Assembly (NCBI RefSeq): GCF_000160135.1
Contig: NZ_GG729933.1
Span: 564,816-628,815, forward strand
Length of the DNA stretch: 64,000 nt
DNA from: Oribacterium sp. oral taxon 078 str. F0262
Lineage (GTDB): Bacteria; Bacillota; Clostridia; Lachnospirales; Lachnospiraceae
Direction of reading: 5' to 3'
The stretch's first letter is position 1, and each line of letters starts with the position of its first letter. Position numbers and translations under genes: made by a program. This document shows, piece by piece, positions 1-64,000 of this stretch. Under the pieces are notes generated by a model. It saw only the letters and a program-made list of their open reading frames with translations. It was not told the DNA's origin and ran no database searches.

Positions 1-969
1 GAGATCTGTTTTCCGGAGCATCCGAGAGTCCGTAAGATTCGCTATAAGGGCTTTCGCTTTCTGCCGAATACCTTGTATTTTGAGTTCCTTCTCCCCCGCT
101 TTCTCCGGAGAGAGGGAATTGTTCTGGATGCCTTCTGGGGGACGCAGCAGTTTATGCCTCTGGGACTTCCGAAGGGATGCCGGAGGATTCTCACGGTGCA
201 TGATCTCACCTACCGGGTCTATCCGAGTCTCATGGATCGAAAGCTTCTTTTCATGCTGCGGCTTTTCGGCGGGAGCTCCCTTCGGGAGGCGGACCGGATC
301 GTCACGGTCTCCCGTTATACGAGGAAAACCTTGCTCTCATACTATGAGAGGGAGTGCAGCGGGAAAGAAATTCAGGTGATCTATCCCTCCGCGACGACGC
401 ATCCCCTTTCTGAGGAGCAGCTCCCGGAGGGGCTCTCCGAAAAGAAATACATCCTTTTTATCGGGATTTTGGAGCCGAGAAAGAATCTCGATGTCCTGAT
501 CGATGCCTTTCAGGGGCTGAAGGAAGGCGGACTGAAGCTTGTCGTCTGCGGAAAATGCGGCTGGAACTATGAGGAGACCCTGCGTCGGATCGAGGCGGAC
601 CCGGATATCCTCTATCCCGGCTTCGTCTCAAATGAGAGGAAGCAGCTCCTTCTCGCAGAGAGTCTCTGCCTTGTGATGCCCTCTCTCTACGAGGGCTTCG
701 GCACGCCCGCGGTGGAGGCCATGAAGAGCGGCGCGACAGTCGTGGCGGCGGACAATTCCTCTCTCTCGGAGGTCGTGGGAATTCCGGAGCTCCTGTTTCC
801 GACGGGGGATGCGGGAGCCTTACGAGAGATCCTCCGAAGGCTCCTCGGGGATCCCTCCTTTCGAAAGGAGATGGAGGAGAAAAGCAGGAGAAGGGGAGAG
901 GATTTTTCGTGGAAGAAGGCGGCGGAGGAATTTCTGGAGCTGATCGGAGGGGAGTATGAAGAAGCGTGA
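1..969 (+). CDS. Glycosyltransferase family 4 (GT-B), 5' end cut by window edge
   Basis: The reading frame is open from base 1, so the start lies upstream; the TTG at 73 is only the first possible start inside the window. The visible ~322 residues form the C-terminal part of a GT-B retaining glycosyltransferase. They include a GKNLD-like 'EPRKNLDVLIDAF' segment at the start of the nucleotide-sugar domain and the E-x7-E type motif in 'SLYEGFGTPAVEAM', typical of GT4 enzymes such as mannosyltransferases. The role would be transfer of a sugar from a nucleotide donor to a growing surface glycan at the cytoplasmic face. It overlaps the next gene by 14 bp and belongs to the polysaccharide locus. 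Donor and acceptor cannot be told. Confidence 0.9.
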   Translation, partial: EICFPEHPRVRKIRYKGFRFLPNTLYFEFLLPRFLRREGIVLDAFWGTQQFMPLGLPKGCRRILTVHDLTYRVYPSLMDRKLLFMLRLFGGSSLREADRIVTVSRYTRKTLLSYYERECSGKEIQVIYPSATTHPLSEEQLPEGLSEKKYILFIGILEPRKNLDVLIDAFQGLKEGGLKLVVCGKCGWNYEETLRRIEADPDILYPGFVSNERKQLLLAESLCLVMPSLYEGFGTPAVEAMKSGATVVAADNSSLSEVVGIPELLFPTGDAGALREILRRLLGDPSFRKEMEEKSRRRGEDFSWKKAAEEFLELIGGEYEEA

Positions 970-1834
970 GCTGATCTTTTTTCTTCCTGCTGTGCTTTTG
1001 ATCCTGGCTCTCTTTTTCGGGGAGAGGCTTGACCGAATGATTCTCCCGGAGTATCGCTTGCCGCACTATGAGAAGCTCCTTTCCCAGAGAGCCTTGAGCC
1101 AGTATTTCCTCTCGGATCCGGGGGCGTCCTCAGAGAATCTCTTCATCGTCGATACGCAGTCTCGCTCCTTTGGGGATCTCCATATGCAGATAGAGGGGGA
1201 TGGGACGATCCTCCTCTTTGGAAAAAACGGGGAGCAGGATCTCACGATTCCGCTTTCCGTTCGGACAGATCTTCCGGATGGGGAGTACCGCTTCACAGAC
1301 GGAGGAGCGACGGTGCCCGGCCTTGTGACGGTTTACGGTACGGCGGGGGGGACGGCCGGGACGGAGCCGGGACTTATGGCCATGCCGGACTATCCGGATT
1401 TCTCGGTGAATCGGTCGAAGTATCAGGAGTATTGGTTCGGCTTTTGGGTGAAGGCCGGGGCGGAGCTTCCGCCCACCCGCTTTCTGCCGCTCCTTAAGCG
1501 GGCCGATCAGGATATGGGGAGCTACAGTCCTGCGAGGATCTCGCAGCCCGGGAAATTCCGGGCCTATCCCTATCTGATCCGGGAACTCACAGAGGAGGAG
1601 CTTGGGAGCCTAAGCCCCGCGGACTGGGAGCTTTTCTATCGGAATCTTCGCTTCCAGTACAAAAACCATTATCTCTGGGTCTCTCTGAGGCTTCCAAACG
1701 GGAGGGGAGTTCAGTTTCTGAGAGGAGATCCCGAGCTTTCGAGGATCGGGGAGATGGACGACTGGGGGAGAGTCAGAGAGCCGGAGCAGAGCTTTCGTTT
1801 TACGGGGAAAGAAACTCCGCTTCAGGTGGAATGA
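956..1834 (+). CDS. Membrane-anchored protein of unknown function in glycan locus
   Basis: 292 residues with a short basic start and one hydrophobic segment (about residues 7-22), followed by a soluble extracytoplasmic domain with no motif I recognise. No lipobox cysteine is present, so it is probably anchored by the N-terminal helix. It overlaps the preceding glycosyltransferase by 14 bp, which implies co-translation. The TGA stop at 1832-1834 is followed without a gap by the hairpin repeat array. It could be a chain-length or attachment accessory protein of polysaccharide synthesis, but that is only context. Confidence 0.7.
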   Translation: MKKRELIFFLPAVLLILALFFGERLDRMILPEYRLPHYEKLLSQRALSQYFLSDPGASSENLFIVDTQSRSFGDLHMQIEGDGTILLFGKNGEQDLTIPLSVRTDLPDGEYRFTDGGATVPGLVTVYGTAGGTAGTEPGLMAMPDYPDFSVNRSKYQEYWFGFWVKAGAELPPTRFLPLLKRADQDMGSYSPARISQPGKFRAYPYLIRELTEEELGSLSPADWELFYRNLRFQYKNHYLWVSLRLPNGRGVQFLRGDPELSRIGEMDDWGRVREPEQSFRFTGKETPLQVE

Positions 1835-2193
1835 GCGTAGAAGTCTGCCATCAGGCAGACTCGGAGCGTACTTGACCACTTCTCGAAGAGAAGTGTCTCC
1901 CGAAGGGAGATCGGCTGAAGCCACCCGGGCGAAGCCGAGTCCTTCGCTTCGAAGAAGCGAAGCAGAGCGTAGAAGTCTGCCATCAGGCAGACTCGGAGCG
2001 TACTTGAGTCTTCTCGAAGAGAAGTGTCTCCCGAAGGGAGATCGGCTGAAGCCACCCGGGCGAAGCCGAGTCCTTCGCTTCGAAGAAGCGAAGCAGAGCG
2101 CAGAAGTCTGCCATCAGGCAGACTCGGAGCGTCCTTGAGTCTTCTCGAAGAGAAATGCCTCCCGAAGGGAGGTCGGCGGAAGCCACCCGGGCG
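1835..2193 (+). repeat. Three-copy array of ~132-bp hairpin mosaic (repeat unit A)
   Basis: The palindrome AGTCTGCCATCAGGCAGACT recurs starting at 1842, 1974 and 2105, a period of 132 and 131 bp. Each unit strings together short stem-loops: that 8-bp palindrome, CTTCTC/GAGAAG with a GAA loop, CTCCC/GGGAG with a GAA loop, and a CGGCT/AGCCG stem around ACCCGGGC. Units 1 and 2 end with GCTTCG/CGAAGC. In unit 3 the last stem has changed to GGTCGGCGG (2171-2179) with CCGCCGACC (2200-2208), so pairing is kept. The array starts directly after a stop codon. Related arrays lie at 24.1-24.5 kb and 62.6 kb. Open frames through it are by-products of the repeats. Confidence 0.9.
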
Positions 2194-2355
2194 AAGCCTC
2201 CGCCGACCAGCCGCTCCAACACAGGACGCTCTCGCTCCGACTGCCGCGGCCAGCGGCGCATAAGCGATCTTGAAAAACCAGATCGCTAAACGCCGGGGCG
2301 GCAGACGGCCTGTTTATGGACCGACCGGTCGGCGGGGCGGCGTCGGCGGTGGCTT
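2194..2355 (+). repeat. Nested palindromic element (repeat unit B, copy 1)
   Basis: Nearly concentric inverted repeats are centred close to 2275. The outer arms are AAGCC-T-CCGCCGAC (2194-2207) against GTCGGCGG-T-GGCTT (2342-2355). Inside these are CTGCCGC (2241-2247) with GCGGCAG (2298-2304), GGCG (2255-2258) with CGCC (2291-2294), and AGCGATCT (2263-2270) with AGATCGCT (2280-2287) around a 9-nt loop. A separate palindrome CCGACCGGTCGG sits at 2321-2332. About 95 bp of the core recur at 62.4-62.5 kb with compensatory changes. The element lies 56 bp before the next gene, so it could also act as a leader or terminator. Confidence 0.8.
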
Positions 2356-2411
2356 TGCAGTTCGGATGCCGTGAGAGAATTGAGAGTTATGAGAGGAAGA
2401 GGGGACTGAGG

Positions 2412-3671
2412 ATGGGAAGGAAGATCATGCTCTGCTGCTTTGATCGGGTGGAGATGGGGGGAGGTACAACCTATTTCTACCGGATGGCGCGCTGGCTTTC
2501 GGAGAGGGGAGGAAGGACGATTGCCCTTGTCTCCGAAGGCTCTTCGGTATCGGAAAACGCGGGGAGGATGTTCCGGGAGGCCGGGGTGGAGATCGTGCGC
2601 TTTCGCTATACCGTCTTTGGGATTCGGGCGGAGCAGAGGCTTAAGGACTATCTCACGGAGGATGCGGAGATCCTGAATTTGCAGCTTAGCTTCGAGAATC
2701 TCTATCTCAGCGCAGATCTCCTTCGCTCTCTCGGTCTTCGCTCTGTGCGCTCGGTCTTCTACGCGCTCTTCTGGGGCGATGTGTCTCCGAGGCTTTCTCT
2801 CAATGTCAGGCTGACGAGAGGCTTCCTCCGAAAGCTCAGCTTGAGCGGCTCCTTCGCCGTCATGGACGAGATCATGCGGGACATCGCGGCGAATACCTAT
2901 GGGCTTTCGAGGGAGAAGATTTCGATCATAGAGCCTGGCCTTAGGACGGAGGGAGGAGAGGAAGGGAGAGAGCGGAAGAGGCGGGAGGGAAGCTTCGTCA
3001 TCAGCAGCCTCTGCCGGATGGATTTCCCCTTCAAGGGCTATGTGCTCGGCCTTCTGTCGGATTTTTCGGAGCTCGCCCGGGTGTATCCCGATATGAAGCT
3101 AAAGATCGCGGGGGACGGGCCGGGACTGCCCCGGCTCCGGGAGGAGAGAGAGAAACTCCCGCAGGATATTCAAGAAAGGGTGGAGCTCCTCGGAGAGCTC
3201 CCCTACGAGGAGCTCACGCCGCTCATCCGGGAGAGCGATGTCCATGTCGGAATGGGGACCAGCATGCTGGATTTTGTGAGGGAGGGTGTGCTTTGCATCA
3301 ATGCCTCCGCCTATCAGACAGAGAACTATTCCGCGGGATTCTTCGGGGAAGTGAACTGTCTCGGGGGGCCGGTGGAGGGGCGCTTTTCGGAGAAGGTGAG
3401 CGAGCCGGAGCGCTACCGGGCCTTCCGCTTTCAGGAGCTCATCCGAAGGGTCTACCAGATGCCGGAGGCGGAATACAGGGAGAAGAGCCGGAAGGCGCTG
3501 GAGCTCTATCGCACGGTCTACTCTATAGATCACGCGATGGAGAGTCTTTTCGTCATGCCGGCTGCCTACCGGGGAAGCTGCGGGGCTCTGACAAGGACGG
3601 CGATGCATGCCCTGTACCTTTGGCACAGCTTCACGATAAAGAGGAAGGAGAGAGAAGAATGCAGGTCGTAA
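2412..3671 (+). CDS. Glycosyltransferase, GT4-like
   Basis: I place the start at ATG 2412 (419 residues), preceded by the purine-rich site GAGGAAGAGGGG; the frame is open further upstream but runs into repeat unit B. The N-terminus 'KIMLCCFDRVEMGGGTTYFY' resembles the GGxxx acceptor-side loop of GT-B glycosyltransferases. The later 'AGDGPGLPRLREE' followed by 'VELLGELPYEEL' is typical of GT4 nucleotide-sugar domains. The usual EGFG-x-E segment is diverged here ('ESDVHVGMGTSMLDFVREGV'). It overlaps the next gene by 13 bp, so both are part of one operon. Substrate unknown. Confidence 0.85.
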   Translation: MGRKIMLCCFDRVEMGGGTTYFYRMARWLSERGGRTIALVSEGSSVSENAGRMFREAGVEIVRFRYTVFGIRAEQRLKDYLTEDAEILNLQLSFENLYLSADLLRSLGLRSVRSVFYALFWGDVSPRLSLNVRLTRGFLRKLSLSGSFAVMDEIMRDIAANTYGLSREKISIIEPGLRTEGGEEGRERKRREGSFVISSLCRMDFPFKGYVLGLLSDFSELARVYPDMKLKIAGDGPGLPRLREEREKLPQDIQERVELLGELPYEELTPLIRESDVHVGMGTSMLDFVREGVLCINASAYQTENYSAGFFGEVNCLGGPVEGRFSEKVSEPERYRAFRFQELIRRVYQMPEAEYREKSRKALELYRTVYSIDHAMESLFVMPAAYRGSCGALTRTAMHALYLWHSFTIKRKEREECRS

Positions 3672-4075
3672 AATATGTCTTTCAGCCGCACGGGGATGAG
3701 AGAGGGCAGCTCGTCGCGCTGGAGGAATTTAAGGATATTCCCTTTGAGATCAAGAGAGTTTATTATATGTATGATACGGCGCCCGGAGTGACGAGGGGAT
3801 ATCACGCACATAAATCCCTGGAGCAGATCCTCATCTGCATCCACGGCTCCTGCAAGATCCGTCTGGACAACGGGCGGGAAAAGAAGATCGTTCCTCTGGA
3901 AAAGCCGTATGAGGGTCTCTATGTCTCCAACAATATGTGGAGGGAGATGTTTGATTTCTCCGAGGACGCGGTCCTGATGGTTCTGGCCTCCGATTATTAC
4001 AGGGAAGAGGACTATATCAGAGACTATGAGGAATTTCTGCGCTTTGTGGGAGAAGATGGGGAGGAGAAGAGATGA
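3659..4075 (+). CDS. dTDP-sugar 3,4-ketoisomerase (FdtA/QdtA family)
   Basis: 138 residues forming a single cupin (RmlC-like) domain. The stretch '[12 protein letters not shown]' carries the His-x-His-Lys signature of FdtA/QdtA-type ketoisomerases, which convert dTDP-4-keto-6-deoxyglucose to the 3-keto isomer. The start ATG lies inside the end of the upstream gene and the stop overlaps the next start as ATGA, so translation is coupled at both ends. The adjacent PLP aminotransferase fits as the next step, giving a 3-amino-3,6-dideoxyhexose (Fuc3N or Qui3N). Which epimer is formed cannot be read from sequence. RmlA and RmlB must be encoded elsewhere. Confidence 0.88.
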
Positions 4076-5178
4076 GAGTGCCGTTTGTCAGCTTTAAACC
4101 CCTCGAGAGAGAGCTCGACCGTGAGATCCGGGCGGCCTTTGAGAGGGTTTACGAAAGATCCTGGTATATCGAGGGCGAGGAGGACAAGAGGTTTGAGGAG
4201 GACTTCGCGAAGTACTGCGGGGTGGAATACTGCGTCGGGGTCGGAAACGGACTGGACGCGCTCGTTCTCATCCTGAAGGCGCTCGGGATCGGCGCGGGGG
4301 ATGAGGTCATCGTGCCGTCCAATACCTATATCGCGACAGCGCTCGCTGTGACCTATACCGGAGCGCTTCCCGTATTTGTGGAGCCGGATATCCGGACCTT
4401 TAACATTGACCCGGAGAGGATCGAGGAGAAAATTACGGGAAGGACCCGCGCTTTGATCCCGGTGCATCTCTACGGACAGGCCTGCGAGATGGATGAGATC
4501 ATGGAAATCGCAAAGAGGAGAGGCCTCTATGTGGTGGAGGACTGCGCGCAGGCGCACGGCGCGCTCTATAAGGGGAGGATGGTCGGCTCCTTCGGGATCG
4601 CCTCGGGCTTTAGCTTCTATCCCGGGAAGAACCTGGGCGCGCTCGGGGATGCGGGGGCGGTCGTGACAAATGATGCGGAGATCGCGAGGAAGGTGCGCGA
4701 GCTCGGAAATTACGGATCGGATTATAAGTATCATCATATCCGTAAGGGCTGTAATTCCCGTCTCGATGAGCTTCAGGCCGCCTTTTTGGATGCGAAGCTC
4801 CCCCTTCTTCCGAAGGTCAATGAAGACCGTCGGAGGACGGCCGGGCGCTATCTTACCGAGATCAAGAATCCGGAGCTCATCCTGCCCCATGTCTCGGAAA
4901 ATGCCGTTCCGGTCTGGCATATCTTCGCCGTCCGCTCGAAAAGGAGGGAGGAGCTGGAGCAAAGTCTCAATGCGGCGGGGATCGGGACCAATAAGCATTA
5001 TCCGATTCCCATGCATCTTCAGCGCTGCTATGAGAGTCTCGGCATCCCGAAGGGGGCGCTTCCGATTGCGGAGGAGATCAGCGAGACAGAGCTCAGCATC
5101 CCGATGTACTATGGTATGAGCGAGGAGGAGATCGATTACGTGATTCAAAATCTCAACGCTTTCCGCTCCGCTCGGTGA
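4072..5178 (+). CDS. PLP-dependent sugar aminotransferase (DegT/DnrJ/EryC1/StrS; FdtB/QdtB-like)
   Basis: 368 residues of the DegT/DnrJ/EryC1/StrS fold-type I family. '[20 protein letters not shown]' holds the Schiff-base lysine K186, and '[15 protein letters not shown]' holds the aspartate that contacts the pyridine nitrogen. It probably aminates the 3-keto sugar nucleotide made by the ketoisomerase just upstream, with which it shares a 4-bp ATGA overlap. Together they give a dTDP-3-amino-3,6-dideoxyhexose for a surface glycan. The N-acyltransferase that normally completes such sugars is not adjacent; the GNAT protein at 23.4 kb is a distant candidate. Confidence 0.92.
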
Positions 5179-5184
5179 GGGCGC

Positions 5185-6621
5185 ATGAAAAAATTCAGGC
5201 TTTTCATAGAAAATTTCCTGGTATACGGACTCGGCGGGACGATCGGAAAGATAGTCCCGCTCATTATGGTCCCGATCGTCACGAGGCTGATGCCGGATCC
5301 CTCCTACTATGGGATCAGCGATCTCTCGAATACCCTGATCAGCTTCGCGAGCGCGCTTGCGGTGCTCGGCATGTATGATGCGATGTATCGGATGTATTTC
5401 GAAAAGGATGAGGAGGACTTCAAGAAGAGGATCTGCTCCACGGCGCTTGCCTTTACGCTCTGCACCTCCCTTCTGGTTTTTCTCCTGATGATTCTCTTTC
5501 GGGGGCTGATCGCGAGATGGTTTTTCAGTGACAGGAAATACGCCTACCTCGTCTATATCTCCGCGGCCGCGACGCTGGTCACGGCGACAAACAATCTGAT
5601 CTCCGCCCCCACAAGGATGCAGAACAAAAGGAGGGTCTTTGTCGTCACGAACACGCTGACCCCCCTTCTCTCCTACTCGATCTCCATCCCGCTTTTGCTC
5701 CGGGGGTATTACATCATCGCTCTCCCGCTCGCGATTGCGCTTTCCGGCTTTACGATCGAGGCCGCGTTCTTTATCATGAACCGGAAATGGTTTCGCCTGT
5801 CCTTTTTTGACCGAAGCCTTTTAAGACCTCTCCTTTCGATCGCGATCCCGCTTTTCCCGAATTTTCTGATTTACTGGGTCTTTAATTCCAGCGACAAACT
5901 GATGATCACAAATCTCATGAATGTGGGGGCCGCCGGAATCTACTCCATCGGCGCGAAGCTCGGACAGGTCAGCCAGCTGATCTATGCGGCCTTCGCCGGG
6001 GGCTGGCAGTACTTCGCCTTCTCCACGATGAAGGAGGAAAATCAGGTGGAGAGCAATTCCAGGGTCTTTGAATACCTGGGGGTGATCTCCTTTTCGGCAT
6101 CGATCTTCATCGCCGCCTTTAGCTATTTTCTCTACCGGCTTCTCTTTGCCGGGGACTATGTGGAGGGCTTTATCGTAGCTCCCTATCTTTTTCTTGCGCC
6201 GCTTCTGCAAATGCTGTTTCAGGTCGCGGCCAATCAGTTTCTGGTCGTGAAGAAGACCTGGCCGAATATGCTGATTCTGTCCGGCGGCGCGGCGGCGAAT
6301 ATCCTTTTGAACTTTCTCCTGATTCCCCGGATCGGGATCGAGGGGGCGGCGATCGCGACGCTCTGCGGCTATATCATCTCGGATCTTGTCTGCTGTCTGG
6401 TTCTGATTCGCATGAAGCTCATGAAGATCCGCACCCGCTTTCTCCTGTCCTGCCTGCTCCTTTTGCTCTCGCTCCTCATATGGAGGATATTTTTCCATAG
6501 GAATGTCTTCCTCGGTCTGGCAGAGGCTGTACTCTGCGCAGCACTCTACCTCTTTTTATACAGGGAGGATATCGGGATGCTCCTAAGAGGCATGAAAAAG
6601 GAAACGGGGAAAAGAGAGTGA
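5185..6621 (+). CDS. Polysaccharide flippase (Wzx/MATE-like)
   Basis: 478 residues with 12-14 hydrophobic segments, starting with the typical 'FLVYGLGGTIGKIVPLIMVPIVTRLM' of oligosaccharide flippases of the MOP superfamily. It should move lipid-linked repeat units across the cytoplasmic membrane for polymerisation. The start ATG 5185 follows a GTGAGGGCGC leader 6 bp after the aminotransferase stop. It closes the tightly packed part of the polysaccharide operon. A polymerase (Wzy) is not seen in the window and may lie upstream. Confidence 0.9.
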   Translation: MKKFRLFIENFLVYGLGGTIGKIVPLIMVPIVTRLMPDPSYYGISDLSNTLISFASALAVLGMYDAMYRMYFEKDEEDFKKRICSTALAFTLCTSLLVFLLMILFRGLIARWFFSDRKYAYLVYISAAATLVTATNNLISAPTRMQNKRRVFVVTNTLTPLLSYSISIPLLLRGYYIIALPLAIALSGFTIEAAFFIMNRKWFRLSFFDRSLLRPLLSIAIPLFPNFLIYWVFNSSDKLMITNLMNVGAAGIYSIGAKLGQVSQLIYAAFAGGWQYFAFSTMKEENQVESNSRVFEYLGVISFSASIFIAAFSYFLYRLLFAGDYVEGFIVAPYLFLAPLLQMLFQVAANQFLVVKKTWPNMLILSGGAAANILLNFLLIPRIGIEGAAIATLCGYIISDLVCCLVLIRMKLMKIRTRFLLSCLLLLLSLLIWRIFFHRNVFLGLAEAVLCAALYLFLYREDIGMLLRGMKKETGKRE

Positions 6622-6998
6622 GCCCGCGGCTTTTCGTCCATCCGGCAGGGAAGCGCGATGGGAGGGGAAGAGTCAATGGCGGAGGGGAGTGATTCTGCCC
6701 ATCAGAAGGAAAAATATATCCGGCAGGGCGCACAGTGCATGGAGATCGGGGCGCATCATAAGAGAAAAGGATAGATGGATGATAGATGCAGTATGCCCGC
6801 TTTAAAGACGAAGCGCAGAGGGATCGGACTGCATTGGAAGGGGAAAGAAAGCCGGCTCGATATCTTGTGCCTGCTTCGGGGCTAAGGTGCAGAGGGATTG
6901 GATCACATCCGAGGGAAAAAGACAGATCTCTTCGCCGCGCTTTCTGAGGAGGAAGAGAACAGAGATCGGATCGTATCGTAATCAAAGGGGGAAAAGAA
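6622..6998. other. Intergenic region with no recognised gene
   Basis: 377 bp between the flippase and the acyltransferase. Frames on both strands here are short or lack ribosome binding sites, and their products are Arg/Ser/Pro-rich as expected for shadow frames. I see no tRNA, no strong hairpin with a T tract and no convincing promoter. The site AAAGGGGGAAAAGAA ahead of 6999 serves the next gene. It may be the decayed remains of a gene. Confidence 0.5.
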
Positions 6999-8138
6999 AT
7001 GGCGGAACGAAGGGAACGAAATTCCGGGATAGAGCTGCTCAGGATACTCGCCGCGATGGGGGTTATCATCCTGCATTATAATAATGCGGAGATCGGAGGG
7101 GGGCTGAAATACAGCTCCGGATGGAATCTGCTTATGCTGCAGCTCCTTCAAAATACTGCGATCTGCGCGGTCAATGTCTTTGTTCTGATCTCCGGCTATT
7201 TCCTGTCCCGCTCAGGGAAAAGGGACTGCACGAAGCCGTTGGAACTTATCCTCCAGGTTATCCTGTATGGGGAGCTCTCCCTCCTCCTTCAGGCGGGGAT
7301 GGGCTGGGAAAAGCTCAGCCTTCGGCACATCGCGGGGCTGCTTTTACCGTGCAACTGGTTCATCCTGATCTACTCGGGGCTCTATCTCATTTCTCCTTAT
7401 CTGAATGTCCTTCTTTCTGGACTTCGGGAGAAGGACAGGGCGGAGGGGAGCTGGAGGCAGAGGAGAAAGCTGCTTATTCTCCTGCTCCTTCTCTTCTCCT
7501 TCTATCCGAGCGCGGTGGATCTGCTTCAAAATCTCGCGAGAAAGGATTACAACGGTCTCAGCACGATCAGCTTTTACGGAAGTCAGCATGGCTATACGAT
7601 CGTGAACTTTGCTCTGCTCTATCTCATAGGGGCTTTTCTCCGCGATTATGAGGAAGAGGGGAAGGACAGGAGGGGAGCGGGGAAGGAGGAGGCTTCACAG
7701 GGAAGGCTTTTGCTGCTTTTTCTTGGAAATCTTCTGCTTCTTCTGCTCTGGGCCTGTTTCGAGCGCTGGAGGGGGATTCCGGTCCGTGAGAGCACGGCCT
7801 GGTCGTACTGTAATCCGCTGGTTATCTCCGAGGCGGTCCTCGTTTTTCGGCTTTTTAAAGGACTGAAGCTCCCGACCGTTTCGGCGATCAACTGCCTTGC
7901 TCAGGCTGCCTTTTCCGCCTATCTCCTGCATCCTGTCTTCCTTCCCCATCTAAGGATACGGGAGGCGGCCGCGCTTCCGCTCCCCCTTCTGCTCTTTCAC
8001 GTGCTTTCCTGCGCGGCGGCGCTCTACCTTCTGGCATTTCTCATGCAGCTCATCTTTTCCTTCTGCACGGGCCCGCTCTTTCGCGCTTTTCGGAAAAAGC
8101 TCGGGGACAGACGTTTTCTGGAGCCGGAGAGCGGCTGA
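6999..8138 (+). CDS. Membrane acyltransferase, acyltransferase-3 family
   Basis: 379 residues with about ten membrane segments. The N-terminus 'RNSGIELLRILAAMGVIILHYNN' contains the arginine and histidine positions of the acyltransferase_3 (OafA/WecH-like) family, and 'NVFVLISGYFLSRS' is the second conserved block. Such proteins transfer acetyl or succinyl groups to exported glycans or lipids. Context suggests O-acylation of the polysaccharide made by the upstream genes. A GGGGGAAAAGAA ribosome binding site precedes ATG 6999. A second member of the family is at 17.35 kb. Confidence 0.88.
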   Translation: MAERRERNSGIELLRILAAMGVIILHYNNAEIGGGLKYSSGWNLLMLQLLQNTAICAVNVFVLISGYFLSRSGKRDCTKPLELILQVILYGELSLLLQAGMGWEKLSLRHIAGLLLPCNWFILIYSGLYLISPYLNVLLSGLREKDRAEGSWRQRRKLLILLLLLFSFYPSAVDLLQNLARKDYNGLSTISFYGSQHGYTIVNFALLYLIGAFLRDYEEEGKDRRGAGKEEASQGRLLLLFLGNLLLLLLWACFERWRGIPVRESTAWSYCNPLVISEAVLVFRLFKGLKLPTVSAINCLAQAAFSAYLLHPVFLPHLRIREAAALPLPLLLFHVLSCAAALYLLAFLMQLIFSFCTGPLFRAFRKKLGDRRFLEPESG

Positions 8139-8291
8139 TGGATGCAGCGTCTCCGTGGCCGGGAGAGACAGGATTTTCTTCCCTGCGAAAATAATGCATG
8201 AGGATAAAGGGCAGAAAATCTGCCGGATGAAGAGCGGATATGCCGGTGTCTAGGGAATCAGCCAAGCCGGAAAAGAAGACAGCGGGAAGAA

Positions 8292-8369
8292 CAATAGGCC
8301 TGTAAGCAGGATAATAAGTCTGTGAGCAGACAATAAGCCTGTAAGCAGGGCAATAAGCCTGTGAGCAGG
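8292..8369. repeat. Four tandem 20-bp units with palindromic core, upstream of LacI gene
   Basis: Units start at 8292, 8312, 8331 and 8351. Each contains the core CCTGTRAGCAGG, a 4-bp inverted repeat around a TRAG spacer. In the second unit the core is TCTGTGAGCAGA, so both arms changed together and the symmetry is kept. The ~20-bp spacing is close to two helical turns and would put the cores on one face of the DNA. This resembles an operator array ahead of the regulator gene that starts 119 bp downstream. The surrounding 8139-8487 stretch holds no other feature I can support. Confidence 0.6.
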
Positions 8370-8487
8370 AGGCGGAAAAGGCAGGAGACCGACATTCAGA
8401 GGGATCAGAGGGAATCGGAGCTCACAGCGAGGAGAAGCTGCGGAGAGTCCGCGTTTTCCGCTGTGAATTCCCGACGCAGGGGTGTGG

Positions 8488-9480
8488 ATGATGACGATTT
8501 ATGATATCGCGAGAGAGGCCGGCGTCGCGGCGAGTACAGTCTCCCGCGTCGTAAATGGGAAGCCGGGGGTGAAGGAGGAGACGCGCCGGAGGATCCTGGC
8601 TCTGCTGGAAAAGTATCATTACAGCCCGGATGTCGCCGCGCGGGGGCTGGTAAAGCAGTCCACGAGGATGGTCGGCATCCTGATCGAGGACATCCGCGTC
8701 AGTCATCATATTGAGAGCGCCTTTGTGATCGAGCAGGAGCTGACGAAGCGGGGCTACTGCTCGATCATCATGGGGGCCGGTGCGGAGGAAGAGAAAAAGC
8801 TGGAGAGCATCCGGCTCGTTGAGCAGCGCCGTGTGGAGGGAGTGGCTCTCATCGGCTCCATGTTTAGCGGGGAAGCGGTCCAAAGGGGAATCGAGAGCTA
8901 TCTTTCGGGGATTCCGGTCGTGCTGGTCAATGCTTATATGGAGCTTCCGAATGTCTCCGGCGTCGTGATCGACGAGGAGAAGGGGGTGGAGAGCTGTATG
9001 GAGCTTCTTCACGGGAGAGGGAGAAAGAGGATCGCCTTTGTTACAGATCAAGAGACGCCCTCCAATCGGAGGAAGCTTGAGGGGTATCGGAGGAAGTGCC
9101 GGGAATACGGCCTGAATCCGGAGCCGCTCATCTACCGGGTTGGGGAACGCTCCGTGGAGGAGGGGCGCCGGATGACGGAGCGCCTTCTCACAGAGCATCC
9201 GGAGACGGATGGGATCCTGTATTCCATCGATCTGATCGCAGCGGGCGGAGTCCGGGCCGCTGTGGATAAGGGCTATAAGCTGCCGGAGAAGCTGGCGTTG
9301 ATGGGGATCGACAACAGCATCTATGGGGAGATGTGCAATCCGAAGCTTTCGACACTGGATAACAGGAGGTACGATTCCAGCGTGATCGCGGCGGAGCTTC
9401 TCAGGCTCGGAATGGAGGAGGGGATCCGAAGTCAGCGAAGGCTGCTGCCGTGCAGGATCCTGGAGCGGGAGACGACGTAG
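8488..9480 (+). CDS. LacI-family transcriptional regulator
   Basis: 330 residues from ATG 8488, with GCAGGGG just upstream; ATG 8491 and GTG 8482 are alternatives. The first 50 residues are a LacI helix-turn-helix and hinge ('TIYDIAREAGVAASTVSRVV', then 'YSPDVAARGL'). The rest is a periplasmic-binding-protein-like effector domain ending in the LacI 'LMGIDNSIYGEMCNPKLSTLDN' block. It probably binds a sugar or sugar acid and controls a nearby catabolic locus such as the reductase-TRAP genes from 10.1 kb. The 20-bp palindromic array upstream could be its own operator. Confidence 0.93.
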   Translation: MMTIYDIAREAGVAASTVSRVVNGKPGVKEETRRRILALLEKYHYSPDVAARGLVKQSTRMVGILIEDIRVSHHIESAFVIEQELTKRGYCSIIMGAGAEEEKKLESIRLVEQRRVEGVALIGSMFSGEAVQRGIESYLSGIPVVLVNAYMELPNVSGVVIDEEKGVESCMELLHGRGRKRIAFVTDQETPSNRRKLEGYRRKCREYGLNPEPLIYRVGERSVEEGRRMTERLLTEHPETDGILYSIDLIAAGGVRAAVDKGYKLPEKLALMGIDNSIYGEMCNPKLSTLDNRRYDSSVIAAELLRLGMEEGIRSQRRLLPCRILERETT

Positions 9481-9564
9481 ACAGCGCCGTCCTTTTATTT
9501 TATCAGAGACAGACCTTTTCCCCTGCGGGATACTTCCGGAAATGATAAATTTAAATGTTGGTAT

Positions 9565-9606
9565 TTGCTTGCAATTGCTTGCAAAAGCTGCCGGAAAAGA
9601 TATACT
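9565..9606 (+). promoter_or_regulatory. Promoter with direct-repeat operator for the DinJ-like gene
   Basis: A -35 box TTGCAA (9579-9584) and a -10 box TATACT (9601-9606) are 16 bp apart. The -35 box is the end of a perfect direct repeat TTGCTTGCAA (9565-9574 and 9575-9584), which also contains the palindrome GCAATTGC. Position and symmetry suggest autorepression by the antitoxin encoded 24 bp downstream, as is usual for RelB/DinJ proteins. The operator role is inferred. Confidence 0.65.
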
Positions 9607-9629
9607 AAGATCAAAAGGAGGTGCCGTCC

Positions 9630-9935
9630 ATGGCAGACACAAGCGCAGTTTATGCAAGAATTGATACGAATCTGAAGAAAAACGCAGAGAGCATCCTGCA
9701 TCAGCTTGGCATTTCTCCTTCCAGTGCCATTCAGATGCTTTATAGTCAGATCGTGCTGACAAAGGGATTCCCGCTGGATTTACATCTTTCTTACGGCAAG
9801 CCGACAGCCATCGGAGGTATGAGCCGTGCTGAATTGAACGCGGAGCTTGCCAAGGGCTATGAATCTGCAAAAGCGGGAAAAAACCTCAGCGCCGATGACG
9901 TCGATCAGCTGATGAAAGAAGAATTCGATATATGA
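9630..9935 (+). CDS. RelB/DinJ-family antitoxin
   Basis: 101 residues from ATG 9630, chosen because AAAGGAGG lies at 9614-9621 with good spacing. The start 'ADTSAVYARIDTNLKKNAESILHQLGISPSSAIQMLYSQI' is the ribbon-helix-helix of DinJ/RelB antitoxins, and 'VLTKGFPLDL' follows as in DinJ. The C-terminus would neutralise a YafQ/RelE-type endoribonuclease, but no such toxin follows intact. It has its own promoter and looks like an orphan antitoxin. Confidence 0.88.
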   Translation: MADTSAVYARIDTNLKKNAESILHQLGISPSSAIQMLYSQIVLTKGFPLDLHLSYGKPTAIGGMSRAELNAELAKGYESAKAGKNLSADDVDQLMKEEFDI

Positions 9936-10107
9936 ACGAGAGCTTTCTTCATATGAGCTATTCTCCGGAAGCGGAGGAATTAGAGAAAATTAGAGAATCA
10001 GCACAAATCTACTACGGAAAGTATGTGATAAGATGCCAGAAGAATGGATTGATATAGCGATTACATTGTGCTATTATGCAGTTACAATCGATTGCGAAGA
10101 TCTTTAA
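9932..10107 (+). pseudogene. Decayed small coding region behind the DinJ-like antitoxin
   Basis: An ATGA overlap starts a 41-residue frame (9932-10057, 'MNESFLHMSYSPEAEELEKI' onward) that stops at TAG. In another frame a second fragment continues (10033-10107, 'MPEEWIDIAITLCYYAVTID' onward). Base use is AT-richer than the surroundings. Position and coupling are those expected for the toxin gene, but the peptide does not show RelE/YafQ motifs that I can recognise. It is either a frameshifted remnant or two tiny genes. I favour a remnant. Confidence 0.4.
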
Positions 10108-10141
10108 TATGGGATAAATTCCGGGATAAAAGGGGAGAGAG

Positions 10142-11146
10142 ATGCTGAGACTTCGTTTTCAGGAGCTGAGGGACGAATTTCAGAGGGTTCTTGTCGGCAG
10201 AGGCTTTTCGGAAGAAAATGCCGGGAGGGCCGCACAGATTTTTGCGGAGAACAGCCTGGATGGGGTGTACAGTCATGGTGTCAACCGCTTCCCGCGGGTC
10301 ATCTCGTATTTGGATCAGGGGGAGATCGATCCGAAGGCATCCGCGGACTGCGAGCTTCGCTTCGGCGCGCTGGAGAGATGGAACGGGAACCGGGGTCTGG
10401 GACCGCTGAATGCAAGGCTTGCGATGGAGAGGGCCTGTGAGATCGCGGGAGAGTACGGCATCGGCATGGTGGCTCTTAGGAACAATAACCACTGGATGCG
10501 CGGCGGAAGCTACGGCCGGCAGGCGGCAGAGGCGGGCTTCATCGGGATCTGCTGGTCAAATACGATGCCGAATATGCCCGCCTGGGGCGGAAAAGAGCGA
10601 AGGATCGGAAATAATCCGCTGATCCTGGCATTTCCGAAAAGTGACGGGGCACATATCGTCGTGGACTGCGCGCTCTCCCAGTTTTCCTATGGGAAGCTGG
10701 AGGAGGCGAGGCAGAAGGGGGCCATGCTTTCGGTCCCGGGCGGCTATGATGAGGAGGGACGTCTCACAAGAGACCCGGCGGCGATCGAGAAGAGCTGGAG
10801 AGTGCTTCCGATCGGCTGCTGGAAGGGATCGGGGCTTTCGATCCTTTTGGATCTCATCGCGACAGCGATGAGCAGCGGAAATTCCGTCCGGGAGATCGGA
10901 GAGCTTTCCTCAGAGACTGGCCTGTCCCAGATCCTGATCGCGATGGACCCGCGAAAGCTCTGCGGAGAAAAGAGCACGGATCAGATCGCGGAGGAGCTGG
11001 TGAAGGATCTTCGGAGCTCGACGCCTCTTGCGCCGGGCGGGCAGGTATTCTATCCGGGGGAGCGGGAGCGGATCCGGAGGAGGGAGAACAGCGAGCACGG
11101 AATCCCGGTGCTGGAAGAGGTCTGGGAGCAGATCAAGGCACTGTAG
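10142..11146 (+). CDS. Ldh-family NAD(P)-dependent 2-ketoacid reductase (YiaK/DlgD-like)
   Basis: 334 residues of the malate/L-sulfolactate/L-lactate dehydrogenase family, which is distinct from classical LDH. 'SLDGVYSHGVNRFPRVISYL' holds the catalytic histidine, and 'GIGMVALRNNNHWMRGGSYGRQA' and 'CWSNTMPNMPAWGG' are family blocks. YiaK reduces 2,3-diketo-L-gulonate in E. coli, next to the TRAP transporter YiaMNO. Here too a TRAP transporter follows, supporting reduction of an imported sugar-acid or keto-acid. The start ATG 10142 follows AAAGGGGAGAGAG. The exact substrate is unknown. Confidence 0.9.
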   Translation: MLRLRFQELRDEFQRVLVGRGFSEENAGRAAQIFAENSLDGVYSHGVNRFPRVISYLDQGEIDPKASADCELRFGALERWNGNRGLGPLNARLAMERACEIAGEYGIGMVALRNNNHWMRGGSYGRQAAEAGFIGICWSNTMPNMPAWGGKERRIGNNPLILAFPKSDGAHIVVDCALSQFSYGKLEEARQKGAMLSVPGGYDEEGRLTRDPAAIEKSWRVLPIGCWKGSGLSILLDLIATAMSSGNSVREIGELSSETGLSQILIAMDPRKLCGEKSTDQIAEELVKDLRSSTPLAPGGQVFYPGERERIRRRENSEHGIPVLEEVWEQIKAL

Positions 11147-11206
11147 TATAAGACACAAGCATACGGCAGCCGGCGAGAGACGGCAAAGACAGATCAAGGG
11201 GGGACT

Positions 11207-12268
11207 ATGAAAAAGAGATTGGCACTTCTACTGGCGGGGATCCTGGCAGCGGTATCCCTCGTATCCTGCGGCAGCGCGGGGGGAAGCGGCAGCAGCGCAG
11301 CGGATAAGGCGTCCTCTGCGGACAGCGGGGCGAAGCTGAATCTGATCATCGCTTCGAATCAGACTTCGGAGGAGAATCCGTATTCTCTTGGCATGGATAA
11401 GTTCAAGGAGGTGGTGGAGGAGAAGTCCGGAGGTAAGATTTCGGTCACGGTCCACAAGGGGACGCTTGGAGAGAACGAGTCCGAGCTTGTGGAGAAGCTC
11501 GAGATGGGGGCTGCGAATATGATCGTCGTCTCTCCGGGCTTTATGACCGGGATCGGCGTGCCGGAGGTGGACATCTTCTCTTTGAACTATCTTTTCAAGA
11601 GCTTTGAGCACTGGGAGGCCGCGCTCGACGGGGAGTTCGGCGCGAGGATGAAGGAGGTCGTGAAGGAGAAGACGGGAAACAATTTCAGGATCCTGTCCTA
11701 CTGGAGCTCCTCCGTCCGAGACTATTACGGAAAGAAGCCGATCAAGACCCCCGCGGATCTGAAGGGGATGACGATTCGGACCCAGTCCTCCAAGGTGCAG
11801 CAGGATTTCTGGAAGGGCTGCGGGGCCGTGCCGACCTCGGTGGCATGGGGAGAGCTCTATCAGGCGCTTCAGCAGGGCGTCGTAGATTCTGCGGAAAATG
11901 ACTATACCTCCCTGATGCTGAAGGATCATCACAAGACCGAAAACGGTCACTATATCTGCGAGACACATCATGACTACACCACGCGCCTCCTTCTGATGAA
12001 CGGAAACTTCTACGACGGCCTGAGCGAGGAGCAGAAGGGCTGGATCGATGAGGCTGTCGAGGCCTGCACGAAGGAGGAGAGAGAGGTAGTCTACCGCATG
12101 TTCAAGGAGTCCAAGGAGAAGGTGATCGCGGACGGCGCGGAGGTGACGCCCTTTGAGGAGATGGATATCGATGCCTTCCGGGCGATCGCGATTCCGATTC
12201 AGGACAGCTTCGCGGCGGACAACAATATGAAGGCGGAGCTTGAAATGGTCCGAAAAGCGGAAAAGTAA
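11207..12268 (+). CDS. dctP: TRAP transporter substrate-binding lipoprotein DctP
   Basis: 353 residues with a lipoprotein signal peptide whose lipobox is LVSC (C21), so it is tethered outside the membrane as in Gram-positives. The body is a DctP/SiaP fold, with the conserved region 'KPIKTPADLKGMTIRTQSSK' and the arginine at RTQ that usually holds the substrate carboxylate. It feeds the DctQ and DctM subunits that follow. AAGGGGGGACT precedes the ATG. A hairpin at 12303-12322 lies between this gene and dctQ. The ligand should be an organic acid. Confidence 0.92.
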   Translation: MKKRLALLLAGILAAVSLVSCGSAGGSGSSAADKASSADSGAKLNLIIASNQTSEENPYSLGMDKFKEVVEEKSGGKISVTVHKGTLGENESELVEKLEMGAANMIVVSPGFMTGIGVPEVDIFSLNYLFKSFEHWEAALDGEFGARMKEVVKEKTGNNFRILSYWSSSVRDYYGKKPIKTPADLKGMTIRTQSSKVQQDFWKGCGAVPTSVAWGELYQALQQGVVDSAENDYTSLMLKDHHKTENGHYICETHHDYTTRLLLMNGNFYDGLSEEQKGWIDEAVEACTKEEREVVYRMFKESKEKVIADGAEVTPFEEMDIDAFRAIAIPIQDSFAADNNMKAELEMVRKAEK

Positions 12269-12302
12269 GCATCTCCATAAAAGGATCATTTCCGTGCATA
12301 GA

Positions 12303-12322
12303 AGTCTGCCGTCAGGCGGACT
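12303..12322 (+). repeat. Solo REP-like hairpin between dctP and dctQ
   Basis: AGTCTGCC (12303-12310) pairs with GGCGGACT (12315-12322), with one G-T pair. It is flanked by GAAG and CGGAGCG, as in repeat unit A at 1.8, 24.1 and 62.6 kb. It sits 35 bp after the binding-protein stop, where mRNA-stabilising or attenuating hairpins separate highly expressed binding-protein genes from permease genes. That role is inferred. Confidence 0.75.
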
Positions 12323-12364
12323 CGGAGCGGAGCTGTTCGCTTCTGTTTCGATGAGAGGAATGTG

Positions 12365-12847
12365 ATGAAAAAAGCAATTCAGATCCTCGAGAAGGTGCAG
12401 ATCGGAGTCGGTGCCGCCTTTCTCTTTCTCTTTTTGCTCACGGTGGTCGTGCAGATGCTTTCCCGCTATCTCGGGATCGCGGCGACCTGGACAGAGGATG
12501 TCTCCATGTATTCCTTTATCTGGGCCGTGTTTATGGGGGCCGGTGCGATGGTCTATGAGAAGAGGCACTTTGCGTTCAGCTCTCTCTCCGGAGCGCTGAA
12601 AAGTGAGCGGGCGAAGCTCCTTCTGGAGATCATAATCTCCGCCGCAATATTGCTCTTTTCCCTGTGGATGGTCTACTACGGCATACGGATCACAAGGCAG
12701 TTTTGGAACTATACCTGGGTCAATATCCCCTCCTTTAAGAGGGGACCGACCTGGCTCTGCCTGCCGCTCTCCGGACTGAGCGCGTCGATCTATACCATAG
12801 CACAGATCGCGGAGAATGTCGGGAAGCTTGCGAAAGGAGAGAAGTAG
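12365..12847 (+). CDS. dctQ: TRAP transporter small permease DctQ
   Basis: 160 residues with four membrane segments. 'TWTEDVSMYSFIWAVFMGAGAMVYEKRHF' is the conserved E-x-R/W block of DctQ subunits. The start ATG 12365 has GATGAGAGG upstream; GTG 12362 is an alternative. Its TAG stop abuts the ATG of dctM, which indicates coupled synthesis of the two membrane subunits. It is the scaffold subunit of the sodium-driven TRAP transporter. Confidence 0.9.
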   Translation: MKKAIQILEKVQIGVGAAFLFLFLLTVVVQMLSRYLGIAATWTEDVSMYSFIWAVFMGAGAMVYEKRHFAFSSLSGALKSERAKLLLEIIISAAILLFSLWMVYYGIRITRQFWNYTWVNIPSFKRGPTWLCLPLSGLSASIYTIAQIAENVGKLAKGEK

Positions 12848-14134
12848 ATGGCGGTCCTTCTGGTGCTTGTATTTATCGTCTGCATCGCGATCGGGGTCCC
12901 GATCTGCTATGGACTTGGGCTGGTATCCTTTCTGGGGATCTGCTCCCTCCCCGCGATTCCGAATACGGTGGTTTTCACCAAGATGTTCAATGGGCTGAAC
13001 AGCTTTACCCTGCTCGCGGTGCCCCTTTTCATCCTGGCGGCGAATCTGATGAATGAGGGGGAGATCACGGAGAAGCTGATCGACTGCTGCAATGCATTGG
13101 TCGGACATTTCCGGGGAGGGCTCGCCTATTCCAATATCCTGGTATCCATGATTTTCGCCGGAATCTCCGGCTCCTCCCAGGCGGACACCGCCGGCGTCGG
13201 AAAGATCTTTATCCCCGCGATGGAAAAGCAGGGCTATGACAAGGGGACCTCGGTCGGCGTCACGGCGGCCTCCTCCACCTTGGGCTCCATCATCCCGCCG
13301 AGCATCACGATGGTCGTCTACGCGGGGATCGCGAATGTGAGCACCGGAGCGCTCTTTATGACAGGCATCCTCCCGGGCATCCTGCTCGGGCTTGCGATGA
13401 TGGCGGTGGTGCGCTTCTATTCCAAGAGGAAGAACTTTCCGAAGTCGGAGAGGGTCCCGATCCGCGCCGCTTTAAAGCTCCTGTTTCGCTCCATGCCGGC
13501 CCTTCTGACCCCGATCATCCTGATCGGCGGCATCGTGTCCGGGCTCTTTACACCGACAGAGTCCGCGGCGTTTGCCTGCATGTATGCGCTGCTTGTGGGG
13601 ATCTTTTTCTATCGGACGATCCGGCTCCAAAAGCTCCCGGGAATCCTCGTGGAGACAATGAAGATGTCCTCCCTCTCCCTCTTTGCGCTTGCGACCGCAA
13701 ACGCCTTAGGGGAGCTGCTCAGCTATTATCAGCTGAATGTGATGGTGCAGAACTTTTTCCTCGGGCTCGCCGGAGGCAGGCTGATCTTTCTCCTCGTGGT
13801 TGTGCTCTTCTTCCTTTTCATAGGCACCTTTATGGACGCGGTGCCGGCGATGATCCTCTTCGTGCCGATCATCCTTCCGTCCGCGACGGCGCTCGGCATC
13901 AGTCCGATCATTCTCGGTCTCATTATCGTTGTGACGCTGGCGCTCGGACTGGTGACGCCTCCGTACGGGCTCTGCCTTCTGCTCGCGTCCTCCATCAGCG
14001 GCATCCGGATCGAGGACGCGTTTCGGGGCACACTTCCCTACTTTCTCTCCTCCCTGGCGGTGCTTTTGCTTCTGATTCTCTTCCCGGAGATCTGGCTTTC
14101 GATCCCGTCGGCACTCTTCCCGGGGCTTTTCTGA
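12848..14134 (+). CDS. dctM: TRAP transporter large permease DctM
   Basis: 428 residues with about 12 membrane segments and a near-standard length for DctM. Family blocks include 'FAGISGSSQADTAGVGKIFIPAM', 'GSIIPPSITMVVYAGIAN' and 'SGLFTPTESAAFACMYALLV'. It forms the ion-coupled translocation path for the substrate captured by DctP. It starts directly at the DctQ stop and is followed 16 bp later by the AEC carrier gene. Confidence 0.94.
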   Translation: MAVLLVLVFIVCIAIGVPICYGLGLVSFLGICSLPAIPNTVVFTKMFNGLNSFTLLAVPLFILAANLMNEGEITEKLIDCCNALVGHFRGGLAYSNILVSMIFAGISGSSQADTAGVGKIFIPAMEKQGYDKGTSVGVTAASSTLGSIIPPSITMVVYAGIANVSTGALFMTGILPGILLGLAMMAVVRFYSKRKNFPKSERVPIRAALKLLFRSMPALLTPIILIGGIVSGLFTPTESAAFACMYALLVGIFFYRTIRLQKLPGILVETMKMSSLSLFALATANALGELLSYYQLNVMVQNFFLGLAGGRLIFLLVVVLFFLFIGTFMDAVPAMILFVPIILPSATALGISPIILGLIIVVTLALGLVTPPYGLCLLLASSISGIRIEDAFRGTLPYFLSSLAVLLLLILFPEIWLSIPSALFPGLF

Positions 14135-14150
14135 GAGGGGGAAATAGAGG

Positions 14151-15068
14151 ATGGGGGTTGCGGCGACGCTGACAAAGGCTTTTTGCTTTATCGGCATCAT
14201 ACTGCTGGGGATCACGCTTCGGAGGATCGGCTTCTTCCGTGAGGAGGATTTTCCGCTTCTGTCGAAGATCGTGTTAAAGATCACGCTTCCGGCGGCGATC
14301 GCTGCGAACTTTGCCAATAAGGAGATCGATCCCGGGATGCTGAGCCTCTGCCTCCTCGGCTTTCTGGGCGGTGTGCTCTATATCCTGCTCGCGTTTCTTC
14401 TCAATGCAAAGAACGGCCGGGAAAAAAGAGCCTTTGCAGTGATGAACCTGCCGAGCTACAATATCGGGAACTTTACCCTGCCCTTTGTGCAGAGCTTTCT
14501 CGGCCCGACGGGCGTGATCGTCACAAGCCTTTTTGACGCGGGAAATGCGGTGATCGGCCTGGGCGGGTCGTACAGCATCGCGGACCTTGTATTAAACGGA
14601 GGAGGGCATTTCTCTCCGAAGAAGATTCTGAAGAAATTATTTTGCTCTCTTCCCTTTGACGTCTACCTTTTGATGACGCTGCTCTCGCTTTCTCATATCC
14701 ATGTCCCGGCGGCGCTCTGTGACTTCGCCTCTTTGATCGGGAGCGGCAATGCCTTTCTCGCGATGCTGATGATCGGCGTGGGCTTTCACATTTCGGGAGG
14801 CGGGGAAAAGACCGCACTGCTCATCCGTCTGATCGCCGTGCGCTACGCTGTGGCGCTGCTTCTTTCGCTCGGCTTTTATTTTCTGCTTCCCTTTGCGCGG
14901 GAGGTACGGCAGACCCTGTGCATCCTGGCCTTTGCTCCGATCGGCTCCACAGCGCCGGCCTTCAGCTCGGAGCTCAAGCTGGACCCGGGGCTCTCCAGCG
15001 CGATCAACTCGATTTCGATGCTGTGCAGTATTCTGTGCATCGTGTGCGCACTGCTTCTTGTGCTGTGA
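14151..15068 (+). CDS. AEC-family (auxin efflux carrier/malonate-type) transporter
   Basis: 305 residues with about ten membrane segments of the auxin efflux carrier family (MleP/MdcF relatives that carry malate or malonate). 'LPSYNIGNFTLPFVQSFLG' and 'APIGSTAPAFSSELKLDPGL' are its two repeat blocks. GAGGGGGAAATAGAGG precedes the ATG. Placed behind the TRAP genes, it may export a product acid or work as an exchanger. The following 272 bp (15069-15340) hold no gene that I can support. Confidence 0.88.
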   Translation: MGVAATLTKAFCFIGIILLGITLRRIGFFREEDFPLLSKIVLKITLPAAIAANFANKEIDPGMLSLCLLGFLGGVLYILLAFLLNAKNGREKRAFAVMNLPSYNIGNFTLPFVQSFLGPTGVIVTSLFDAGNAVIGLGGSYSIADLVLNGGGHFSPKKILKKLFCSLPFDVYLLMTLLSLSHIHVPAALCDFASLIGSGNAFLAMLMIGVGFHISGGGEKTALLIRLIAVRYAVALLLSLGFYFLLPFAREVRQTLCILAFAPIGSTAPAFSSELKLDPGLSSAINSISMLCSILCIVCALLLVL

Positions 15069-15340
15069 TTTGGGGGGGGAGGATCAGAGAATGGATGCCG
15101 CTTCCCGTGCTGTGATTTCCGGCCCGGCAGGGGAAATACCCAAAGCATCCGATTCCGGAATCAAAGCCGTGCCGCCGTGTGCCTGTACGCAGGCCATCCG
15201 CTGCGGCGAACGGCTCTACATTATCATGAAGATAAGTCCCCGCGTAAAAGTAAGGGGCAGACGAGGAGAAGCTGTCCCGCGCTTGGGTGCCCGGCCGGCG
15301 AAAAACGGCAGGGAAACGCGGCAGCAGAGAGGAGAAAACT

Positions 15341-16030
15341 ATGCAGACAGTATATGATTTAGGGATGGGGCTTCGGCTTGTGGATCTTTCCAAGCTCGTG
15401 GATCCCGCTTCGGAGAGCCGGAGATGCAGGCTGGACCGCTTCAATACCGGCGGACCGATCCCGGATTTTCACACGAATCTCGATATCATGTCCCATCTTG
15501 GGACGCACGCGGAGTGCCCGTATCATCACGATGAGAGCTGGCCGGATGTGACGGAGGTCCCGCTGGACCGCTTTATGGGGCGGGGCGTCTATGTGAATTT
15601 CGGGGAGAGCATCGCGCCGAACGGACATATCGGCGCGGCGGATCTCGATCGCTTCGGCGCAAAGCTTCGGGAGGGAGACATTGCCATCATCGACTCCTCC
15701 TATAAGCTGAATCCGTTCACAAAGGACAGCAATACCGAGCTCGACAAGAGGCTCTTTGTCAATGCGGAGACGGCGGAGTGGTTCCGCGAGAGGAGGGTAA
15801 AGGCGGTCGGCTTCGGGGACGGGGTTTCCATAGAGAACTGCAATGAGGATGTGAAGCCCTTCCATGATATCCTGCTCGCGGAGAACATCATTTTCATCGA
15901 GGTGCTGAAAAATCTGGAGGAATTAAAACAGGATGTTTTCTTCCTCTCCTTTACGGCGCTTCCGATCAAGGGACTGGACTCCAGTCCGGTCCATGCCTAT
16001 GCGATCGAGGGACTCGCGGAGTTTTCGTAA
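15341..16030 (+). CDS. Cyclase-family metal-dependent hydrolase
   Basis: 229 residues from ATG 15341, selected by AGAGAGGAGAA upstream. 'MSHLGTHAECPYHH' is the His-x-Gly-Thr-His metal-binding signature of the cyclase family (PF04199; kynurenine formamidase and isatin hydrolase relatives), with glutamate where aspartate is more usual. Members hydrolyse amide, lactone or cyclic bonds. In this locus it may open a lactone or hydrolyse an amide of the imported acid. The substrate is not deducible. Confidence 0.85.
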   Translation: MQTVYDLGMGLRLVDLSKLVDPASESRRCRLDRFNTGGPIPDFHTNLDIMSHLGTHAECPYHHDESWPDVTEVPLDRFMGRGVYVNFGESIAPNGHIGAADLDRFGAKLREGDIAIIDSSYKLNPFTKDSNTELDKRLFVNAETAEWFRERRVKAVGFGDGVSIENCNEDVKPFHDILLAENIIFIEVLKNLEELKQDVFFLSFTALPIKGLDSSPVHAYAIEGLAEFS

Positions 16031-16123
16031 GAGACCATAAGAGATCCGCGGGAAAGGAAAAAGAGCGGTCCGCCCCGGGGATGCGGCGGAGAAATATATG
16101 ATCTTACAGGGAGGGGGATTTCC

Positions 16124-17053
16124 ATGCGGATAGCGGTGATCGGCGCGGGAGCGATGGGCTCTGTCTACGGGGGACTGCTGTCAGAGAGGAATGAGGTCTG
16201 GCTCATCGACAGCCGAAGCGAGCTGGTGGAGAGGATCCGGGAGGAGGGGCTCCTTATCGAGGAAGAGGGAAGCAGCAGGCTTTACCGCCCGAGGGCGTCT
16301 CTGAGCGCGGAGGGACTCCCGGAGATGGACCTTGTGATCCTCTTCGTGAAGGCCTTTTCCTCTGAAGAGGCGCTCCGGAAGAACCGAAAGCTGATCGGGA
16401 AGGGGACGCGGCTTCTGAGCCTGCAAAATGGCTCCGGGCACGAGGAAATCCTCGGGAAGTTCGCGGAGAGGGAGCGGATCATCATCGGAACGACGGAGGA
16501 CAATGGGGCAGTGCTCGGGCTCGGGCATGTCCGCCGAGGGGGAGGCGGAAAGACCAATGTCGGCATGCTCTGTGAGGATCGGGAGGCTTTCCTCCCGAGG
16601 CTGAAGGAGAGCTTCGATGCCTGCGGCTTTTCCGTCCGCATCTATGGGAATATTCAGCAGTTGATCTGGGATAAGCTCTTTATCAACAGCTCTCTGAGCG
16701 CCGTGACCGGAATTTTGCAGGTGAAGATGGGCTATATCAGTGCCAATGAGCATGCATGGAATTTGTGCTGCGCTTTGATCCATGAGGCGGCGGAAGCGGC
16801 CCGCGCTTTGGGCCTTTGCGCGGAGGAGGAAGAGATCCGGGAGAGGGTCAGAAGAACCTCCCTGAGCTCTCCGGGGGGGATCACCTCGATCTGCGCTGAT
16901 CTAAGAGACGGAAGAAGGACCGAGGTGGATACGATCAGCGGCTCTGTCGTCCGCGCCGCACAGAGGCTCGGCATCGAGGTCCCGTGCCAGCGCTTTGTCG
17001 TGGACATGATTCACGCCATGGAGGAGAGAGGGTGTCAGGCGGGTTCTCTTTGA
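16124..17053 (+). CDS. Ketopantoate reductase-like dehydrogenase (ApbA/PanE family)
   Basis: 309 residues. The N-terminal Rossmann motif 'MRIAVIGAGAMGSVYGG' binds NADPH. 'WDKLFINSSLSAVTGIL' contains the lysine and asparagine used in catalysis by PanE, and the C-terminal domain has the PanE helical bundle with 'TEVDTISGSVVRAAQRLGI'. PanE makes pantoate for CoA, but paralogs in catabolic loci reduce other 2-keto acids. Here it follows the hydrolase and transporters, so a catabolic role is equally likely. AGGGAGGGGG precedes the ATG. Confidence 0.88.
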   Translation: MRIAVIGAGAMGSVYGGLLSERNEVWLIDSRSELVERIREEGLLIEEEGSSRLYRPRASLSAEGLPEMDLVILFVKAFSSEEALRKNRKLIGKGTRLLSLQNGSGHEEILGKFAERERIIIGTTEDNGAVLGLGHVRRGGGGKTNVGMLCEDREAFLPRLKESFDACGFSVRIYGNIQQLIWDKLFINSSLSAVTGILQVKMGYISANEHAWNLCCALIHEAAEAARALGLCAEEEEIRERVRRTSLSSPGGITSICADLRDGRRTEVDTISGSVVRAAQRLGIEVPCQRFVVDMIHAMEERGCQAGSL

Positions 17054-17102
17054 GCTTATAGTAAGTAAGGGTACGAGCAACCACACAGCTTCCCTCTTCT
17101 TG

Positions 17103-17127
17103 AACGGTTCGGAATTTCCGAACCGTT
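17103..17127. terminator. Perfect 25-bp palindrome, possible terminator
   Basis: AACGGTTCGGAA (17103-17114) and TTCCGAACCGTT (17116-17127) are perfect complements around one central T. It lies 50 bp after the PanE-like stop. The downstream tract (GATTTCTCG) is weak for an intrinsic terminator, so an operator for the next gene is a fair alternative. The rest of 17054-17349 shows no gene. Confidence 0.5.
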
Positions 17128-17349
17128 GATTTCTCGTAATCCATTTTTTCAGTCCCTTCCGGATCCTGTCAGAGTCCGGGTTTTTGTCCGCATCCCCTTT
17201 TAGTATTTTAAAGCAAATCTTTTTATACTCCTCGGCCAGCGGGCCTTGTGCCGGAGCCCTGGACTTAAGTTCTCACAGATGTTAGGATGTATGAAAGCAG
17301 CGGGGCCTGGATGGAGGGGGCATCCCGCAGAAAAGGGGAGGGGAGTTCC

Positions 17350-18555
17350 ATGGAAAGCGGGAAAGTCAGGAGCTCGAATTTCGAGCTCCTTCGTATCGCG
17401 GCGATGTTGATGATCGTCATGTTTCACATCTTTTTGCATTGGCCGAAGGCACAGCTCACGGATATGAATTCGATCGATTTTTTCGGGAACGGCTTATTCA
17501 ATCGTCCCGAATTTTATCCGCAGCTTTGGCTCATCCATGCCGCCATGCCGCTGGGACCAGTGGGAAACGGCCTCTTCATGATGCTCTCCGGCTATTTTCT
17601 GGCCTCCAGGGAGAGGATCGATCTGGCCAGGGTTTCGCAGAAGATACTGATGCAGCTTTTTTTCGCGACCGTCCTGCTGGTCATAGCGTCGGCGCTCTTC
17701 GATTCCCTCTATAATCAGGATACAGGGATATACCTTGCCCTCATCGTATCCGGTGAGTTCAACAATGGCTGGTGGTTTATAGGATATTATTTCGTCGTGA
17801 TCGTTATCGCGGCTCTTTTTCTCAACAAGTTCCTGGCGGGACTTGAGGAAAAGCAGTACTTTACCTTCCTGATTACTCTTCTTGCCTTCGTCCAGTTCAG
17901 CTGGTCCGGGAGGCTGCTGGACGGACTGGCCTCTGAGCTTAGGACCGCGGGGATCGGAGTTTTCTTTTATGCGCTGGGGGGCTTCCTCCACAAATACCAG
18001 CCGTTTAAAGAAATAAAGCCCCGCTCATTGCTTTTTGTGATCGCTCTGGTCAACCTGTTTCATCTTCTGTCGAGCTATAATGTGACGAGAGGAAATATCG
18101 AGAGTTTTGTCAGAAATGGGGGAAACGGGGATTTCGTGCAGTTCATCGGAGAGCTCGGAAATTTCGATATCCTTGTCGTCATTCTCGTCGTCTGCCTCTT
18201 TGAAATCTTTCGGCGAATCCGCATTCCACACAGCAGAATCATAAACTTCCTGGGATCCTCTACCTTTATGATCTATCTGATCCATGAAAATGCATTCTTC
18301 TGGAGCTTATACAATATAAGGGACTGCATCACGCTTCTCTATGACCAGCCCTTCCTGCTCCTTTTGGAGATCCTGAAGTGGACTCTGCTGGATTTTCTGC
18401 TCGGTGTGTCGGCGTATACGATTTTTGGCATTCTGCTGAGGGCCGTGCGGCTCCGTAGGAAAAGAGCGGCGAGGCTTTTGGAGCCGATGGGAAAGGGGAG
18501 GATCGAGCTGGAGATCGCTTCCGCACAGAAGGCGGAGGACAGAGAGAGCCTCTAA
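17350..18555 (+). CDS. Membrane acyltransferase, acyltransferase-3 family
   Basis: 401 residues from ATG 17350, which follows AGGGGAGGGGAG; the longer frame from 17287 lacks a site. 'SSNFELLRIAAMLMIVMFHIFLH' is the acyltransferase_3 N-terminal block with the conserved Arg and His, and 'GLFMMLSGYFLAS' is the second. About ten membrane segments. It likely O-acylates a surface glycan. It shows only loose similarity to the protein at 7.0 kb and stands alone between two differently sized intergenic regions. Confidence 0.87.
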   Translation: MESGKVRSSNFELLRIAAMLMIVMFHIFLHWPKAQLTDMNSIDFFGNGLFNRPEFYPQLWLIHAAMPLGPVGNGLFMMLSGYFLASRERIDLARVSQKILMQLFFATVLLVIASALFDSLYNQDTGIYLALIVSGEFNNGWWFIGYYFVVIVIAALFLNKFLAGLEEKQYFTFLITLLAFVQFSWSGRLLDGLASELRTAGIGVFFYALGGFLHKYQPFKEIKPRSLLFVIALVNLFHLLSSYNVTRGNIESFVRNGGNGDFVQFIGELGNFDILVVILVVCLFEIFRRIRIPHSRIINFLGSSTFMIYLIHENAFFWSLYNIRDCITLLYDQPFLLLLEILKWTLLDFLLGVSAYTIFGILLRAVRLRRKRAARLLEPMGKGRIELEIASAQKAEDRESL

Positions 18556-18663
18556 TCTCATAACACAGCAGGAAAACTGATAGGGCAGGATACGCGCTAT
18601 GCGGATTGAGAAACGCATATGTAAATAAAATAGGCGATTATCATTAGAAAGCTGATGGTCATC

Positions 18664-18750
18664 ATGGCAAGAAAACATGAACCGATCAAGAAGATATATG
18701 TAGAGATGGTTCGAGAAGTGGTGGAGGAATCAGCACATGAAAACGATTGA
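18664..18750 (+). CDS. Tiny ORF overlapping the HicB-like gene
   Basis: 28 codons from ATG 18664 ('MARKHEPIKKIYVEMVREVV', then EESAHEND). They overlap the start of the HicB-like gene by 14 bp in another frame, a spacing typical of coupled toxin-antitoxin genes. It is much shorter than HicA (about 60 residues) and lacks the HicA dsRBD-like histidine motif. It may be a real micro-protein, a leader peptide or chance. Confidence 0.35.
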   Translation: MARKHEPIKKIYVEMVREVVEESAHEND

Positions 18751-19099
18751 ATATTATATGAGCCTTCCGTATCGTCTGGAAATTCTTCCGGATCCGGAGG
18801 AAGGAGGATATATAGCGCGGTATCCCGACCTTCCTGGATGTATTACGGTTGGAGATTCCATAGAGAGCGTTGCGGAAAATGCCGAGGATGCGAAGAAAAA
18901 ATGGATTGCTGCGGCTATAGAGGATGGTATTGCTATTGCGGAGCCGGTAAATACGGAAGGGTATTCGGGGCAGTTTAAACTCCGTATCCCAAAGAGCCTT
19001 CACAGGAGCTTGGCGGAGCATTTCAAAGAAGAAGGAGTCAGCGTGAATCAGTACTGTGTTTATCTGCTCTCTAAAAATGACGCACTGGAGAAAGTATGA
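18737..19099 (+). CDS. HicB-family antitoxin-like protein
   Basis: 120 residues. The N-terminal half 'YRLEILPDPEEGGYIARYPDLPG' with 'SIESVAENAEDAKKKWI' is the partial RNase-H fold of HicB. The C-terminus 'GQFKLRIPKSLHRSLAEHFKEEG' with 'VSVNQYCVYLLS' is a ribbon-helix-helix DNA-binding segment. GTGGAGGAATCAG lies before the ATG. No hicA toxin gene is adjacent, only the 28-codon frame upstream. It could be an orphan regulator. Confidence 0.85.
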   Translation: MKTIEYYMSLPYRLEILPDPEEGGYIARYPDLPGCITVGDSIESVAENAEDAKKKWIAAAIEDGIAIAEPVNTEGYSGQFKLRIPKSLHRSLAEHFKEEGVSVNQYCVYLLSKNDALEKV

Positions 19100-19202
19100 C
19101 CACGACTTGATAAACATCCTGTGATAAGAAATGGATGACAGCAGTTTGTATACCCTGTAGAAATGGGATAACCGGAATCAATCGGAATCAAATCATATCT
19201 TC

Positions 19203-19231
19203 TTGTCATATATAGAAATTCTATGTAAAAT
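19203..19231 (+). promoter_or_regulatory. Promoter with spacer palindrome ahead of AbrB-PIN pair
   Basis: TTGTCA (19203-19208) and TAAAAT (19226-19231) are separated by exactly 17 bp. The spacer contains a perfect palindrome, ATAGAA and TTCTAT around one A (19212-19224). This is the expected place for an operator bound by the AbrB-like antitoxin encoded from 19277. Boxes and palindrome are seen directly; autoregulation is inferred from other toxin-antitoxin loci. Confidence 0.7.
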
Positions 19232-19276
19232 TATAGCTAGGGATACCCTGCTTTCCCGTCTGTGGAGGTAAATGTC

Positions 19277-19549
19277 ATGGAAGGAACAGTATTTGCAAAT
19301 GATGCAAAGCTTATGTCGAAAGGACAAGTAACGATTCCGAAAAATGTGCGCAAAGCTTTAGGCGTTGAAATCGGAGACCGGATCACTTTTGTTGTGGAGG
19401 GCTCGGAAATAAGGATCATGAACTCAGCGGTTTATGCTCTAAAGAGATTTCAGGAACAGATGAAGGGAAGAGCGGAAAAACTTGGATTTAAGTCGGAGGA
19501 TGAGGTCGCCGACTGGATTATGAGATCCAGAAGAGGGGAAAACGAATAG
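19277..19549 (+). CDS. AbrB/MazE-type antitoxin
   Basis: 90 residues from ATG 19277, with GGAGG at 19264-19268. 'MSKGQVTIPKNVRKALGVEIGDRITFVVEG' is the swapped-hairpin AbrB DNA-binding domain (SpoVT/AbrB). The C-terminal half is helical and probably binds the toxin. The TAG stop abuts the ATG of the PIN gene, so both are translated together. Its base composition is AT-richer than the neighbouring genes, which suggests transfer. Confidence 0.9.
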   Translation: MEGTVFANDAKLMSKGQVTIPKNVRKALGVEIGDRITFVVEGSEIRIMNSAVYALKRFQEQMKGRAEKLGFKSEDEVADWIMRSRRGENE

Positions 19550-19954
19550 ATGAAGGTTATGATTGATACCAACATCTTTATCTCGGCGGCTCTTTTCCCA
19601 AATGGGCGATCTGCTGCTGCCCTTATGAAATCACTTAGGCCTCCCTTTGAGGCAGAGATATGTGATTATGTAATCGATGAACTTCATCGTAAATTTCAAG
19701 AGAAGTTTCCGGATAAGGCTGTCGAGCTGGAAGCATTCCTTTATACCATTCTCCAGTCGATAGAGTTTATCAAAACGCCGGAAGGAGAGTTCGCAGAAGA
19801 ATGTTTGATTCGAGATGTGAAGGATAGGCCGATCTTGAGGGCTGCGTTGAATGAGAATGTTGACCTTTTTCTTACGGGGGATAAGGACTTTCTCGAGTCG
19901 ACTGTGAGGGATCCAAAGATTATCAGCGTAAATGAGTTCCTTGAAAAGTATTAA
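19550..19954 (+). CDS. PIN-domain toxin (putative ribonuclease)
   Basis: 134 residues. The PIN-fold acidic residues can be placed at D6 ('MIDTNIF'), E44, D92 ('RDVKDRPIL') and D111/D113 ('TGDKDF'), consistent with a magnesium-dependent RNase. It resembles the 'toxin component, PIN family' group that pairs with AbrB antitoxins rather than classical VapC-VapB. It starts right at the stop of its antitoxin gene. A strong hairpin at 20012-20054 closes the unit. Confidence 0.9.
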   Translation: MKVMIDTNIFISAALFPNGRSAAALMKSLRPPFEAEICDYVIDELHRKFQEKFPDKAVELEAFLYTILQSIEFIKTPEGEFAEECLIRDVKDRPILRAALNENVDLFLTGDKDFLESTVRDPKIISVNEFLEKY

Positions 19955-20011
19955 GGAAGAGTCGTATTTTTAGATTGCTTACAAGGCATTCATGCTAGAA
20001 GATGCGGTGTT

Positions 20012-20054
20012 AAGAAGAGGCACAGGAAATTGGTGTTTTCCTGTGCCTCTTCTT
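20012..20054 (+). terminator. Long perfect stem-loop closing the AbrB-PIN operon
   Basis: A perfect 18-bp stem joins 20012-20029 and 20037-20054 around a 7-nt loop. The descending arm ends in CTCTTCTT rather than a pure T run, so termination strength is uncertain. The same hairpin separates the toxin unit from the FkbH-like operon and could insulate both. Confidence 0.75.
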
Positions 20055-20139
20055 ATGATATGATAATAACGTTTTGAGCGTATGGGAAGGAGCTTTCGGG
20101 TCGATCCGTGTCGGCTTTATTTCCGCGGGGAGGGATATC

Positions 20140-21933
20140 TTGGCAGAGGATCTTGCAAAATGGAAGGAGCTGACAAGGGATGTCAGCGATTTTTCTTCGA
20201 TGCTTAAGGCTGCGAGAAGGGCGGAGAAGCAGGGGGAGGGAGATGTTCCCCGGATCGCAGTGCTCGGGACGAACAGTATCCAGCTGATTGTGTCCGTGCT
20301 CCGCGCGCTTCTCCTTTCGGATGGGCAGAATCCGAGGATCTACGAGGGGGAGTACGATGGGATCCGGATGGATGTTCTGGATTCGGATTCCCCCTTCTAC
20401 CGCTTTGCTCCGGATTATGTCGTTTTGCTTCCGGAGCTTCGGGATATTCCGGCATATCCGGAGCTTTTCTCCTCCGAGGAGGAGACGGAGAGGATGGCAA
20501 GGGAGAGTGCGGGCTATTTTCTCGGGCTCTGCGAGAGGATCCACGAGAAGCTTCCCGCAGCGCAGATCCTTCTCTCCGATCTGGTGCTGCCCTTTTCGGA
20601 GCAGCTTGGAAATCTTGAGGCAAACTGCGGCTTTTCCAGGACCGCTTATCTTCGGAGGGTCAACGCCTTACTTGGAGCATCCCGTTCGGGCTATGTGACG
20701 ATCCTCGCCGTGGATGCGCTCGCCTCCTATGTCGGAAAGAAAAACTGGTTCGATGAGACGGCGTATTTTCTGAATAAGTCCGGCTTTTCTCTGCAGTACA
20801 TCGGGGATTTCTGCGATCTCATCCGACGTCAGCTCCGCGCCCTCTCGGGGAAGGTCAGAAAGTGCCTGGTACTGGATCTCGACAATACGCTCTGGGGCGG
20901 GACGGTCGGAGATCTCGGCTATGAGGGGATCAATCTCGATCCCAATGACGCGGTGGGGGAGGCATTTCTCGCCTTTCAGCGATACATCCTTTTACTGAAG
21001 AAGCGGGGCGTGATCCTCGCGGTATGCAGTAAGAATGAGGAGGATCTTGCGAGAGAGGCCTTCGAGAAGAACCAGCATATGGTCCTTTGCTATGATGACA
21101 TCTCCTGCTTTGTCGCAAACTGGAATGATAAGGCGTCCAATCTCCGCCTGATCTCGGAAAAGCTCAATATCGGTCTGGATTCTCTGGTCTTCTTCGACGA
21201 TAATCCAACCGAGCGGGCGATCGTGGAAAAGTTCCTGCCGGAGGTCGCGGTGGTCGATGTCCCGGAGGATCCGGCTCTCTATGTCCGGGCTCTGGACCGC
21301 TTCCACGCCTTTGACTGGCTGCAGCTCACGAAGGAGGACATCAGCCGCTCCAAATCCTATGCGGACAACCGGAAGCGGGAGGAGCTTCTGCAAAGCCTGG
21401 ATGACTACGGGGAATATCTCAGGGAGCTCGCCATGAAGGCCTCCTTCCTACCGCTTTCGGAGAATTCCAGAGAGCGCTTTTCCCAGCTCATCAATAAGTC
21501 GAATCAGTTTAATCTGAGGACGAGGCGCTACTCCGAGGCGCAGATCGGGGAGATGATGGAGGATCCCGCCTTCGGGCTCTACACGGTCTCTCTCCGAGAC
21601 CGCTTCAGTGACTATGGCATCATCGCCTGCATCATCCTTCGATCTGAGGGGAAGAGCTGCTTTATCGACAGCTGGGTGATGAGCTGCCGCGTTCTGAAAA
21701 AGGGAGTGGAAAACTATACCTTTCAAAAGATCCTCTCGCTTCTCAAAGAGCAGGGAATTTCGGAGCTGAGAGCGGAGTATCTTCCCACGAAGAAAAACCG
21801 AATGGTGGAGGGGCTTCTGCCGGAGCTCGGCTTCTCTTTGGAGGGCGAGGATGGAGAAGGAGGGAGGCGCTACCGCCTGGAGCTTCCGGGCGGAGAGATC
21901 CCCGCAGGGACTTATTACATAGAGGAGGAATGA
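20140..21933 (+). CDS. FkbH-like HAD-IIIC phosphatase/acyl-transfer enzyme
   Basis: About 597 residues from TTG 20140, preferred because GGGGAGGG lies at 20127-20134; the frame is open to TTG 20074. An N-terminal SGNH-like region is followed by a HAD domain with 'CLVLDLDNTLWGGTVGDLG' (nucleophile D246, DxDxT) and 'LVFFDDNPTER', then an acyltransferase-like C-terminal part ('LINKSNQFNLRTRRYSEAQI'). FkbH proteins take a glyceryl group from 1,3-bisphosphoglycerate and load it on an acyl carrier protein. An ACP gene follows 4 bp downstream, strongly supporting that type of chemistry. It heads a five-gene operon. Confidence 0.9.
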   Translation: MAEDLAKWKELTRDVSDFSSMLKAARRAEKQGEGDVPRIAVLGTNSIQLIVSVLRALLLSDGQNPRIYEGEYDGIRMDVLDSDSPFYRFAPDYVVLLPELRDIPAYPELFSSEEETERMARESAGYFLGLCERIHEKLPAAQILLSDLVLPFSEQLGNLEANCGFSRTAYLRRVNALLGASRSGYVTILAVDALASYVGKKNWFDETAYFLNKSGFSLQYIGDFCDLIRRQLRALSGKVRKCLVLDLDNTLWGGTVGDLGYEGINLDPNDAVGEAFLAFQRYILLLKKRGVILAVCSKNEEDLAREAFEKNQHMVLCYDDISCFVANWNDKASNLRLISEKLNIGLDSLVFFDDNPTERAIVEKFLPEVAVVDVPEDPALYVRALDRFHAFDWLQLTKEDISRSKSYADNRKREELLQSLDDYGEYLRELAMKASFLPLSENSRERFSQLINKSNQFNLRTRRYSEAQIGEMMEDPAFGLYTVSLRDRFSDYGIIACIILRSEGKSCFIDSWVMSCRVLKKGVENYTFQKILSLLKEQGISELRAEYLPTKKNRMVEGLLPELGFSLEGEDGEGGRRYRLELPGGEIPAGTYYIEEE

Positions 21934-21937
21934 TGCG

Positions 21938-22171
21938 ATGAAGACGATGGAGCTGCTCCAGGATATTTTCCGGGATGTATTTGACGATGAGGAGCTTACG
22001 ATAGGAGAGGAGACCACGGCGGCGGATATCGAGGACTGGGATTCTCTGAGCCATATGCAGCTGATCGCGGAGATCGAGAAGCGCTTCGGTGTCCGCTTCA
22101 CAACGGATGAGATCCGCTCCGCAAAGAATGTCGGGGAGTTCGCCGCCCTGATCGAGAGAAAGAAGGGATGA
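21938..22171 (+). CDS. Acyl carrier protein
   Basis: 77 residues with the phosphopantetheine site 'EDWDSLSHMQLI' (S36). It is a dedicated carrier embedded in a biosynthetic operon rather than the fatty-acid ACP, judged by its partners: FkbH-like loader before it, and hydratase and reductase after it. AGAGGAGGAATG precedes the start. Its stop overlaps the next start as ATGA. Confidence 0.92.
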   Translation: MKTMELLQDIFRDVFDDEELTIGEETTAADIEDWDSLSHMQLIAEIEKRFGVRFTTDEIRSAKNVGEFAALIERKKG

Positions 22172-22584
22172 AGCACTACAGCTACGAGAGCCTCGAGCCC
22201 GGGATGAAGGAGAGCTTCCAAAGGACCGTCACGGAAGAGATGATGGAGCTTTTCTACCGGATCAGCGGGGACAATAATCCCATGCATATGGAAGGGGGAA
22301 TCGCCAAGAGCAAGGGCTTCTCCGGGAGACTGGTCTACGGGATGCTGACGGCCTCCTTCTATTCCACGCTGGTCGGGGTCTATCTCCCCGGGGAGAAGTG
22401 CATCCTTCAGGAGCTCGATACCTCCTTTCATAAACCGGTCTATATCGGGGATCAGCTTCTGATCACAGGGACCGTCCGGGAGAAGGACGAGCTCTTTCGG
22501 AGAGTCAGAATTTCCGCTGTCATCCGAAACCAAAGAGGCGAGAGGGTTTCGAAGGCGGCAATTACGGTGGGCTTTTATGAATAA
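22168..22584 (+). CDS. MaoC-family (R)-hydratase/dehydratase
   Basis: 138 residues of a single hot-dog domain. 'YRISGDNNPMHMEGGIAKSK' carries the catalytic Asp/His pair (D35, H40) of MaoC enoyl hydratases and dehydratases, and 'GRLVYGMLTASFYSTLVG' is the second block. It would hydrate or dehydrate a 2,3-position on the ACP-bound acyl chain. It overlaps both neighbours (4 bp with the ACP gene, 8 bp with the SDR gene). Confidence 0.9.
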   Translation: MKHYSYESLEPGMKESFQRTVTEEMMELFYRISGDNNPMHMEGGIAKSKGFSGRLVYGMLTASFYSTLVGVYLPGEKCILQELDTSFHKPVYIGDQLLITGTVREKDELFRRVRISAVIRNQRGERVSKAAITVGFYE

Positions 22585-23296
22585 TATCTATCTGATCCTG
22601 GGGGCGTCTTCTGAGATCGGGAGCGCTCTGATCCGCTCTCTGAACGAAAAGGAGAGGGAGGCTCTCTTTCTCTCGCATTACCGGAGCCATCCGGATGTCC
22701 TCCGGGAAATCGAAATGAAGAACGGGAATCAGCTCCGAGCTTTACAGGCGGATCTCTCCCTTTCGGAGGAGGTGGAAGGGCTGATCGGGGAGGTGAGGGA
22801 AATCTGCTCCTCGCCGACTCACATCGTCCACCTTCCGGCGGATCTCTATGAATTTCAAAAGCTGAAGGATATCCGCTGGGAGAGCGTCCTTCACGATATG
22901 GAGCTTCAGCTCCACTCCATCATGCAGATCCTCGCGGCCTTCCTCCCTAAGATGACAAAGGGAGAGAGAAACGGGAAGGTGCTCTTCATGCTTTCTGAGA
23001 ATACGGTCGGTCTCCCCGCAAAATACACCGTAAAGTATACGGTCGGGAAGTATGCTCTCCTCGGTCTCATGCGTTCTCTGGCCTCGGACTACGAGGGAAA
23101 GCGGATCAATTTCAATGCCGTCTCCCCGAGTGTGATGGATACGAAGTTCCTTCGTAAAATCGACGAGAGACTTCTCGAAATCAGCGGCGTCCGCGAGCAC
23201 ATGCTGAAGCCCTCCGAGGTGACGCCCGCGATGGAATATCTGCTCTCCCCGGCGAGTGACAGGGTGAACGGGCAGAACCTTCTGCTCCGGGGCTAG
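22577..23296 (+). CDS. Short-chain dehydrogenase/reductase
   Basis: 239 residues. The cofactor loop is 'LILGASSEIGSALI' (G9-G15). The active site is S140 with Y154-x3-K158 ('KYTVGKYALLGLM'), and the C-terminus 'ASDRVNGQNLLLRG' is like FabG-type ketoacyl reductases. Likely job: ketoreduction of the ACP-bound intermediate. It starts inside the MaoC gene. Confidence 0.9.
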   Translation: MNNIYLILGASSEIGSALIRSLNEKEREALFLSHYRSHPDVLREIEMKNGNQLRALQADLSLSEEVEGLIGEVREICSSPTHIVHLPADLYEFQKLKDIRWESVLHDMELQLHSIMQILAAFLPKMTKGERNGKVLFMLSENTVGLPAKYTVKYTVGKYALLGLMRSLASDYEGKRINFNAVSPSVMDTKFLRKIDERLLEISGVREHMLKPSEVTPAMEYLLSPASDRVNGQNLLLRG

Positions 23297-23401
23297 AGAC
23301 CTCAGAGAGAGGAAGAGAAATCCTTTATCCCGAGGGGAGCTCAATCTGAAGTGGTGCCGGAGAGGAAAAAAGCGGGAGATTTCGTTTCGGAAGGAGAGGA
23401 A

Positions 23402-24010
23402 ATGGCAGAGAACAGAGAGCGCAGGATCGGAGATATCATAAGAGAATACCGAGAAAAAAAGATCGAGGGGCTCTTCCTCGATCTTGTGCCCTACCGGGCG
23501 GACCTTTCTTTGGAGATCGTGCGGCTTAGAAACCGGGAGAGAAATCGACACTTTCTCGCACAGAATGAGGAGATCACACCGGAGTCTCAGCTTGCCTGGG
23601 GGGAGAGCTATCTTCTCCGGGAGGACGATATCTACTGGTGCCTTTTTCGAAAGGAGGGGGATTTCATCGGGACGATCCGGCTCTATGACATCGCGCCCGA
23701 CGGCTCCTCTCTCACGCAGGGGAGCTTTATGATCGACGAGACCCGATCCGGAGAAGCGCCCTATGCGGTAGAGGCGGAGCTTCTGAGCCTGGACTTTGCC
23801 TTCGACCGGCTTAAGGTCCAAAGCGTGATCAACGAGGACCGCGCGGACAACCGGATTATGAACAGCCTTACAAAACGGATGGGATTTCGCTTTGTAAAGG
23901 ATACCGTGATCCGCGGCGCCTCCTATCATTACTACCTCTTATCGGAGGAGGATTATCGGAATAAGAGAGGGAAGGCAGAGGAGCTTCTCCGCTACTGGAA
24001 GGAGCGATAG
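23402..24010 (+). CDS. GNAT-family N-acyltransferase
   Basis: 202 residues from ATG 23402 with AAGGAGAGG upstream. The GNAT core is visible in 'FRKEGDFIGTIRLYDIAPDG' and 'LLSLDFAFDRLKVQSVINEDRADNRIMNSLTKRMGF'. Coming last in the FkbH-ACP-MaoC-SDR series, it is the obvious candidate to move the finished acyl group to an amine, for example an amino sugar of the surface glycan. Ordinary acetyl-CoA use is the alternative. A repeat array begins about 100 bp after its stop. Confidence 0.82.
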   Translation: MAENRERRIGDIIREYREKKIEGLFLDLVPYRADLSLEIVRLRNRERNRHFLAQNEEITPESQLAWGESYLLREDDIYWCLFRKEGDFIGTIRLYDIAPDGSSLTQGSFMIDETRSGEAPYAVEAELLSLDFAFDRLKVQSVINEDRADNRIMNSLTKRMGFRFVKDTVIRGASYHYYLLSEEDYRNKRGKAEELLRYWKER

Positions 24011-24109
24011 CGCCGGAAAGAGGCGGAGTCCGCCGCTGATGCCGACGGCAGCCTGCAATCCGGCATTTGAGCCGCATGCAGTATCCGGATTGTGAGACCG
24101 TGGCCCATG

Positions 24110-24493
24110 CCGCCTCGGCGCTTCGCCCGGGAGGCATCAACCGATCTCCCTTCGGGAGACAGTTCTCTTCGAGAAGTGGTCAGGTACGCTCCGAGTCTGC
24201 CTGATGGCAGACTTCTGCGCTCTTGCTTCGTCGCATCCGCAGCTCAGCGACTCGGCTTCGCCCGGGAGGCATCAGCCGATCTCCTTTCGGAAGACAGTTC
24301 TCTTCGAGAAGTGGTCAGGTACGCTCCGAGTCTGCCTGATGGCAGACTTCTGCGCTCTTGCTTCGCCGCATCCGCAGCTCAGCGACTCGGCTTCGCCCGG
24401 GAGGCATCAGCCGATCTCCCTTCGGGAGACAGTTCTCTTCGAGAAGTGGTCAGGTACGCTCCGAGTCTGCCTGATGGCAGACTTCTGCGCTTA
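24110..24493 (-). repeat. Three-copy array of 135-bp hairpin mosaic (repeat unit A)
   Basis: The block CTTCGCCCGGGAGGCATC recurs at 24121, 24256 and 24391, an exact 135-bp period. It is the reverse complement of the family at 1.8-2.2 kb. It shares CTCCC/GGGAG and TTCTC/GAGAA stems with TTC loops, and the AGTCTGCC/GGCAGACT palindrome. The spacer between units differs from that of the first array (CATCCGCAGCTCAGCG instead of a GCTTCG stem). It fills the space between two convergent genes. Frames through the array are artefacts of repetition. Confidence 0.9.
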
Positions 24494-24555
24494 CTCGCCG
24501 CGGGTCGCGGCAGCCGGAGCGAGAGCGTTCTGTACCGGGAGGACAAACGGCAGAA
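24494..24555 (-). repeat. Half copy of repeat unit B at the thiI 3' end
   Basis: On the minus strand this segment matches unit B's left half: CTGCCG, then a GTCC-like run, then AACGCTCTCGCTCC and GGCTGCCGCG. The right arm of the palindrome is missing. It lies 15 bp after the thiI stop and directly joins the unit A array, so A and B again occur together. Confidence 0.7.
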
Positions 24556-24570
24556 AAAGCAACACGGCTT

Positions 24571-25758
24571 CTAGCGGCAGAGTATGAGCTCCGCCTCTTC
24601 GACGGCCTTATCCGTCATGGCTTCGATCTCCGGGAGGAGCCTCTCCTCGGAGCTTCGTATCTTTTCCGGTACGGGCTTTGTGACCGGGTGACGCGCGACA
24701 AAGATGGTGCAGCAGTCCTCGTAGGGCTCGATCGAGGTCTCGTAGGTCCCGATCCTCTCCGCGATATCGACGATCTCCTGCTTATCGAAGGCGATCAGGG
24801 GGCGGTAGACCGGAAGGCGGCAGACCTCATTGGTGCATACGAGGCTCTGCATGGTCTGGCTTGCGACCTGGCCGATGGATTCGCCTGTGATGAGCCCGAT
24901 GCAGTCCCGCTTTTCCGCGATTCTCTCCGCGATCCGCATCATATAGCGTCTCATCAGGATGGTCAGCTCGTCGTGGGGACATTTCTCGTAGATCGCAAGC
25001 TGGATCTCCGTGAAGTTCACGACGTGGAGTGCGACGGGACCCGCGTAGCGGGAGAGCTTTTCCGCGAGGTCTACGACCTTCTGCTTTGCCCGCTCCGAGG
25101 TATAGGGAGGCGCATGAAAATAGCAGGCCTCGATGAGCGCGCCTCTTTTTGCGATCATATAGCCTGCGGCCGGGGAGTCGATCCCCCCGGAGAGGAGCAG
25201 CATCGCCTTTCCGTTTGTGCCAAGGGGCATGCCTCCGGGACCCGGGATGATCTCGGAGTAGAGATTGATGAACTGGCGGATCTCCACGTGGAGGCGGACC
25301 TCGGGATTATGGACGTCGACGGAGCTCTCCGGGAAGGCGTCGAGGATTTCGTGCCCGAGCTCCGCGTCGATCTCCGGGGAGCTGAGCGGAAAGCTCTTGT
25401 CGGCTCTTCTCGTATAGACCTTGAAGCTTTTTTTCTTTCCGCGGTAGAGCTCTCCCCAGTAGGAGAGGACCTCCCGCTTCAGGCTCTCGATATTCCCGTC
25501 GTTTTCAAACTGGACCATGGGGCAGATGCCGATGATGCCGAAGACATGGCGAAGCGCTTCGATGAGGCTCTCCGGGTCATAGTCCTCGGATTTTGAGCTC
25601 ACATAGATTCTGCCGCGCTCTCTCGTGACGCGGAAGGAGCCCTCCGCCCTCTTCAGTTTCCTCCGGATATCGTGTACCAGCGCGTCCTCAAAGACATAGC
25701 GGTTCTTCCCCTTGGTTCCGATCTCCGAGTATTTGATCAAAAAGCTGTGATAAAGCAT
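24571..25758 (-). CDS. thiI: tRNA 4-thiouridine synthase ThiI (no rhodanese domain)
   Basis: 395 residues. The N-terminal ferredoxin-like and THUMP domains ('SLIEALRHVFGIIGICPM') are followed by a PP-loop ATPase with 'AMLLLSGGIDSPAAGYMIAKRG'. There is no C-terminal rhodanese domain, as in Firmicutes ThiI, so sulfur should come directly from a NifZ-type cysteine desulfurase. It adenylates U8 of tRNA and adds sulfur. It sits 9 bp behind the HPr-like gene and shares its transcript. Confidence 0.95.
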   Translation of the reverse strand: MLYHSFLIKYSEIGTKGKNRYVFEDALVHDIRRKLKRAEGSFRVTRERGRIYVSSKSEDYDPESLIEALRHVFGIIGICPMVQFENDGNIESLKREVLSYWGELYRGKKKSFKVYTRRADKSFPLSSPEIDAELGHEILDAFPESSVDVHNPEVRLHVEIRQFINLYSEIIPGPGGMPLGTNGKAMLLLSGGIDSPAAGYMIAKRGALIEACYFHAPPYTSERAKQKVVDLAEKLSRYAGPVALHVVNFTEIQLAIYEKCPHDELTILMRRYMMRIAERIAEKRDCIGLITGESIGQVASQTMQSLVCTNEVCRLPVYRPLIAFDKQEIVDIAERIGTYETSIEPYEDCCTIFVARHPVTKPVPEKIRSSEERLLPEIEAMTDKAVEEAELILCR

Positions 25759-25767
25759 AGGCCTCCG

Positions 25768-26010
25768 TTACGCGCCGATGATGTAGGGCTTTAAGACGGA
25801 GAGGATCTCGTCCATGCGGTTTGCGTCGGCGTGGATGTTCAAGTCGATCGGCTTCGAGAGGTCCAGGGAAAAGATCCCCATGATGGACTTTGCGTCAATG
25901 ACATAGCGGCCGGATACGAGGTCGAAGTCCACGTCCGTGAAGCGGACGAGATCGTTGACGAAGGACTTTACTTTATCGATGGAATTCAATGAGATGCGAA
26001 CGGTTTTCAT
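25768..26010 (-). CDS. HPr-like regulatory protein lacking the phospho-histidine
   Basis: 80 residues from the ATG at 26008-26010, with GGAGGG on the minus strand at 26014-26019. The fold and the block 'AKSIMGIFSLDLSKPIDL' match HPr, with S42 at the regulatory serine position. The GLHARPA segment with His15 is absent, and the only histidine is H60. Like Crh of Bacillus, it should be unable to pass phosphate in the PTS but could be phosphorylated by HPr kinase and act in regulation. Divergent from mtaB. Confidence 0.88.
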   Translation of the reverse strand: MKTVRISLNSIDKVKSFVNDLVRFTDVDFDLVSGRYVIDAKSIMGIFSLDLSKPIDLNIHADANRMDEILSVLKPYIIGA

Positions 26011-26187
26011 GTTCCCTCCTTTTGTCCGGACGGCCCGGCAGGACTCTTTTGCCCGCTGCAGCTTGACCGCCCATTGACGATATTTCGTAAGTAATGTAGC
26101 ATATCCGGAGGGAAACGTCCATACTGCATTGCCGTATGGCGGGGAGAAAGTGACGTGAGAGAGCGGGGGGAGAGAGCGGGAAAAACG

Positions 26188-27570
26188 ATGGAGATCAGGG
26201 GACTTTCTGTGGCGGTGCACAATCTGGGATGCAAGGTGAACGCCTACGAGGCGGAGGCGATGCTCCGGGAACTTGAGAATGCGGGGGCCCGCATCGTCCC
26301 CTGGGAGGAGAGGGCGGATATCTATCTCATCAATACCTGCTCCGTCACCAATATCGCGGACAAAAAGTCCCGGCAGATGCTTCACAGGGCACGGGCGAAG
26401 AATCCGGATGCGATCGTGGTGGGGACCGGCTGCTATGTGCAGGCGCGGAAGGAGGAGCTCCTTTCCGACGGGAGCGTAGACCTTCTCATCGGGAATGCGG
26501 GGAAGGGGAGGATCGCGGAGCTCCTTTCGGACTACCTCCGGGGAGATCGGACCCCGGTCTGCTTCGATCTCCGCTCTGTCCATGGCTATGAGGAGTTTTC
26601 CGCCGGGGGGAGGACGGAGAGAGCGAGGGCGTTTCTGAAGGTTCAGGACGGCTGCGGGCAGTTTTGCAGCTATTGCATCATACCCTATCTCCGGGGAGAG
26701 ATCCGGAGCAGGGCTCTTCCGGATATTCTGCGGGAGGTCCGGGCGCTCTCCGAGGGAGGCTACCGCGAGATCGTTCTGACGGGGATCCACCTCTCCTCCT
26801 ATGGGATGGAGAGCTGCGGGGACAGAGAGAGACGGGAGAGAGCCTTTAACGCCGCCCTTCCCTCGGAGAGCCTTCTTTCTCTCATACGGGAGGTGGCCTC
26901 TGTGAGCGGGATAGAGAGAGTTCGGCTCGGGAGTCTGGAGCCCAGGATCATCAGCAGGGACTTCGTGCGTGCTCTCTCCGGGATCCCGGAATTTTGCCCC
27001 CATTTTCACCTCTCTTTGCAGAGCGGCTCGGACCGGACGCTCCGGGCGATGAACCGCCATTACGACAGCGCGGCCTTCCGGGAGAGCGCAAAGATCATCC
27101 GGGAGAGCTTTCCGGATGCGGCTCTCACCACGGATGTGATTGTCGGCTTTCCCGGGGAGACGGAGGAGGACTTTTCGGAGAGCCTTCGCTTTATTTCAGA
27201 GATCGGCTTCTATGAGCTTCATGTCTTTAAATATTCGAGGAGGAGGGGAACCGCAGCGGAGCGGATGAAGGGACAGGTCCCGGAGAAGGTGAAGGCGGAG
27301 CGCTCGGCGCGTCTTATCGCTCTTGACCGGGAGCGCTCGGCGGAATTTCGGAGGCGCTTCCTCGGGAGGCGGGAGAGCGTCCTCCTTGAGGAGAGGATAG
27401 AATGGGAGGGGAGAGGATATCTCGCCGGCTTCAACAGGGAATACGTCAGGTTCCTGATTCCCTGTGGGGAAGCAGAGGGGGAGCCGGGTAAAGTTGGCGA
27501 AATAATTTCGGCGCTCGGCGAAAAATTATGTGGCAGATATGTTCTTGCGAAGGCCGTTCAAATGAGATAG
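26188..27570 (+). CDS. mtaB: tRNA t6A methylthiotransferase MtaB
   Basis: 460 residues from ATG 26188; GTG 26155 is an upstream alternative. The N-terminal [4Fe-4S] ligands are C15, C51 and C82 ('HNLGCKVNAYEAEAM', 'NTCSVTN', 'GTGCYVQ'). The radical-SAM motif is C156-x3-C160-x2-C163, and the end is a short TRAM-like domain. The enzyme converts t6A37 to ms2t6A37 in tRNAs reading ANN codons. The order HPr-like, mtaB, ireB is a common neighbourhood in clostridia. Confidence 0.94.
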   Translation: MEIRGLSVAVHNLGCKVNAYEAEAMLRELENAGARIVPWEERADIYLINTCSVTNIADKKSRQMLHRARAKNPDAIVVGTGCYVQARKEELLSDGSVDLLIGNAGKGRIAELLSDYLRGDRTPVCFDLRSVHGYEEFSAGGRTERARAFLKVQDGCGQFCSYCIIPYLRGEIRSRALPDILREVRALSEGGYREIVLTGIHLSSYGMESCGDRERRERAFNAALPSESLLSLIREVASVSGIERVRLGSLEPRIISRDFVRALSGIPEFCPHFHLSLQSGSDRTLRAMNRHYDSAAFRESAKIIRESFPDAALTTDVIVGFPGETEEDFSESLRFISEIGFYELHVFKYSRRRGTAAERMKGQVPEKVKAERSARLIALDRERSAEFRRRFLGRRESVLLEERIEWEGRGYLAGFNREYVRFLIPCGEAEGEPGKVGEIISALGEKLCGRYVLAKAVQMR

Positions 27571-27602
27571 AATAAAAAGAGGCGTAAAAAGGACGTGACG
27601 GC

Positions 27603-27866
27603 ATGAATAAAGATTTTAGCAGCACACAGATTATCAGGCCCATGCAGGACAACAGTCTGGATGTGACTGAGGTTCTCCGGAGAGTCTATGAGGCCCTCAC
27701 AGAGAAGGGATATAACCCGATCAATCAGATTGTCGGGTATATCATGTCGGGAGATCCGACCTATATCACGAGCCATAAGGGGGCGAGGAGCCTCATTATG
27801 AAGGTGGAGAGGGATGAGATTCTGGAGGAGCTGATGTCCGCCTATGTGGAGTCGCGGCTCAGTTGA
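27603..27866 (+). CDS. ireB: IreB-family regulatory phosphoprotein
   Basis: 87 residues that match IreB (DUF965) along the whole length: '[29 protein letters not shown]', then '[29 protein letters not shown]'. In enterococci IreB is phosphorylated on N-terminal threonines by the PASTA kinase IreK and lowers cephalosporin resistance. N-terminal serines and threonines (STQ, DVT) are present here. It precedes ruvX by 190 bp without another gene. Confidence 0.95.
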
Positions 27867-28056
27867 TTGAAGCGGATAGAAATAGAAGCGGATAGAAGCG
27901 GCGGCCGAGGGGATGATGAGGGGCCGCGGGATGTCCCCGGGGAGAGAGGGAGTTCGTCCGGTGTCCTGCCGGTGGACTCCCTTTGCAGATGAAGGGGACA
28001 GCTTCCGCCTTTTCCTTGCGGGCTTTGTCTCCGCGGACTTTGAATTTTGGTGATTT

Positions 28057-28821
28057 ATGCGGATTATGGGGCTGGACTATGGGGCGAAAACGATCGGAGT
28101 CGCGGTCACGGACCCGAGTGGTCTGATTGCGCAGCCGCTTCGGACGATTTTCAGGGAACGGGAGGGAAAGCTCCGCCGGAGTCTGCAGGAGATTGCGGCG
28201 CTCGTTTCGGAGCTCTCCGTGGAGCGTATCGTCATCGGGCTTCCCTTGAATATGGATGAGACGGAGGGGGAAAGGGCAGAGAAGGCCCGGGAATTTGCCG
28301 CGCTTTTGGCGAAGCGGGTTTTGGTGCCGATTGAGTGGGTGGATGAACGCCTGACGACGATCGCCGCCCGGGAGATTCTGGATGAGAGCGGGGTCCCCAG
28401 GGAAGAGCAGAAGCGGATGATCGATCAGGTCGCCGCGCAGCTTATTCTGGAGACATGGAAGAGCCGGAAGGAGAGGCGGGGGATGAGAAGGGCTTCCTTC
28501 CGGCGGAGACAGCAAGCGGATTTTACGGGGAGACGGAGAGGACGGATGGAGAACGGGAGAATCAGACTGCGCTCTGAGGACGGGGAGCTGGAGCTTGAGG
28601 TTCTGGAGGAGACAGTGCTGCAGGGACGGCATTATATTTTGGCGGCGGATACCGAGGGAGAAGAGGACGGATCCTGCTATATTATGAAGGACATCTCTCC
28701 GGAGGATGCCGAGGAGGCGAGCTACGTCTTTGCGGAGGATGAGGAGGCGGAAGCCGTCATGGAGCTCTTTTCGAAGCTCCTGGAGGACGAGGGAATCCGC
28801 TTCGAGACGGAGGAAGGCTGA
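28057..28821 (+). CDS. ruvX: RuvX/YqgF Holliday junction resolvase fused to a DUF1292 domain
   Basis: 254 codons in one frame. Residues 1-143 are RuvX ('GLDYGAKTIGVAVTD', 'IVIGLPLNMDETEGERA', 'VEWVDERLTT' type blocks), an RNase-H-like nuclease for pre-16S rRNA and recombination intermediates. Residues 164-254 are an acidic DUF1292 domain, normally a separate downstream gene. They are joined by a ~20-residue Arg-rich linker. ATG 28546 begins the DUF1292 part in frame and has GGAGAGGACGG upstream, so internal initiation could also give a separate short protein. No stop lies between them. Confidence 0.88.
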   Translation: MRIMGLDYGAKTIGVAVTDPSGLIAQPLRTIFREREGKLRRSLQEIAALVSELSVERIVIGLPLNMDETEGERAEKAREFAALLAKRVLVPIEWVDERLTTIAAREILDESGVPREEQKRMIDQVAAQLILETWKSRKERRGMRRASFRRRQQADFTGRRRGRMENGRIRLRSEDGELELEVLEETVLQGRHYILAADTEGEEDGSCYIMKDISPEDAEEASYVFAEDEEAEAVMELFSKLLEDEGIRFETEEG

Positions 28822-28890
28822 GCCTTCTGGCGGAGCATGCTCAGAGACAGGGGGCGCTCACAGGATGGAGACTCAGTCATGGCCGCCGCG

Positions 28891-28947
28891 CCTTGGCCGC
28901 GGCAGTCGGAGCGAGAGCGTTCTTTGCCGGGCGGGAAAAGCGGCAGA
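28891..28947 (-). repeat. Half copy of repeat unit B after ruvX
   Basis: Read on the minus strand it gives CTGCCGCTTTTCCCGCCC, then AACGCTCTCGCTCC and GACTGCCGCGGCCA, the same order as the left half of the element at 62.4 kb. No matching right arm is present. It lies 70 bp after the ruvX stop and before the RNase J promoter region. Confidence 0.7.
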
Positions 28948-28999
28948 GAATGTACCGTTAAGATCCGTGCCAAAGACAGGCACAATGATAAAGGATAAG

Positions 29000-29019
29000 T
29001 ATACATAATACGATGTATA
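29000..29019 (+). promoter_or_regulatory. Palindrome in the RNase J leader
   Basis: TATACAT (29000-29006) and ATGTATA (29013-29019) are inverted repeats around AATACG, ending right before the AGAGAGG ribosome binding site. The AT-rich block may be both a promoter -10 region and an operator or 5'-UTR hairpin. RNase J is often autoregulated at its 5' end, but nothing here proves it. Confidence 0.4.
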
Positions 29020-29028
29020 AGAGAGGCA

Positions 29029-30876
29029 ATGAGAGAAGTGACGGAAAAAACGAAAGAATTGAAGACGACGGAGACAAGAAGAGGAAGAACAGTGCAGCTT
29101 CTGCATTCAGAGAGCATGGGAAGAACGGGAGGCCGTGCGGATAGAACGAGATCGGCAGAGCACGGCGGCAGAAGGCAGACGGAGCAGCAGACGAAGGGGG
29201 CAAGGGCAGGGGCAGGAGGCTCTGTGAGAGTGATTCCCCTCGGGGGCCTGGATCAGATCGGCATGAATATCACGGCCATTGAGACGGAGGAGAGCCTGAT
29301 CATCGTGGACTGCGGTCTCTCCTTTCCCTCCGACGATATGCTGGGGATCGACCTGGTCATCCCGGATATCAGTTATCTTAAGAGCAAGATGGAGAAGATC
29401 AAGGGCTTCGTCATTACGCACGGACATGAGGATCATATCGGCGCGCTCCCCTATGTCCTGCAGCAGATCAATGTCCCGGTCTATGCGACGAAGCTGACCC
29501 TCGCTCTGATCGAGAGAAAGCTCGTGGAGAGAGGGATGGATCAGCTCGTGAAGACGAAGACCATGAAGTTCGGGCAGACCGTGAACTTCGGCGACCTGAA
29601 GGTGGAGTTTGTGAAGACGAACCATTCCATCCAGGATGCGGCGGCGCTCGCGATCTATACGCCCGCCGGAGTTTTGGTCCACACGGGGGACTTCAAGGTC
29701 GATTACACGCCGGTCTTCGGGGATCAGATCGATCTTCAGCGCTTTGCGGAGCTCGGAAAGAACGGCGTTCTCGCGATGTTTTCGGATTCGACGAATGCGG
29801 AAAAGCCCGGCTCCACGATGTCGGAGAGGACGGTCGGAAGAACCTTCGACCTGATTTTTGCGGAGCATAAGAACAACCGCATCCTGGTCGCGACCTTCGC
29901 CTCCAATGTGGACAGGGTGCAGCAGATCATCAATACCGCGGCGAAGTACGGGCGGAAGGTCGTCGTCGAGGGGAGGTCCATGGTCAATGTCATCAGTGTG
30001 GCTTCGGAGCTCCACTACATCAATATCCCGGAGGGGACCCTCATTGACATCGAGAATCTGAAGGACTATCCGGATGAGAAGACGGTGCTCATCACGACGG
30101 GCTCTCAGGGGGAGTCCATGGCGGCTCTGTCCCGGATGGCGAGCGGGATGCACAGGAAGGTGCATATCACACCGAACGATGTGATTGTCATGTCCTCCCA
30201 TCCGATCCCCGGGAATGAGCTCGCGGTCGACAAGGTCGTGAATGAGCTCACGAAGCAGCATGCTCAGGTGATCATGCAGGACACGCATGTCTCCGGCCAC
30301 GCCTGCTCGGAGGATCTGAAGCTCCTCTACTCCCTGGTAAAGCCGAGGTATGCGATCCCGGTCCACGGGGAGTATCATCACAGGAGGGCGGCCGCAGAGC
30401 TCGCCGCCGCGGTCGGTGTCGAGAGGGAGAACTGCCTCATCCTGGAGAACGGCGATGTACTGCAGTTTTCCGCCGAGTCCGGTGAGATGAAGGCAGAGAT
30501 CAGGGATCATGTCCAGGCGGGCGGGATCTTTGTCGACGGCCTCGGGGTAGGAGATGTGGGAAACATCGTGATCCGGGACCGCCAGAACCTCGCGCAGAAC
30601 GGGATTATCGTCGTCGTGCTGACGCTGGAGAAGTATTCCGGGCACCTTCTCGCCGGTCCGGACCTGATTTCCCGCGGCTTTGTCTATGTGAGGGAGTCCG
30701 AGGATCTCATGGAGGAAGCCAGGGTGCAGGTGCAGGATGCCGTGGATGACTGTCTCGTGAGGCACGTGAACGACTGGGGGAAGATCAAGAATATCATAAA
30801 GGACAGTCTCGCGGATTTTCTCTGGAAGAGAATCAAGAGAAATCCGGTCATACTCCCGGTGATTATGGAGGTCTAG
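29029..30876 (+). CDS. rnj: Ribonuclease J
   Basis: 615 residues. The metallo-beta-lactamase signature HGHEDH is at 131-136, the beta-CASP region follows ('LVATFASNVDRVQQIINTA'), and the C-terminus is the RNase J tail. It has 5'-3' exoribonuclease and endoribonuclease activity and is central to mRNA decay and rRNA maturation in Firmicutes. The first ~64 residues are an unusual, basic, Arg/Thr/Gly-rich extension that precedes the usual start near 'GSVRVIPLGGLDQIGMN'. ATG 29029 is favoured by AGAGAGG. Confidence 0.95.
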   Translation: MREVTEKTKELKTTETRRGRTVQLLHSESMGRTGGRADRTRSAEHGGRRQTEQQTKGARAGAGGSVRVIPLGGLDQIGMNITAIETEESLIIVDCGLSFPSDDMLGIDLVIPDISYLKSKMEKIKGFVITHGHEDHIGALPYVLQQINVPVYATKLTLALIERKLVERGMDQLVKTKTMKFGQTVNFGDLKVEFVKTNHSIQDAAALAIYTPAGVLVHTGDFKVDYTPVFGDQIDLQRFAELGKNGVLAMFSDSTNAEKPGSTMSERTVGRTFDLIFAEHKNNRILVATFASNVDRVQQIINTAAKYGRKVVVEGRSMVNVISVASELHYINIPEGTLIDIENLKDYPDEKTVLITTGSQGESMAALSRMASGMHRKVHITPNDVIVMSSHPIPGNELAVDKVVNELTKQHAQVIMQDTHVSGHACSEDLKLLYSLVKPRYAIPVHGEYHHRRAAAELAAAVGVERENCLILENGDVLQFSAESGEMKAEIRDHVQAGGIFVDGLGVGDVGNIVIRDRQNLAQNGIIVVVLTLEKYSGHLLAGPDLISRGFVYVRESEDLMEEARVQVQDAVDDCLVRHVNDWGKIKNIIKDSLADFLWKRIKRNPVILPVIMEV

Positions 30877-30885
30877 GGACTTGTG

Positions 30886-31419
30886 ATGGGAAGACGGAAA
30901 GCGGTCAGAACGGTATCCTCAGCCATCATCGGAGCGGCCTGGCGGGTCATCCTCTTTATGCTCGTCATCTACTTTTTGCAGATCGGCGCGCTCATGGCCT
31001 ATCGCTACGGGCACGGCCTTCTCTATCAGCACGCCATGGAGGAGCCGCCGGGGACGGAGGCAAGCATTGAGATCCTGAAGGGGGAGAGCCGCCGCGCGAT
31101 CGCGGAGAAGCTTGAAAAGGCGGGACTCATCGATAATCAGGATGCCTTTCTCTTTCAGTCGAGGCTCTATAAGGCGGAGTTTGTGCCGGGGAGCTATACC
31201 CTGAACCGCTCGATGTCCATAAAGGAGCTCATCGATTATCTGAAGGAGGAGGGGCGGAAGCTCACGGAGCTTCGGGAGCGGAAGCTTCTGACAAACGATG
31301 CGGAATCCGAGGGAGCTTCGCAGGACTCCCAGGACTCGCAGGAAGCTGCCGGAGACGAGGCCGATGTGACGATCGGGGACTCCCCGGTAGAGGGAGAGAG
31401 CAGCCGCGGGGCAGGATAG
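30886..31419 (+). CDS. MltG/YceG-like membrane protein without catalytic domain
   Basis: 177 residues from ATG 30886. A single membrane helix (about 15-40) is followed by 'ASIEILKGESRRAIAEKLEKAGLI' and 'FVPGSYTLNRSMSIKELIDYL', the LysM-like start of endolytic transglycosylase MltG. The catalytic YceG domain (about 200 residues) is absent and replaced by a short acidic Ser/Asp/Glu tail. It may bind peptidoglycan or regulate rather than cleave. Such short forms occur in clostridia. Confidence 0.75.
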   Translation: MGRRKAVRTVSSAIIGAAWRVILFMLVIYFLQIGALMAYRYGHGLLYQHAMEEPPGTEASIEILKGESRRAIAEKLEKAGLIDNQDAFLFQSRLYKAEFVPGSYTLNRSMSIKELIDYLKEEGRKLTELRERKLLTNDAESEGASQDSQDSQEAAGDEADVTIGDSPVEGESSRGAG

Positions 31420-31674
31420 CGGCCGGACTTCCTGCATCGATCCGAAAGGGCGCAGTATTTTCCCGCCCCGCTTTCATCCCCGGGAACGGGAGGTCTTCTG
31501 TCCCCCATGCAAGCGCTGTTATGGAGCGAAGCGGTGTCTTTATGATCTATATGGCAGCCGGAGGGAGAAGGCTTTGATCCGGGCAGCGGACTTTGGAAAA
31601 AGCGGCGGGGAAAGAATGAGGAGGCAAATAGGATTATCACAGAGGAGCATGTTCTCGATTTCATTCGTTCTCTG

Positions 31675-32457
31675 ATGGGGGAGGAGGAGCCTTTCCTTGA
31701 GAAGATACGGGGGGAAGCGCTGGCAGGGGCAGTCCCGATCATACGGGATGAGACGGCGGCGCTTCTTCGGCTTTTTCTGCTTTTGAAAAGGCCGAAGAGG
31801 GTGCTGGAGCTCGGCGCGGCGGTAGGCTACTCCGCTCTTTTCATGGCGGGCTTCCTACCGGAGGGAGGGCGGATTCTCACGGTGGAGAGCTGCCCGAGAA
31901 GGGCGGAGGAGGCGAGGGCCAATATCGCGGGGAGCCCTTTTTCGGACAGGATCGATCTCTTCGAGGGGGACGCGGGGGAGCTCCTCTCCTCTCTTTCCGA
32001 AAGAGGGGAGAAATTTCCGTTTATTTTTTTGGATGCGGCGAAGGCCCAGTACCCGGTCTGGCTCCCGACGCTTCTCCGCCTTCTCACAGAGGGAGGCATC
32101 CTCTTAAGTGACAATGTCCTTTTGGACGGGGAGATCGCGAAGAGCCGCTTTGAGATCCCGAGGAGGGACCGGACCATACACAGGCGCATGAGAGACTATC
32201 TTTTCTCGATCACGCACAGCAGGAAGCTTCGGACGGCTGTCCTCCCGGTCGGAGACGGACTTTCGGTCAGCTTGCGCTGCCCGGAGGCCGCGGAGCCCGC
32301 CTCCCCTCCGATCAGAGCGGGCGTCTCCCCTTCGCTGGGAAAAAGGGAAGGAGAGGACGGAGGGGGAAGAGCTCCCGGAGAAGGGATGCGGGAAGCAGAA
32401 GGACAGCTGTATTTGCAGCGGGGAAGAGACAGAGAAAGAGGGAAGGGAAGAGAGTGA
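31675..32457 (+). CDS. Class I O-methyltransferase (COMT-like), unusual start
   Basis: 260 residues from the first ATG (31675). 'RVLELGAAVGYSALFMAGFL' is the SAM-binding motif, and 'FIFLDAAKAQYPVWLP' and 'GGILLSDNVLLDGE' are family blocks. The conserved N-terminus 'IITEEHVLDFIRSL' is encoded immediately upstream in the same frame, with no ATG, GTG or TTG. A GAGGAGG site at 31618-31624 sits 8 bp before ATT 31633, so an AUU start or a frameshift from ATG 31616 is likely. A ~57-residue low-complexity tail follows residue 203. It overlaps the next gene by 4 bp. Confidence 0.85.
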   Translation: MGEEEPFLEKIRGEALAGAVPIIRDETAALLRLFLLLKRPKRVLELGAAVGYSALFMAGFLPEGGRILTVESCPRRAEEARANIAGSPFSDRIDLFEGDAGELLSSLSERGEKFPFIFLDAAKAQYPVWLPTLLRLLTEGGILLSDNVLLDGEIAKSRFEIPRRDRTIHRRMRDYLFSITHSRKLRTAVLPVGDGLSVSLRCPEAAEPASPPIRAGVSPSLGKREGEDGGGRAPGEGMREAEGQLYLQRGRDRERGKGRE

Positions 32458-33677
32458 GACGGACAGAGCTCCTTCTTCCGGCGGGATCGCCGGAGGGGCT
32501 GAAGACAGCGCTTCGCTACGGGGCGGATGCGGTCTACCTCGGAGGGGAGGCCTACGGCCTTCGCGCAAAGGCGAGAAATTTCAGCATGGATGAGATCCTC
32601 TCCGGCGTGCGCTATGCGCATGAGAGGGGGGCGAGAGTCTATGTGACAGCGAACATCCTCGCAAGAAACGGGGATCTTTCCGGTGTCAGGGAGTATTTCC
32701 GGGAGCTTCGGGGGAGCGGGGTCGATGCGGTGCTGATCGCAGATCCCGGGATCTTCCTTCTCGCAAGGGAGGAGATGCCGGAGATGGAGCTTCACATCTC
32801 GACCCAGGCGAACTGCACCAACTACGAGAGCTTTCTCTTTTGGCACAGGCTCGGAGCAAAGAGAGTCGTGGCCGCAAGAGAGCTTTCTCTTTCGGAGCTC
32901 TCGGAGATCCGGAGGAGGATCCCCGCATCGCTTGAGATCGAGGCCTTTGTGCACGGGGCGATGTGCATGTCCTATTCCGGAAGATGCCTCCTCTCCGATT
33001 TCATGACGGGGAGGGACGCAAACCATGGGGAATGCACGCATCCCTGCCGCTGGAATTACTGTCTCGTCGAGGAGAAGCGCCCGGGGGAATATTTTCCGGT
33101 CTATGAGAACGAGAGGGGGACCTATATCCTAAGCTCTCAGGACCTCTCCATGATCGGGCATATCCCGGAGCTCCTCTCAGCCGGCATCGACTCTCTGAAG
33201 GTCGAGGGGAGGATGAAGACAGAGCTCTATACCGCAACCGTCGGGAGGGCTTACCGGAGGGCGATCGACGATTTTTACGAGGACCCGGAGAAATACCGGA
33301 GGAAGCTGCCCGGCTACCGGGACGAGCTTGAGAGATGCACGCACCGGGAATATTCGACGGGCTTCTACTTCGGCCCCCCGAAGCCCGGGGCCAAGGGCCA
33401 AAGGGAGAGCTATGAGAGGCCCTCCGTCTATCTCGGAAGAGCGCGGGAGCCGGGGACGGGAGGTTTTTTCGCCCTTCGACAGAAAAATAAATTTTCCGTG
33501 GGAGAGGAGATTCGGATCATGAAGCCGGACGGGAGAGATATCCCGGCAGTCGTACTCGAGATCCGGGACAAGGAGAGCGGGATCGCGCAGGACTCCTGCC
33601 CGCACGCGGGGCAGGAGCTCATGCTCCGACTCACAGCTTGTCCGGAGGAGGGGGACATCCTCCGAAGGGATGGATAG
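32454..33677 (+). CDS. U32-family peptidase-like protein (TrhP/YhbU type)
   Basis: 407 residues starting at GTG 32454 inside a GTGA overlap. 'LLLPAGSPEGLKTALRYGADAVYLGGEAYGLRAKARNF' and 'EAFVHGAMCMSYSGRCLLSDFMTGRDANHGECTHPCRW' are the U32 signatures, including the cysteines that may bind iron. U32 proteins act in tRNA 5-hydroxyuridine synthesis (TrhP) or as collagenase-like peptidases. The housekeeping setting favours tRNA modification. Confidence 0.9.
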   Translation: MRRTELLLPAGSPEGLKTALRYGADAVYLGGEAYGLRAKARNFSMDEILSGVRYAHERGARVYVTANILARNGDLSGVREYFRELRGSGVDAVLIADPGIFLLAREEMPEMELHISTQANCTNYESFLFWHRLGAKRVVAARELSLSELSEIRRRIPASLEIEAFVHGAMCMSYSGRCLLSDFMTGRDANHGECTHPCRWNYCLVEEKRPGEYFPVYENERGTYILSSQDLSMIGHIPELLSAGIDSLKVEGRMKTELYTATVGRAYRRAIDDFYEDPEKYRRKLPGYRDELERCTHREYSTGFYFGPPKPGAKGQRESYERPSVYLGRAREPGTGGFFALRQKNKFSVGEEIRIMKPDGRDIPAVVLEIRDKESGIAQDSCPHAGQELMLRLTACPEEGDILRRDG

Positions 33678-33683
33678 GAGACT

Positions 33684-34787
33684 ATGGAATTACTGTTTTT
33701 TATGCTTGCCATATCCTCTTTTTCCTACTTTGTCATTTTGCTGCTTCATTGCGGGATGATCGGCTTTCTCTGGTTTTGGCCATTCTTCTCGCTTCTCAAT
33801 CTTCTGACGGCGCTTTTCTGGCGCTGGGAAAAGCGGCAGAGGGAGAAGAACAGGGAGAGGGGAAAGAGAGTTTTCGTCTTTTTCATGACGAGCTATGCGC
33901 TTTCCTTCGTCTCCTTTCTCCTTCTCTCCCTTTTGCTCCTTCTGCCCAGGAAGAAGCCGGAGGCGGGACTGGACTATGTGATCGTCATGGGGACCTACCT
34001 TAGCCACAATAAGGCCTCGGACACGCTGAAGGACCGACTGGAGAAGGCGGCAGACTATGCGGGGAGCTCACCCGGGACGGTCTTCATCCTCTCCGGAGGG
34101 CGGGGAAAGTTCGGGACGAGCACGCAGGCGAGCGTGATGTATTATTATATGATAAAGCGCGGGGTTCCGGCCTCGAAGCTTTTGATGGAGTTCTACTCCT
34201 CCTCTCTCCAGGAGAAGATCGGCTACTCTGTGCAGACCATTCTGTCCAACGAGTCGGAGCGCGCGGAGCAGAAGCAGCAATACATCCTCTTTGAGGATGG
34301 GAGCCGGATGGATCTCTCGAAACCGGACTCCGTGGAGACGCAGCCGGACGGCGGGCTCTATTTTTCCCCGGACGCGGGCAGTGATACGGAGGAGCTGATC
34401 GAGGTGAATCCGGAGGGAAGGGAGTCGGAGAGCGGAGACGAAAAGGGGGAGAGCGGGGAAGAAACGGTCTCTCCCTCGGAGCAGGCGGAGAGCATCCTCG
34501 CGGAACAGGAGGACAGGGAGAGGAAAAAGGAGAGTGAAGAAGCGGCGGAGCTCTCCCCCGCGCAGAGTGAGGGCAGGGAGGAAGCGCCTTCGAGAGCGCA
34601 GTCAGCGCTTCGCGTCGGGATCATATGCTCAAGGAGCCAGTTTCTGCGGGCGGAAAGCTTTGCGAAGCGCTACGGGCTCAGCAGTCTTGAGCTCATACCC
34701 GCACAGACCGAGGAGCTCCTGATTCCGCATACTCTCGTGAGGGAGGTTGCGGAGTTCTTCAAGGACCGCCTGATCGGGAATATCTGA
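33684..34787 (+). CDS. YdcF/DUF218 membrane protein with acidic insertion
   Basis: 367 residues. Three hydrophobic segments (about 1-22, 27-46, 64-87) precede a DUF218 domain: 'DYVIVMGTYLSHNKASDTLKDRLEKAA', 'FILSGGRGKFGTSTQASVM', and at the end 'VGIICSRSQFLRAESFAKRYGL'. DUF218 proteins (YdcF, SanA, ElyC) act in the envelope. Between residues ~191 and ~308 a Glu/Ser-rich, apparently disordered stretch splits the domain where relatives have a short loop. It follows the U32 gene by 6 bp. Confidence 0.85.
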   Translation: MELLFFMLAISSFSYFVILLLHCGMIGFLWFWPFFSLLNLLTALFWRWEKRQREKNRERGKRVFVFFMTSYALSFVSFLLLSLLLLLPRKKPEAGLDYVIVMGTYLSHNKASDTLKDRLEKAADYAGSSPGTVFILSGGRGKFGTSTQASVMYYYMIKRGVPASKLLMEFYSSSLQEKIGYSVQTILSNESERAEQKQQYILFEDGSRMDLSKPDSVETQPDGGLYFSPDAGSDTEELIEVNPEGRESESGDEKGESGEETVSPSEQAESILAEQEDRERKKESEEAAELSPAQSEGREEAPSRAQSALRVGIICSRSQFLRAESFAKRYGLSSLELIPAQTEELLIPHTLVREVAEFFKDRLIGNI

Positions 34788-34908
34788 TCCGGAACAATTG
34801 ATCCAATATACCGGATCAAATACCGGATCTGAAATATCCGGACGGAAATATGCGGGCCGGGATCATAAACGGGCGCTCTATGCCGAAGACAGAAAGGAAT
34901 ACAGAAGA

Positions 34909-37863
34909 GTGAAAGAATATCAGAGGCTTGAGAGAAAGAGGATTTCGGAGCTGGACACGGAGGCGGTCGTATATCGCCATAAGAAGTCCGGCGCGAGGGT
35001 GCTGACACTTCAAAATCAGGACAAAAACAAGGTTTTTTCCATCAGCTTCCGGACTCCGGCGGAGGATTCGACCGGGGTTTCGCATATTACGGAGCATTCC
35101 GTGCTCTGCGGCTCGGAGAAATTCCCGCTGAAGGATCCCTTTATCGAGCTCGTGAAGGGCTCTCTGAATACCTATCTGAACGCGATGACCTATCCGGACA
35201 AGACGGTCTACCCGGTCGCCTCCACAAACGACAAGGATTTCGACAATCTCATGGACGTCTACCTGGATGCGGTCTTTCACCCGAACTGCCGGAAGAACCG
35301 CTTTACCTTCCTGCAGGAGGGCTGGCATTATGAGACTGTAAATGAGGGTGCGGAGCTTCGATACAGCGGCGTCGTCTACAATGAGATGCGGGGCGCCTTC
35401 TCCAATCCGGAGTCTGTGCTGGAGCGGCGCATCATGCACTCTCTCTTTCCGAAGAGCTGCTACGGGAATGAGAGCGGCGGGGATCCGGAGGCGATTCCGG
35501 ATTTAAGCTATGAGAATTTCTGCGCCTTCCACGAGCGCTTCTATCATCCCTCGAATTCCTACATCATCCTCTACGGAGATCTCGACATGGAGGCGAAGCT
35601 TCGCTTTTTGGATCGGGAGTATCTCTCCGGCTTTGACGCCATCGATCCCCTCTCGGAGGTCCGGGTGCAGGAGGCCTTCCCGAGGAAGAGGAGGGAGGAG
35701 GACTGCTATCCGATCGGGAGAGAGGAGAAGCCGGAGGGGAGAAGCTATCTGGCCTACAGCATGGTCCTTAAGGATGCACTGGACCCGAAGCGCTCCATGG
35801 CCTATTCGATCCTGGACTATGCGCTTCTCTCCGCACCGGGCGCAGCGCTCAAGCAGGCTCTCCTGGACGCCGGAATCGGAGAGGATATCCTCGGAGGCTA
35901 CGCCGGCGGGATTCTGCAGCCCTACTTCTCCGTCATCGCAAAGAATACGGATCCCAAAAAGGAGCGGAGATTTCAGGAGATCATCCGGGGGACGCTCAGA
36001 AAGCTCGCGGAGGAGGGCATCGACAAAAAGACGCTGCTCTCCGCGATCAATCACGATGAGTTCCTCTACCGGGAGGCGGACTACGGGCGTACGCCGAAGG
36101 GGCTGGTCTATAGCCTGAGCGCACTGGACAGCTGGCTCTACGGGGGAGAGCCCTGGCGCTTCCTGGACTGCGGAAAGCTCTACGGGGAGCTTCGCGCCCT
36201 GGTGGAGAAGGGCTATTTTGAGTCGCTGCTTCGGGAGAGCTTCCTCAATCAAAAGCACGCAAGTCTCGTTCTGCTCCGCCCGGAGGCGGGGCTTTCTGAG
36301 AAGAGGGAGGCGGAGCTCTCCGCGAAGCTCCGCGCCTTCCGGGAGGGGCTCTCCGAGGCGGAGCTTAGGAAGATCCGATCGGATGAGGAAGCTCTCCTTC
36401 GCTATCAGGAGGAGAAAAATACGGAGGAGGCGCTTCGAAGCCTGCCGCTTCTCTCGAGGGAGGACATCGGGAGAGAGGCGGAGCGAAGCTCGTTCCATCG
36501 GGAGGAAATTTCCGGGAGGAGCATCCTGCTGACGGAGCTTCCGAGCCGCGGCATCCTCTATCTCAGGCTGAACTTCAATACTGCCTGTCTCACGGAGGAG
36601 GAGCTCCCCTATGCGGGATTTTTGAAGAGCGCCCTCGCCTATATGGACACGGAAAAGCATAACTTCCGGGACCTCGCTTCAGAGCTCTATCTGAATACCG
36701 GGGACTACGGCTTCGACATGGAGGTCTATCCGGATCTTGAGGATCCCCTCCGCTATCGGGGCTTCTTCGCCGCGGAGTGCAGGATACTGCCCGATCAGAT
36801 CGAAAAGGCGCTCTCCCTCCTCGAGGAGATCCTGCACACGACGAAGCTGGAGGATCCGAAGCGTATGCTGGAGATCTTAAATGAGTGCCGCTCCAGGGAG
36901 AGGATGAGCCTTGAGAATGCGAGCCACAGCTATGCGGTTCGCCGCGCCTCCTCCGGCTTCTCCGCCGCGGGACGCTACCGTGAGCTTAGCGCGGGGATCG
37001 AATATTACCGCTTCCTGGAGAGAAGTCTCGCGGATTTCGAAGAGAAGGGAGGGAACGTTATGCGGAAGCTCTCCCTCGTCGCAGAGAAGCTCTTTGAGAC
37101 GAAGAATCTCTTCCTCTCCGCCGCCTCGGAGAAGGGAGAGCTGGAGAAGCTCCTCGGCCTCCTCCCGGACTGGCTCTCGGAGTATGAGAGGAGAGAGCGG
37201 GAGCAGAGCTTACTCGAAAAGATTCTGAGCCCCGGGATAGAGAGGGAGGAGAAGAGCGGGGAGAGCGCCCAGCTTTCTCTGCGGGGAGCAAAGAGAGAGG
37301 GCTTCTGCGATACGGCACAGGTGAACTTCGTCTCGCAGTGCGGGAGATTCGATCGGAAACGGCATCCCTATTCCGGTGCGCTCCGCGTCTTAAAGAATAT
37401 CCTTAACTTTGAGTATCTTTGGAAGAGACTGCGGGAGAGAGGAAACGCCTATGGCTGCATGTCCGGCTTCTCCCTCTCCGGGGAGGGCTATCTTGTCTCC
37501 TATCGGGATCCGCATATCAGAAGTACGATGCAGGTCTACGCGGAGCTCCCGGACTATCTCCGCTCCTTCCGAAGCGATGAGAGGGGGATGATGAAATATA
37601 TCATCGGTGCGGTCTCGGAGCTGGATGCACCAAAGACAAATTATGCGAGAGCGATGTGGAATCTCAGCTGCTTTTTGAGTCATATCACAGACGAGATGCT
37701 GCAAAGAGAGAGGGAGGAGCTTCTGGACACTACGGAAGAGAGGATCCGCAGCTTTGCCCCCTATATCGAGGAGATTCTCTCGACCGGCGCGGCCTGCACG
37801 ATCGGGTCTGCGGCGAAGGTCTCCGGAGCAGGGGAGCTTTTTGAGAGTGTGGAGAAGCTTTGA
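34909..37863 (+). CDS. M16C insulinase-type zinc metallopeptidase (PreP-like)
   Basis: 984 residues from GTG 34909, where homology to the family begins ('YRHKKSGARVLTLQNQDKNKVFSISFRTP'). The frame extends to TTG 34798, but that part is unlike the family. The inverted zinc motif HxxEH is 'VSHITEHSVLCGSEKFPLKDPF', with the distal glutamate in 'YSGVVYNEMRGAF'. PreP-like enzymes degrade short peptides inside a closed chamber formed by two homologous halves. Located upstream of era and recO. Confidence 0.93.
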   Translation: MKEYQRLERKRISELDTEAVVYRHKKSGARVLTLQNQDKNKVFSISFRTPAEDSTGVSHITEHSVLCGSEKFPLKDPFIELVKGSLNTYLNAMTYPDKTVYPVASTNDKDFDNLMDVYLDAVFHPNCRKNRFTFLQEGWHYETVNEGAELRYSGVVYNEMRGAFSNPESVLERRIMHSLFPKSCYGNESGGDPEAIPDLSYENFCAFHERFYHPSNSYIILYGDLDMEAKLRFLDREYLSGFDAIDPLSEVRVQEAFPRKRREEDCYPIGREEKPEGRSYLAYSMVLKDALDPKRSMAYSILDYALLSAPGAALKQALLDAGIGEDILGGYAGGILQPYFSVIAKNTDPKKERRFQEIIRGTLRKLAEEGIDKKTLLSAINHDEFLYREADYGRTPKGLVYSLSALDSWLYGGEPWRFLDCGKLYGELRALVEKGYFESLLRESFLNQKHASLVLLRPEAGLSEKREAELSAKLRAFREGLSEAELRKIRSDEEALLRYQEEKNTEEALRSLPLLSREDIGREAERSSFHREEISGRSILLTELPSRGILYLRLNFNTACLTEEELPYAGFLKSALAYMDTEKHNFRDLASELYLNTGDYGFDMEVYPDLEDPLRYRGFFAAECRILPDQIEKALSLLEEILHTTKLEDPKRMLEILNECRSRERMSLENASHSYAVRRASSGFSAAGRYRELSAGIEYYRFLERSLADFEEKGGNVMRKLSLVAEKLFETKNLFLSAASEKGELEKLLGLLPDWLSEYERREREQSLLEKILSPGIEREEKSGESAQLSLRGAKREGFCDTAQVNFVSQCGRFDRKRHPYSGALRVLKNILNFEYLWKRLRERGNAYGCMSGFSLSGEGYLVSYRDPHIRSTMQVYAELPDYLRSFRSDERGMMKYIIGAVSELDAPKTNYARAMWNLSCFLSHITDEMLQREREELLDTTEERIRSFAPYIEEILSTGAACTIGSAAKVSGAGELFESVEKL

Positions 37864-37885
37864 GGAAGGAGGAAAGGAGAGCGGG

Positions 37886-38788
37886 ATGGAAGGAATCAGA
37901 TCGGGCTTTGTAGGCCTGGCGGGCCGCCCGAATGTCGGAAAGTCCACCCTTATGAATGCCGTCATAGGGCAGAAGATCGCGATCACCTCGAAGCGGCCGC
38001 AGACCACGAGAAAGCGCATTATGGGGGTCTATGATGATGAGAGGGGACAGATCATCTTTCACGATACACCGGGCATCCATAAGGCGAGGAACCGCCTCTC
38101 CGAGTTCATGGAGCATGTCGCGGAGAAGGCGCTCGGCGACGTGGACCTCGTCCTCTGGCTCGTGGAGCCGGGAGAGCTTCCGGGAGAGGCGGAGGAGTAT
38201 ATCGCCGGGCTTCTCCGGGAGTGTAAAAAGAAGACAATCCTCGTCGTGAATAAGATCGATATCCTGAAGAATGAGGAGGAGCTGACGCAGCTGACAGAGG
38301 CTTACCGGAATCTTTTGGAGCTGACGGAGCTGATCCCGATCTCCGCCTATAAGCATAAGAACATCGAGGAGCTGAAGAGCGCGATCTTTCGCAATCTTCC
38401 GCCGGGGCCCCGCTACTACGATGAGGATACGGTCACGGATATGCCTCTTAGGGATATCGCGGCGGAGCTGATCCGGGAGCAGACGCTCTATAAGCTGGAC
38501 CAGGAGGTTCCGCACGGCATCGCGGTTTTAATCGAGGAGATGCGGCAGAGGAAGAACGGCCTTTGGGACATAAAGGCGAGCATTATATGCGAAAGGGAAG
38601 CGCACAAGGGCATCATCATCGGAAGGGGAGGGAGCATGCTGAAGCGGATCGGCAGCGGAGCCCGCATCCAGATGGAGAAGCTTCTGGAGGGCAGGGTGAA
38701 CCTTCAGCTTTTCGTGAAGGTGAGGAAGGACTGGCGGGAAAATCCCCTTTATCTTCGGGAGTACGGCTACCGGGAGGAGCCGCTCTAG
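37886..38788 (+). CDS. era: GTPase Era
   Basis: 300 residues from ATG 37886 behind AGGAGGAAAGGAG. The G1 motif is 'GRPNVGKST' (13-21), G3 is 'DTPG', G4 'NKID' and the C-terminal KH domain contains 'GIIIGRGGSMLKRIG'. Era binds the 3' end of 16S rRNA and checks 30S assembly. The end of the protein precedes recO by 3 bp. Confidence 0.97.
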   Translation: MEGIRSGFVGLAGRPNVGKSTLMNAVIGQKIAITSKRPQTTRKRIMGVYDDERGQIIFHDTPGIHKARNRLSEFMEHVAEKALGDVDLVLWLVEPGELPGEAEEYIAGLLRECKKKTILVVNKIDILKNEEELTQLTEAYRNLLELTELIPISAYKHKNIEELKSAIFRNLPPGPRYYDEDTVTDMPLRDIAAELIREQTLYKLDQEVPHGIAVLIEEMRQRKNGLWDIKASIICEREAHKGIIIGRGGSMLKRIGSGARIQMEKLLEGRVNLQLFVKVRKDWRENPLYLREYGYREEPL

Positions 38789-38791
38789 GCC

Positions 38792-39445
38792 TTGCCGAAG
38801 GGAGAAATTCTGGAGCTTTGCGGGGTTGTCCTCTCCTCCCGCCCCTCCAGGGACTATGACAAATGTCTCACGCTCCTCACAAAGGAGCTTGGGAAGATCA
38901 CAGTCTGGGCCTCCGGCGCGAAGAAGCCGGGGAGCCCCCTTATGGCGGCCTGCCGGCCCTTCGTCTTCGGAAGCTTTCAGCTTGCCAAAGGACGAAGCGG
39001 CTATAATCTCCGCTCCGCCTCGATCGCCCGCTATTTCACGGAGATCGCCCTGGACCTGACGAATGCCTGCTACGGCTCCTATTTCCTGGAATTTTCGGAC
39101 TACTGTGCGCAGGAGGGCCTTCCTTCGGAGGAGATGGTCTCGCTTCTCTACCTCTCCCTCTGTGCCCTTTTGAAGGAAAATATCCCAAATGAGCTCGTCC
39201 GGAGGATTTTCGAGCTCCGCATGCTCTTTCTGAACGGGGAGTATACCGAGCTCCCGCCGGGACATGCGGGAAAGGGCTGCGAAATGGCCTGGCGCCATGT
39301 CCTGGACAGCCCGCTGCAAAAGCTCTATACCTTTCTCCTGAGCCCGGAGCAGTTTCGGGAATTTTCGGAAAACGTCGATGCTCTCCTTCTGGAGACGATC
39401 CCAAAGCATTTCAAAAGCCTCGCGGTGCTGGAGACGATCCGCTGA
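38792..39445 (+). CDS. recO: DNA repair protein RecO
   Basis: 217 residues starting at TTG 38792, just after era. An N-terminal OB fold ('ELCGVVLSSRPSRDYDKCLTLLTKELGKITVWASGAKKP') and a helical C-terminal domain match RecO, which loads RecA with RecR at gaps. It is about 30 residues shorter than usual, and I do not see the C-terminal CxxC zinc site found in many relatives. Transcription likely ends at the terminator 54 bp downstream. Confidence 0.92.
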   Translation: MPKGEILELCGVVLSSRPSRDYDKCLTLLTKELGKITVWASGAKKPGSPLMAACRPFVFGSFQLAKGRSGYNLRSASIARYFTEIALDLTNACYGSYFLEFSDYCAQEGLPSEEMVSLLYLSLCALLKENIPNELVRRIFELRMLFLNGEYTELPPGHAGKGCEMAWRHVLDSPLQKLYTFLLSPEQFREFSENVDALLLETIPKHFKSLAVLETIR

Positions 39446-39498
39446 GGAGAACAGATAAGAGATCAGGAAAATAGATAAGAGATAAGGAAAAAGGAAAG

Positions 39499-39542
39499 CC
39501 TTCGGGCGGAGCAGCAGGTCTGGCGCCGTCCGAAGGTTTTTT
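39499..39542 (+). terminator. Intrinsic terminator of the era-recO operon
   Basis: CCTTCGGGCGG (39499-39509) pairs with CCGTCCGAAGG (39526-39536), with one G-T pair. It is followed by six T residues (39537-39542), a standard Rho-independent layout. Confidence 0.9.
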
Positions 39543-39560
39543 GTGTTGCCAATGCAACAC
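39543..39560. promoter_or_regulatory. Palindrome ahead of the ABC importer operon
   Basis: GTGTTGC and GCAACAC form a perfect 7-bp inverted repeat around CAAT, directly after the recO terminator and 82 bp before the importer start. It could be an operator for a metal-responsive repressor. A further weak repeat, AGTTA and TAACT, lies near 39596-39613. The function is inferred from position. Confidence 0.45.
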
Positions 39561-39642
39561 AATTATCCCTTTGAATGAGATAAACTGAGCCCATGAGTTA
39601 GTTGTGATTAACTTTTAGAGTCACAGTACAGCTGGAGGGTAT

Positions 39643-40845
39643 ATGAAAAGGATTTTTCTGAAAGGGCTGTCCCTGCTTCTTTCCGCTCTGCTTCTCTGCG
39701 CCTGTGCAACTCCGGGAGGGGGTGCTTCCCGGGCCGGAGAGGGATCGTCTTCCGCCGTCGGGGAGACGAAGACAGAGAAGAGGGAAGAGACGGGAGAAGG
39801 AAAAAAGGAAGAGAGCGAGGCGGAGGGGAAAAACGACAGCAAAAGCCATGAGATACTGGATCACGCGGGAAATCGCGTGATGGTCCCGAACGAGATCCGG
39901 AGGGTCGTCGTGGATCAGGTTCCGATCCTCTCCACCTATATGGCATATTTTAAGGGGAAGACCCCTTATCTTGTGGGCTTTGCCGGGAGCTTCAAGGACT
40001 CCATTGCAAAGACCGTACTGAAGGATATCTCCCCGGAGCTCATGGACGTCTCGAATACCGTCTACGCGCAGGGAGATCTCAATGTAGAGGCGATCATGGA
40101 GCTTAAGCCAGATATCATCCTCTATAATGCCGGGAACAAGGAGCATTACGAGGCTCTCAGCAAGACGGGGATCCCCTGCGTCGGCTTTGCGACGGTGAAG
40201 GGCGGGGAGGGCCCTCCCGACCCTCTGACCCGCTATCGGGACTGGCTCCGGCTTTTGGAGGAGGTCTTCGGCGAGAAGGGGAAGATGGACGACTTCCTCT
40301 CATACGGGGATGAGATCGTCAAGGATGTGAGAGAGAGGATCGCGACGATCCCGGAGGGGGAGAGGCCGAGCGCCATGATTCTCTTCCGCCTGAACAACGG
40401 CTCCCCGCAGGTTGCGGGAAAGGGCGTGTTCGGGGATTTCTGGCTCCAGAACCTGGGGCTTAGGAATGTCGCGGAGGAGACGCAGGGCTTTGCGCAGACG
40501 AGCTTTGAGCAGATTTACGGCTGGAATCCGGAGCTTCTCTTCCTGAACGGGCCGGGGATTTCCCCGATCCGGAGCGAAGAGGTCCTGAACAATACGGTGG
40601 AAGGTGCGGATTTCTCCTCCCTGGATGCGGTGAAGAACAAAAGAGTCTATAATACGACACTCGGAATGTGGAGCTGGTTTACTCCAAATCCCGATGCGCC
40701 CTTAGTCTATGCCTGGCTCGCCTGCTGTGCCTATCCGGAGGCCTTCCGGGACTATCCCTTAAAGAAGAAGATCCGCGATTACTATTCCCGCTTTTACGGC
40801 TATGAGCTGAATGAGGCGGAGATAGAGGAAATGCTGGAGTATTGA
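39643..40845 (+). CDS. ABC importer substrate-binding lipoprotein (metal-chelate/corrinoid type)
   Basis: 400 residues. The signal peptide ends in LLCAC with the lipobox cysteine near residue 20, followed by a Ser/Glu-rich linker and a class III binding fold (TroA/FepB/BtuF type): 'HEILDHAGNRVMVPNEIRRVVV', 'DLNVEAIMELKPDIILYN' and 'VYNTTLGMWSWFTPNPDAPLVYAWL'. It should capture an iron chelate, haem or corrinoid. The permease and ATPase follow at 3 and -4 bp. Confidence 0.9.
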   Translation: MKRIFLKGLSLLLSALLLCACATPGGGASRAGEGSSSAVGETKTEKREETGEGKKEESEAEGKNDSKSHEILDHAGNRVMVPNEIRRVVVDQVPILSTYMAYFKGKTPYLVGFAGSFKDSIAKTVLKDISPELMDVSNTVYAQGDLNVEAIMELKPDIILYNAGNKEHYEALSKTGIPCVGFATVKGGEGPPDPLTRYRDWLRLLEEVFGEKGKMDDFLSYGDEIVKDVRERIATIPEGERPSAMILFRLNNGSPQVAGKGVFGDFWLQNLGLRNVAEETQGFAQTSFEQIYGWNPELLFLNGPGISPIRSEEVLNNTVEGADFSSLDAVKNKRVYNTTLGMWSWFTPNPDAPLVYAWLACCAYPEAFRDYPLKKKIRDYYSRFYGYELNEAEIEEMLEY

Positions 40846-40848
40846 GCG

Positions 40849-41877
40849 ATGGAAAGAAAGCTGCTGCTTCGAAACGGGGCCTTCCGCCCCTGGGCAATCG
40901 CCGCCATGCTCCTGCTCCCGCCGCTCATCGCCGTATTTTGCTGCGGGTTCGGGCGCATGAGCCTGCCCCCGGCGAAGCTCATAGAGACGGCTTTTCTGAC
41001 ACTTACGGGGAGGGATGCGGATCCGCAGGCGCGCGCCGTGATCTTCGAGCTCCGCATCCCGAGGATATTGATGGCGATTGCGGTGGGAGGAGGGCTTGGC
41101 TGCGCAGGGGCGGCCTGCCAGGCGCTCTTTTCCAATCCGCTTGCCACACCGGATATCCTGGGTGTGACGAGCGGGACCTGCGTCGGGGCGATCCTTGCGA
41201 TTATTCTGTCCTTTAATATGGCGGGGATTCAGGCGACGGCGCTGCTCTTTGGCCTCTTCTCCGTCTTTGTGACACTGCGGCTCTCCTCGGGAAAGCGGGG
41301 GATCTCGATCCTCTTTCTGGTTCTCTCCGGTGTGATGATTTCCTCCCTCTTCAATGCGCTCTCCTCCCTCCTGAAATATACGGCAGACCCGATGGATAAG
41401 CTCCCGCAGATCACCTATTGGCTGATGGGGAGCTTCACCGGGGCATCCTATCGGAAACTGCTGATCGGAAGCCCCATGATTCTGATCGGGACAGCGCTCA
41501 TCTACCTGCTCCGCTGGCAGTTCAACATCCTCTCCCTCAGCGAGGATGAAGCGAGGGCGAGCGGCATCCATTTGAAGAGGATGCGGATTCTCCTGGTGCT
41601 TGCGATCACCATGATCACCGCTTCCTCGGTCTCCATGTGCGGGCAGGTGGGCTGGGTCGGGCTTTTGATCCCGCACTGCGCGAGGATGATGACGGGGAGC
41701 AATAATCGACTGGTGATCCCGATGAGCATCAGCCTCGGGGCCTCCTTTCTGATCCTCATCGACACCCTGTCCCGGACTTTGACCGTGATTGAGCTCCCGC
41801 TCTCCGTGCTGACGGCGATCCTGGGAGCGCCCTTTTTCATCCTGCTTTTGAAGCGCTCGGAGAGGAGCTTTCGATGA
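40849..41877 (+). CDS. FecCD-family ABC permease
   Basis: 342 residues with about ten membrane helices. 'RIPRILMAIAVGGGLGCAGAACQALFSNPLATPDILGVTSGTCVG' is the FecCD signature, and 'GQVGWVGLLIPHCARMMTG' is the cytoplasmic EAA-like loop region. It forms the homodimeric channel of the importer and overlaps the ATPase gene by 4 bp. Confidence 0.93.
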   Translation: MERKLLLRNGAFRPWAIAAMLLLPPLIAVFCCGFGRMSLPPAKLIETAFLTLTGRDADPQARAVIFELRIPRILMAIAVGGGLGCAGAACQALFSNPLATPDILGVTSGTCVGAILAIILSFNMAGIQATALLFGLFSVFVTLRLSSGKRGISILFLVLSGVMISSLFNALSSLLKYTADPMDKLPQITYWLMGSFTGASYRKLLIGSPMILIGTALIYLLRWQFNILSLSEDEARASGIHLKRMRILLVLAITMITASSVSMCGQVGWVGLLIPHCARMMTGSNNRLVIPMSISLGASFLILIDTLSRTLTVIELPLSVLTAILGAPFFILLLKRSERSFR

Positions 41878-42728
41878 TTCTGAAGGTGGAGGGGGGCTGC
41901 TACTCCTATCCGGAAGGAGGGCAGATCCTGAATGGGATTTCTCTTGATGTGAGGGAGGGGAGGATGCTCTCCGTACTCGGTCCGAACGGCGTCGGGAAGA
42001 CGACACTCCTAAAGTGCATGACGGGGATACTGCCCTGGAAATCCGGGAGGTCTTTACTCCTTGGGAGGGATATCCGGAGGCTTAGGCCCCGGGAGATCTG
42101 GTCCGATATCTCCTATATCCCGCAGTCCCATTCCTTTGCCTTCTCCTTTTCCGGGCTTGAGATGGTCATTATGGGGAGGAGCGCCCATCTCGGGCCCTTC
42201 GCCCAGCCGGGGCAGAAGGAGCGGGAGCAGGCTTTGGAGCTTATGGAGAAGCTGCACATTACATCGCTCTCCGGAAAGGACTGCAATCAGATGAGCGGCG
42301 GAGAGCTGCAAATGGTGCTCATCGCGAAGGCTTTGATCAATCATCCGAAGCTTATCATCCTGGATGAGCCGGAGACCGGTCTGGACTTTCACAATCAGCT
42401 CCTCGTGCTGGACATGATTGACCGACTGGTTCACGAGGAGGGAATCGCGGCCGTCATGAACACCCATTATCCGACCAATGCCCTGGCCATCGCGGATGAG
42501 GCCTTCATGATGGACCGGGAGGGAAGCTATATCAGCGGAGCGGTCCGGGAGGTCCTCTGCGCGGAAAACATCGCGAGGGCGTTCCGGGTGAGAGTCGTCG
42601 TCAATGAAATTCACTTCAAGGGGAAGGCGCTGAAGAGCATCGTGCCGGTGGAGCTCATCCCCGAAGAAGCGGAGGCTTGGAATGAGAGAGAAGGAGAAGA
42701 CAAGCATGAAGAGAGAAGCAGGGCATGA
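41874..42728 (+). CDS. ABC importer ATPase (FecE/FepC-like)
   Basis: 284 residues. Walker A 'GPNGVGKTTLLKC', the signature 'NQMSGGELQMVLIAKAL' (MSGGE instead of LSGGQ), Walker B 'LIILDEPETGLDF' and the H-loop 'MNTHYP' are complete. It powers the FecCD permease. The end overlaps the methyltransferase gene by 23 bp, so that enzyme is made with the transporter. Confidence 0.94.
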   Translation: MILKVEGGCYSYPEGGQILNGISLDVREGRMLSVLGPNGVGKTTLLKCMTGILPWKSGRSLLLGRDIRRLRPREIWSDISYIPQSHSFAFSFSGLEMVIMGRSAHLGPFAQPGQKEREQALELMEKLHITSLSGKDCNQMSGGELQMVLIAKALINHPKLIILDEPETGLDFHNQLLVLDMIDRLVHEEGIAAVMNTHYPTNALAIADEAFMMDREGSYISGAVREVLCAENIARAFRVRVVVNEIHFKGKALKSIVPVELIPEEAEAWNEREGEDKHEERSRA

Positions 42729-43467
42729 ATTTCTGGCAAGACTTGGGAAGCGTCGGCTGAGACCGGGAGGGATCGCCGCGACGAACTGGCTTCTCGGAAA
42801 GGCAGAGTTTGGGAAGGATACGAAAGTCTTAGAGGTGGCGTGCAATATGGGGACCACGATGATTCGGATCGGAAGGCATTATCCCTGCCGTGTGATCGGG
42901 GTGGACCTGGATGAGGGGGCACTGGAGAAGGCAGGGCGGAATATCCGAAGAGCGGGCCTTCAGGACAGGCTCTCCGTGCAGAGGGCGGATGCCTATTGCC
43001 TTCCCTTCCCGGACCAGAGCTTCGACATCCTCATCAACGAGGCGATGCTTACGATGCTGACAGGGGACGGAAAGGACAGGGCACTTTCGGAGTACTACAG
43101 GGTACTGAAGCCGGGCGGACTCCTCCTCACCCATGATGTCTGCCTCTATGAAGAGAATCCCGAAAAGCAGCGGGAGCTTCGGGCCGGACTCAGCCGGGCT
43201 ATTCGGATGAATGTGGAGCCCTTGAGCGTCCCGGGCTGGAAGGCGGTCCTTGAGAAGCATTCCTTCCGGCCGGTGCAGCGCTATGGGAGGATCACGCTCA
43301 TGGACCCGATCGGGATGATCCGGGATGAGGGGCTCCTCCGCGCGGCTGCGATCATCCTGAGGGGACAGAAGAAAGAGGAGCGGGAGATGTTCCACACTAT
43401 GTCCCGCTACTTTAAGGAGCACGACAGAGAGCTTGGCTATATCGCAAGTGTGAGCGAAAAGCGATAA
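42706..43467 (+). CDS. Class I SAM-dependent methyltransferase coupled to the ABC importer
   Basis: 253 residues from ATG 42706, preferred over ATG 42682 because AAGGAG lies 9 bp upstream. 'VLEVACNMGTTMIRIGRHYPCRVIGVDLDEGALEKA' is the SAM-binding region, and 'RVLKPGGLLLTHDVCLYEENP' is typical of the UbiE/Methyltransf_11 group. Coupling to a chelate importer suggests it modifies the imported ligand or the chelator. An unrelated target is possible. Confidence 0.85.
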   Translation: MKREAGHEFLARLGKRRLRPGGIAATNWLLGKAEFGKDTKVLEVACNMGTTMIRIGRHYPCRVIGVDLDEGALEKAGRNIRRAGLQDRLSVQRADAYCLPFPDQSFDILINEAMLTMLTGDGKDRALSEYYRVLKPGGLLLTHDVCLYEENPEKQRELRAGLSRAIRMNVEPLSVPGWKAVLEKHSFRPVQRYGRITLMDPIGMIRDEGLLRAAAIILRGQKKEEREMFHTMSRYFKEHDRELGYIASVSEKR

Positions 43468-43496
43468 GTACAAAAGCAAAATCCCTGCCCTTACGA

Positions 43497-43536
43497 GAAA
43501 CGAAAGCGTCGACATTATAGTCGGCGCCTTCGTTTC
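43497..43536. terminator. Shared hairpin between convergent genes
   Basis: A 17-bp imperfect stem joins 43497-43513 and 43520-43536 around ATTATA, followed by ATTCATTATTCTGTTTTA on the plus strand. It sits between the methyltransferase (plus) and the regulator-like gene (minus) and probably ends both transcripts. Confidence 0.75.
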
Positions 43537-43561
43537 ATTCATTATTCTGTTTTACTTTGGG

Positions 43562-44413
43562 CTACTTGATCTTCCAGTACCCCGTTCTCGTTGTTCCGAT
43601 ACGCTCGATAGCGCCTTTCTCTTTCAAAGTTTTCAAATATCCCGCTATTGTTTTTCTACTGACATTCATCATTTCAGCAAGTTGTGTTACCGTGTACCCG
43701 GGGTCTTGAGCAAGGTAGTTTAACAGGGCACTTTCTCGATCATTCACGTGAACATTCACCCTATCATTCACCTTATTATTCACCCTGACAATTCTATCCT
43801 CCGGCCCGGTAAACTTTATCATGATATCGCCGGGATGGACGGTATATTCCGGCATCGGAAGATTATCTGCTTTCAGAGAATCGCAGATCTTTTCAATCCC
43901 ACGCCCCCAGCTTTCAATGAAGCCTGCCAGATAAAAGATATGAGCTATATCAGGGTTATATGGCAAGGAAGCATGCTTACTCATCAGATTCTCCAACGTC
44001 CAGTTTTCAGGAAGGCGTCCTACATTTGCTACATAAAGCCTGTCATCATAAACACTAACCTGAATTGGTATCCTGGACTCATACTGCTTATGACAGATTG
44101 CATTGAGCGGTGCTTCTCTTAACGCTGCATCCGGTACAAAGCAGCGTTCACGCCTGTAAATCCCCTCATATGTGATCTTGGCGCGCATATATTTGAAATA
44201 GATCAGTTCAATTGCTTTATCGACCTGTTCCAAAATGGAGCCGTGGACTTCATCCTGATAAAGCAGCTCGGAGTCGCTTTCAAAATAACCGATCTCGATA
44301 TACTCCTTGTCACCCTCTGTAAGCCAATTGACATCAACAACGATGCCCATAGCATCCCTGAAAAAGATCTTATAGCAAGGCTTAAGACAATAAAATAATT
44401 TTTGAAGCCGCAA
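43562..44413 (-). pseudogene. 5'-truncated AlbA-type ATP-binding transcriptional regulator
   Basis: 283 codons from TTG 44413. The visible part matches the middle and end of AlbA_2/Schlafen-type helicase-like regulators: 'DEVHGSILEQVDKAIELIYFKY', 'DAALREAPLNAICHKQY' and 'IFYLAGFIESWGRGIEKICDSL' of the GHKL-like ATPase, then a winged helix near 230-280 ('YTVTQLAEMMNVSRKTIAGYLKTLKEKGAIERIG'). The N-terminal AlbA DNA-binding domain (about 180 residues) is missing, and the upstream DNA lacks a fitting frame. The gene is clearly AT-richer than its neighbours, which suggests acquisition followed by decay. Confidence 0.7.
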
Positions 44414-44438
44414 TCTGCGACTTCAAACTAAATATCCC

Positions 44439-44471
44439 AGACGGAGCATGTTTAACAACTATCCTCCGTCT
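44439..44471. terminator. Weak hairpin in the regulator-glyS spacer
   Basis: AGACGGAG (44439-44446) pairs with CTCCGTCT (44464-44471), followed by TTGTTATTAAG. The surrounding 311-bp spacer (44414-44724) also has a short piece similar to repeat unit B at 44522-44540 (GGGCGGCAGACGGC) and the glyS promoter, but no gene. I looked for a glycyl T-box and saw no AGGGTGG-type motif. Confidence 0.45.
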
Positions 44472-44570
44472 TTGTTATTAAGTATTCTCTTTCAACTTAA
44501 ACCGTGATTTCTTCCACTTTCCGGGCGGCAGACGGCTTCCTTTACTGCTGTAACACATGTATGGTAATCC

Positions 44571-44576
44571 TATAAT
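44571..44576 (+). promoter_or_regulatory. -10 box of the probable glyS promoter
   Basis: A consensus TATAAT at 44571-44576 lies 149 bp before the glyS start. The -35 region at the right distance (CTGTAA, 44548-44553) is poor. No other good promoter is seen in the spacer. Confidence 0.5.
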
Positions 44577-44724
44577 GTGACGGAGCGCGCCTTATAAGCA
44601 TGGCTGGATTTTCAAGGCGAATCGCGCTATAGTAGATAAACATGGGACAGTTTCGCCTGACGACGGATCACCCATCGGTAAAGGTCGGTTGCTTGCCGCA
44701 CTCCGGCGGCAGAAAGAGGAACTT

Positions 44725-46119
44725 ATGGCAAAAAATTATGCAATGGACACGATCGTTTCCCTCGCGAAGTCGAGAGGCTTCGTCTATCCCGGCTCCGAGA
44801 TCTATGGAGGACTTGCGAATACCTGGGATTACGGAAATCTCGGCGTCGAGCTCAAGAACAATGTAAAGCGCGCCTGGTGGAAGAAGTTCATCCAGGAATC
44901 GAAGCATAATGTGGGGATCGACTGCGCGATTCTCATGAATCCGCAGACCTGGGTCGCCTCCGGGCACCTCTCCGGCTTCTCCGATCCTCTGATGGACTGC
45001 CGGGAGTGCCACGAGCGCTTCCGGGCGGATAAGCTGATCGAGGACTTCGCATCGGAACACGGGATCGCGCTGGATGGTTCTGTCGACGGCTGGACGAAGG
45101 AGAAGATGGAGAGCTTCGTCTCGGAGCAGCGGATCCCCTGCCCCAGCTGCGGGAAGCATAATTTTACCGGGATCCGTCAGTTCAACCTTATGTTCAAGAC
45201 CTTTCAGGGCGTGACAGAGGACGCGAAGGATGCCGTATACCTCCGCCCGGAGACCGCGCAGGGGATCTTCGTGAACTTTAAGAATGTCCAGAGAACCTCC
45301 CGGAAGAAGCTCCCCTTCGGCATCGGGCAGATCGGAAAATCCTTCCGAAATGAGATTACGCCGGGGAACTTCACCTTCCGGACGAGGGAGTTTGAGCAGA
45401 TGGAGCTGGAGTTTTTCTGTAAGCCCGGCACAGATCTCGAATGGTTCCAGTATTGGAAGGATTACTGCAAAAACTGGCTGCTTACGCTCGGACTTCCGGG
45501 AAAGATGCTTCGGGCGAGGGATCACGATAAGGAGGAGCTCAGCTTCTACTCCAAGGCGACCACGGATCTGGAATTCCTCTTCCCCTTTGGCTGGGGAGAG
45601 CTGTGGGGCATTGCGGATCGGACGGATTATGACCTCTCCCGTCACCAGGAGATCTCCGGGCAGGATATGAGCTACTTCGATGACGAGACGAAGGATCACT
45701 ATATCCCCTATGTCATAGAACCGTCTCTCGGGGCGGACCGCGTGACGCTGGCCTTCCTCTGCGCGGCCTACGATGTGGAGGAGCTGGAGGGCGGGGAGGA
45801 GAGAACCGTGCTCCGCTTCCATCCGGCGATCGCCCCGGTGAAGATCGGCGTGCTGCCGCTCTCGAAGAAGCTTTCCGAGGGCGCGGAGAAGATCTGCACC
45901 GAGCTCTCCCGCCGCTGGTACTGCGAGTATGATGACAGGGGAAATATCGGAAAGCGCTACCGGAGGCAGGATGAGATCGGCACACCATACTGTGTGACCT
46001 ATGATTTTGACTCGGAGGAGGACGGCTGCGTCACCGTCCGGGAGAGGGACAGCATGCAGCAGGTCCGGCTGCCGATCGCTTCCCTTCCGGAGTACTTTGA
46101 GGAGAAGCTGAGCTTCTGA
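44725..46119 (+). CDS. glyS: Glycyl-tRNA synthetase (single-chain, dimeric type)
   Basis: 464 residues from ATG 44725, chosen by AAAGAGGA upstream. It is the class II, alpha2-type GlyRS: '[37 protein letters not shown]', motif 2 '[26 protein letters not shown]', motif 3 '[20 protein letters not shown]' and an anticodon-binding domain from about 340. It charges tRNA-Gly. Its TGA stop shares a base with the ATG of the next sensor kinase gene, an unusual coupling. Confidence 0.97.
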
Positions 46120-47162
46120 TGAAAATCGGTCTGATGGGGAGAATCGCGGTGAGCTTCGGCGTCAGCACGCTGCTCCCCATTTTCCTTATCTTCCTCTCCT
46201 CCCTGGGCATCCTCAGCTTAAGCTCCGGGATCCTGATCCTTGTGCTCGCGGGCCTTCTTTTCATCCTGTGGATCTATATGGGCATCGTGAAGCCGGTGGA
46301 TGAGCTTAAGCGGGCGGCGAAGCGGATCGAATCCGGAGATCTGGACTTTACGCTGGAGGCGGAGACGGAGGATGAATTCGGAGAGCTGATGGAGGCCTTC
46401 GAACAGATGCGGATCCGCCTGAAGGAGACACAGGAGGAGAAGATCCGAAACGACACGGAGAACAAGGTGCTGATCTCCAATATCGCCCACGATCTGAAGA
46501 CGCCTCTCACGACGATCAAGGGCTACTCGGAGGGGATATTGGACGGCATCGCGAAGAGCCCGGAGCGCCAGCAGAAGTATATCCGCACGATCTACAACAA
46601 GGCGAACGACATGGATCGTCTGATCGACGAGCTGAATTATTACGCAAAGATCGAGACCAACAAGATTCCCTACCATTTCAGACGCATCAGCGTGCGGGAA
46701 TATTTCTCCGACTGTGCGGACGAGATCGGACTCGATATGGAGTCGAAGGGCTACCGCTTTTCCTATAAGAACGAGGTGGAGGATTCCGTTTTGATGTTGG
46801 CCGATCCGGAGCAGCTTCGGAAGGTCGTGAACAACATCATCTCAAATTCTGTGAAATACATGGACAAGGCGAATCCGGAGGTCAGAATCTTCGTGGGGGA
46901 CGCGGGGGATTTCGTGGAGGTGCGGATCTTTGACAACGGCCGGGGGATTCAAAGCTCCGCTCTCCCCTATGTCTTTGAGCGCTTTTTCCGCGAGGATTCC
47001 TCCCGGAATTCCCGGAAGGGAGGATCCGGAATCGGTCTTTCCATCGCCCGCAAGATCATAGAGGACAGCGGGGGGAGAATCTGGGCGGAGAGCGCGGAGG
47101 GAGCGGGGACGACGATCCACTTTACGCTCAGAAAGGACACGGCGCTAAAAGGAGAGCACTGA
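46119..47162 (+). CDS. Sensor histidine kinase (HAMP, HisKA, HATPase)
   Basis: 347 residues with two membrane segments (about 8-33 and 38-56) and almost no extracellular loop, so it likely senses the membrane or an intramembrane partner. HAMP is near 54-107, the phosphorylated histidine is H124 in 'IAHDLKTPLTTIKGYSEG', and the ATPase has N ('NNIISNSVKYM'), G1 ('DNGRGI') and G2 ('GGSGIGLSIARKI') boxes. It starts at TGATG on the glyS stop. Its response regulator follows 40 bp later, kinase first. Confidence 0.93.
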   Translation: MKIGLMGRIAVSFGVSTLLPIFLIFLSSLGILSLSSGILILVLAGLLFILWIYMGIVKPVDELKRAAKRIESGDLDFTLEAETEDEFGELMEAFEQMRIRLKETQEEKIRNDTENKVLISNIAHDLKTPLTTIKGYSEGILDGIAKSPERQQKYIRTIYNKANDMDRLIDELNYYAKIETNKIPYHFRRISVREYFSDCADEIGLDMESKGYRFSYKNEVEDSVLMLADPEQLRKVVNNIISNSVKYMDKANPEVRIFVGDAGDFVEVRIFDNGRGIQSSALPYVFERFFREDSSRNSRKGGSGIGLSIARKIIEDSGGRIWAESAEGAGTTIHFTLRKDTALKGEH

Positions 47163-47202
47163 AGAGGGAAGGCCGTAAGGGAGCGGGGACGGGAGGATTT
47201 TT

Positions 47203-47904
47203 ATGGATGAGAGGAAGCGGATTCTGATCGTGGAGGACGAAGAGGCGATTGCGGAGCTGGAGAGAGATTATCTGGAGCTCTCCGGCTTTTCCGTGGACCT
47301 GGAATCGGACGGCGGGAAGGGACTTGCCAGGGCATTAAAGGAGGACTATGCACTTTTGATCCTGGATCTCATGCTCCCCGGAAAGGACGGCTTCGAAATC
47401 TGCGGCGAGGTGCGGGAGAGGAAGGATATCCCGATCATCCTGGTCTCCGCGAGAAAGGACGATATCGATAAGATCCGCGGGCTCGGACTCGGTGCGGACG
47501 ATTATATGACAAAGCCCTTCTCGGCGAGCGAGCTTGTCGCAAGGGTCAAGGCGCACCTCGCCCGCTATGAGAGACTGCTCGGCAGCAGCCGGACGGAAAT
47601 CCCCATCCTGGAAATCCGGGGGATCAAGATCGACAGCACGGCCCGCCGCGTCTTCGTAAACGGAAAAGAGGTCCCCTTTACAGCCCGTGAATTTGATCTC
47701 CTCTATTTTCTTGCCTCCCACCCAAATCACGTCTACAGCAAGGAGGAGCTCTTTAAAGAGATCTGGAAGATGGATTCCGTCGGGGACATCGCGACCGTCA
47801 CGGTTCACATCAAGAAGCTCCGGGAGAAGATCGAGATCGATAATCTTTCAAAGCCGCAGTATATCGAGACGATCTGGGGAGTCGGCTACCGCTTTAAAGT
47901 CTGA
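47203..47904 (+). CDS. OmpR/PhoB-family response regulator
   Basis: 233 residues. The receiver domain has the acidic pair 'EDE', phospho-acceptor D55 ('LLILDLMLPGKDGF') and K near 104. The C-terminal winged helix (about 135-232) is of the OmpR type ('VPFTAREFDLLYFLASHPNHVYSKEELFKEIW'). It is the partner of the kinase upstream. Target genes are unknown; the lipoprotein-redox genes downstream are near candidates. Confidence 0.94.
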   Translation: MDERKRILIVEDEEAIAELERDYLELSGFSVDLESDGGKGLARALKEDYALLILDLMLPGKDGFEICGEVRERKDIPIILVSARKDDIDKIRGLGLGADDYMTKPFSASELVARVKAHLARYERLLGSSRTEIPILEIRGIKIDSTARRVFVNGKEVPFTAREFDLLYFLASHPNHVYSKEELFKEIWKMDSVGDIATVTVHIKKLREKIEIDNLSKPQYIETIWGVGYRFKV

Positions 47905-48285
47905 GAACTATCCGTACGGCTTTCCGATGCGGGATTTTTCGTTTTCTTCATCCATTCTCACCTTCCGTTTTGCTTCCTATCCATGCGGCTTCCCATACTA
48001 TACTGCCGTAGCTTCGAGCGGGTCGATCCGGGGATCATAAACTCCAAAGGCTGCGGAATGGGATGAGCCCGCTTCGAAAGCGGGCTGTCGGCCGCTTGAA
48101 ACAGCTTCCAAAGGGGCGGACGGACCGCTCCCTTCAAAAAAACTCCGAAAATCGGATTTCTTAACAGGAACTTTATACCCGCCATGCTATACTGCCCTTG
48201 TCGATAGGGAAGACGGCTCCGGCGCTTTGCTCCGTCTGCTTCCCGGGATGAAAGGAAAAGTCTTAAGGAGATCAAGGAGTTAAAT
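47905..48285 (+). promoter_or_regulatory. Gene-free spacer with hairpin and extended -10 promoter
   Basis: This 381-bp spacer has no supported gene. A 9-bp hairpin AGCCCGCTT/AAGCGGGCT (48066-48086) lacks a T run. An extended -10 promoter TGC-TATACT (48185-48193) with a weak upstream TTAACA (48161-48166, 21-bp spacer) drives the next gene. AAGGAG sites at 48265 and 48274 serve as ribosome binding signals. Confidence 0.55.
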
Positions 48286-49443
48286 ATGAGAGGAAACGGA
48301 AGCAGGGCAGCCGCCCTTATGCTGAGCCTTGGCTTATGCCTCGGGCTTACGGCCTGCGGAGGAAAGAAAGAGGAGAAGGCGGCGGGAAGCCCCGCGGCGG
48401 AGAGCGTGGCGGCCATGGACGGCATGAACATAGAGCAGGCCGGGATGTCGGATGAGAGCTTTAAGCCCGCGGATTACGCCTGGCAGCGCAGCGACAAATA
48501 TGAATTTCCCTATATGGGAGTCTCGTTCAGTCTTCCGGAGAAGCTTCTTTCGAAGATGGATCAGAAGGAGATCGCCATGTTCGACGACTCCCTCGCGGAT
48601 GAGAAGGGAGGATTTCGTTACTTCCTCGTCTCCTGGAACAAGCTCACGAAGGAGCAGAGGGAAGCGGAGGTCAAGAAAATAGGAGACGGCTATACGAACT
48701 GGATGAAGGGCCTTTCCCGGGTCGGAACGATCGGCATGTATGCCTCCGATATGACGGAGGAGGAGATCAAGGAGCTGACAAGGTGCAGCACACAGAAAAA
48801 GATCGGGGAGAGCAGCGACGGAAAGTATGTCTACTATATGGGCACGGATCCTTCCGCGTCGGAGGAGGAGAGAGGGCTCATCGAGGAGATCGGTGTGACG
48901 ATAGGGGAGAGAGAGGAAATGTCGGAAAACGGCGCCTCCGTACCCGCGGGGCAGAGCATGACAGCCTCCGGCACCGCCTCCATCGCGCCTCTTTCGACGA
49001 AGACGATCGACGGCGCGGACTTTTCGGAGAAGGACTTTTCGGACTATGATCTTACGATGGTCAACGTCTTTGCGACCTGGTGCACGGCCTGCGTGCAGGA
49101 GATCCCGGATCTTGAGAAGCTTCGGCAGGAGATGAAGGACAAGGGCGTCAATGTGGTGGGCGTCGTCACGGATACCCGCGATGAGAGCGGAGAGGAGAAT
49201 CAGGAGGCCATTGAAAAGGCGAAGCTGATCCAGGCGAAGACAAAGGCGGGCTATCCCTTCCTGATCCCGGACAGCTCCTATCTGAACGGCAGAGTAAAGA
49301 ATCTACAGGCGATGCCGGAGACCTTCTTCGTAGATAAGAATGGAAATATCGTCGGAGACAGCTACAGCGGGAGCAGAAGCCTGAAGGACTGGAAGGAAAT
49401 CGTGGAGAAGGAGCAGAAAAAGCTTAAGGAGAGCGGATCATGA
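48286..49443 (+). CDS. Thioredoxin-like (TlpA/ResA-type) lipoprotein
   Basis: 385 residues. Lipobox LTAC with C24 anchors it outside the membrane. A first domain of unknown type (about 60-215) resembles no family I can name. The C-terminal part is a TlpA/AhpC-TSA thioredoxin fold with 'VNVFATWCTACVQEIPDLEKL' (C266-x2-C269) and 'MPETFFVDKNGNIVGD'. It should reduce disulfides or act in haem/redox maturation on the outer face. The stop overlaps the CxxC peptide gene (ATGA). Confidence 0.9.
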   Translation: MRGNGSRAAALMLSLGLCLGLTACGGKKEEKAAGSPAAESVAAMDGMNIEQAGMSDESFKPADYAWQRSDKYEFPYMGVSFSLPEKLLSKMDQKEIAMFDDSLADEKGGFRYFLVSWNKLTKEQREAEVKKIGDGYTNWMKGLSRVGTIGMYASDMTEEEIKELTRCSTQKKIGESSDGKYVYYMGTDPSASEEERGLIEEIGVTIGEREEMSENGASVPAGQSMTASGTASIAPLSTKTIDGADFSEKDFSDYDLTMVNVFATWCTACVQEIPDLEKLRQEMKDKGVNVVGVVTDTRDESGEENQEAIEKAKLIQAKTKAGYPFLIPDSSYLNGRVKNLQAMPETFFVDKNGNIVGDSYSGSRSLKDWKEIVEKEQKKLKESGS

Positions 49444-49598
49444 TAAGGATAAGGCGCTGGCTTCTCTCCCGCGCTCCGGGACTTTGCGCGGCGCTTCTCG
49501 GGATCTTCATGATGATCTATGGACTCTGGAGAGGTGAGGGAGAGGTCGTGCTGGCAAAGGCGATCAGAATCTGTATGGAGTGTATCGGAATTGGATAA
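49440..49598 (+). CDS. CD1871A-family small CxxC membrane protein
   Basis: 52 residues, with a start overlapping the lipoprotein stop as ATGA. A single membrane helix ('GLCAALLGIFMMIYGLW') is followed by 'GEVVLAKAIRICMECIGIG', the end typical of the CD1871A family with its CxxC pair. Its steady company with a TlpA-like lipoprotein and a polyferredoxin membrane protein suggests a thiol or electron relay across the membrane. The family function is not established as far as I know. The next gene starts within its last codons. Confidence 0.88.
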   Translation: MIRIRRWLLSRAPGLCAALLGIFMMIYGLWRGEGEVVLAKAIRICMECIGIG

Positions 49599-50520
49599 GA
49601 AAAACGTCAGGAAAAGAAATATAAATGAGTGGCCGAGACATCGGATGCAGGCCCTCTGGGCACTGATCAGCAACAGCTATCTGCAGGGCTTTCTCAGCGG
49701 AAAGATCTACGGAGGGCGGCTGAAGGAGCTCTGCGTCCCGGGCATGAACTGCTATTCCTGCCCGGGAGCGAGGGGGGCCTGCCCGATCGGCTCTCTTCAG
49801 GCGGTGATCGGGAGCTATAAGTTCAAGTTTCCCTACTATGTGCTGGGCTTTCTCTTTCTGGTCGGAGCAATCCTCGGGAGATTCGTCTGCGGCTGGCTCT
49901 GCCCCTTCGGGCTGATACAGGATCTTCTTCACAAGATCCCTTTTCCGAAGAAGATCGGAACTTTCCGGGGAGATAAGCTGCTCCGGAAGCTGAAATATCT
50001 GCTGCTCCTTGTCTTTGTCATCCTGCTTCCGCTCTTCCTGGTGGACATCATCGGACAGGGTTCGCCGTACTTTTGCAAGCTGATCTGCCCCGTTGGGACA
50101 CTGGAGGGCGGAATCCCCCTGGTTCTTCTGAACCGGACGATGAGAGGGGCAGTGGGCTTCCTCTATCTATGGAAAAACGTGCTTCTCTTTGTGACGATTT
50201 TCCTTTCCATCCTGATCTACCGCCCATTTTGCAAGTATATCTGCCCCCTGGGAGCGATCTATTCCTTCTTTAATCCGATCTCTGTCTTCTCCTACCGTCT
50301 GGACCCCGATAAATGTACGGGCTGCGGGGCGTGCAGGAGGGCCTGTCAGATGCAGATCGATCCGATGAAGAACTGCAATCATCTGGAGTGCATCCGCTGC
50401 GGCCGCTGCGAGAAGGCCTGCGCCGCCGGGGCTCTGAAGAGCGGATTTTTCATAGAGGGACTGAAGGGACGAAAGGACGGCGCGGAGCGGAGTCTTCGGG
50501 AGAGCCCGGGAAGGAGCTGA
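49591..50520 (+). CDS. Polyferredoxin membrane protein (4Fe-4S, NapH/CcoG-like)
   Basis: About 309 residues from TTG 49591, overlapping the CxxC peptide gene by 8 bp; an in-frame ATG near 49645 is an alternative. Five hydrophobic segments alternate with cysteine motifs: 'CGWLCPFGLIQDLLHKIP', 'CKLICPVG' and 'CKYICPLGAIYS', ending in two ferredoxin-type clusters, 'CTGCGACRRAC' and 'CIRCGRCEKAC'. It probably moves electrons to or from the external thioredoxin-like lipoprotein. Confidence 0.88.
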   Translation: MDKKNVRKRNINEWPRHRMQALWALISNSYLQGFLSGKIYGGRLKELCVPGMNCYSCPGARGACPIGSLQAVIGSYKFKFPYYVLGFLFLVGAILGRFVCGWLCPFGLIQDLLHKIPFPKKIGTFRGDKLLRKLKYLLLLVFVILLPLFLVDIIGQGSPYFCKLICPVGTLEGGIPLVLLNRTMRGAVGFLYLWKNVLLFVTIFLSILIYRPFCKYICPLGAIYSFFNPISVFSYRLDPDKCTGCGACRRACQMQIDPMKNCNHLECIRCGRCEKACAAGALKSGFFIEGLKGRKDGAERSLRESPGRS

Positions 50521-50526
50521 GAAGTC

Positions 50527-51198
50527 GTGAAGCTTTTGGTGGTGGAGGATGAGAGAGAGCTCAGGCAGAGCATCGCCGAGGGGCTTCGCCTCTCCGGCTA
50601 TACGGTGGATACGGCGGCGGACGGGGAGATCGCAGAGGAGCTCTTTTTCTCGGGAAGCTATGATCTCATCGTACTGGACATCAATCTTCCGAAGATCGAC
50701 GGCTTTACGCTTCTTCAGCTTATCCGAAGGGAGAATAAGCTTGTCAATGTCATCATGCTCACGGCAAGGACGGAGATCAAGGACAGGGTAAAGGGTCTGG
50801 ATCTCGGAGCCAATGACTATCTCATCAAGCCCTTTCATTTCGAGGAGCTGGAGGCGAGGATCCGCTCCCTCCTCCGGAGGAAGCAGCTGCAGGAGGATAC
50901 GGTCCTCTCCGCCCAGGGCATCTCCTATGATATGAGGAGTAAAACCGTGACGGCGGAGGGAAAGGCGATCCGTCTCACGGCGAAGGAGCTCGGGATCCTC
51001 GAGTATCTCCTCCTGAATCAGGGGAATTATATCTCTCAGGAGGAGCTTCTGGAGCATGTCTGGGACGGGGATATGAACGAATTCAGCAATACCGTGCGGG
51101 TCCATGTATCCGCTCTCCGAAGGAAGCTGAAGGAGAGCCTCGGGAAAAATATCATAAGAAATGAGATCGGGAAGGGATATATCATCGATGAAGGATAG
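50527..51198 (+). CDS. OmpR/PhoB-family response regulator
   Basis: 223 residues from GTG 50527. Receiver with D51 ('DLIVLDINLPKIDGF') and an OmpR winged helix at the end ('IRLTAKELGILEYLLLNQGNYISQEELLEHVW'). It overlaps its kinase gene by 11 bp, the classical regulator-kinase order, unlike the pair at 46-48 kb. It lies 6 bp behind the polyferredoxin gene and so belongs to the redox operon. Confidence 0.94.
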   Translation: MKLLVVEDERELRQSIAEGLRLSGYTVDTAADGEIAEELFFSGSYDLIVLDINLPKIDGFTLLQLIRRENKLVNVIMLTARTEIKDRVKGLDLGANDYLIKPFHFEELEARIRSLLRRKQLQEDTVLSAQGISYDMRSKTVTAEGKAIRLTAKELGILEYLLLNQGNYISQEELLEHVWDGDMNEFSNTVRVHVSALRRKLKESLGKNIIRNEIGKGYIIDEG

Positions 51199-52378
51199 GC
51201 TGTCGACACATTCCCTCGCGCTGAAGCTGACGGCGGTCACGATCGGGGTCTTCGCATTCATGCTCCTCTTTTCCAACTATATGCTCTGGAAGGAGCAGAG
51301 CAGGATGGCGGGGAAGCTCGCGTCCCAGCTGGAGCACAGCTTTTACGGCATGGAGGGTGGGAATGATGCGGAGGATACACCGCTGACTCTCGTTGTAGAT
51401 GAGGCGCAGATCCGGACCCTCGCGGAGTACCGCATCTATGCCGCCTTCATTATGGGAATCACCATGCTGGGAGGCGCCCTGCTCTTCGTCCTCGTGATTC
51501 GGAGGATGCTTAAGCCCCTCCGGCTTCTGACGGAGAAGGTCAATGAGATCGACATCGATAATGTGGAATACGTAAAGGACGAGATCCGGATCGAGAAGGG
51601 AAGCTATGAGATCCGGGCGCTCTCGGAGGGCTTCCAGGCGGCCATCAACAAGATCTATGAAAACTATGAGAAACAGAGGCAGTTCAGCATCAATGCAGCG
51701 CACGAGCTCAGGACGCCGCTCGCGGTTCTGAAGACAAAGATCGATGTCTTTCGAAAGAAGGAGAGGAGTCCTTCCGGAGAGCTTGCGGATTTTGTGGACA
51801 GCATGGAGAAAAACATCACGAGGCTCTCGGGTCTCGTGGAGGGGATTCTCTTTCTCACCCGGGATGAAAAGCCGGAGAGAAAGGAGGTCTTCGTGAGAGA
51901 GCTTGCAGAGGAGGTGATTCTGGACCTGGAGGAGAAGGCCTCGGAGAAGGAGATCTCGCTCCATGTGACGGGAGATGACGCGGTCTTTTACACGGATGAT
52001 CTTCTCCTGGAGAGAGCGATCTACAACCTCGTGGACAATGCGATCAAATACAATACTCCCGGCGGAAGCTGTGAGCTTCGGGTGAGGAGGGAAAGAGGAC
52101 TGGAGATCGACGTGACAGACAGCGGCATCGGCATGAGCGACGAGGAGAAAAGCCACGCCTTCGACCTTTTCTACCGGGCGGATATCTCCCGGAGCCAAAG
52201 AAACAGCGGCTACGGAATCGGGCTCGCCCTGGTGCGGGACATCGTACAGAAGCTGGGCGGCGGGATCCGCGTGCTGGATAATCCCTCCGGTGGATGCATC
52301 TTCCGCATGAGCTTTCCTCCCCAGGGGAGCGCCGCCGAGATCACAAAGAGCAGACAGCAGCGGCAGAAACGCCGCTGA
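51188..52378 (+). CDS. Sensor histidine kinase
   Basis: 396 residues from ATG 51188. Two membrane helices (about 11-33 and 82-104) flank a ~48-residue external loop. A HAMP-like linker follows, then H172 in 'FSINAAHELRTPLAVLKTKID' and a complete ATPase domain ('YNLVDNAIKYN', 'DSGIGM', 'YGIGLALVRDI'). Partner of the overlapping response regulator. Confidence 0.93.
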   Translation: MKDRLSTHSLALKLTAVTIGVFAFMLLFSNYMLWKEQSRMAGKLASQLEHSFYGMEGGNDAEDTPLTLVVDEAQIRTLAEYRIYAAFIMGITMLGGALLFVLVIRRMLKPLRLLTEKVNEIDIDNVEYVKDEIRIEKGSYEIRALSEGFQAAINKIYENYEKQRQFSINAAHELRTPLAVLKTKIDVFRKKERSPSGELADFVDSMEKNITRLSGLVEGILFLTRDEKPERKEVFVRELAEEVILDLEEKASEKEISLHVTGDDAVFYTDDLLLERAIYNLVDNAIKYNTPGGSCELRVRRERGLEIDVTDSGIGMSDEEKSHAFDLFYRADISRSQRNSGYGIGLALVRDIVQKLGGGIRVLDNPSGGCIFRMSFPPQGSAAEITKSRQQRQKRR

Positions 52379-52472
52379 TAAGGACTGATATAGGGTACTA
52401 CGGGTTCTTCTCCCATAGGAAAAGCTGCAGAGGAGGGAACCCCGAGATGGATACAAGAGAAAGGAGCTCAGT

Positions 52473-53180
52473 ATGAAAAAAAGGATAGCGGGATTCATGG
52501 CACTTTGTCTCATCGGGGCATCGCTTGCATCGTGCAGCGCTTCGGCGGATAAGGGAAGCAGCAAGGCGCCGGAGGCGAAGACAGAGGCGGCAGAGGCCGT
52601 ACCGGCGGAGAATGCGGAAAAGCTCTCCGCGGGGGGAGCGGAGCTGAGGGAGGTTTCTGTCCTCGAGACCGGGGTGATCAGCTCGATCGATGAGAAGAGC
52701 GGGAGCATCGTGATCCGGACGGAGGTTCAGGGAGAGGATGGAAAGACCGAGGAGGATGAGCTCGTCGCGAATACGGACGCCTCGACGCCGGTCGTGAGCG
52801 CGGAGAGCGGAAAGAGACTCTCCCGCTCCGATCTGAAGGTCGGGATGAGGGTATCCGCCTGGATGTCTCCGGAGTACACGGCGAGCTACCCGCCCCAGAG
52901 CTGGGCGCTTGCGTTCATCACGGATATCGATAATGGAGATGTCCCCTATTATGCCGAGATCAAATCGGTGAAGAGAAAGAAGTGGGGGATGCTGCTCACC
53001 GATACGAGCGGGCGCAAGTGGAGCATCCGGGAGGATACGGTCCCGTACGGCTCTGAGGGGAAGAAGGAGAGCTGGCTCGGCGATCTGAAGAAGGGATCGA
53101 AATGCCTGATCTGGCCGAAGAAGCTCGCTGTGAATAAGGGAGGAGACGTCCTGGAGGCGGAGAAGCTGGAGATTCTGTAA
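52473..53180 (+). CDS. Lipoprotein of unknown function
   Basis: 235 residues with lipobox LASC (C21) and an Ala/Glu-rich linker. The domain beyond ~65 has alternating beta-type sequence ('TGVISSIDEKSGSIVIRTEV', 'DLKVGMRVSAWMSPEYTASYPPQSWAL') resembling small OB-like lipoproteins of the DUF3221 kind. AGAAAGGAGCTC precedes the ATG. As the last gene before a strong terminator it may be an output of the two-component system just upstream. Confidence 0.75.
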   Translation: MKKRIAGFMALCLIGASLASCSASADKGSSKAPEAKTEAAEAVPAENAEKLSAGGAELREVSVLETGVISSIDEKSGSIVIRTEVQGEDGKTEEDELVANTDASTPVVSAESGKRLSRSDLKVGMRVSAWMSPEYTASYPPQSWALAFITDIDNGDVPYYAEIKSVKRKKWGMLLTDTSGRKWSIREDTVPYGSEGKKESWLGDLKKGSKCLIWPKKLAVNKGGDVLEAEKLEIL

Positions 53181-53268
53181 CAAAAGAGGACGGACCGGTT
53201 TCTGTTTGCTAAGTTGATTTGACCGCTTTTCCGCTTTGCCGCCCCATAAGCCGTGCTTCAGAAGGAGC

Positions 53269-53308
53269 AGGGCAGTCGGAGTAGGAGCGAGCGGCAGAGC
53301 GAAACGGC
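53269..53308 (-). repeat. Degenerate piece of repeat unit B
   Basis: GGGCAGTCGGAGTAGGAGCG followed by AGCGGCAG and GAAACGGC resembles the reverse complement of unit B's CGCTCTCGCTCCGACTGCC stretch, with several changes. It lies 88 bp after a stop codon and directly before the terminator, again a 3'-end position. Confidence 0.45.
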
Positions 53309-53317
53309 ATCTTTTAG

Positions 53318-53357
53318 AAAGACCGCCGCATGGATTTTCCATGCGGCGGTCTTTTTT
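53318..53357 (+). terminator. Strong intrinsic terminator
   Basis: A 17-bp perfect stem (53318-53334 with 53338-53354, core GACCGCCGCATGGA) has a TTT loop and ends in a T run through 53357. It separates the redox/two-component operon from the biosynthetic cluster. Confidence 0.95.
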
Positions 53358-53380
53358 AGGGATATCCTTCGGAAAGAGTA

Positions 53381-53408
53381 ATATTTTTTCGGAAAAATAT
53401 GCTATACT
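53381..53408 (+). promoter_or_regulatory. Promoter with palindrome for the 53.6-62.4 kb cluster
   Basis: An extended -10, TGC-TATACT (53400-53408), is preceded by an AT-rich perfect palindrome, ATATTTTT (53381-53388) and AAAAATAT (53393-53400) around TCGG. The palindrome occupies the -35 region, where no consensus box is seen, so an activator or repressor site is plausible. Confidence 0.6.
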
Positions 53409-53428
53409 AATTAGTGTAAAAATCCCTT

Positions 53429-53467
53429 CCGGACAGCAGCCGCACAAAAGCGGATGCAGCTGTCCGG
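53429..53467 (+). other. Structured 5' leader hairpin
   Basis: CCGGACAGC (53429-53437) and GCTGTCCGG (53459-53467) form a perfect 9-bp stem, with an inner CCGC/GCGG stem (53440-53443 with 53450-53453). It lies about 20 nt downstream of the expected transcription start in a ~215-nt untranslated leader. I could not match it to a known riboswitch class (checked by eye for c-di-GMP, TPP, glycine, guanidine and ZTP motifs). Confidence 0.5.
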
Positions 53468-53628
53468 CGCTCTGCTCAGCAAAAGCCGCAGGCATGACAA
53501 AGGATAGGTTTTGATTCAATTTTATTCTGAAGATCTTTTTCTTTTATGGCAGTAAAACTTCTTTAGGTGGACATCGCTTCATCCGAACAGACATGATGGA
53601 TTGACAGCAGCAGAGGAGGAAGTGGCCT

Positions 53629-55140
53629 ATGAAGAGTATCGATCAGCTTCTTTGGGAAAATGCGGCGAAGTATGGGGAGGAGGCCTATCTCTACGAGAAG
53701 GTGGGGGATTTTTACCGGGCTCAGAGCTATGCGGGCTTTTACCGGGATGTGCTTCGCTTTGCGAGAGTTCTTCGGAAAAAGGGTCTCGAGGGGAAAAAAA
53801 TCGGAATCTATTCGGAGAATTCCTGTCTTTCTATGGCGGCAGACCTCGCGGTTCTCGGATATACCGGGATATCCGTGGCGCTCTCCGAATACTGGGACGG
53901 AAAACAGCTTCTCGAGATCTGCGGGAGTCTGGAGCTGGATGCGATCCTGTATGCGCCGGGGAGGGAGGACTCGCTCCGCCTGCTCCGGGAGCGCTTTCCG
54001 TCGCTCTGTCTTCTCTCTCTCTATGAGCTTCAGCGGGAGAGCATGCGTCTTCCGGAATGGAAATATGCCGCGGCGGCGCGCCGTTCCTTTTCCGGAGCGA
54101 AGTATGAATATGCCGGCCTTTACAACAACACCTTTCCGCCCGGGAGATGGGCGAGCCAGTCGGAAAATGGCTGTGTGAAGATTGTCTTCTCCTCCGGAAG
54201 CACCGGGGAACCGAAGGCGGTCATGCTCTCTCTCCGAAATATTTTCGCCAATCAGGAGAATACCTTTCAGAGAGCGCCGATCCGGCACACAGACCGCGCC
54301 TACCTTTTTCTTCCCCTGAGCCACACCTTCGGGGAGATCGGAAACTTTCTCTATTCCCTGATCAGCGGCATGAAGATCGCGCTCTCCAGCGGAAAGGACA
54401 GGATCCTTTCCGAGCTCGCGGAGCTTCATCCCACGGTACTCTGCGCGGTTCCCCTCGTGCTGGAACGGATCTATCGGATCTCGGAGGAGACGGGGAAGAG
54501 TATCTCCGCCCTCCTCGGGGGGAATATCCGCTTCCTCTTTTCCGGCGGGGCGGCCCTTCGGACGGAGATCCGGGCGGCAATCAAGTCAGAGCGGATCAAC
54601 CTGATTGAGGCCTACGGCCTCACGGAGACCGCCTCCATCATAAGCCTGGAATATTCCTACCAAAGCCATGATATCAGCTCCTCCGGGACGGTCCTGGAGA
54701 ATCAGTCCGTCCGCATCGCGAAGCCGGATTCCGACGGCATCGGGGAGATCTGCGTGAAGGGGGACAATGTCTTTATCGGCTACTACGGGAGGGAGGATTA
54801 CTACCGCTCCTGCTTCGACCGGGATGGGTATTTTCACACCGGGGACCTCGGCTTTCTTCGGGGAGGGAAGCTCTATCTGAAGGGGAGGAAGACGCGTATG
54901 ATCCTCCGCTCGAACGGGCAGAATATCTATCCGGAGGAGCTGGAGCAGTGCCTGCGGCAGGCTCTTTCCCTGGACAGAGCGGAGCTCTCGGAGGAGGGAG
55001 GACATATCCACGCGAGGCTCTACAGCGGGGAGCTCCCTGAGGACGGGCTTTTGGAGAGGGTCAACGACATTCTCCCGAAGTACGCGCAGATTGAGAGTGT
55101 AGAGCTTCTCAGGAAGCAGGATCCCCGGCAGTGGAAGTAG
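53629..55140 (+). CDS. AMP-forming acyl/aryl ligase (ANL superfamily)
   Basis: 503 residues. The P-loop is 'KIVFSSGSTGEPKAVMLSLRN', A5-type 'EAYGLTETASIISLEY', the hinge aspartate is in 'GYFHTGDLGFLRGGKLYLKGRKTRMILRSNGQNIYPEELE', and the catalytic lysine region is near the end. It would activate a carboxylic acid as acyl-adenylate and pass it to CoA or another thiol or amine. Most like long-chain fatty acid ligases. GAGGAGGAAGTGG precedes the ATG. First gene of the cluster, with its own promoter. Confidence 0.92.
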   Translation: MKSIDQLLWENAAKYGEEAYLYEKVGDFYRAQSYAGFYRDVLRFARVLRKKGLEGKKIGIYSENSCLSMAADLAVLGYTGISVALSEYWDGKQLLEICGSLELDAILYAPGREDSLRLLRERFPSLCLLSLYELQRESMRLPEWKYAAAARRSFSGAKYEYAGLYNNTFPPGRWASQSENGCVKIVFSSGSTGEPKAVMLSLRNIFANQENTFQRAPIRHTDRAYLFLPLSHTFGEIGNFLYSLISGMKIALSSGKDRILSELAELHPTVLCAVPLVLERIYRISEETGKSISALLGGNIRFLFSGGAALRTEIRAAIKSERINLIEAYGLTETASIISLEYSYQSHDISSSGTVLENQSVRIAKPDSDGIGEICVKGDNVFIGYYGREDYYRSCFDRDGYFHTGDLGFLRGGKLYLKGRKTRMILRSNGQNIYPEELEQCLRQALSLDRAELSEEGGHIHARLYSGELPEDGLLERVNDILPKYAQIESVELLRKQDPRQWK

Positions 55141-55186
55141 GGACGGACTGAGTCTTTGGGGAGAGAGAAAGGCGGCAGAGAGAGCG

Positions 55187-56125
55187 ATGGAGAAGGAGTC
55201 CTCTGAGATATCGGAGAGGGATATCCTGCGGTTTTCGGACTATGCGGAGTGGTTTCGGGAGGGAAGCTGCGAGGCCTGTCTCATTGTAAACCGGGGGATT
55301 TCGGAGCATCCCTGCATGTTTGGCTTTCCAAAGCTGGACGGGAGTTTTTCCGAGACCGGGCGTCTTTTTGAAAGGATGGAGAGGCGGGCCGCGGAGCTCG
55401 GCTTTTCTGAGCTCATGGGTCCTGTCAATTATTGCACCTGGATGTCCTACCGCTTTGCCATCAGCGGCTTCTCCATCCATTATTTTCCGGACTGTGAGAA
55501 TTCCCCCGAGGCTGTGGACTGGCTCAGGAGGCTTCATTACCGGGAGCTCTACAGCTATCGGAGCGCTGCCGTCCTGATCGATAATCCGCTCCTTCAAAGA
55601 GCCGCGGAGAGCTACCGAAGCCTCCTCTCAGAGGGATACCGCTTTTTGGAATATCGCGGAGAGGAGGCGCTCGGCCTCGCCGGGGAGATCTATGAGATTT
55701 CCCGAGACGCATTTTCCGCGGCGCTTCTCTATTCCGAGCTCCCGCGGGAGGCCTTCGATCGAATCTACTTAAGCCGCTTCCGGAGCCTTCCCCTCGTTCT
55801 GGCTGCGGCCTTCTCTCCGGAGGGAGAGATGATCGGCTATATCTACGGCTACCCGAATCCCCTGGGAACAGAATTTATCTCCAAGACAAGTGCCGTGAAA
55901 AAGCGCTTTCAAAAGCATGGAGTCTATGCGGCTCTTCTCTGCTTTGGCTCGGAGCTTGTGCGAAGGGCCGGCTATCACGAGATCGTCTATCACTTTCAGT
56001 GCGAGCAAAAGCCCGGCTTTCGGCGCTTCCCGGAGCAGTATGAGTCCCGGGAGAAGCGCTACGCGGTCTTTTCGAAGAGCCTTCGGGGCGGAGGAGGACA
56101 GGAGATTCAGAGAGGAGAGCTGTGA
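55187..56125 (+). CDS. GNAT-like acyltransferase protein
   Basis: 312 residues. The second half has a recognisable GNAT-like core ('SLPLVLAAAFSPEGEMIGYIYGYPNP', 'FISKTSAVKKRFQKHGVYAALLCFGSELVRRAGYHEIVYHF'); the first half ('MGPVNYCTWMSYRFAISGFSIHYF') is like the N-lobe of double-GNAT proteins next to acyl ligases. It likely transfers the group activated by the upstream ligase. The stop lies inside the first of the 72-bp repeats. Confidence 0.65.
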   Translation: MEKESSEISERDILRFSDYAEWFREGSCEACLIVNRGISEHPCMFGFPKLDGSFSETGRLFERMERRAAELGFSELMGPVNYCTWMSYRFAISGFSIHYFPDCENSPEAVDWLRRLHYRELYSYRSAAVLIDNPLLQRAAESYRSLLSEGYRFLEYRGEEALGLAGEIYEISRDAFSAALLYSELPREAFDRIYLSRFRSLPLVLAAAFSPEGEMIGYIYGYPNPLGTEFISKTSAVKKRFQKHGVYAALLCFGSELVRRAGYHEIVYHFQCEQKPGFRRFPEQYESREKRYAVFSKSLRGGGGQEIQRGEL

Positions 56126-56290
56126 GCAGGCGCTGCCAAGAGCGCAGGCTGTATCCGGCCCTCCCTTGAGAAGCTAGTGATCAATCCGGGGCTGTGAATG
56201 GGCGCTGTCAAGGGCATAGGCTGGATCCGGCCCTTCCTTAGGATGATAGTGATCAATCCGAGGCTGTGAGAAGGCGTTGTCAAAGGCAGA
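56119..56290. repeat. 72-bp direct repeats
   Basis: GCTGTGA starts units at 56119, 56191 and 56263, exactly 72 bp apart, with blocks such as AGGCTG-ATCCGGCCCT, TAGTGATCAATCCG and GGCGYTGTCAA shared. The third unit is partial. The minus strand stays open through the array with a repeated peptide, but it has no ribosome site and I do not call it a gene. Confidence 0.8.
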
Positions 56291-56413
56291 GGCCCGCATC
56301 CACAGCGCGCGGGGCGAGGGATCGAGCGCTGTGGCGGGAGAGTCTGAATCCGAGTCTTCGGCGAAGCAGCGCGGCTGGGATCGGAGAGGAAAGGGGAGAT
56401 TTTCGGAGAGCTC

Positions 56414-57472
56414 ATGAGGTGCAGAATCTGTCTGAATGATGAGACGGTGCGGGGGATCCGCTTTCATGCGGATGGCATCTGTAATTTCTGTAAAAATTAC
56501 TTGAGAGACAGAGAGAAGCTGAGGGATTACGAGAGTCTCGGGAAGCTGTTTTCGGAGCGGATCGAGAGGATCAGAGGAAAGCATCGCTATGACGCCGCGG
56601 TCGGCATCTCCGGAGGGAAGGACAGCATCTATGTGCTCTATGAGCTGAAAAAACGCTACCGGCTCAGGATCAAGGCCTTCACGCTCTGCAACGGCTTTTT
56701 GAGTGAGAGGGCGAGGAGCAATATCGACCGCATCGTATCGGAGCTTTCGGTGGAGCACGAATATATCCGCTTTGAGAAAAGCTTTCTGCAGCGCCTCTAC
56801 CGAAGCTCAGTCCGAAAATGGCTCACGCCCTGCATCGCCTGTTCCTATCTGGGCTATGCCTCAATGATCCGCTTTTCCGCCCGGGAGGACGCCGCTCTCG
56901 TCATCCACGGGAGAAGCCCGGAGCAGATGTTTCGCTGCTATGGGGAGGATGTCTTCACGGAGCTGATCCGCGCGGGCCTTAAACCTCCCGAAGAACTGGA
57001 GCTTCCTAAGCTTTATCAGAGACTTCTGTCCTTGATCGAGGAGAAGCTGGACCGGGAGCTCCGGGAAGAGGCGAGGGCGCTGCTCTTTCCGGATTCCCGG
57101 GGAGAGCTCCGGGAGTTCCTGGCCTACTTCCTCTATCATCCCTACCGGGAGGAGGAGATCGTCCGCTTTCTCCGAACGAAGACGAGCTGGGACCCGGGAG
57201 AGGAATATCAGCACTATGACTGCCGCATCCATCTCGCGCCGAAATACATCTATCAGAGGGCGGAGGGACGCCCGCACTGTCTTCCGGAGCTCAGCTTTCT
57301 CGTCCGGGACTCCCAGCTTGGAAGGGAAGAGGCCGGGAGGCGCCTCAGAGAGGAATGGATGGAGGAAAAGCCGGAGGAGGCGATGCGGGAGCTCTTTCAT
57401 TTTATCGGAAGGCCGCAGTTTCCGACGCTCTGGAAGGCAGAGCTCTACCGACGTTTTCTCTCCCGCCGCTAG
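56414..57472 (+). CDS. PP-loop ATPase with zinc-ribbon start (sugar amidotransferase-like)
   Basis: 352 residues. Two CxxC pairs (C3/C6 and C23/C26) probably bind zinc. The PP-loop motif is 'AAVGISGGKDSIYVLYEL' (residues 62-79), and 'LTPCIACSYLGYASMI' adds a CxxC. This layout resembles WbpG/PseA-type N-acetyl sugar amidotransferases and thiolases acting by adenylation, though the C-terminal ~150 residues are unlike them. It may make an amidine, amide or thio group. It begins 124 bp after the 72-bp repeats. Confidence 0.8.
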   Translation: MRCRICLNDETVRGIRFHADGICNFCKNYLRDREKLRDYESLGKLFSERIERIRGKHRYDAAVGISGGKDSIYVLYELKKRYRLRIKAFTLCNGFLSERARSNIDRIVSELSVEHEYIRFEKSFLQRLYRSSVRKWLTPCIACSYLGYASMIRFSAREDAALVIHGRSPEQMFRCYGEDVFTELIRAGLKPPEELELPKLYQRLLSLIEEKLDRELREEARALLFPDSRGELREFLAYFLYHPYREEEIVRFLRTKTSWDPGEEYQHYDCRIHLAPKYIYQRAEGRPHCLPELSFLVRDSQLGREEAGRRLREEWMEEKPEEAMRELFHFIGRPQFPTLWKAELYRRFLSRR

Positions 57473-57487
57473 GAAGAGGGCGGAGAG

Positions 57488-58108
57488 ATGAGAGTGCTTT
57501 TTAAGATAAGGGGACGGGAAAAAGAGGGGGATATGCGCTTTTTTCAATATTTTTTCTATAAGGGCCGTATCCTTTTCTATGCCCTCCTCTCCCTTCTCTT
57601 TGCGGCTTTACTTCTTTTTTTTCGGAGCTTGTCCGGGGAGAGGGGGCCTTCTTCCCTTCACTTTCTCCTTCCCCTCTTTGGACTCATCCTTTTACAGCTT
57701 CTCTCTTCCCGTATCGCGGATGATTTTTTTGATTACGAAGCGGACAGAGCCGGGAAGGATCAGAGAAGGAGCGATTCCCTTCCCCCGAGGATCGAGAAAG
57801 CGGAGCTTCTGCTTCTCTATCTTTTCTCCGCTCTTTTATACTTTCTCCTCCTTTTTCATTTCTTCGGAGCGATTCCGTGCTTTTTTGCGGGGCTATTTTC
57901 CCTTTCTGTTTTTCAGGAGCTCTTCCCTTTCTTAAAGCCGTTTACGGCAAGTCTCAGCGCGGCGGCGTATCTCTTCCTTCTCTCTGAGCATACGGCAGTA
58001 TTTCGTCTGCCTGCTTCCTCCCTTATACTTTTCTTCCTGCTTTTTTCCCTATCTTTCTTCTATGGAATCCGGAAGAGGAAGGGGAGGGGAGGATCAGGGG
58101 AGCTCTGA
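57488..58108 (+). CDS. Short UbiA-like membrane protein
   Basis: 206 residues (ATG 57533 is an equally good start), with about six Phe/Leu-rich membrane segments. 'SSRIADDFFDYEADRAGKDQ' fits the NDxxDxxxD magnesium-diphosphate motif of UbiA prenyltransferases with Asp for Asn (D78, D79, D82, D86). The length is about two thirds of a normal UbiA protein, and I do not find the second Asp-rich motif. It may be a reduced prenyltransferase or phosphatase-like relative. Confidence 0.6.
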   Translation: MRVLFKIRGREKEGDMRFFQYFFYKGRILFYALLSLLFAALLLFFRSLSGERGPSSLHFLLPLFGLILLQLLSSRIADDFFDYEADRAGKDQRRSDSLPPRIEKAELLLLYLFSALLYFLLLFHFFGAIPCFFAGLFSLSVFQELFPFLKPFTASLSAAAYLFLLSEHTAVFRLPASSLILFFLLFSLSFFYGIRKRKGRGGSGEL

Positions 58109-58373
58109 GCTTCGGGATCGCGTGGAACGGCCCTTCCTAAGGATCCGTCTTAGACAGCTCGGATAAGATCTATGCTTATGCCGGCGATTCTTCTTAGGCG
58201 GTACAGATAAGATAGAGGCAGAGCGATGGGGCGGCGGGCGCAAAGAGACGGATCCGGAGAGAAAAGAGAAAGAGGAAAGAGACGCTTTTTCGAGAGAGGC
58301 AGAGAAGAGGAGAGGGCAGAGATGCGGGAGCGCCCGGCAGGCAGAGGCAATGAGGATAGAGCGCAGGGGGGAA

Positions 58374-58490
58374 AAGGCGGAAATGTGCCTTTGGAGCGAA
58401 GCGGAGAGGAAGGCGGAAATGCATCTTCGGAGAGCAGCAGGAAGAAAGGCAGAAATGCAGCCTTTAGAGAGCGGCAGAGAGAAAAGGAGG
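58374..58490. repeat. 36-bp imperfect tandem repeats before the phosphotransferase gene
   Basis: AAGGCGGAAATG, AAGGCGGAAATG and AAGGCAGAAATG start at 58374, 58410 and 58446, a 36-bp period; a fainter fourth start is near 58484 in the ribosome binding site. The whole 58109-58495 spacer is purine-rich and keeps one frame open, which makes a long N-terminal extension of the next gene appear. Confidence 0.65.
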
Positions 58491-58495
58491 AAGCT

Positions 58496-61219
58496 ATGGA
58501 AAAAGGAAAGAGGGAGGAGCGAGAAAAGTCGTCGGGGAGAATTCCGGATCTCTCCCTTCTTCCCGTTCTCGGCGGGAAGGGCTGGCATCTTCAGCGTCTC
58601 CGCGCGCTCGGCTTTTTGACGCCGGATTTTTTCATCTGGGGGAGCGGCTGTTTCTACGATTTTCTCGGAGAGGAGCTCTCCCATTTTCAGGAGCTTCTTC
58701 TCAGCTACCGGGGAGAGAGGGAGATCCTCGATGAGATGAGGAATCTCATCCTGGGAAGGGAGCTCCCGCTTCGGATGCGGGAGAGCCTGGACAGAGAGCT
58801 TCGCCTCCATTTCCCGGATGGGAGGCGCTTTGCGGTCCGCTCCAGCGCCATTGATGAGGACGGGGAGCGGCACAGCTTTGCGGGAATGATGGACTCTGTC
58901 CTGAATCTGAGCACAGAGGACGATTATATCGCCGCTCTTAAGAGCTGCTATGCCTCCTGTTTTTCAGAGCGTGCGATGGAGTATCGGAGGAGAGAGGGGA
59001 TACTCAGGGGGGATCTTTCGATCGCCGTGATCTTTCAGGAGATGGTGGAGGCGGATTTTTCCGGTGTCCTCTTCACGACGGATCCCGCGACAAACGATCC
59101 GGACGAGCTCCTCGTAAGTCTGGCAGCGGGGAACGGGGAGGGGCTGGTATCCGGGAGTAAAGACAGCCTCGACTATACCGTAGATATTCTGGGGAGGCTT
59201 TCTCCCTGTTCGGAGGAGGCCGAGAGAGCTCTCGAAGACTCCTCCTTGAAGGTCTTCGGAGGAAGGAGAGGGCTCTCTGCATCTCTTATTCTCCGGCTTG
59301 CTGAGCTGGGAAGGGCGGTGGAACGGAGCTATCCGAGGCGGCGCGCCCGGGATCTGGAATTTGCCGTGAGAGGGGATGAAATCTATCTCCTCCAGGACAG
59401 GCTCATTACGGCCTATCGGCAGATCGATAAGAACAGAGCCCGCACGATATTGGACAATGCCAATATTATCGAGAGCTATGCCGGCGTCACGACGGATCTC
59501 ACATACAGCTTCGCAAGAGAGGTCTATGAAAAAATTTACCGGCAGACGCTCCGGCATTTCCTGATCCCGGAGAAGGAGATCGAGCGGATCCGGCCGGAGC
59601 TCTCCCACATGATCGTATTCTATGAGAACAAGATCTATTACTGCCTGAACAGCTGGTACAAGATGACAGCGCTCTACCCGGGATATGAGAAGAACAAGTC
59701 CTATATGGAGGCCATGATGGGGGTGAAGGTGGAGTGGAAGGAGCCGGTGCAGAAGGCGAAGCTCCGGAAGGCCCGCATCTACCTTCGCTTTCTGAAAAGG
59801 ATGCTCCGCATAGAGAGAGACAGCCGGAATTTTCTCCGGCGCTTTGAAAGAGTCACCGCTCCCTATCAGGGGGCGGACTTCGAGGGCTGGGAGAATTCTG
59901 CACTAAAGGCGCTCTACGCCAGGCTCGAGAGAGAGATCCTCGATGATTTCACAACGCCGATCATCAATGATATCGCCGCGATGCTCTCCTACGGTTCGCT
60001 TTTGTCCCTCCTTCGGAAGAAGAGGGGGGAGGACGCGGAAATGCTTCTTGGGAGAGAGCTGTCCCGGCAGGGAGGAGTGGAGAGCGCGGAGCAAAGCTTC
60101 GCCTACCGGGAGCTTGTGGAGAAGCTTCGGGAGGATCCAAGGGGAAGGGCCCTTTTCCGGGAGCACAGCGGAAAAGAGTTCTCGGAGCTTTTTAAGAGGA
60201 GGGGAGGAAAAGAAGAGGAGGCGCTTTTTTCGGGGATTCGATCCTATATCAAAAGGTTCGGGGCGAGGAGTATGGAGGAGTTAAAGCTCGAGACGATCAC
60301 CCTTTTGGAGGACCCGGAGCCGCTCTTTTCCGCTCTGAAGGAGGAGCTTCAGCGGGAAGAGAGCGGAAAGGGAGGGAGGATCGGAAAAAGCGGCAAATCG
60401 CATAAGAAAAAGCGGGGGATGACAGGAAGGAGAGAGCGGCGTCTTTCCAAAGGCATGGGGAGAATGGGGCTGAGCGCCTATTTGCTCCTTCGCCTCACAA
60501 AATACTTTATTCGAAACCGGGAGCGTCTTCGTCTTCGCAGGACCTACATCTATGCGATTGTCCGGAGGATTTTTCTCCGGATTGGGAAAAACCTCGCAGA
60601 GGAGGGCCTGATTTCAGAGGAGAGGGATATCTTCTTTCTCACGAAGCCGGAGATTTTCTCCTGGATCGACGGGGAGAGGGAGGACTCCCGGGGCTGGAAG
60701 GAGCGTATCGCCGGGAGGAAGAAGAAGTTTTCGGAGAATCGGGAAAAGCCCGCTCCCCCGAGGATGTACTTCTACGGGGAGCTCTGTCCGGAGAATATGC
60801 TTTCTGTGTCGAAGCGAAGCTCGGCCGCAGAAAGAAGAAGGGAGAGAAGTACTTCCGGAGGGAGGAGACTCTTCGGCATCCCCGGCGGCGGAGGAAGGAT
60901 AAGGGGGGAGATCCGGATTGTGAGGAAGCCGGAGGATCTTCCGGAGCCCGGCTTTATCCTGGCGGCGGAGCGCACCGATCCCGGCTGGACGGTGCTTTTT
61001 CCCCGGGCGAAGGCGCTCCTCATCGAGAGGGGGAGCCTGCTCTCTCACTCCGCCGTGATCGCGAGAGAGATGGGGCTTCCCGTCGTGATCTGCGTCCCGG
61101 GACTGATGAAGAAGCTTCACGATGGAGACCGTGTTTTGGTAAACGGCACCGAGGGCTGGATCGAGATAGAGGAGAGTCAGGAGGCGGGGGAAGAGAGAAG
61201 TGCCGGCAGCAGAAAATAA
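58496..61219 (+). CDS. PEP-synthase-like / rifampin phosphotransferase-like enzyme
   Basis: 907 residues from ATG 58496 behind AAAAGGAGG (58482-58490). The N-terminal ATP-grasp (PPDK_N) domain has 'FAVRSSAIDEDGERHSFAGMMDSVLN' and 'IAVIFQEMVEADFSGVLFTTDPAT'. The C-terminal mobile domain has the phospho-histidine H851 in 'GSLLSHSAVIAREMGLPVVICVPG'. A basic, poorly conserved middle stretch (about 610-640) separates them. No PEP-binding TIM barrel is present. It should split ATP and move a phosphate from His to a small molecule, as rifampin phosphotransferase does. Confidence 0.9.
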   Translation: MEKGKREEREKSSGRIPDLSLLPVLGGKGWHLQRLRALGFLTPDFFIWGSGCFYDFLGEELSHFQELLLSYRGEREILDEMRNLILGRELPLRMRESLDRELRLHFPDGRRFAVRSSAIDEDGERHSFAGMMDSVLNLSTEDDYIAALKSCYASCFSERAMEYRRREGILRGDLSIAVIFQEMVEADFSGVLFTTDPATNDPDELLVSLAAGNGEGLVSGSKDSLDYTVDILGRLSPCSEEAERALEDSSLKVFGGRRGLSASLILRLAELGRAVERSYPRRRARDLEFAVRGDEIYLLQDRLITAYRQIDKNRARTILDNANIIESYAGVTTDLTYSFAREVYEKIYRQTLRHFLIPEKEIERIRPELSHMIVFYENKIYYCLNSWYKMTALYPGYEKNKSYMEAMMGVKVEWKEPVQKAKLRKARIYLRFLKRMLRIERDSRNFLRRFERVTAPYQGADFEGWENSALKALYARLEREILDDFTTPIINDIAAMLSYGSLLSLLRKKRGEDAEMLLGRELSRQGGVESAEQSFAYRELVEKLREDPRGRALFREHSGKEFSELFKRRGGKEEEALFSGIRSYIKRFGARSMEELKLETITLLEDPEPLFSALKEELQREESGKGGRIGKSGKSHKKKRGMTGRRERRLSKGMGRMGLSAYLLLRLTKYFIRNRERLRLRRTYIYAIVRRIFLRIGKNLAEEGLISEERDIFFLTKPEIFSWIDGEREDSRGWKERIAGRKKKFSENREKPAPPRMYFYGELCPENMLSVSKRSSAAERRRERSTSGGRRLFGIPGGGGRIRGEIRIVRKPEDLPEPGFILAAERTDPGWTVLFPRAKALLIERGSLLSHSAVIAREMGLPVVICVPGLMKKLHDGDRVLVNGTEGWIEIEESQEAGEERSAGSRK

Positions 61220-61268
61220 AAGGGGATCTGCGGGCTTCTGGGAGATGCGGCAGAGGAGGACAGGAAGG

Positions 61269-62366
61269 ATGGAGGACAGACGTTTTCGCTTTCTTCGCTA
61301 TGCGAATTGCTGGGAGGACAGCAGGATTATAAGGGAAGGGCTTTCGATCCGGCCCGGGGAGAGAGGGCTTTCGGTCGCCTCCGGCGGAGACAATGCGCTC
61401 TTTCTCCTGACGGCGGATCCCGCGGAGATCGTGGCATTTGACTGGAATCACTCGGAGCTCGCCTGTACAGAGCTGAAGATGGCGGGCTTTCGGGAGCTTT
61501 CCCACGCGGAGCTTCTCGCCTTTTTGGGAGTGCGCCCCTCTGGGAAGCGGCAGGAGAGCTACCGAAAGCTTCGGGAGGGGCTTTCAGAGTCCTCCAGGGC
61601 GTATTTTGACAGGCATCCGGGGATAATCCGGAGGGGCTTGATCCACTGCGGCAAATTTGAGCGGTATTTCCAGCTCTTTCGGCGGGGGATCGCCCCGCTG
61701 TTTTGCTCCTCCCGGAGGCTTTCGGAATTTTGCAGGCTGAGGGAGCCGGAGGAGCAGAGGGCATTTTACGGGCGCTGGATCGACGGGAAGCGCTTCCGCG
61801 CGATCTTTCGGCTCTATTTCGGGGTGAGGCTTATGGGAAGGCTCGGAAGAGACCGAAGCTTTTACCGCCATGTCGGGGATACCGATCATTTTCCGGAGGA
61901 GGTGAAGGCGCGATTTGAGTATGGGATAAGCCACAGCAGAAACTTCGAAAATCCGTATCTTAGCTACATTCTCAGAGGGAATTACTCGGAGAGCTCTCTC
62001 CCGGACTATCTGAGGGAGGAAAATCATGACTGCATCCGCAGAAGGCTCGATCGTCTCCGACTGTTCCGGGGGAGCCTTCTGGAGGTCCCGGAGGGAAGGC
62101 CCTTCGACTTTCTGAATCTCTCGGATCTCTTTGAGTACATGGACGAGGAGGAGTTCTCGGAAAATGAGAGAAAGCTCTCGGCTCTCGCCTCTCCCGGGGC
62201 CCGCATTGCACTGTGGAATATGCAAAACAGACGTTATCTTCGGAAGGACGATTTTTTAGCGGAGGAAGAGGAGAGCAGGCGGCTTTTTTCGAAAAACCGA
62301 TCCTATTTTTACCGGGATTTTACGATTTATCATGTCCCGGGGGATCTTCTTCCTCACGAGCCTTAG
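61269..62366 (+). CDS. BtaA-like DUF3419 protein (SAM 3-amino-3-carboxypropyl transferase family)
   Basis: 365 residues from ATG 61269, with GAGGAGGA at 61253-61260. 'RYANCWEDSRIIREGL', 'GLSVASGGDNALFLLTADPAEIVAFDWNHSELACTELKMA' and 'FDFLNLSDLFEYMDEEEF' are the hallmarks of DUF3419/BtaA, which moves the aminocarboxypropyl group of SAM to diacylglycerol in betaine-lipid synthesis. No BtaB N-methyltransferase is nearby, so the product would stop at a homoserine ether or differ. Last gene of the cluster. Confidence 0.88.
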   Translation: MEDRRFRFLRYANCWEDSRIIREGLSIRPGERGLSVASGGDNALFLLTADPAEIVAFDWNHSELACTELKMAGFRELSHAELLAFLGVRPSGKRQESYRKLREGLSESSRAYFDRHPGIIRRGLIHCGKFERYFQLFRRGIAPLFCSSRRLSEFCRLREPEEQRAFYGRWIDGKRFRAIFRLYFGVRLMGRLGRDRSFYRHVGDTDHFPEEVKARFEYGISHSRNFENPYLSYILRGNYSESSLPDYLREENHDCIRRRLDRLRLFRGSLLEVPEGRPFDFLNLSDLFEYMDEEEFSENERKLSALASPGARIALWNMQNRRYLRKDDFLAEEEESRRLFSKNRSYFYRDFTIYHVPGDLLPHEP

Positions 62367-62384
62367 AGGGCTGGAGGCCGCCTT

Positions 62385-62523
62385 TTCTGCCGCTTTGTCC
62401 GCCCTGCACAGGACGCTCTCGCTCCGACTGCCGCGGCCAGCGGCGCATAAGCGATTTTCAGGACCAAATCGCTAAACGCCGGGGCGGCAGACGGCCTGCG
62501 CTTGGGCAGGCAAAGCGGCAGAA
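62385..62523. repeat. Nested palindromic element (repeat unit B, copy 2)
   Basis: Perfect 13-bp terminal inverted repeats TTCTGCCGCTTTG (62385-62397) and CAAAGCGGCAGAA (62511-62523) enclose a core shared with copy 1 at 2.2 kb. The inner stem is AGCGATTT (62450-62457) with AAATCGCT (62466-62473); in copy 1 it is AGCGATCT with AGATCGCT, so one base pair has been exchanged for another. It starts 19 bp after the BtaA-like stop. A small non-autonomous mobile element or a structured 3' RNA are both possible. Confidence 0.85.
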
Positions 62524-62562
62524 CGGCTGCTTAAAATGTGGGGCTTTCAGTGATCCGGGGGT

Positions 62563-62702
62563 CCTGAAGGAGCGGGGGAGGCACTTCTCTTCGAGAAGAC
62601 TCAAGGACGCTCCGAGTCTGCCTGATGGCAGACTTCTGTGCTTATGCTTCGCTGCGTCCGCAGCTCAGCGACTCGGCTTCGCCCGGGAGGCATCAGCCGA
62701 CC
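62563..62702 (-). repeat. Single copy of hairpin mosaic (repeat unit A)
   Basis: It contains CACTTCTCTTCGAGAAG, CTCCGAGTCTGCC-TGAT-GGCAGACTTCT, GCAGCTCAGCGACTCGGC and CGCCCGGGAGGCATCAGCCG in the same order as the 24-kb array, but the CTCCC/GGGAG stem is missing from its usual place. It ends 1 bp before the TAG of the convergent glycosyltransferase. With unit B next to it, it repeats the A+B arrangement of the first locus in mirror image. Confidence 0.85.
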
Positions 62703-62703
62703 T

Positions 62704-63996
62704 CTACATTCTCAGGCGTTTTTTCAGGTTCTGGAAGACCTTTTCTCTGAGGGCGCGGTAGTTTTTCTTTTCGCCTTCGCTCATTCCTTCTGTGCTGTTT
62801 TGCTCTTCCTCCGAGACAGCGCTGTCTATCGCATTCAGAATTCTTCCGGATTTTTCTGTGAGGGATGCGGTCTCCGGTTTTGCGAAGTCCATCTTCAGGT
62901 AGCCGCGGATCGAGAGATACTGAAGGAGAGCCTGCGCGGAAATTTTGGGGAGCTCCAGGTATTCGGAGAGCTCTTTTAAGTCGCCGACGCTGCCGAAGCT
63001 ATGAAGGTAGAGGAGGACGGAAAGCTCGCGGCGCTCCAGATCAAAGCGGCTCATCACGGAGCGGAAGAGGCGCTGAAACATGCGCTCCTCATAGTAATGC
63101 TTTGTCCAGGAATTTTCCCGGACGAAGTCGTGGGCGACTTTCGTCCTCTCCTCTCCGAGTTTTTTGGATCCCGGAAGGAGGGGGATCGCTTCATTGTCTC
63201 GGGAGTAATCGAGCAAAAAGCGGTAGATTTCCGCGCGCTTTTTCGCATAATCCTCCGGACTGTAGACATTTTTATAGAAGTCGGAGTAGTAGTCGATCAC
63301 ATTCAGCTTCATGCGGATGATGTCGCTCGCATTGAGTCCCTGCTGGACGAGGGAGCCCTCCGTCTTTACATAGTAGTAGATCGGGACGCGGAGCACATAG
63401 ATCCTGTCTGCGTGAAGGAGATACTCCATATTAAAGATGAAGTCCTCGCACCAGCGGAGCTCCGGGTCCATCCGGAGACCATAGCGCTCGATGATATCCC
63501 GGCGGAAGAGCTTGTTCCAGAGGACGCCGTAATAGTAGTCCGCGGGACTTTTCGCCATCCAGTCCGCAAACTCCTGCCTCGTGAGAAGTCCTTCCGTGTC
63601 GATAGAGCCCTTCCGGGAGATCCATTTCTCGACGACCCGGTAGAAATCCGCTATGACGATATCCGCCTTCTCTTTTTCCAGTGCGCGGACAAGCTGTCCG
63701 CTGGCCTCCGGAGTGATCCAGTCATCCGCATCGAGAAACTGGATATAGCGGCCCTTTGCGATGGAGAGCGCCGCATTTCTGGTATTGGAGACGCCGGAAT
63801 TTTCCTTATGGATGACACGGATCCTCGCATCCTTTTCGCAGAAGCTGTCACAGAGCTTTTCGGAGCCGTCCTTGCTGCCATCGTCCATGAGGAGGAGCTC
63901 GAAGTCTTTGAAATCCTGTGAGAGGATACTGTTTACACAGCGGCTGAGCGTCTCCTTGGCATTATAGATCGGTACAATGATGGAAAGTACAGGCAT
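62704..63996 (-). CDS. Glycosyltransferase family 2 with C-terminal MarR-like winged helix
   Basis: 430 residues. Residues 1-240 are a GT2 (GT-A) domain: 'LSIIVPIYNAKETLSRCVNSIL', 'LLMDDGSKDGS', 'GVSNTRNAALSIAKGRYIQFLDADDW' (DxD at 89-91) and 'WCEDFIFNMEYLL'. Residues ~318-428 look like a MarR domain: 'ELSVLLYLHSFGSVGDLKELSEYL', 'ISAQALLQYLSIRGYLKM', 'ASLTEKSGRIL' and an ending 'MSEGEKKNYRALREKVFQNL'. This pairing is unusual. The start lies 4 bp from the window edge, so a longer N-terminus is unlikely but not excluded. Confidence 0.88.
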   Translation of the reverse strand: MPVLSIIVPIYNAKETLSRCVNSILSQDFKDFELLLMDDGSKDGSEKLCDSFCEKDARIRVIHKENSGVSNTRNAALSIAKGRYIQFLDADDWITPEASGQLVRALEKEKADIVIADFYRVVEKWISRKGSIDTEGLLTRQEFADWMAKSPADYYYGVLWNKLFRRDIIERYGLRMDPELRWCEDFIFNMEYLLHADRIYVLRVPIYYYVKTEGSLVQQGLNASDIIRMKLNVIDYYSDFYKNVYSPEDYAKKRAEIYRFLLDYSRDNEAIPLLPGSKKLGEERTKVAHDFVRENSWTKHYYEERMFQRLFRSVMSRFDLERRELSVLLYLHSFGSVGDLKELSEYLELPKISAQALLQYLSIRGYLKMDFAKPETASLTEKSGRILNAIDSAVSEEEQNSTEGMSEGEKKNYRALREKVFQNLKKRLRM

Positions 63997-64000
63997 GCAT

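Follow-up and report, generated by a model that had tools for sequence, protein, structure and literature searches.

The stretch at positions 53629-62366 of the window (the whole 64,000-nucleotide sequence analysed here) raises the question of what six adjacent enzymes could make together; the first-pass annotation recognised no pathway with this set, and none was found in a partial search of the open-access literature. Regarding the genes, an ORF check bore out the first description: all six frames are intact and lie on the + strand. The first encodes an AMP-forming ligase (53629-55140; PF00501, AMP-binding, 6.8e-53), an orthologue of ANL2 of the Catonella/Oscillospiraceae clusters, and is followed by a tandem-GNAT N-acyltransferase (55187-56125; GNAT Pfam match weak, 0.09), a PP-loop ATPase like the N-acetyl sugar amidotransferases (56414-57472; TIGR03573, 8.1e-35, below cut-off), a shortened UbiA-like membrane protein (57488-58108; PF01040, 3.4e-4, under cut-off), a rifampin-phosphotransferase/PEP-synthase-like enzyme with ATP-grasp and His swivel domains (58496-61219; PF01326 and PF00391), and a DUF3419 protein (61200-62366; PF11899, 7.9e-60), a distant BtaA relative in the family of SAM aminocarboxypropyl transferases. 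The longest frame of the phosphotransferase runs from 58226 to 61219, and a start at 58496, behind AGGAGG, is more likely than one at 58226, to judge from the repeat-rich codons upstream. For the ligase, the phosphotransferase and the DUF3419 protein, Pfam confirmed the families proposed at first; for UbiA and GNAT the sequence matches are weak, and the assignments depend on predicted structures.

As for whether these genes belong together, loci were found through DUF3419 alone, and the best 80 of 553 confirmed loci, ranked by how closely they resemble the window protein, were kept; most are MAGs, with taxon labels as deposited. The expectation that the genes are kept together elsewhere held: at least three of the phosphotransferase (PEPS), UbiA, GNAT, ligase (ANL) and PP-loop genes occur in 68 of these best 80 of 553 loci. 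The suggested co-occurrence of DUF3419 with a PEPS-like gene was found in 75 of the same 80, with ANL present in 70, GNAT in 65, and UbiA or its short form also in 65. Among the loci in this best 80 of 553 that have at least 7 kb on each side, PEPS, UbiA, GNAT and ANL are all found in 33 of 38, and of the 18 window-clade loci, 14 have all six window gene types. The pairwise identities of DUF3419, PEPS, GNAT and ANL are correlated (Spearman 0.70-0.87, 60-70 loci; none of 200 permutations as high); these matrices, like the trees, use stop-to-stop frames, which may add residues before the true starts, and partial frames below the script length limits were excluded from trees, motif counts and correlations. 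The gene maps label ten gene types, with exporters, regulators and sugar genes outside these, and the score of the window by the UBIA profile is circular because the window sequence was among the seeds. The cluster genes are kept together and diverge together, their key residues are kept, and they occur in two main architectures; the window holds one version of a conserved, apparently undescribed biosynthetic pathway. A decayed pseudo-operon, which the short UbiA-like protein might suggest, was rejected: the short form recurs in 14/18 clade loci (best 80 of 553) and the other frames are intact.

The first version, the window clade, comprises Catonella, Oscillospiraceae, a Saccharibacterium and others (18 loci among the best 80 of 553), most of which also carry an APH-type kinase and two ligases. 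The wide version, occurring under about 18 phylum labels by a hand count of the tree labels of the best 80 of 553, has a UbiA protein, the rifampin-phosphotransferase-like enzyme, DUF3419, a phytol-kinase-like protein, a GNAT, an OleC-like ligase and sometimes an HMG-CoA reductase (HMGR). The set is therefore not limited to six genes, as it had first been drawn: the wider family adds a full UbiA, often the reductase, and the phytol-kinase-like protein. The two kinase types are mutually exclusive between the versions, the phytol-kinase-like gene being present in 56/62 wide-version and 0/18 window-clade loci, versus 0/62 and 14/18, respectively, for the separate APH kinase (all among the best 80 of 553). 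It should be noted that "phytol-kinase-like" is a reading of the sequence plus one marginal Pfam match: of three members searched, L043 reached 24.7 bits with CTP_transf_1 (cut-off 24), and L070 and L010 gave no match. The window cluster has neither the reductase nor either kinase; one APH query and one phytol-kinase-like query, run with no positive control and so showing little, found no match in its own genome. The reductase lies beside 28/62 wide-version loci, some ending at contig ends, and is absent from the window clade (18 loci; best 80 of 553). In locus L035, the window-type kinase is fused to the reductase (HMGR-APH), and this 10.8-kb contig shows no phytol-kinase-like match, PEPS or ANL; the fusion was counted as HMGR because each frame is assigned to its single best family in the profile maps. 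Among the 20 records with a cluster reductase, whose genome completeness varies, 17 have IspG and two a convincing diphosphomevalonate decarboxylase, and the reductase seems not to serve isoprenoid supply. A visual check of the large frames of ten loci for AdhE-type dehydrogenases that might replace it in Clostridia and Melainabacteria found none. Finally, a 1156-1157-aa protein adjoins six of nine Gastranaerophilales-type loci; the single one searched is an MFS-acyltransferase-ligase, which, together with the UbiA-type proteins, hints at membranes and lipids.

Regarding the acyl-handling proteins, the window ligase groups with ANL2 in a 16-row clade (SH-aLRT 100) of a quick ligase tree with long branches flagged. 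PRK09274 is the nearest model for both of the wide-version ligases that were searched (416.6 and 387.8 bits), and also for ANL1 of L021 (168.5 bits) and of this genome (112.7 bits); however, the cluster ligases lie below all cut-offs (478, 850 and 900), the ligase of L070 scoring 240.0/850 and 239.2/900 bits with models of the olefin beta-lactone synthetase OleC and 416.6/478 with PRK09274. The AF2 model of the GNAT (pLDDT 92.7; folding alignment of 44 of 58 sequences) matches the tandem GNAT 7q3a (Z 18.0, rmsd 4.0, 254 aligned), giving two GNAT domains in one chain, then mycothiol synthase (MshD) 2c27 (Z 16.6), with Eis also among the next matches; the protein is 42-53% identical to 15 clade GNATs (alignment A4). 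The PP-loop protein shares the PP-loop and cysteine motifs of WbuX/WbpG (TIGR03573), its nearest model, over residues 3-332, but at 120.8 bits it is below the cut-off of 203.2; SGGKDS (SGGxDS) and PCxxCSY are present in all 16 family members. Its alignment matched 68 of 398 genomes of the phylum, scoring 573.7 bits in its own genome, 287.3 in one other (G762), where no other mapped cluster gene lies around the match, and 105 or less in the rest, which are probably general PP-loop proteins.

The UbiA-like protein has 206 aa in the window, mostly 163-170 in relatives and 296-301 in three wide-version loci. It keeps one Asp-rich motif, RxADDxxDYExD, with R75, D78, D79, D82 and D86 conserved to 90% or more across 15 sequences (alignment A5). 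Its model (pLDDT 82.2) covers residues ~2-189 of UbiA structures, the top VIA matches being UbiA proteins (4od5: Z 12.5 and rmsd 3.1 over 164 aligned residues, chain residues 2-185); the arrangement of a helical bundle can by itself give scores of up to 13, and the best E from Foldseek was 0.17. The second half of the UbiA fold is absent from the window protein, and prenyl transfer by it seems doubtful because the model is without the rest of the fold.

The phosphotransferase combines PPDK_N (PF01326, 4.3e-49) with PEP-utilizers (PF00391, 1.6e-20), and of 70 aligned family members, 66 keep the swivel His and the remaining four have gaps. Its best solved relatives, 5hv2, 5fbs and 5hv1, are labelled PEP synthase in the PDB and are presumably rifampin phosphotransferases. 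The window enzyme has the ATP-grasp domain and the swivel domain with its catalytic His in common with rifampin phosphotransferase and PEP synthase; however, these structures match it in two separate stretches only (best at residues 527-880), and it falls under all NCBIfam cut-offs in the 25 models listed, the nearest being PRK06241.2-2 (603.6/883 bits), with RPH at 247.4/999, PEP_synth at 163.3/739.75, RedH at 231.8/1350 and PigC at 210.3/1300. The Listeria RPH is a rifampin phosphotransferase (PMC4844700). As for DUF3419, PF11899 covers residues 27-377, and in RYAxxWED the R, Y, W, E and D are identical in 85/85 aligned members. The branch separating the cluster proteins from the single BtaA in the tree has about 10 changes per column, and their donor and acceptor may differ from those of BtaA because they are so far from the tested enzyme.

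The reading preferred here, held tentatively and at a little under an even chance, is that the product is an N-acylated, SAM-derived aminocarboxypropyl ("homoserine-type") lipid or lipid-like molecule. Every reaction that follows is read from the enzyme family, as are the head group, acylation and prenylation proposed at first. The ligases (ANL, partly OleC-like) would supply activated carboxylic acids. The HMG-CoA-reductase-type enzyme of the wide version could reduce a CoA thioester to an alcohol, and a kinase, phytol-kinase-like there and APH-type in the window clade, would phosphorylate an alcohol. The rifampin-phosphotransferase-like enzyme would add a further phosphate from ATP via its swivelling His, yielding an activated chain whose (di)phosphate the UbiA-type membrane protein may bind, transferring or presenting the chain. 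DUF3419 would place the 3-amino-3-carboxypropyl group of SAM on an acceptor, the tandem GNAT would transfer an acyl group activated by a ligase to the resulting amine, and the PP-loop enzyme of the window clade probably converts a carboxylate into an amide.

A broader form of the lipid reading, possible yet doubtful, is an undescribed class of bacterial membrane lipid made by a single portable operon over about 18 phyla, whose chain would arise through activation of acids, HMGR-type reduction, a kinase and a second phosphotransferase and would bear an N-acylated aminocarboxypropyl head from SAM; Saccharibacteria, with their reduced genomes, would have acquired trimmed versions, perhaps remodelling host-derived lipids. 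Of the saccharibacterial loci, L017 has only APH-GNAT-PEPS-DUF3419 and G983 is without the PP-loop gene. If the product is a lipid, planctomycetes, verrucomicrobia, bacteria of the human mouth and gut and others would gain a new lipid class, and the presence of HMG-CoA reductases in users of the non-mevalonate isoprenoid route would be accounted for; the saccharibacterial versions bear on lipid handling by epibionts.

It is rather unlikely that the product is instead a secreted or intracellular small molecule, such as a signal, siderophore or antibiotic, with the phosphotransferase condensing or activating as in PigC/RedH relatives and the PP-loop enzyme making an amide or thioamide. The phosphotransferase does score against the RedH and PigC models, but far under their cut-offs. 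The distribution is patchy, as expected of accessory metabolism: DUF3419 was found in five of 392 genomes of the order, its own included, and in none of 16 others of the same genus, whose completeness varies. A viral-contig scan found no relative. Carriers include Catonella morbi ATCC 51271, a species not named in a partial open-access literature search on Catonella, and Roseinatronobacter sp. S2, in which the set is on a plasmid, which also fits a small molecule; since named strains carry the cluster, the question is directly testable. Against a small molecule, a UbiA-type gene occurs in 51/62 and the phytol-kinase-like gene in 56/62 wide-version loci (best 80 of 553), and a near-constant set under about 18 phylum labels would be unusual for a specialised metabolite. 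Six to eight enzymes so nearly constant across many phyla suggest a useful, portable product.

An isoprenoid-type module, in which UbiA joins a doubly phosphorylated alcohol to an acceptor and the quinone- or cofactor-like compound so formed is decorated by DUF3419 and the GNAT, is unlikely. In tocopherol synthesis, a phytol kinase, a phytyl-phosphate kinase and a UbiA transferase form such a module, and the wide version similarly places the reductase and a phytol-kinase-like gene with a UbiA protein and a second phosphotransferase; the short UbiA, moreover, keeps the first Asp-rich motif. However, this second phosphotransferase is a different one, DUF3419, GNAT, ligase and often HMGR are added, in the window clade the kinase is of the APH type and the UbiA only the shortened form, with no HMGR (best 80 of 553), and most of the tested carriers of the reductase make isoprenoids by the other pathway.

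That the cluster is an ordinary betaine-lipid (DGTS) or diacylglyceryl-homoserine pathway carrying additional genes is very improbable. In its favour, DUF3419 is the BtaA family, the WED motif is common to the cluster and to BtaA/BtaB systems (Rhizobium, L092), and Rhizobium BtaA finds the window protein (as its copy in L144) at 3.9e-22. However, the known route to DGTS takes just BtaA and BtaB, the cluster has several other conserved partners and a very distant DUF3419, and, as the annotation had argued from the absence of BtaB, this is not an ordinary betaine-lipid locus because a Rhizobium BtaB query (self match 8.7e-154) found none among the cluster genes of the loci searched; its weak matches (L092, 4.3e-5; window 42634-43464, 2.0e-4; L057 18203-18832, 3.1e-4) lie outside them. 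A chance neighbourhood of unrelated genes, which the repeat-bearing gaps of 288 and 387 bp and an opposite-strand glycosyltransferase before a second ligase might suggest, has negligible probability and is ruled out by the co-location in 68/80 loci (best 80 of 553), with the six-gene clade loci and correlated divergence also against it.

The 288-bp gap, between the GNAT and PP-loop genes, is -1 and 1 bp in the two relatives measured and here contains a 72-bp tandem repeat of 2.4 copies (56119-56293, + strand); the 387-bp gap, between the UbiA-like gene and the likely phosphotransferase start, holds a 36-bp tandem repeat of 3.3 copies (58373-58492, + strand). Upstream of the cluster, the terminator first placed at 53318-53357 is present as a terminator-like hairpin followed by a T-run (53309-53363, + strand): an inverted-repeat search gave 26-nt arms (53309-53334 and 53338-53363), 85% complementary, with a 3-nt loop, and a separate pattern scan did not return it. 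The "one evident promoter" was not established, the pattern scan of 53100-63000 giving four promoter-like sites versus 2.6 expected; a possible weak promoter is the extended -10-like match TGCTATACT at 53400-53408 (+ strand). The right boundary at 62366 does not hold, as a second ligase gene, the orthologue of Catonella ANL1 at 39% identity, lies further on, just past the window end (G000:C12:628927-630570, or 64112-65755 in window numbering). The one gene separating it from DUF3419 is the opposite-strand glycosyltransferase; a search with it discerned no empty site and found relatives of 44-55% in four genomes of the same genus.

As for the six genes at 53629-62366, the first-pass annotation had claimed their places and a shared strand, and both were borne out, all six lying on the + strand. 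Pfam and NCBIfam searches identified the products as an AMP-forming ligase (ANL), a weak GNAT, a PP-loop protein whose nearest family is the N-acetyl sugar amidotransferases, a weak UbiA, a PEP-synthase/rifampin-phosphotransferase-like protein (PEPS; probable start at 58496) and a DUF3419 protein. By predicted structure (pLDDT 92.7, built from a 44-row alignment), the GNAT is a tandem GNAT, with Z 18.0 and rmsd 4.0 over 254 aligned positions of 7q3a, and Z 16.6 against the mycothiol synthase 2c27. UbiA homologues aligned best with the UbiA-like model (pLDDT 82.2, 15-row alignment), covering only about residues 2-189 (4od5, Z 12.5; 7bpu, Z 12.3); because Foldseek alone returned an E of 0.17, and helical bundles can reach Z values of this size from their arrangement alone, this assignment draws additionally on the conserved RxADDxxDYExD motif.

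The gene set extends past the window end. The best match to ANL1, the first ligase of the Catonella clusters, in the window's own genome occurred in two pieces at C12:628927-630510, within an open reading frame at G000:C12:628927-630570 (64112-65755 in window numbering) that had 39% identity to the Catonella protein over 537 columns; the ligase inside the window grouped instead with the second ligase, ANL2, in a quick tree. A family-2 glycosyltransferase gene on the - strand (62704-63996) lies between DUF3419 and ANL1 and splits the cluster. Single-protein searches of the same genome, run without a positive control, found nothing with either one Catonella APH-type kinase or one phytol-kinase-like protein as query.

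Regarding its conservation, a five-sequence DUF3419 alignment, used to scan GTDB species genomes, retrieved at least 553 confirmed relatives, the best 80 of which were analysed for gene content with profiles for ten gene types against every reading frame. The window and 18 of the loci form one clade in the DUF3419 tree (19 rows, support 100/100), in which PEPS-like genes occur at all 18 loci, ANL at 16, GNAT at 15, and PP-loop, short UbiA and APH kinase at 14 each, with neither phytol-kinase-like nor HMG-CoA reductase (HMGR) genes. The complete six-type window set is present at 14 of these loci, the exceptions being L012, L015, L017 and L025. The first two are at contig ends, and both genomes carry, on other contigs, a PP-loop gene together with an APH kinase gene and a partial PEPS gene; for L017 and L025, both labelled Saccharibacteria, there was no PP-loop match in the genome, nor did a ligase occur within 10 kb downstream of DUF3419. 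The typical order is APH, GNAT, PP-loop, short UbiA, PEPS, DUF3419, ANL1 and ANL2, the genes being spaced by -26 to 140 bp in Catonella and by -17 to 3 bp in L021. A distant PP-loop relative (L130:9196-10317, genome G762) has a different gene neighbourhood, without other mapped cluster genes and with a 1421-aa open reading frame two genes on.

The other 62 loci hold a wider version: PEPS in 57, phytol-kinase-like in 56, ANL in 54, UbiA in 51, GNAT in 50, HMGR in 28, PP-loop in one and APH in none. Its frequent order, with rearrangements, is HMGR, UbiA, PEPS, DUF3419, phytol-kinase-like, GNAT and ANL. Where at least 7 kb was available per side, PEPS, UbiA, GNAT and ANL occurred jointly at 33 of 38 loci (9/10 in the clade, 24/28 elsewhere), and loci with at least three partners represent about 18 phyla by a hand count of deposited labels. 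A plasmid of Roseinatronobacter sp. S2 (NZ_CP121116) carries the wide set, and part of an HMGR frame is included where the stretch examined there ends; another named carrier of the cluster is Catonella morbi ATCC 51271. Rhizobium BtaA, by comparison, has a methyltransferase gene as its neighbour, and the annotation for 6 kb around it shows none of the cluster gene types. At six of nine Gastranaerophilales-type clusters (L033, L036, L043, L055, L056, L060), a gene for a 1156-1157-aa protein, which in the L043 copy is an MFS-acyltransferase-ligase, adjoins on the opposite strand.

The cluster evolves as a unit yet patchily. Identity matrices of DUF3419, PEPS, GNAT and ANL correlate over 60-70 loci (Spearman 0.70-0.87; 0/200 label permutations as high). 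DUF3419 was nevertheless found in only 2 of 61 relatives (own genome counted) and in none of 16 other genomes of the genus; for the window's order the count was 5 of 392, again with the own genome, and for the order to which the L017 genome belongs it was 2 of 197, that genome among them. Such a spread is the pattern that a horizontally moving module would leave; no insertion site was resolved for the cluster. In 0.9-Mb reduced genomes labelled or grouped with Saccharibacteria (L017, L025, L016/L140, L137), versions range from trimmed to nearly full: L017 has a minimal APH, GNAT, PEPS and DUF3419 set, G983, a genome from the taxonomic order of L017, carries the clade set minus the PP-loop gene, and L016, whose neighbours resemble by eye those of L017, combines both ligases with GNAT, PP-loop, short UbiA, PEPS and DUF3419 but has no APH.

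The cluster enzymes look active, judged from residues that we take to be the catalytic ones: of 70 aligned PEPS-like proteins, 66 have the swivel histidine (the other four being gaps), alongside ATP-grasp residues; in the DUF3419 motif RYAxxWED, the residues R, Y, W, E and D are identical in 85/85; the PP-loop motif occurs in 16/16 proteins; and HMGR has DKK and GQD in 27/27, with the strict pattern for the catalytic Glu in 20.

As for the chemistry, the cluster HMGR probably does not serve isoprenoid supply. Of the 29 loci with this gene, 20 were tested (19 genomes plus the plasmid record): IspG turned up in 17, and a convincing diphosphomevalonate decarboxylase in two, at 184.9 bits (over the cut-off of 171.35) and 162 bits (just under it), both in Bacteroidota genomes without IspG; a third match was weak (20.4 bits). 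In control genomes, the decarboxylase search matched 8/14, two over the cut-off, and IspG 9/14. Across the 80 loci, the phytol-kinase-like gene, a weak label with one marginal Pfam match among three members searched, and the separate APH gene are mutually exclusive between the two versions. A deltaproteobacterial 10.8-kb contig, without phytol-kinase-like, PEPS or ANL matches, encodes an HMGR-APH fusion (L035:4612-7362; PF00368 at 147-519, PF01636 at 658-849), whose kinase domain, itself aside, matched only 14 window-clade APH kinases among the loci searched (E 2.6e-23 to 1.4e-7); a plausible substrate of the kinase is therefore an alcohol made by the reductase. OleC/PRK09274 models are nearest to ANL1 and to the wide-version ligases searched, all scores being below cut-offs. 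The solved structures nearest the phosphotransferase are 5hv2, 5fbs and 5hv1, which carry the label PEP synthase in the PDB and are structures of rifampin phosphotransferase. That enzyme converts rifampin and ATP into phospho-rifampin, AMP and Pi (PMC4844700).

The most economical reading, held tentatively and with every catalytic step one that we infer, is an activated-chain pathway: the activated chain would be made first, and an N-acylated lipid bearing a SAM-derived aminocarboxypropyl group would be the end product. Tocopherol synthesis, with phytol kinase, phytyl-phosphate kinase and then UbiA transfer, parallels this by analogy, with no membership claimed. That the product is a small molecule seems rather unlikely, and a prenylated cofactor is improbable.

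Every enzyme of the cluster falls within, or resembles, a known superfamily. A partial search of the open-access literature, where DUF3419 occurs in four papers, returned no description of such a cluster and no paper combining DUF3419 and UbiA; within that scope, no known pathway was found to match the whole.

Finally, the window contains a dispersed repeat, unit B, with a copy at 62380-62530 and three partial copies (2220-2312, 24488-24560 and 28894-28950) of 57-93 nt that are 85-94% identical to it, and two tandem arrays at 1833-2198 and 24120-24491, with units of 131 and 135 bp, about 2.8 copies and 96-97% matching.
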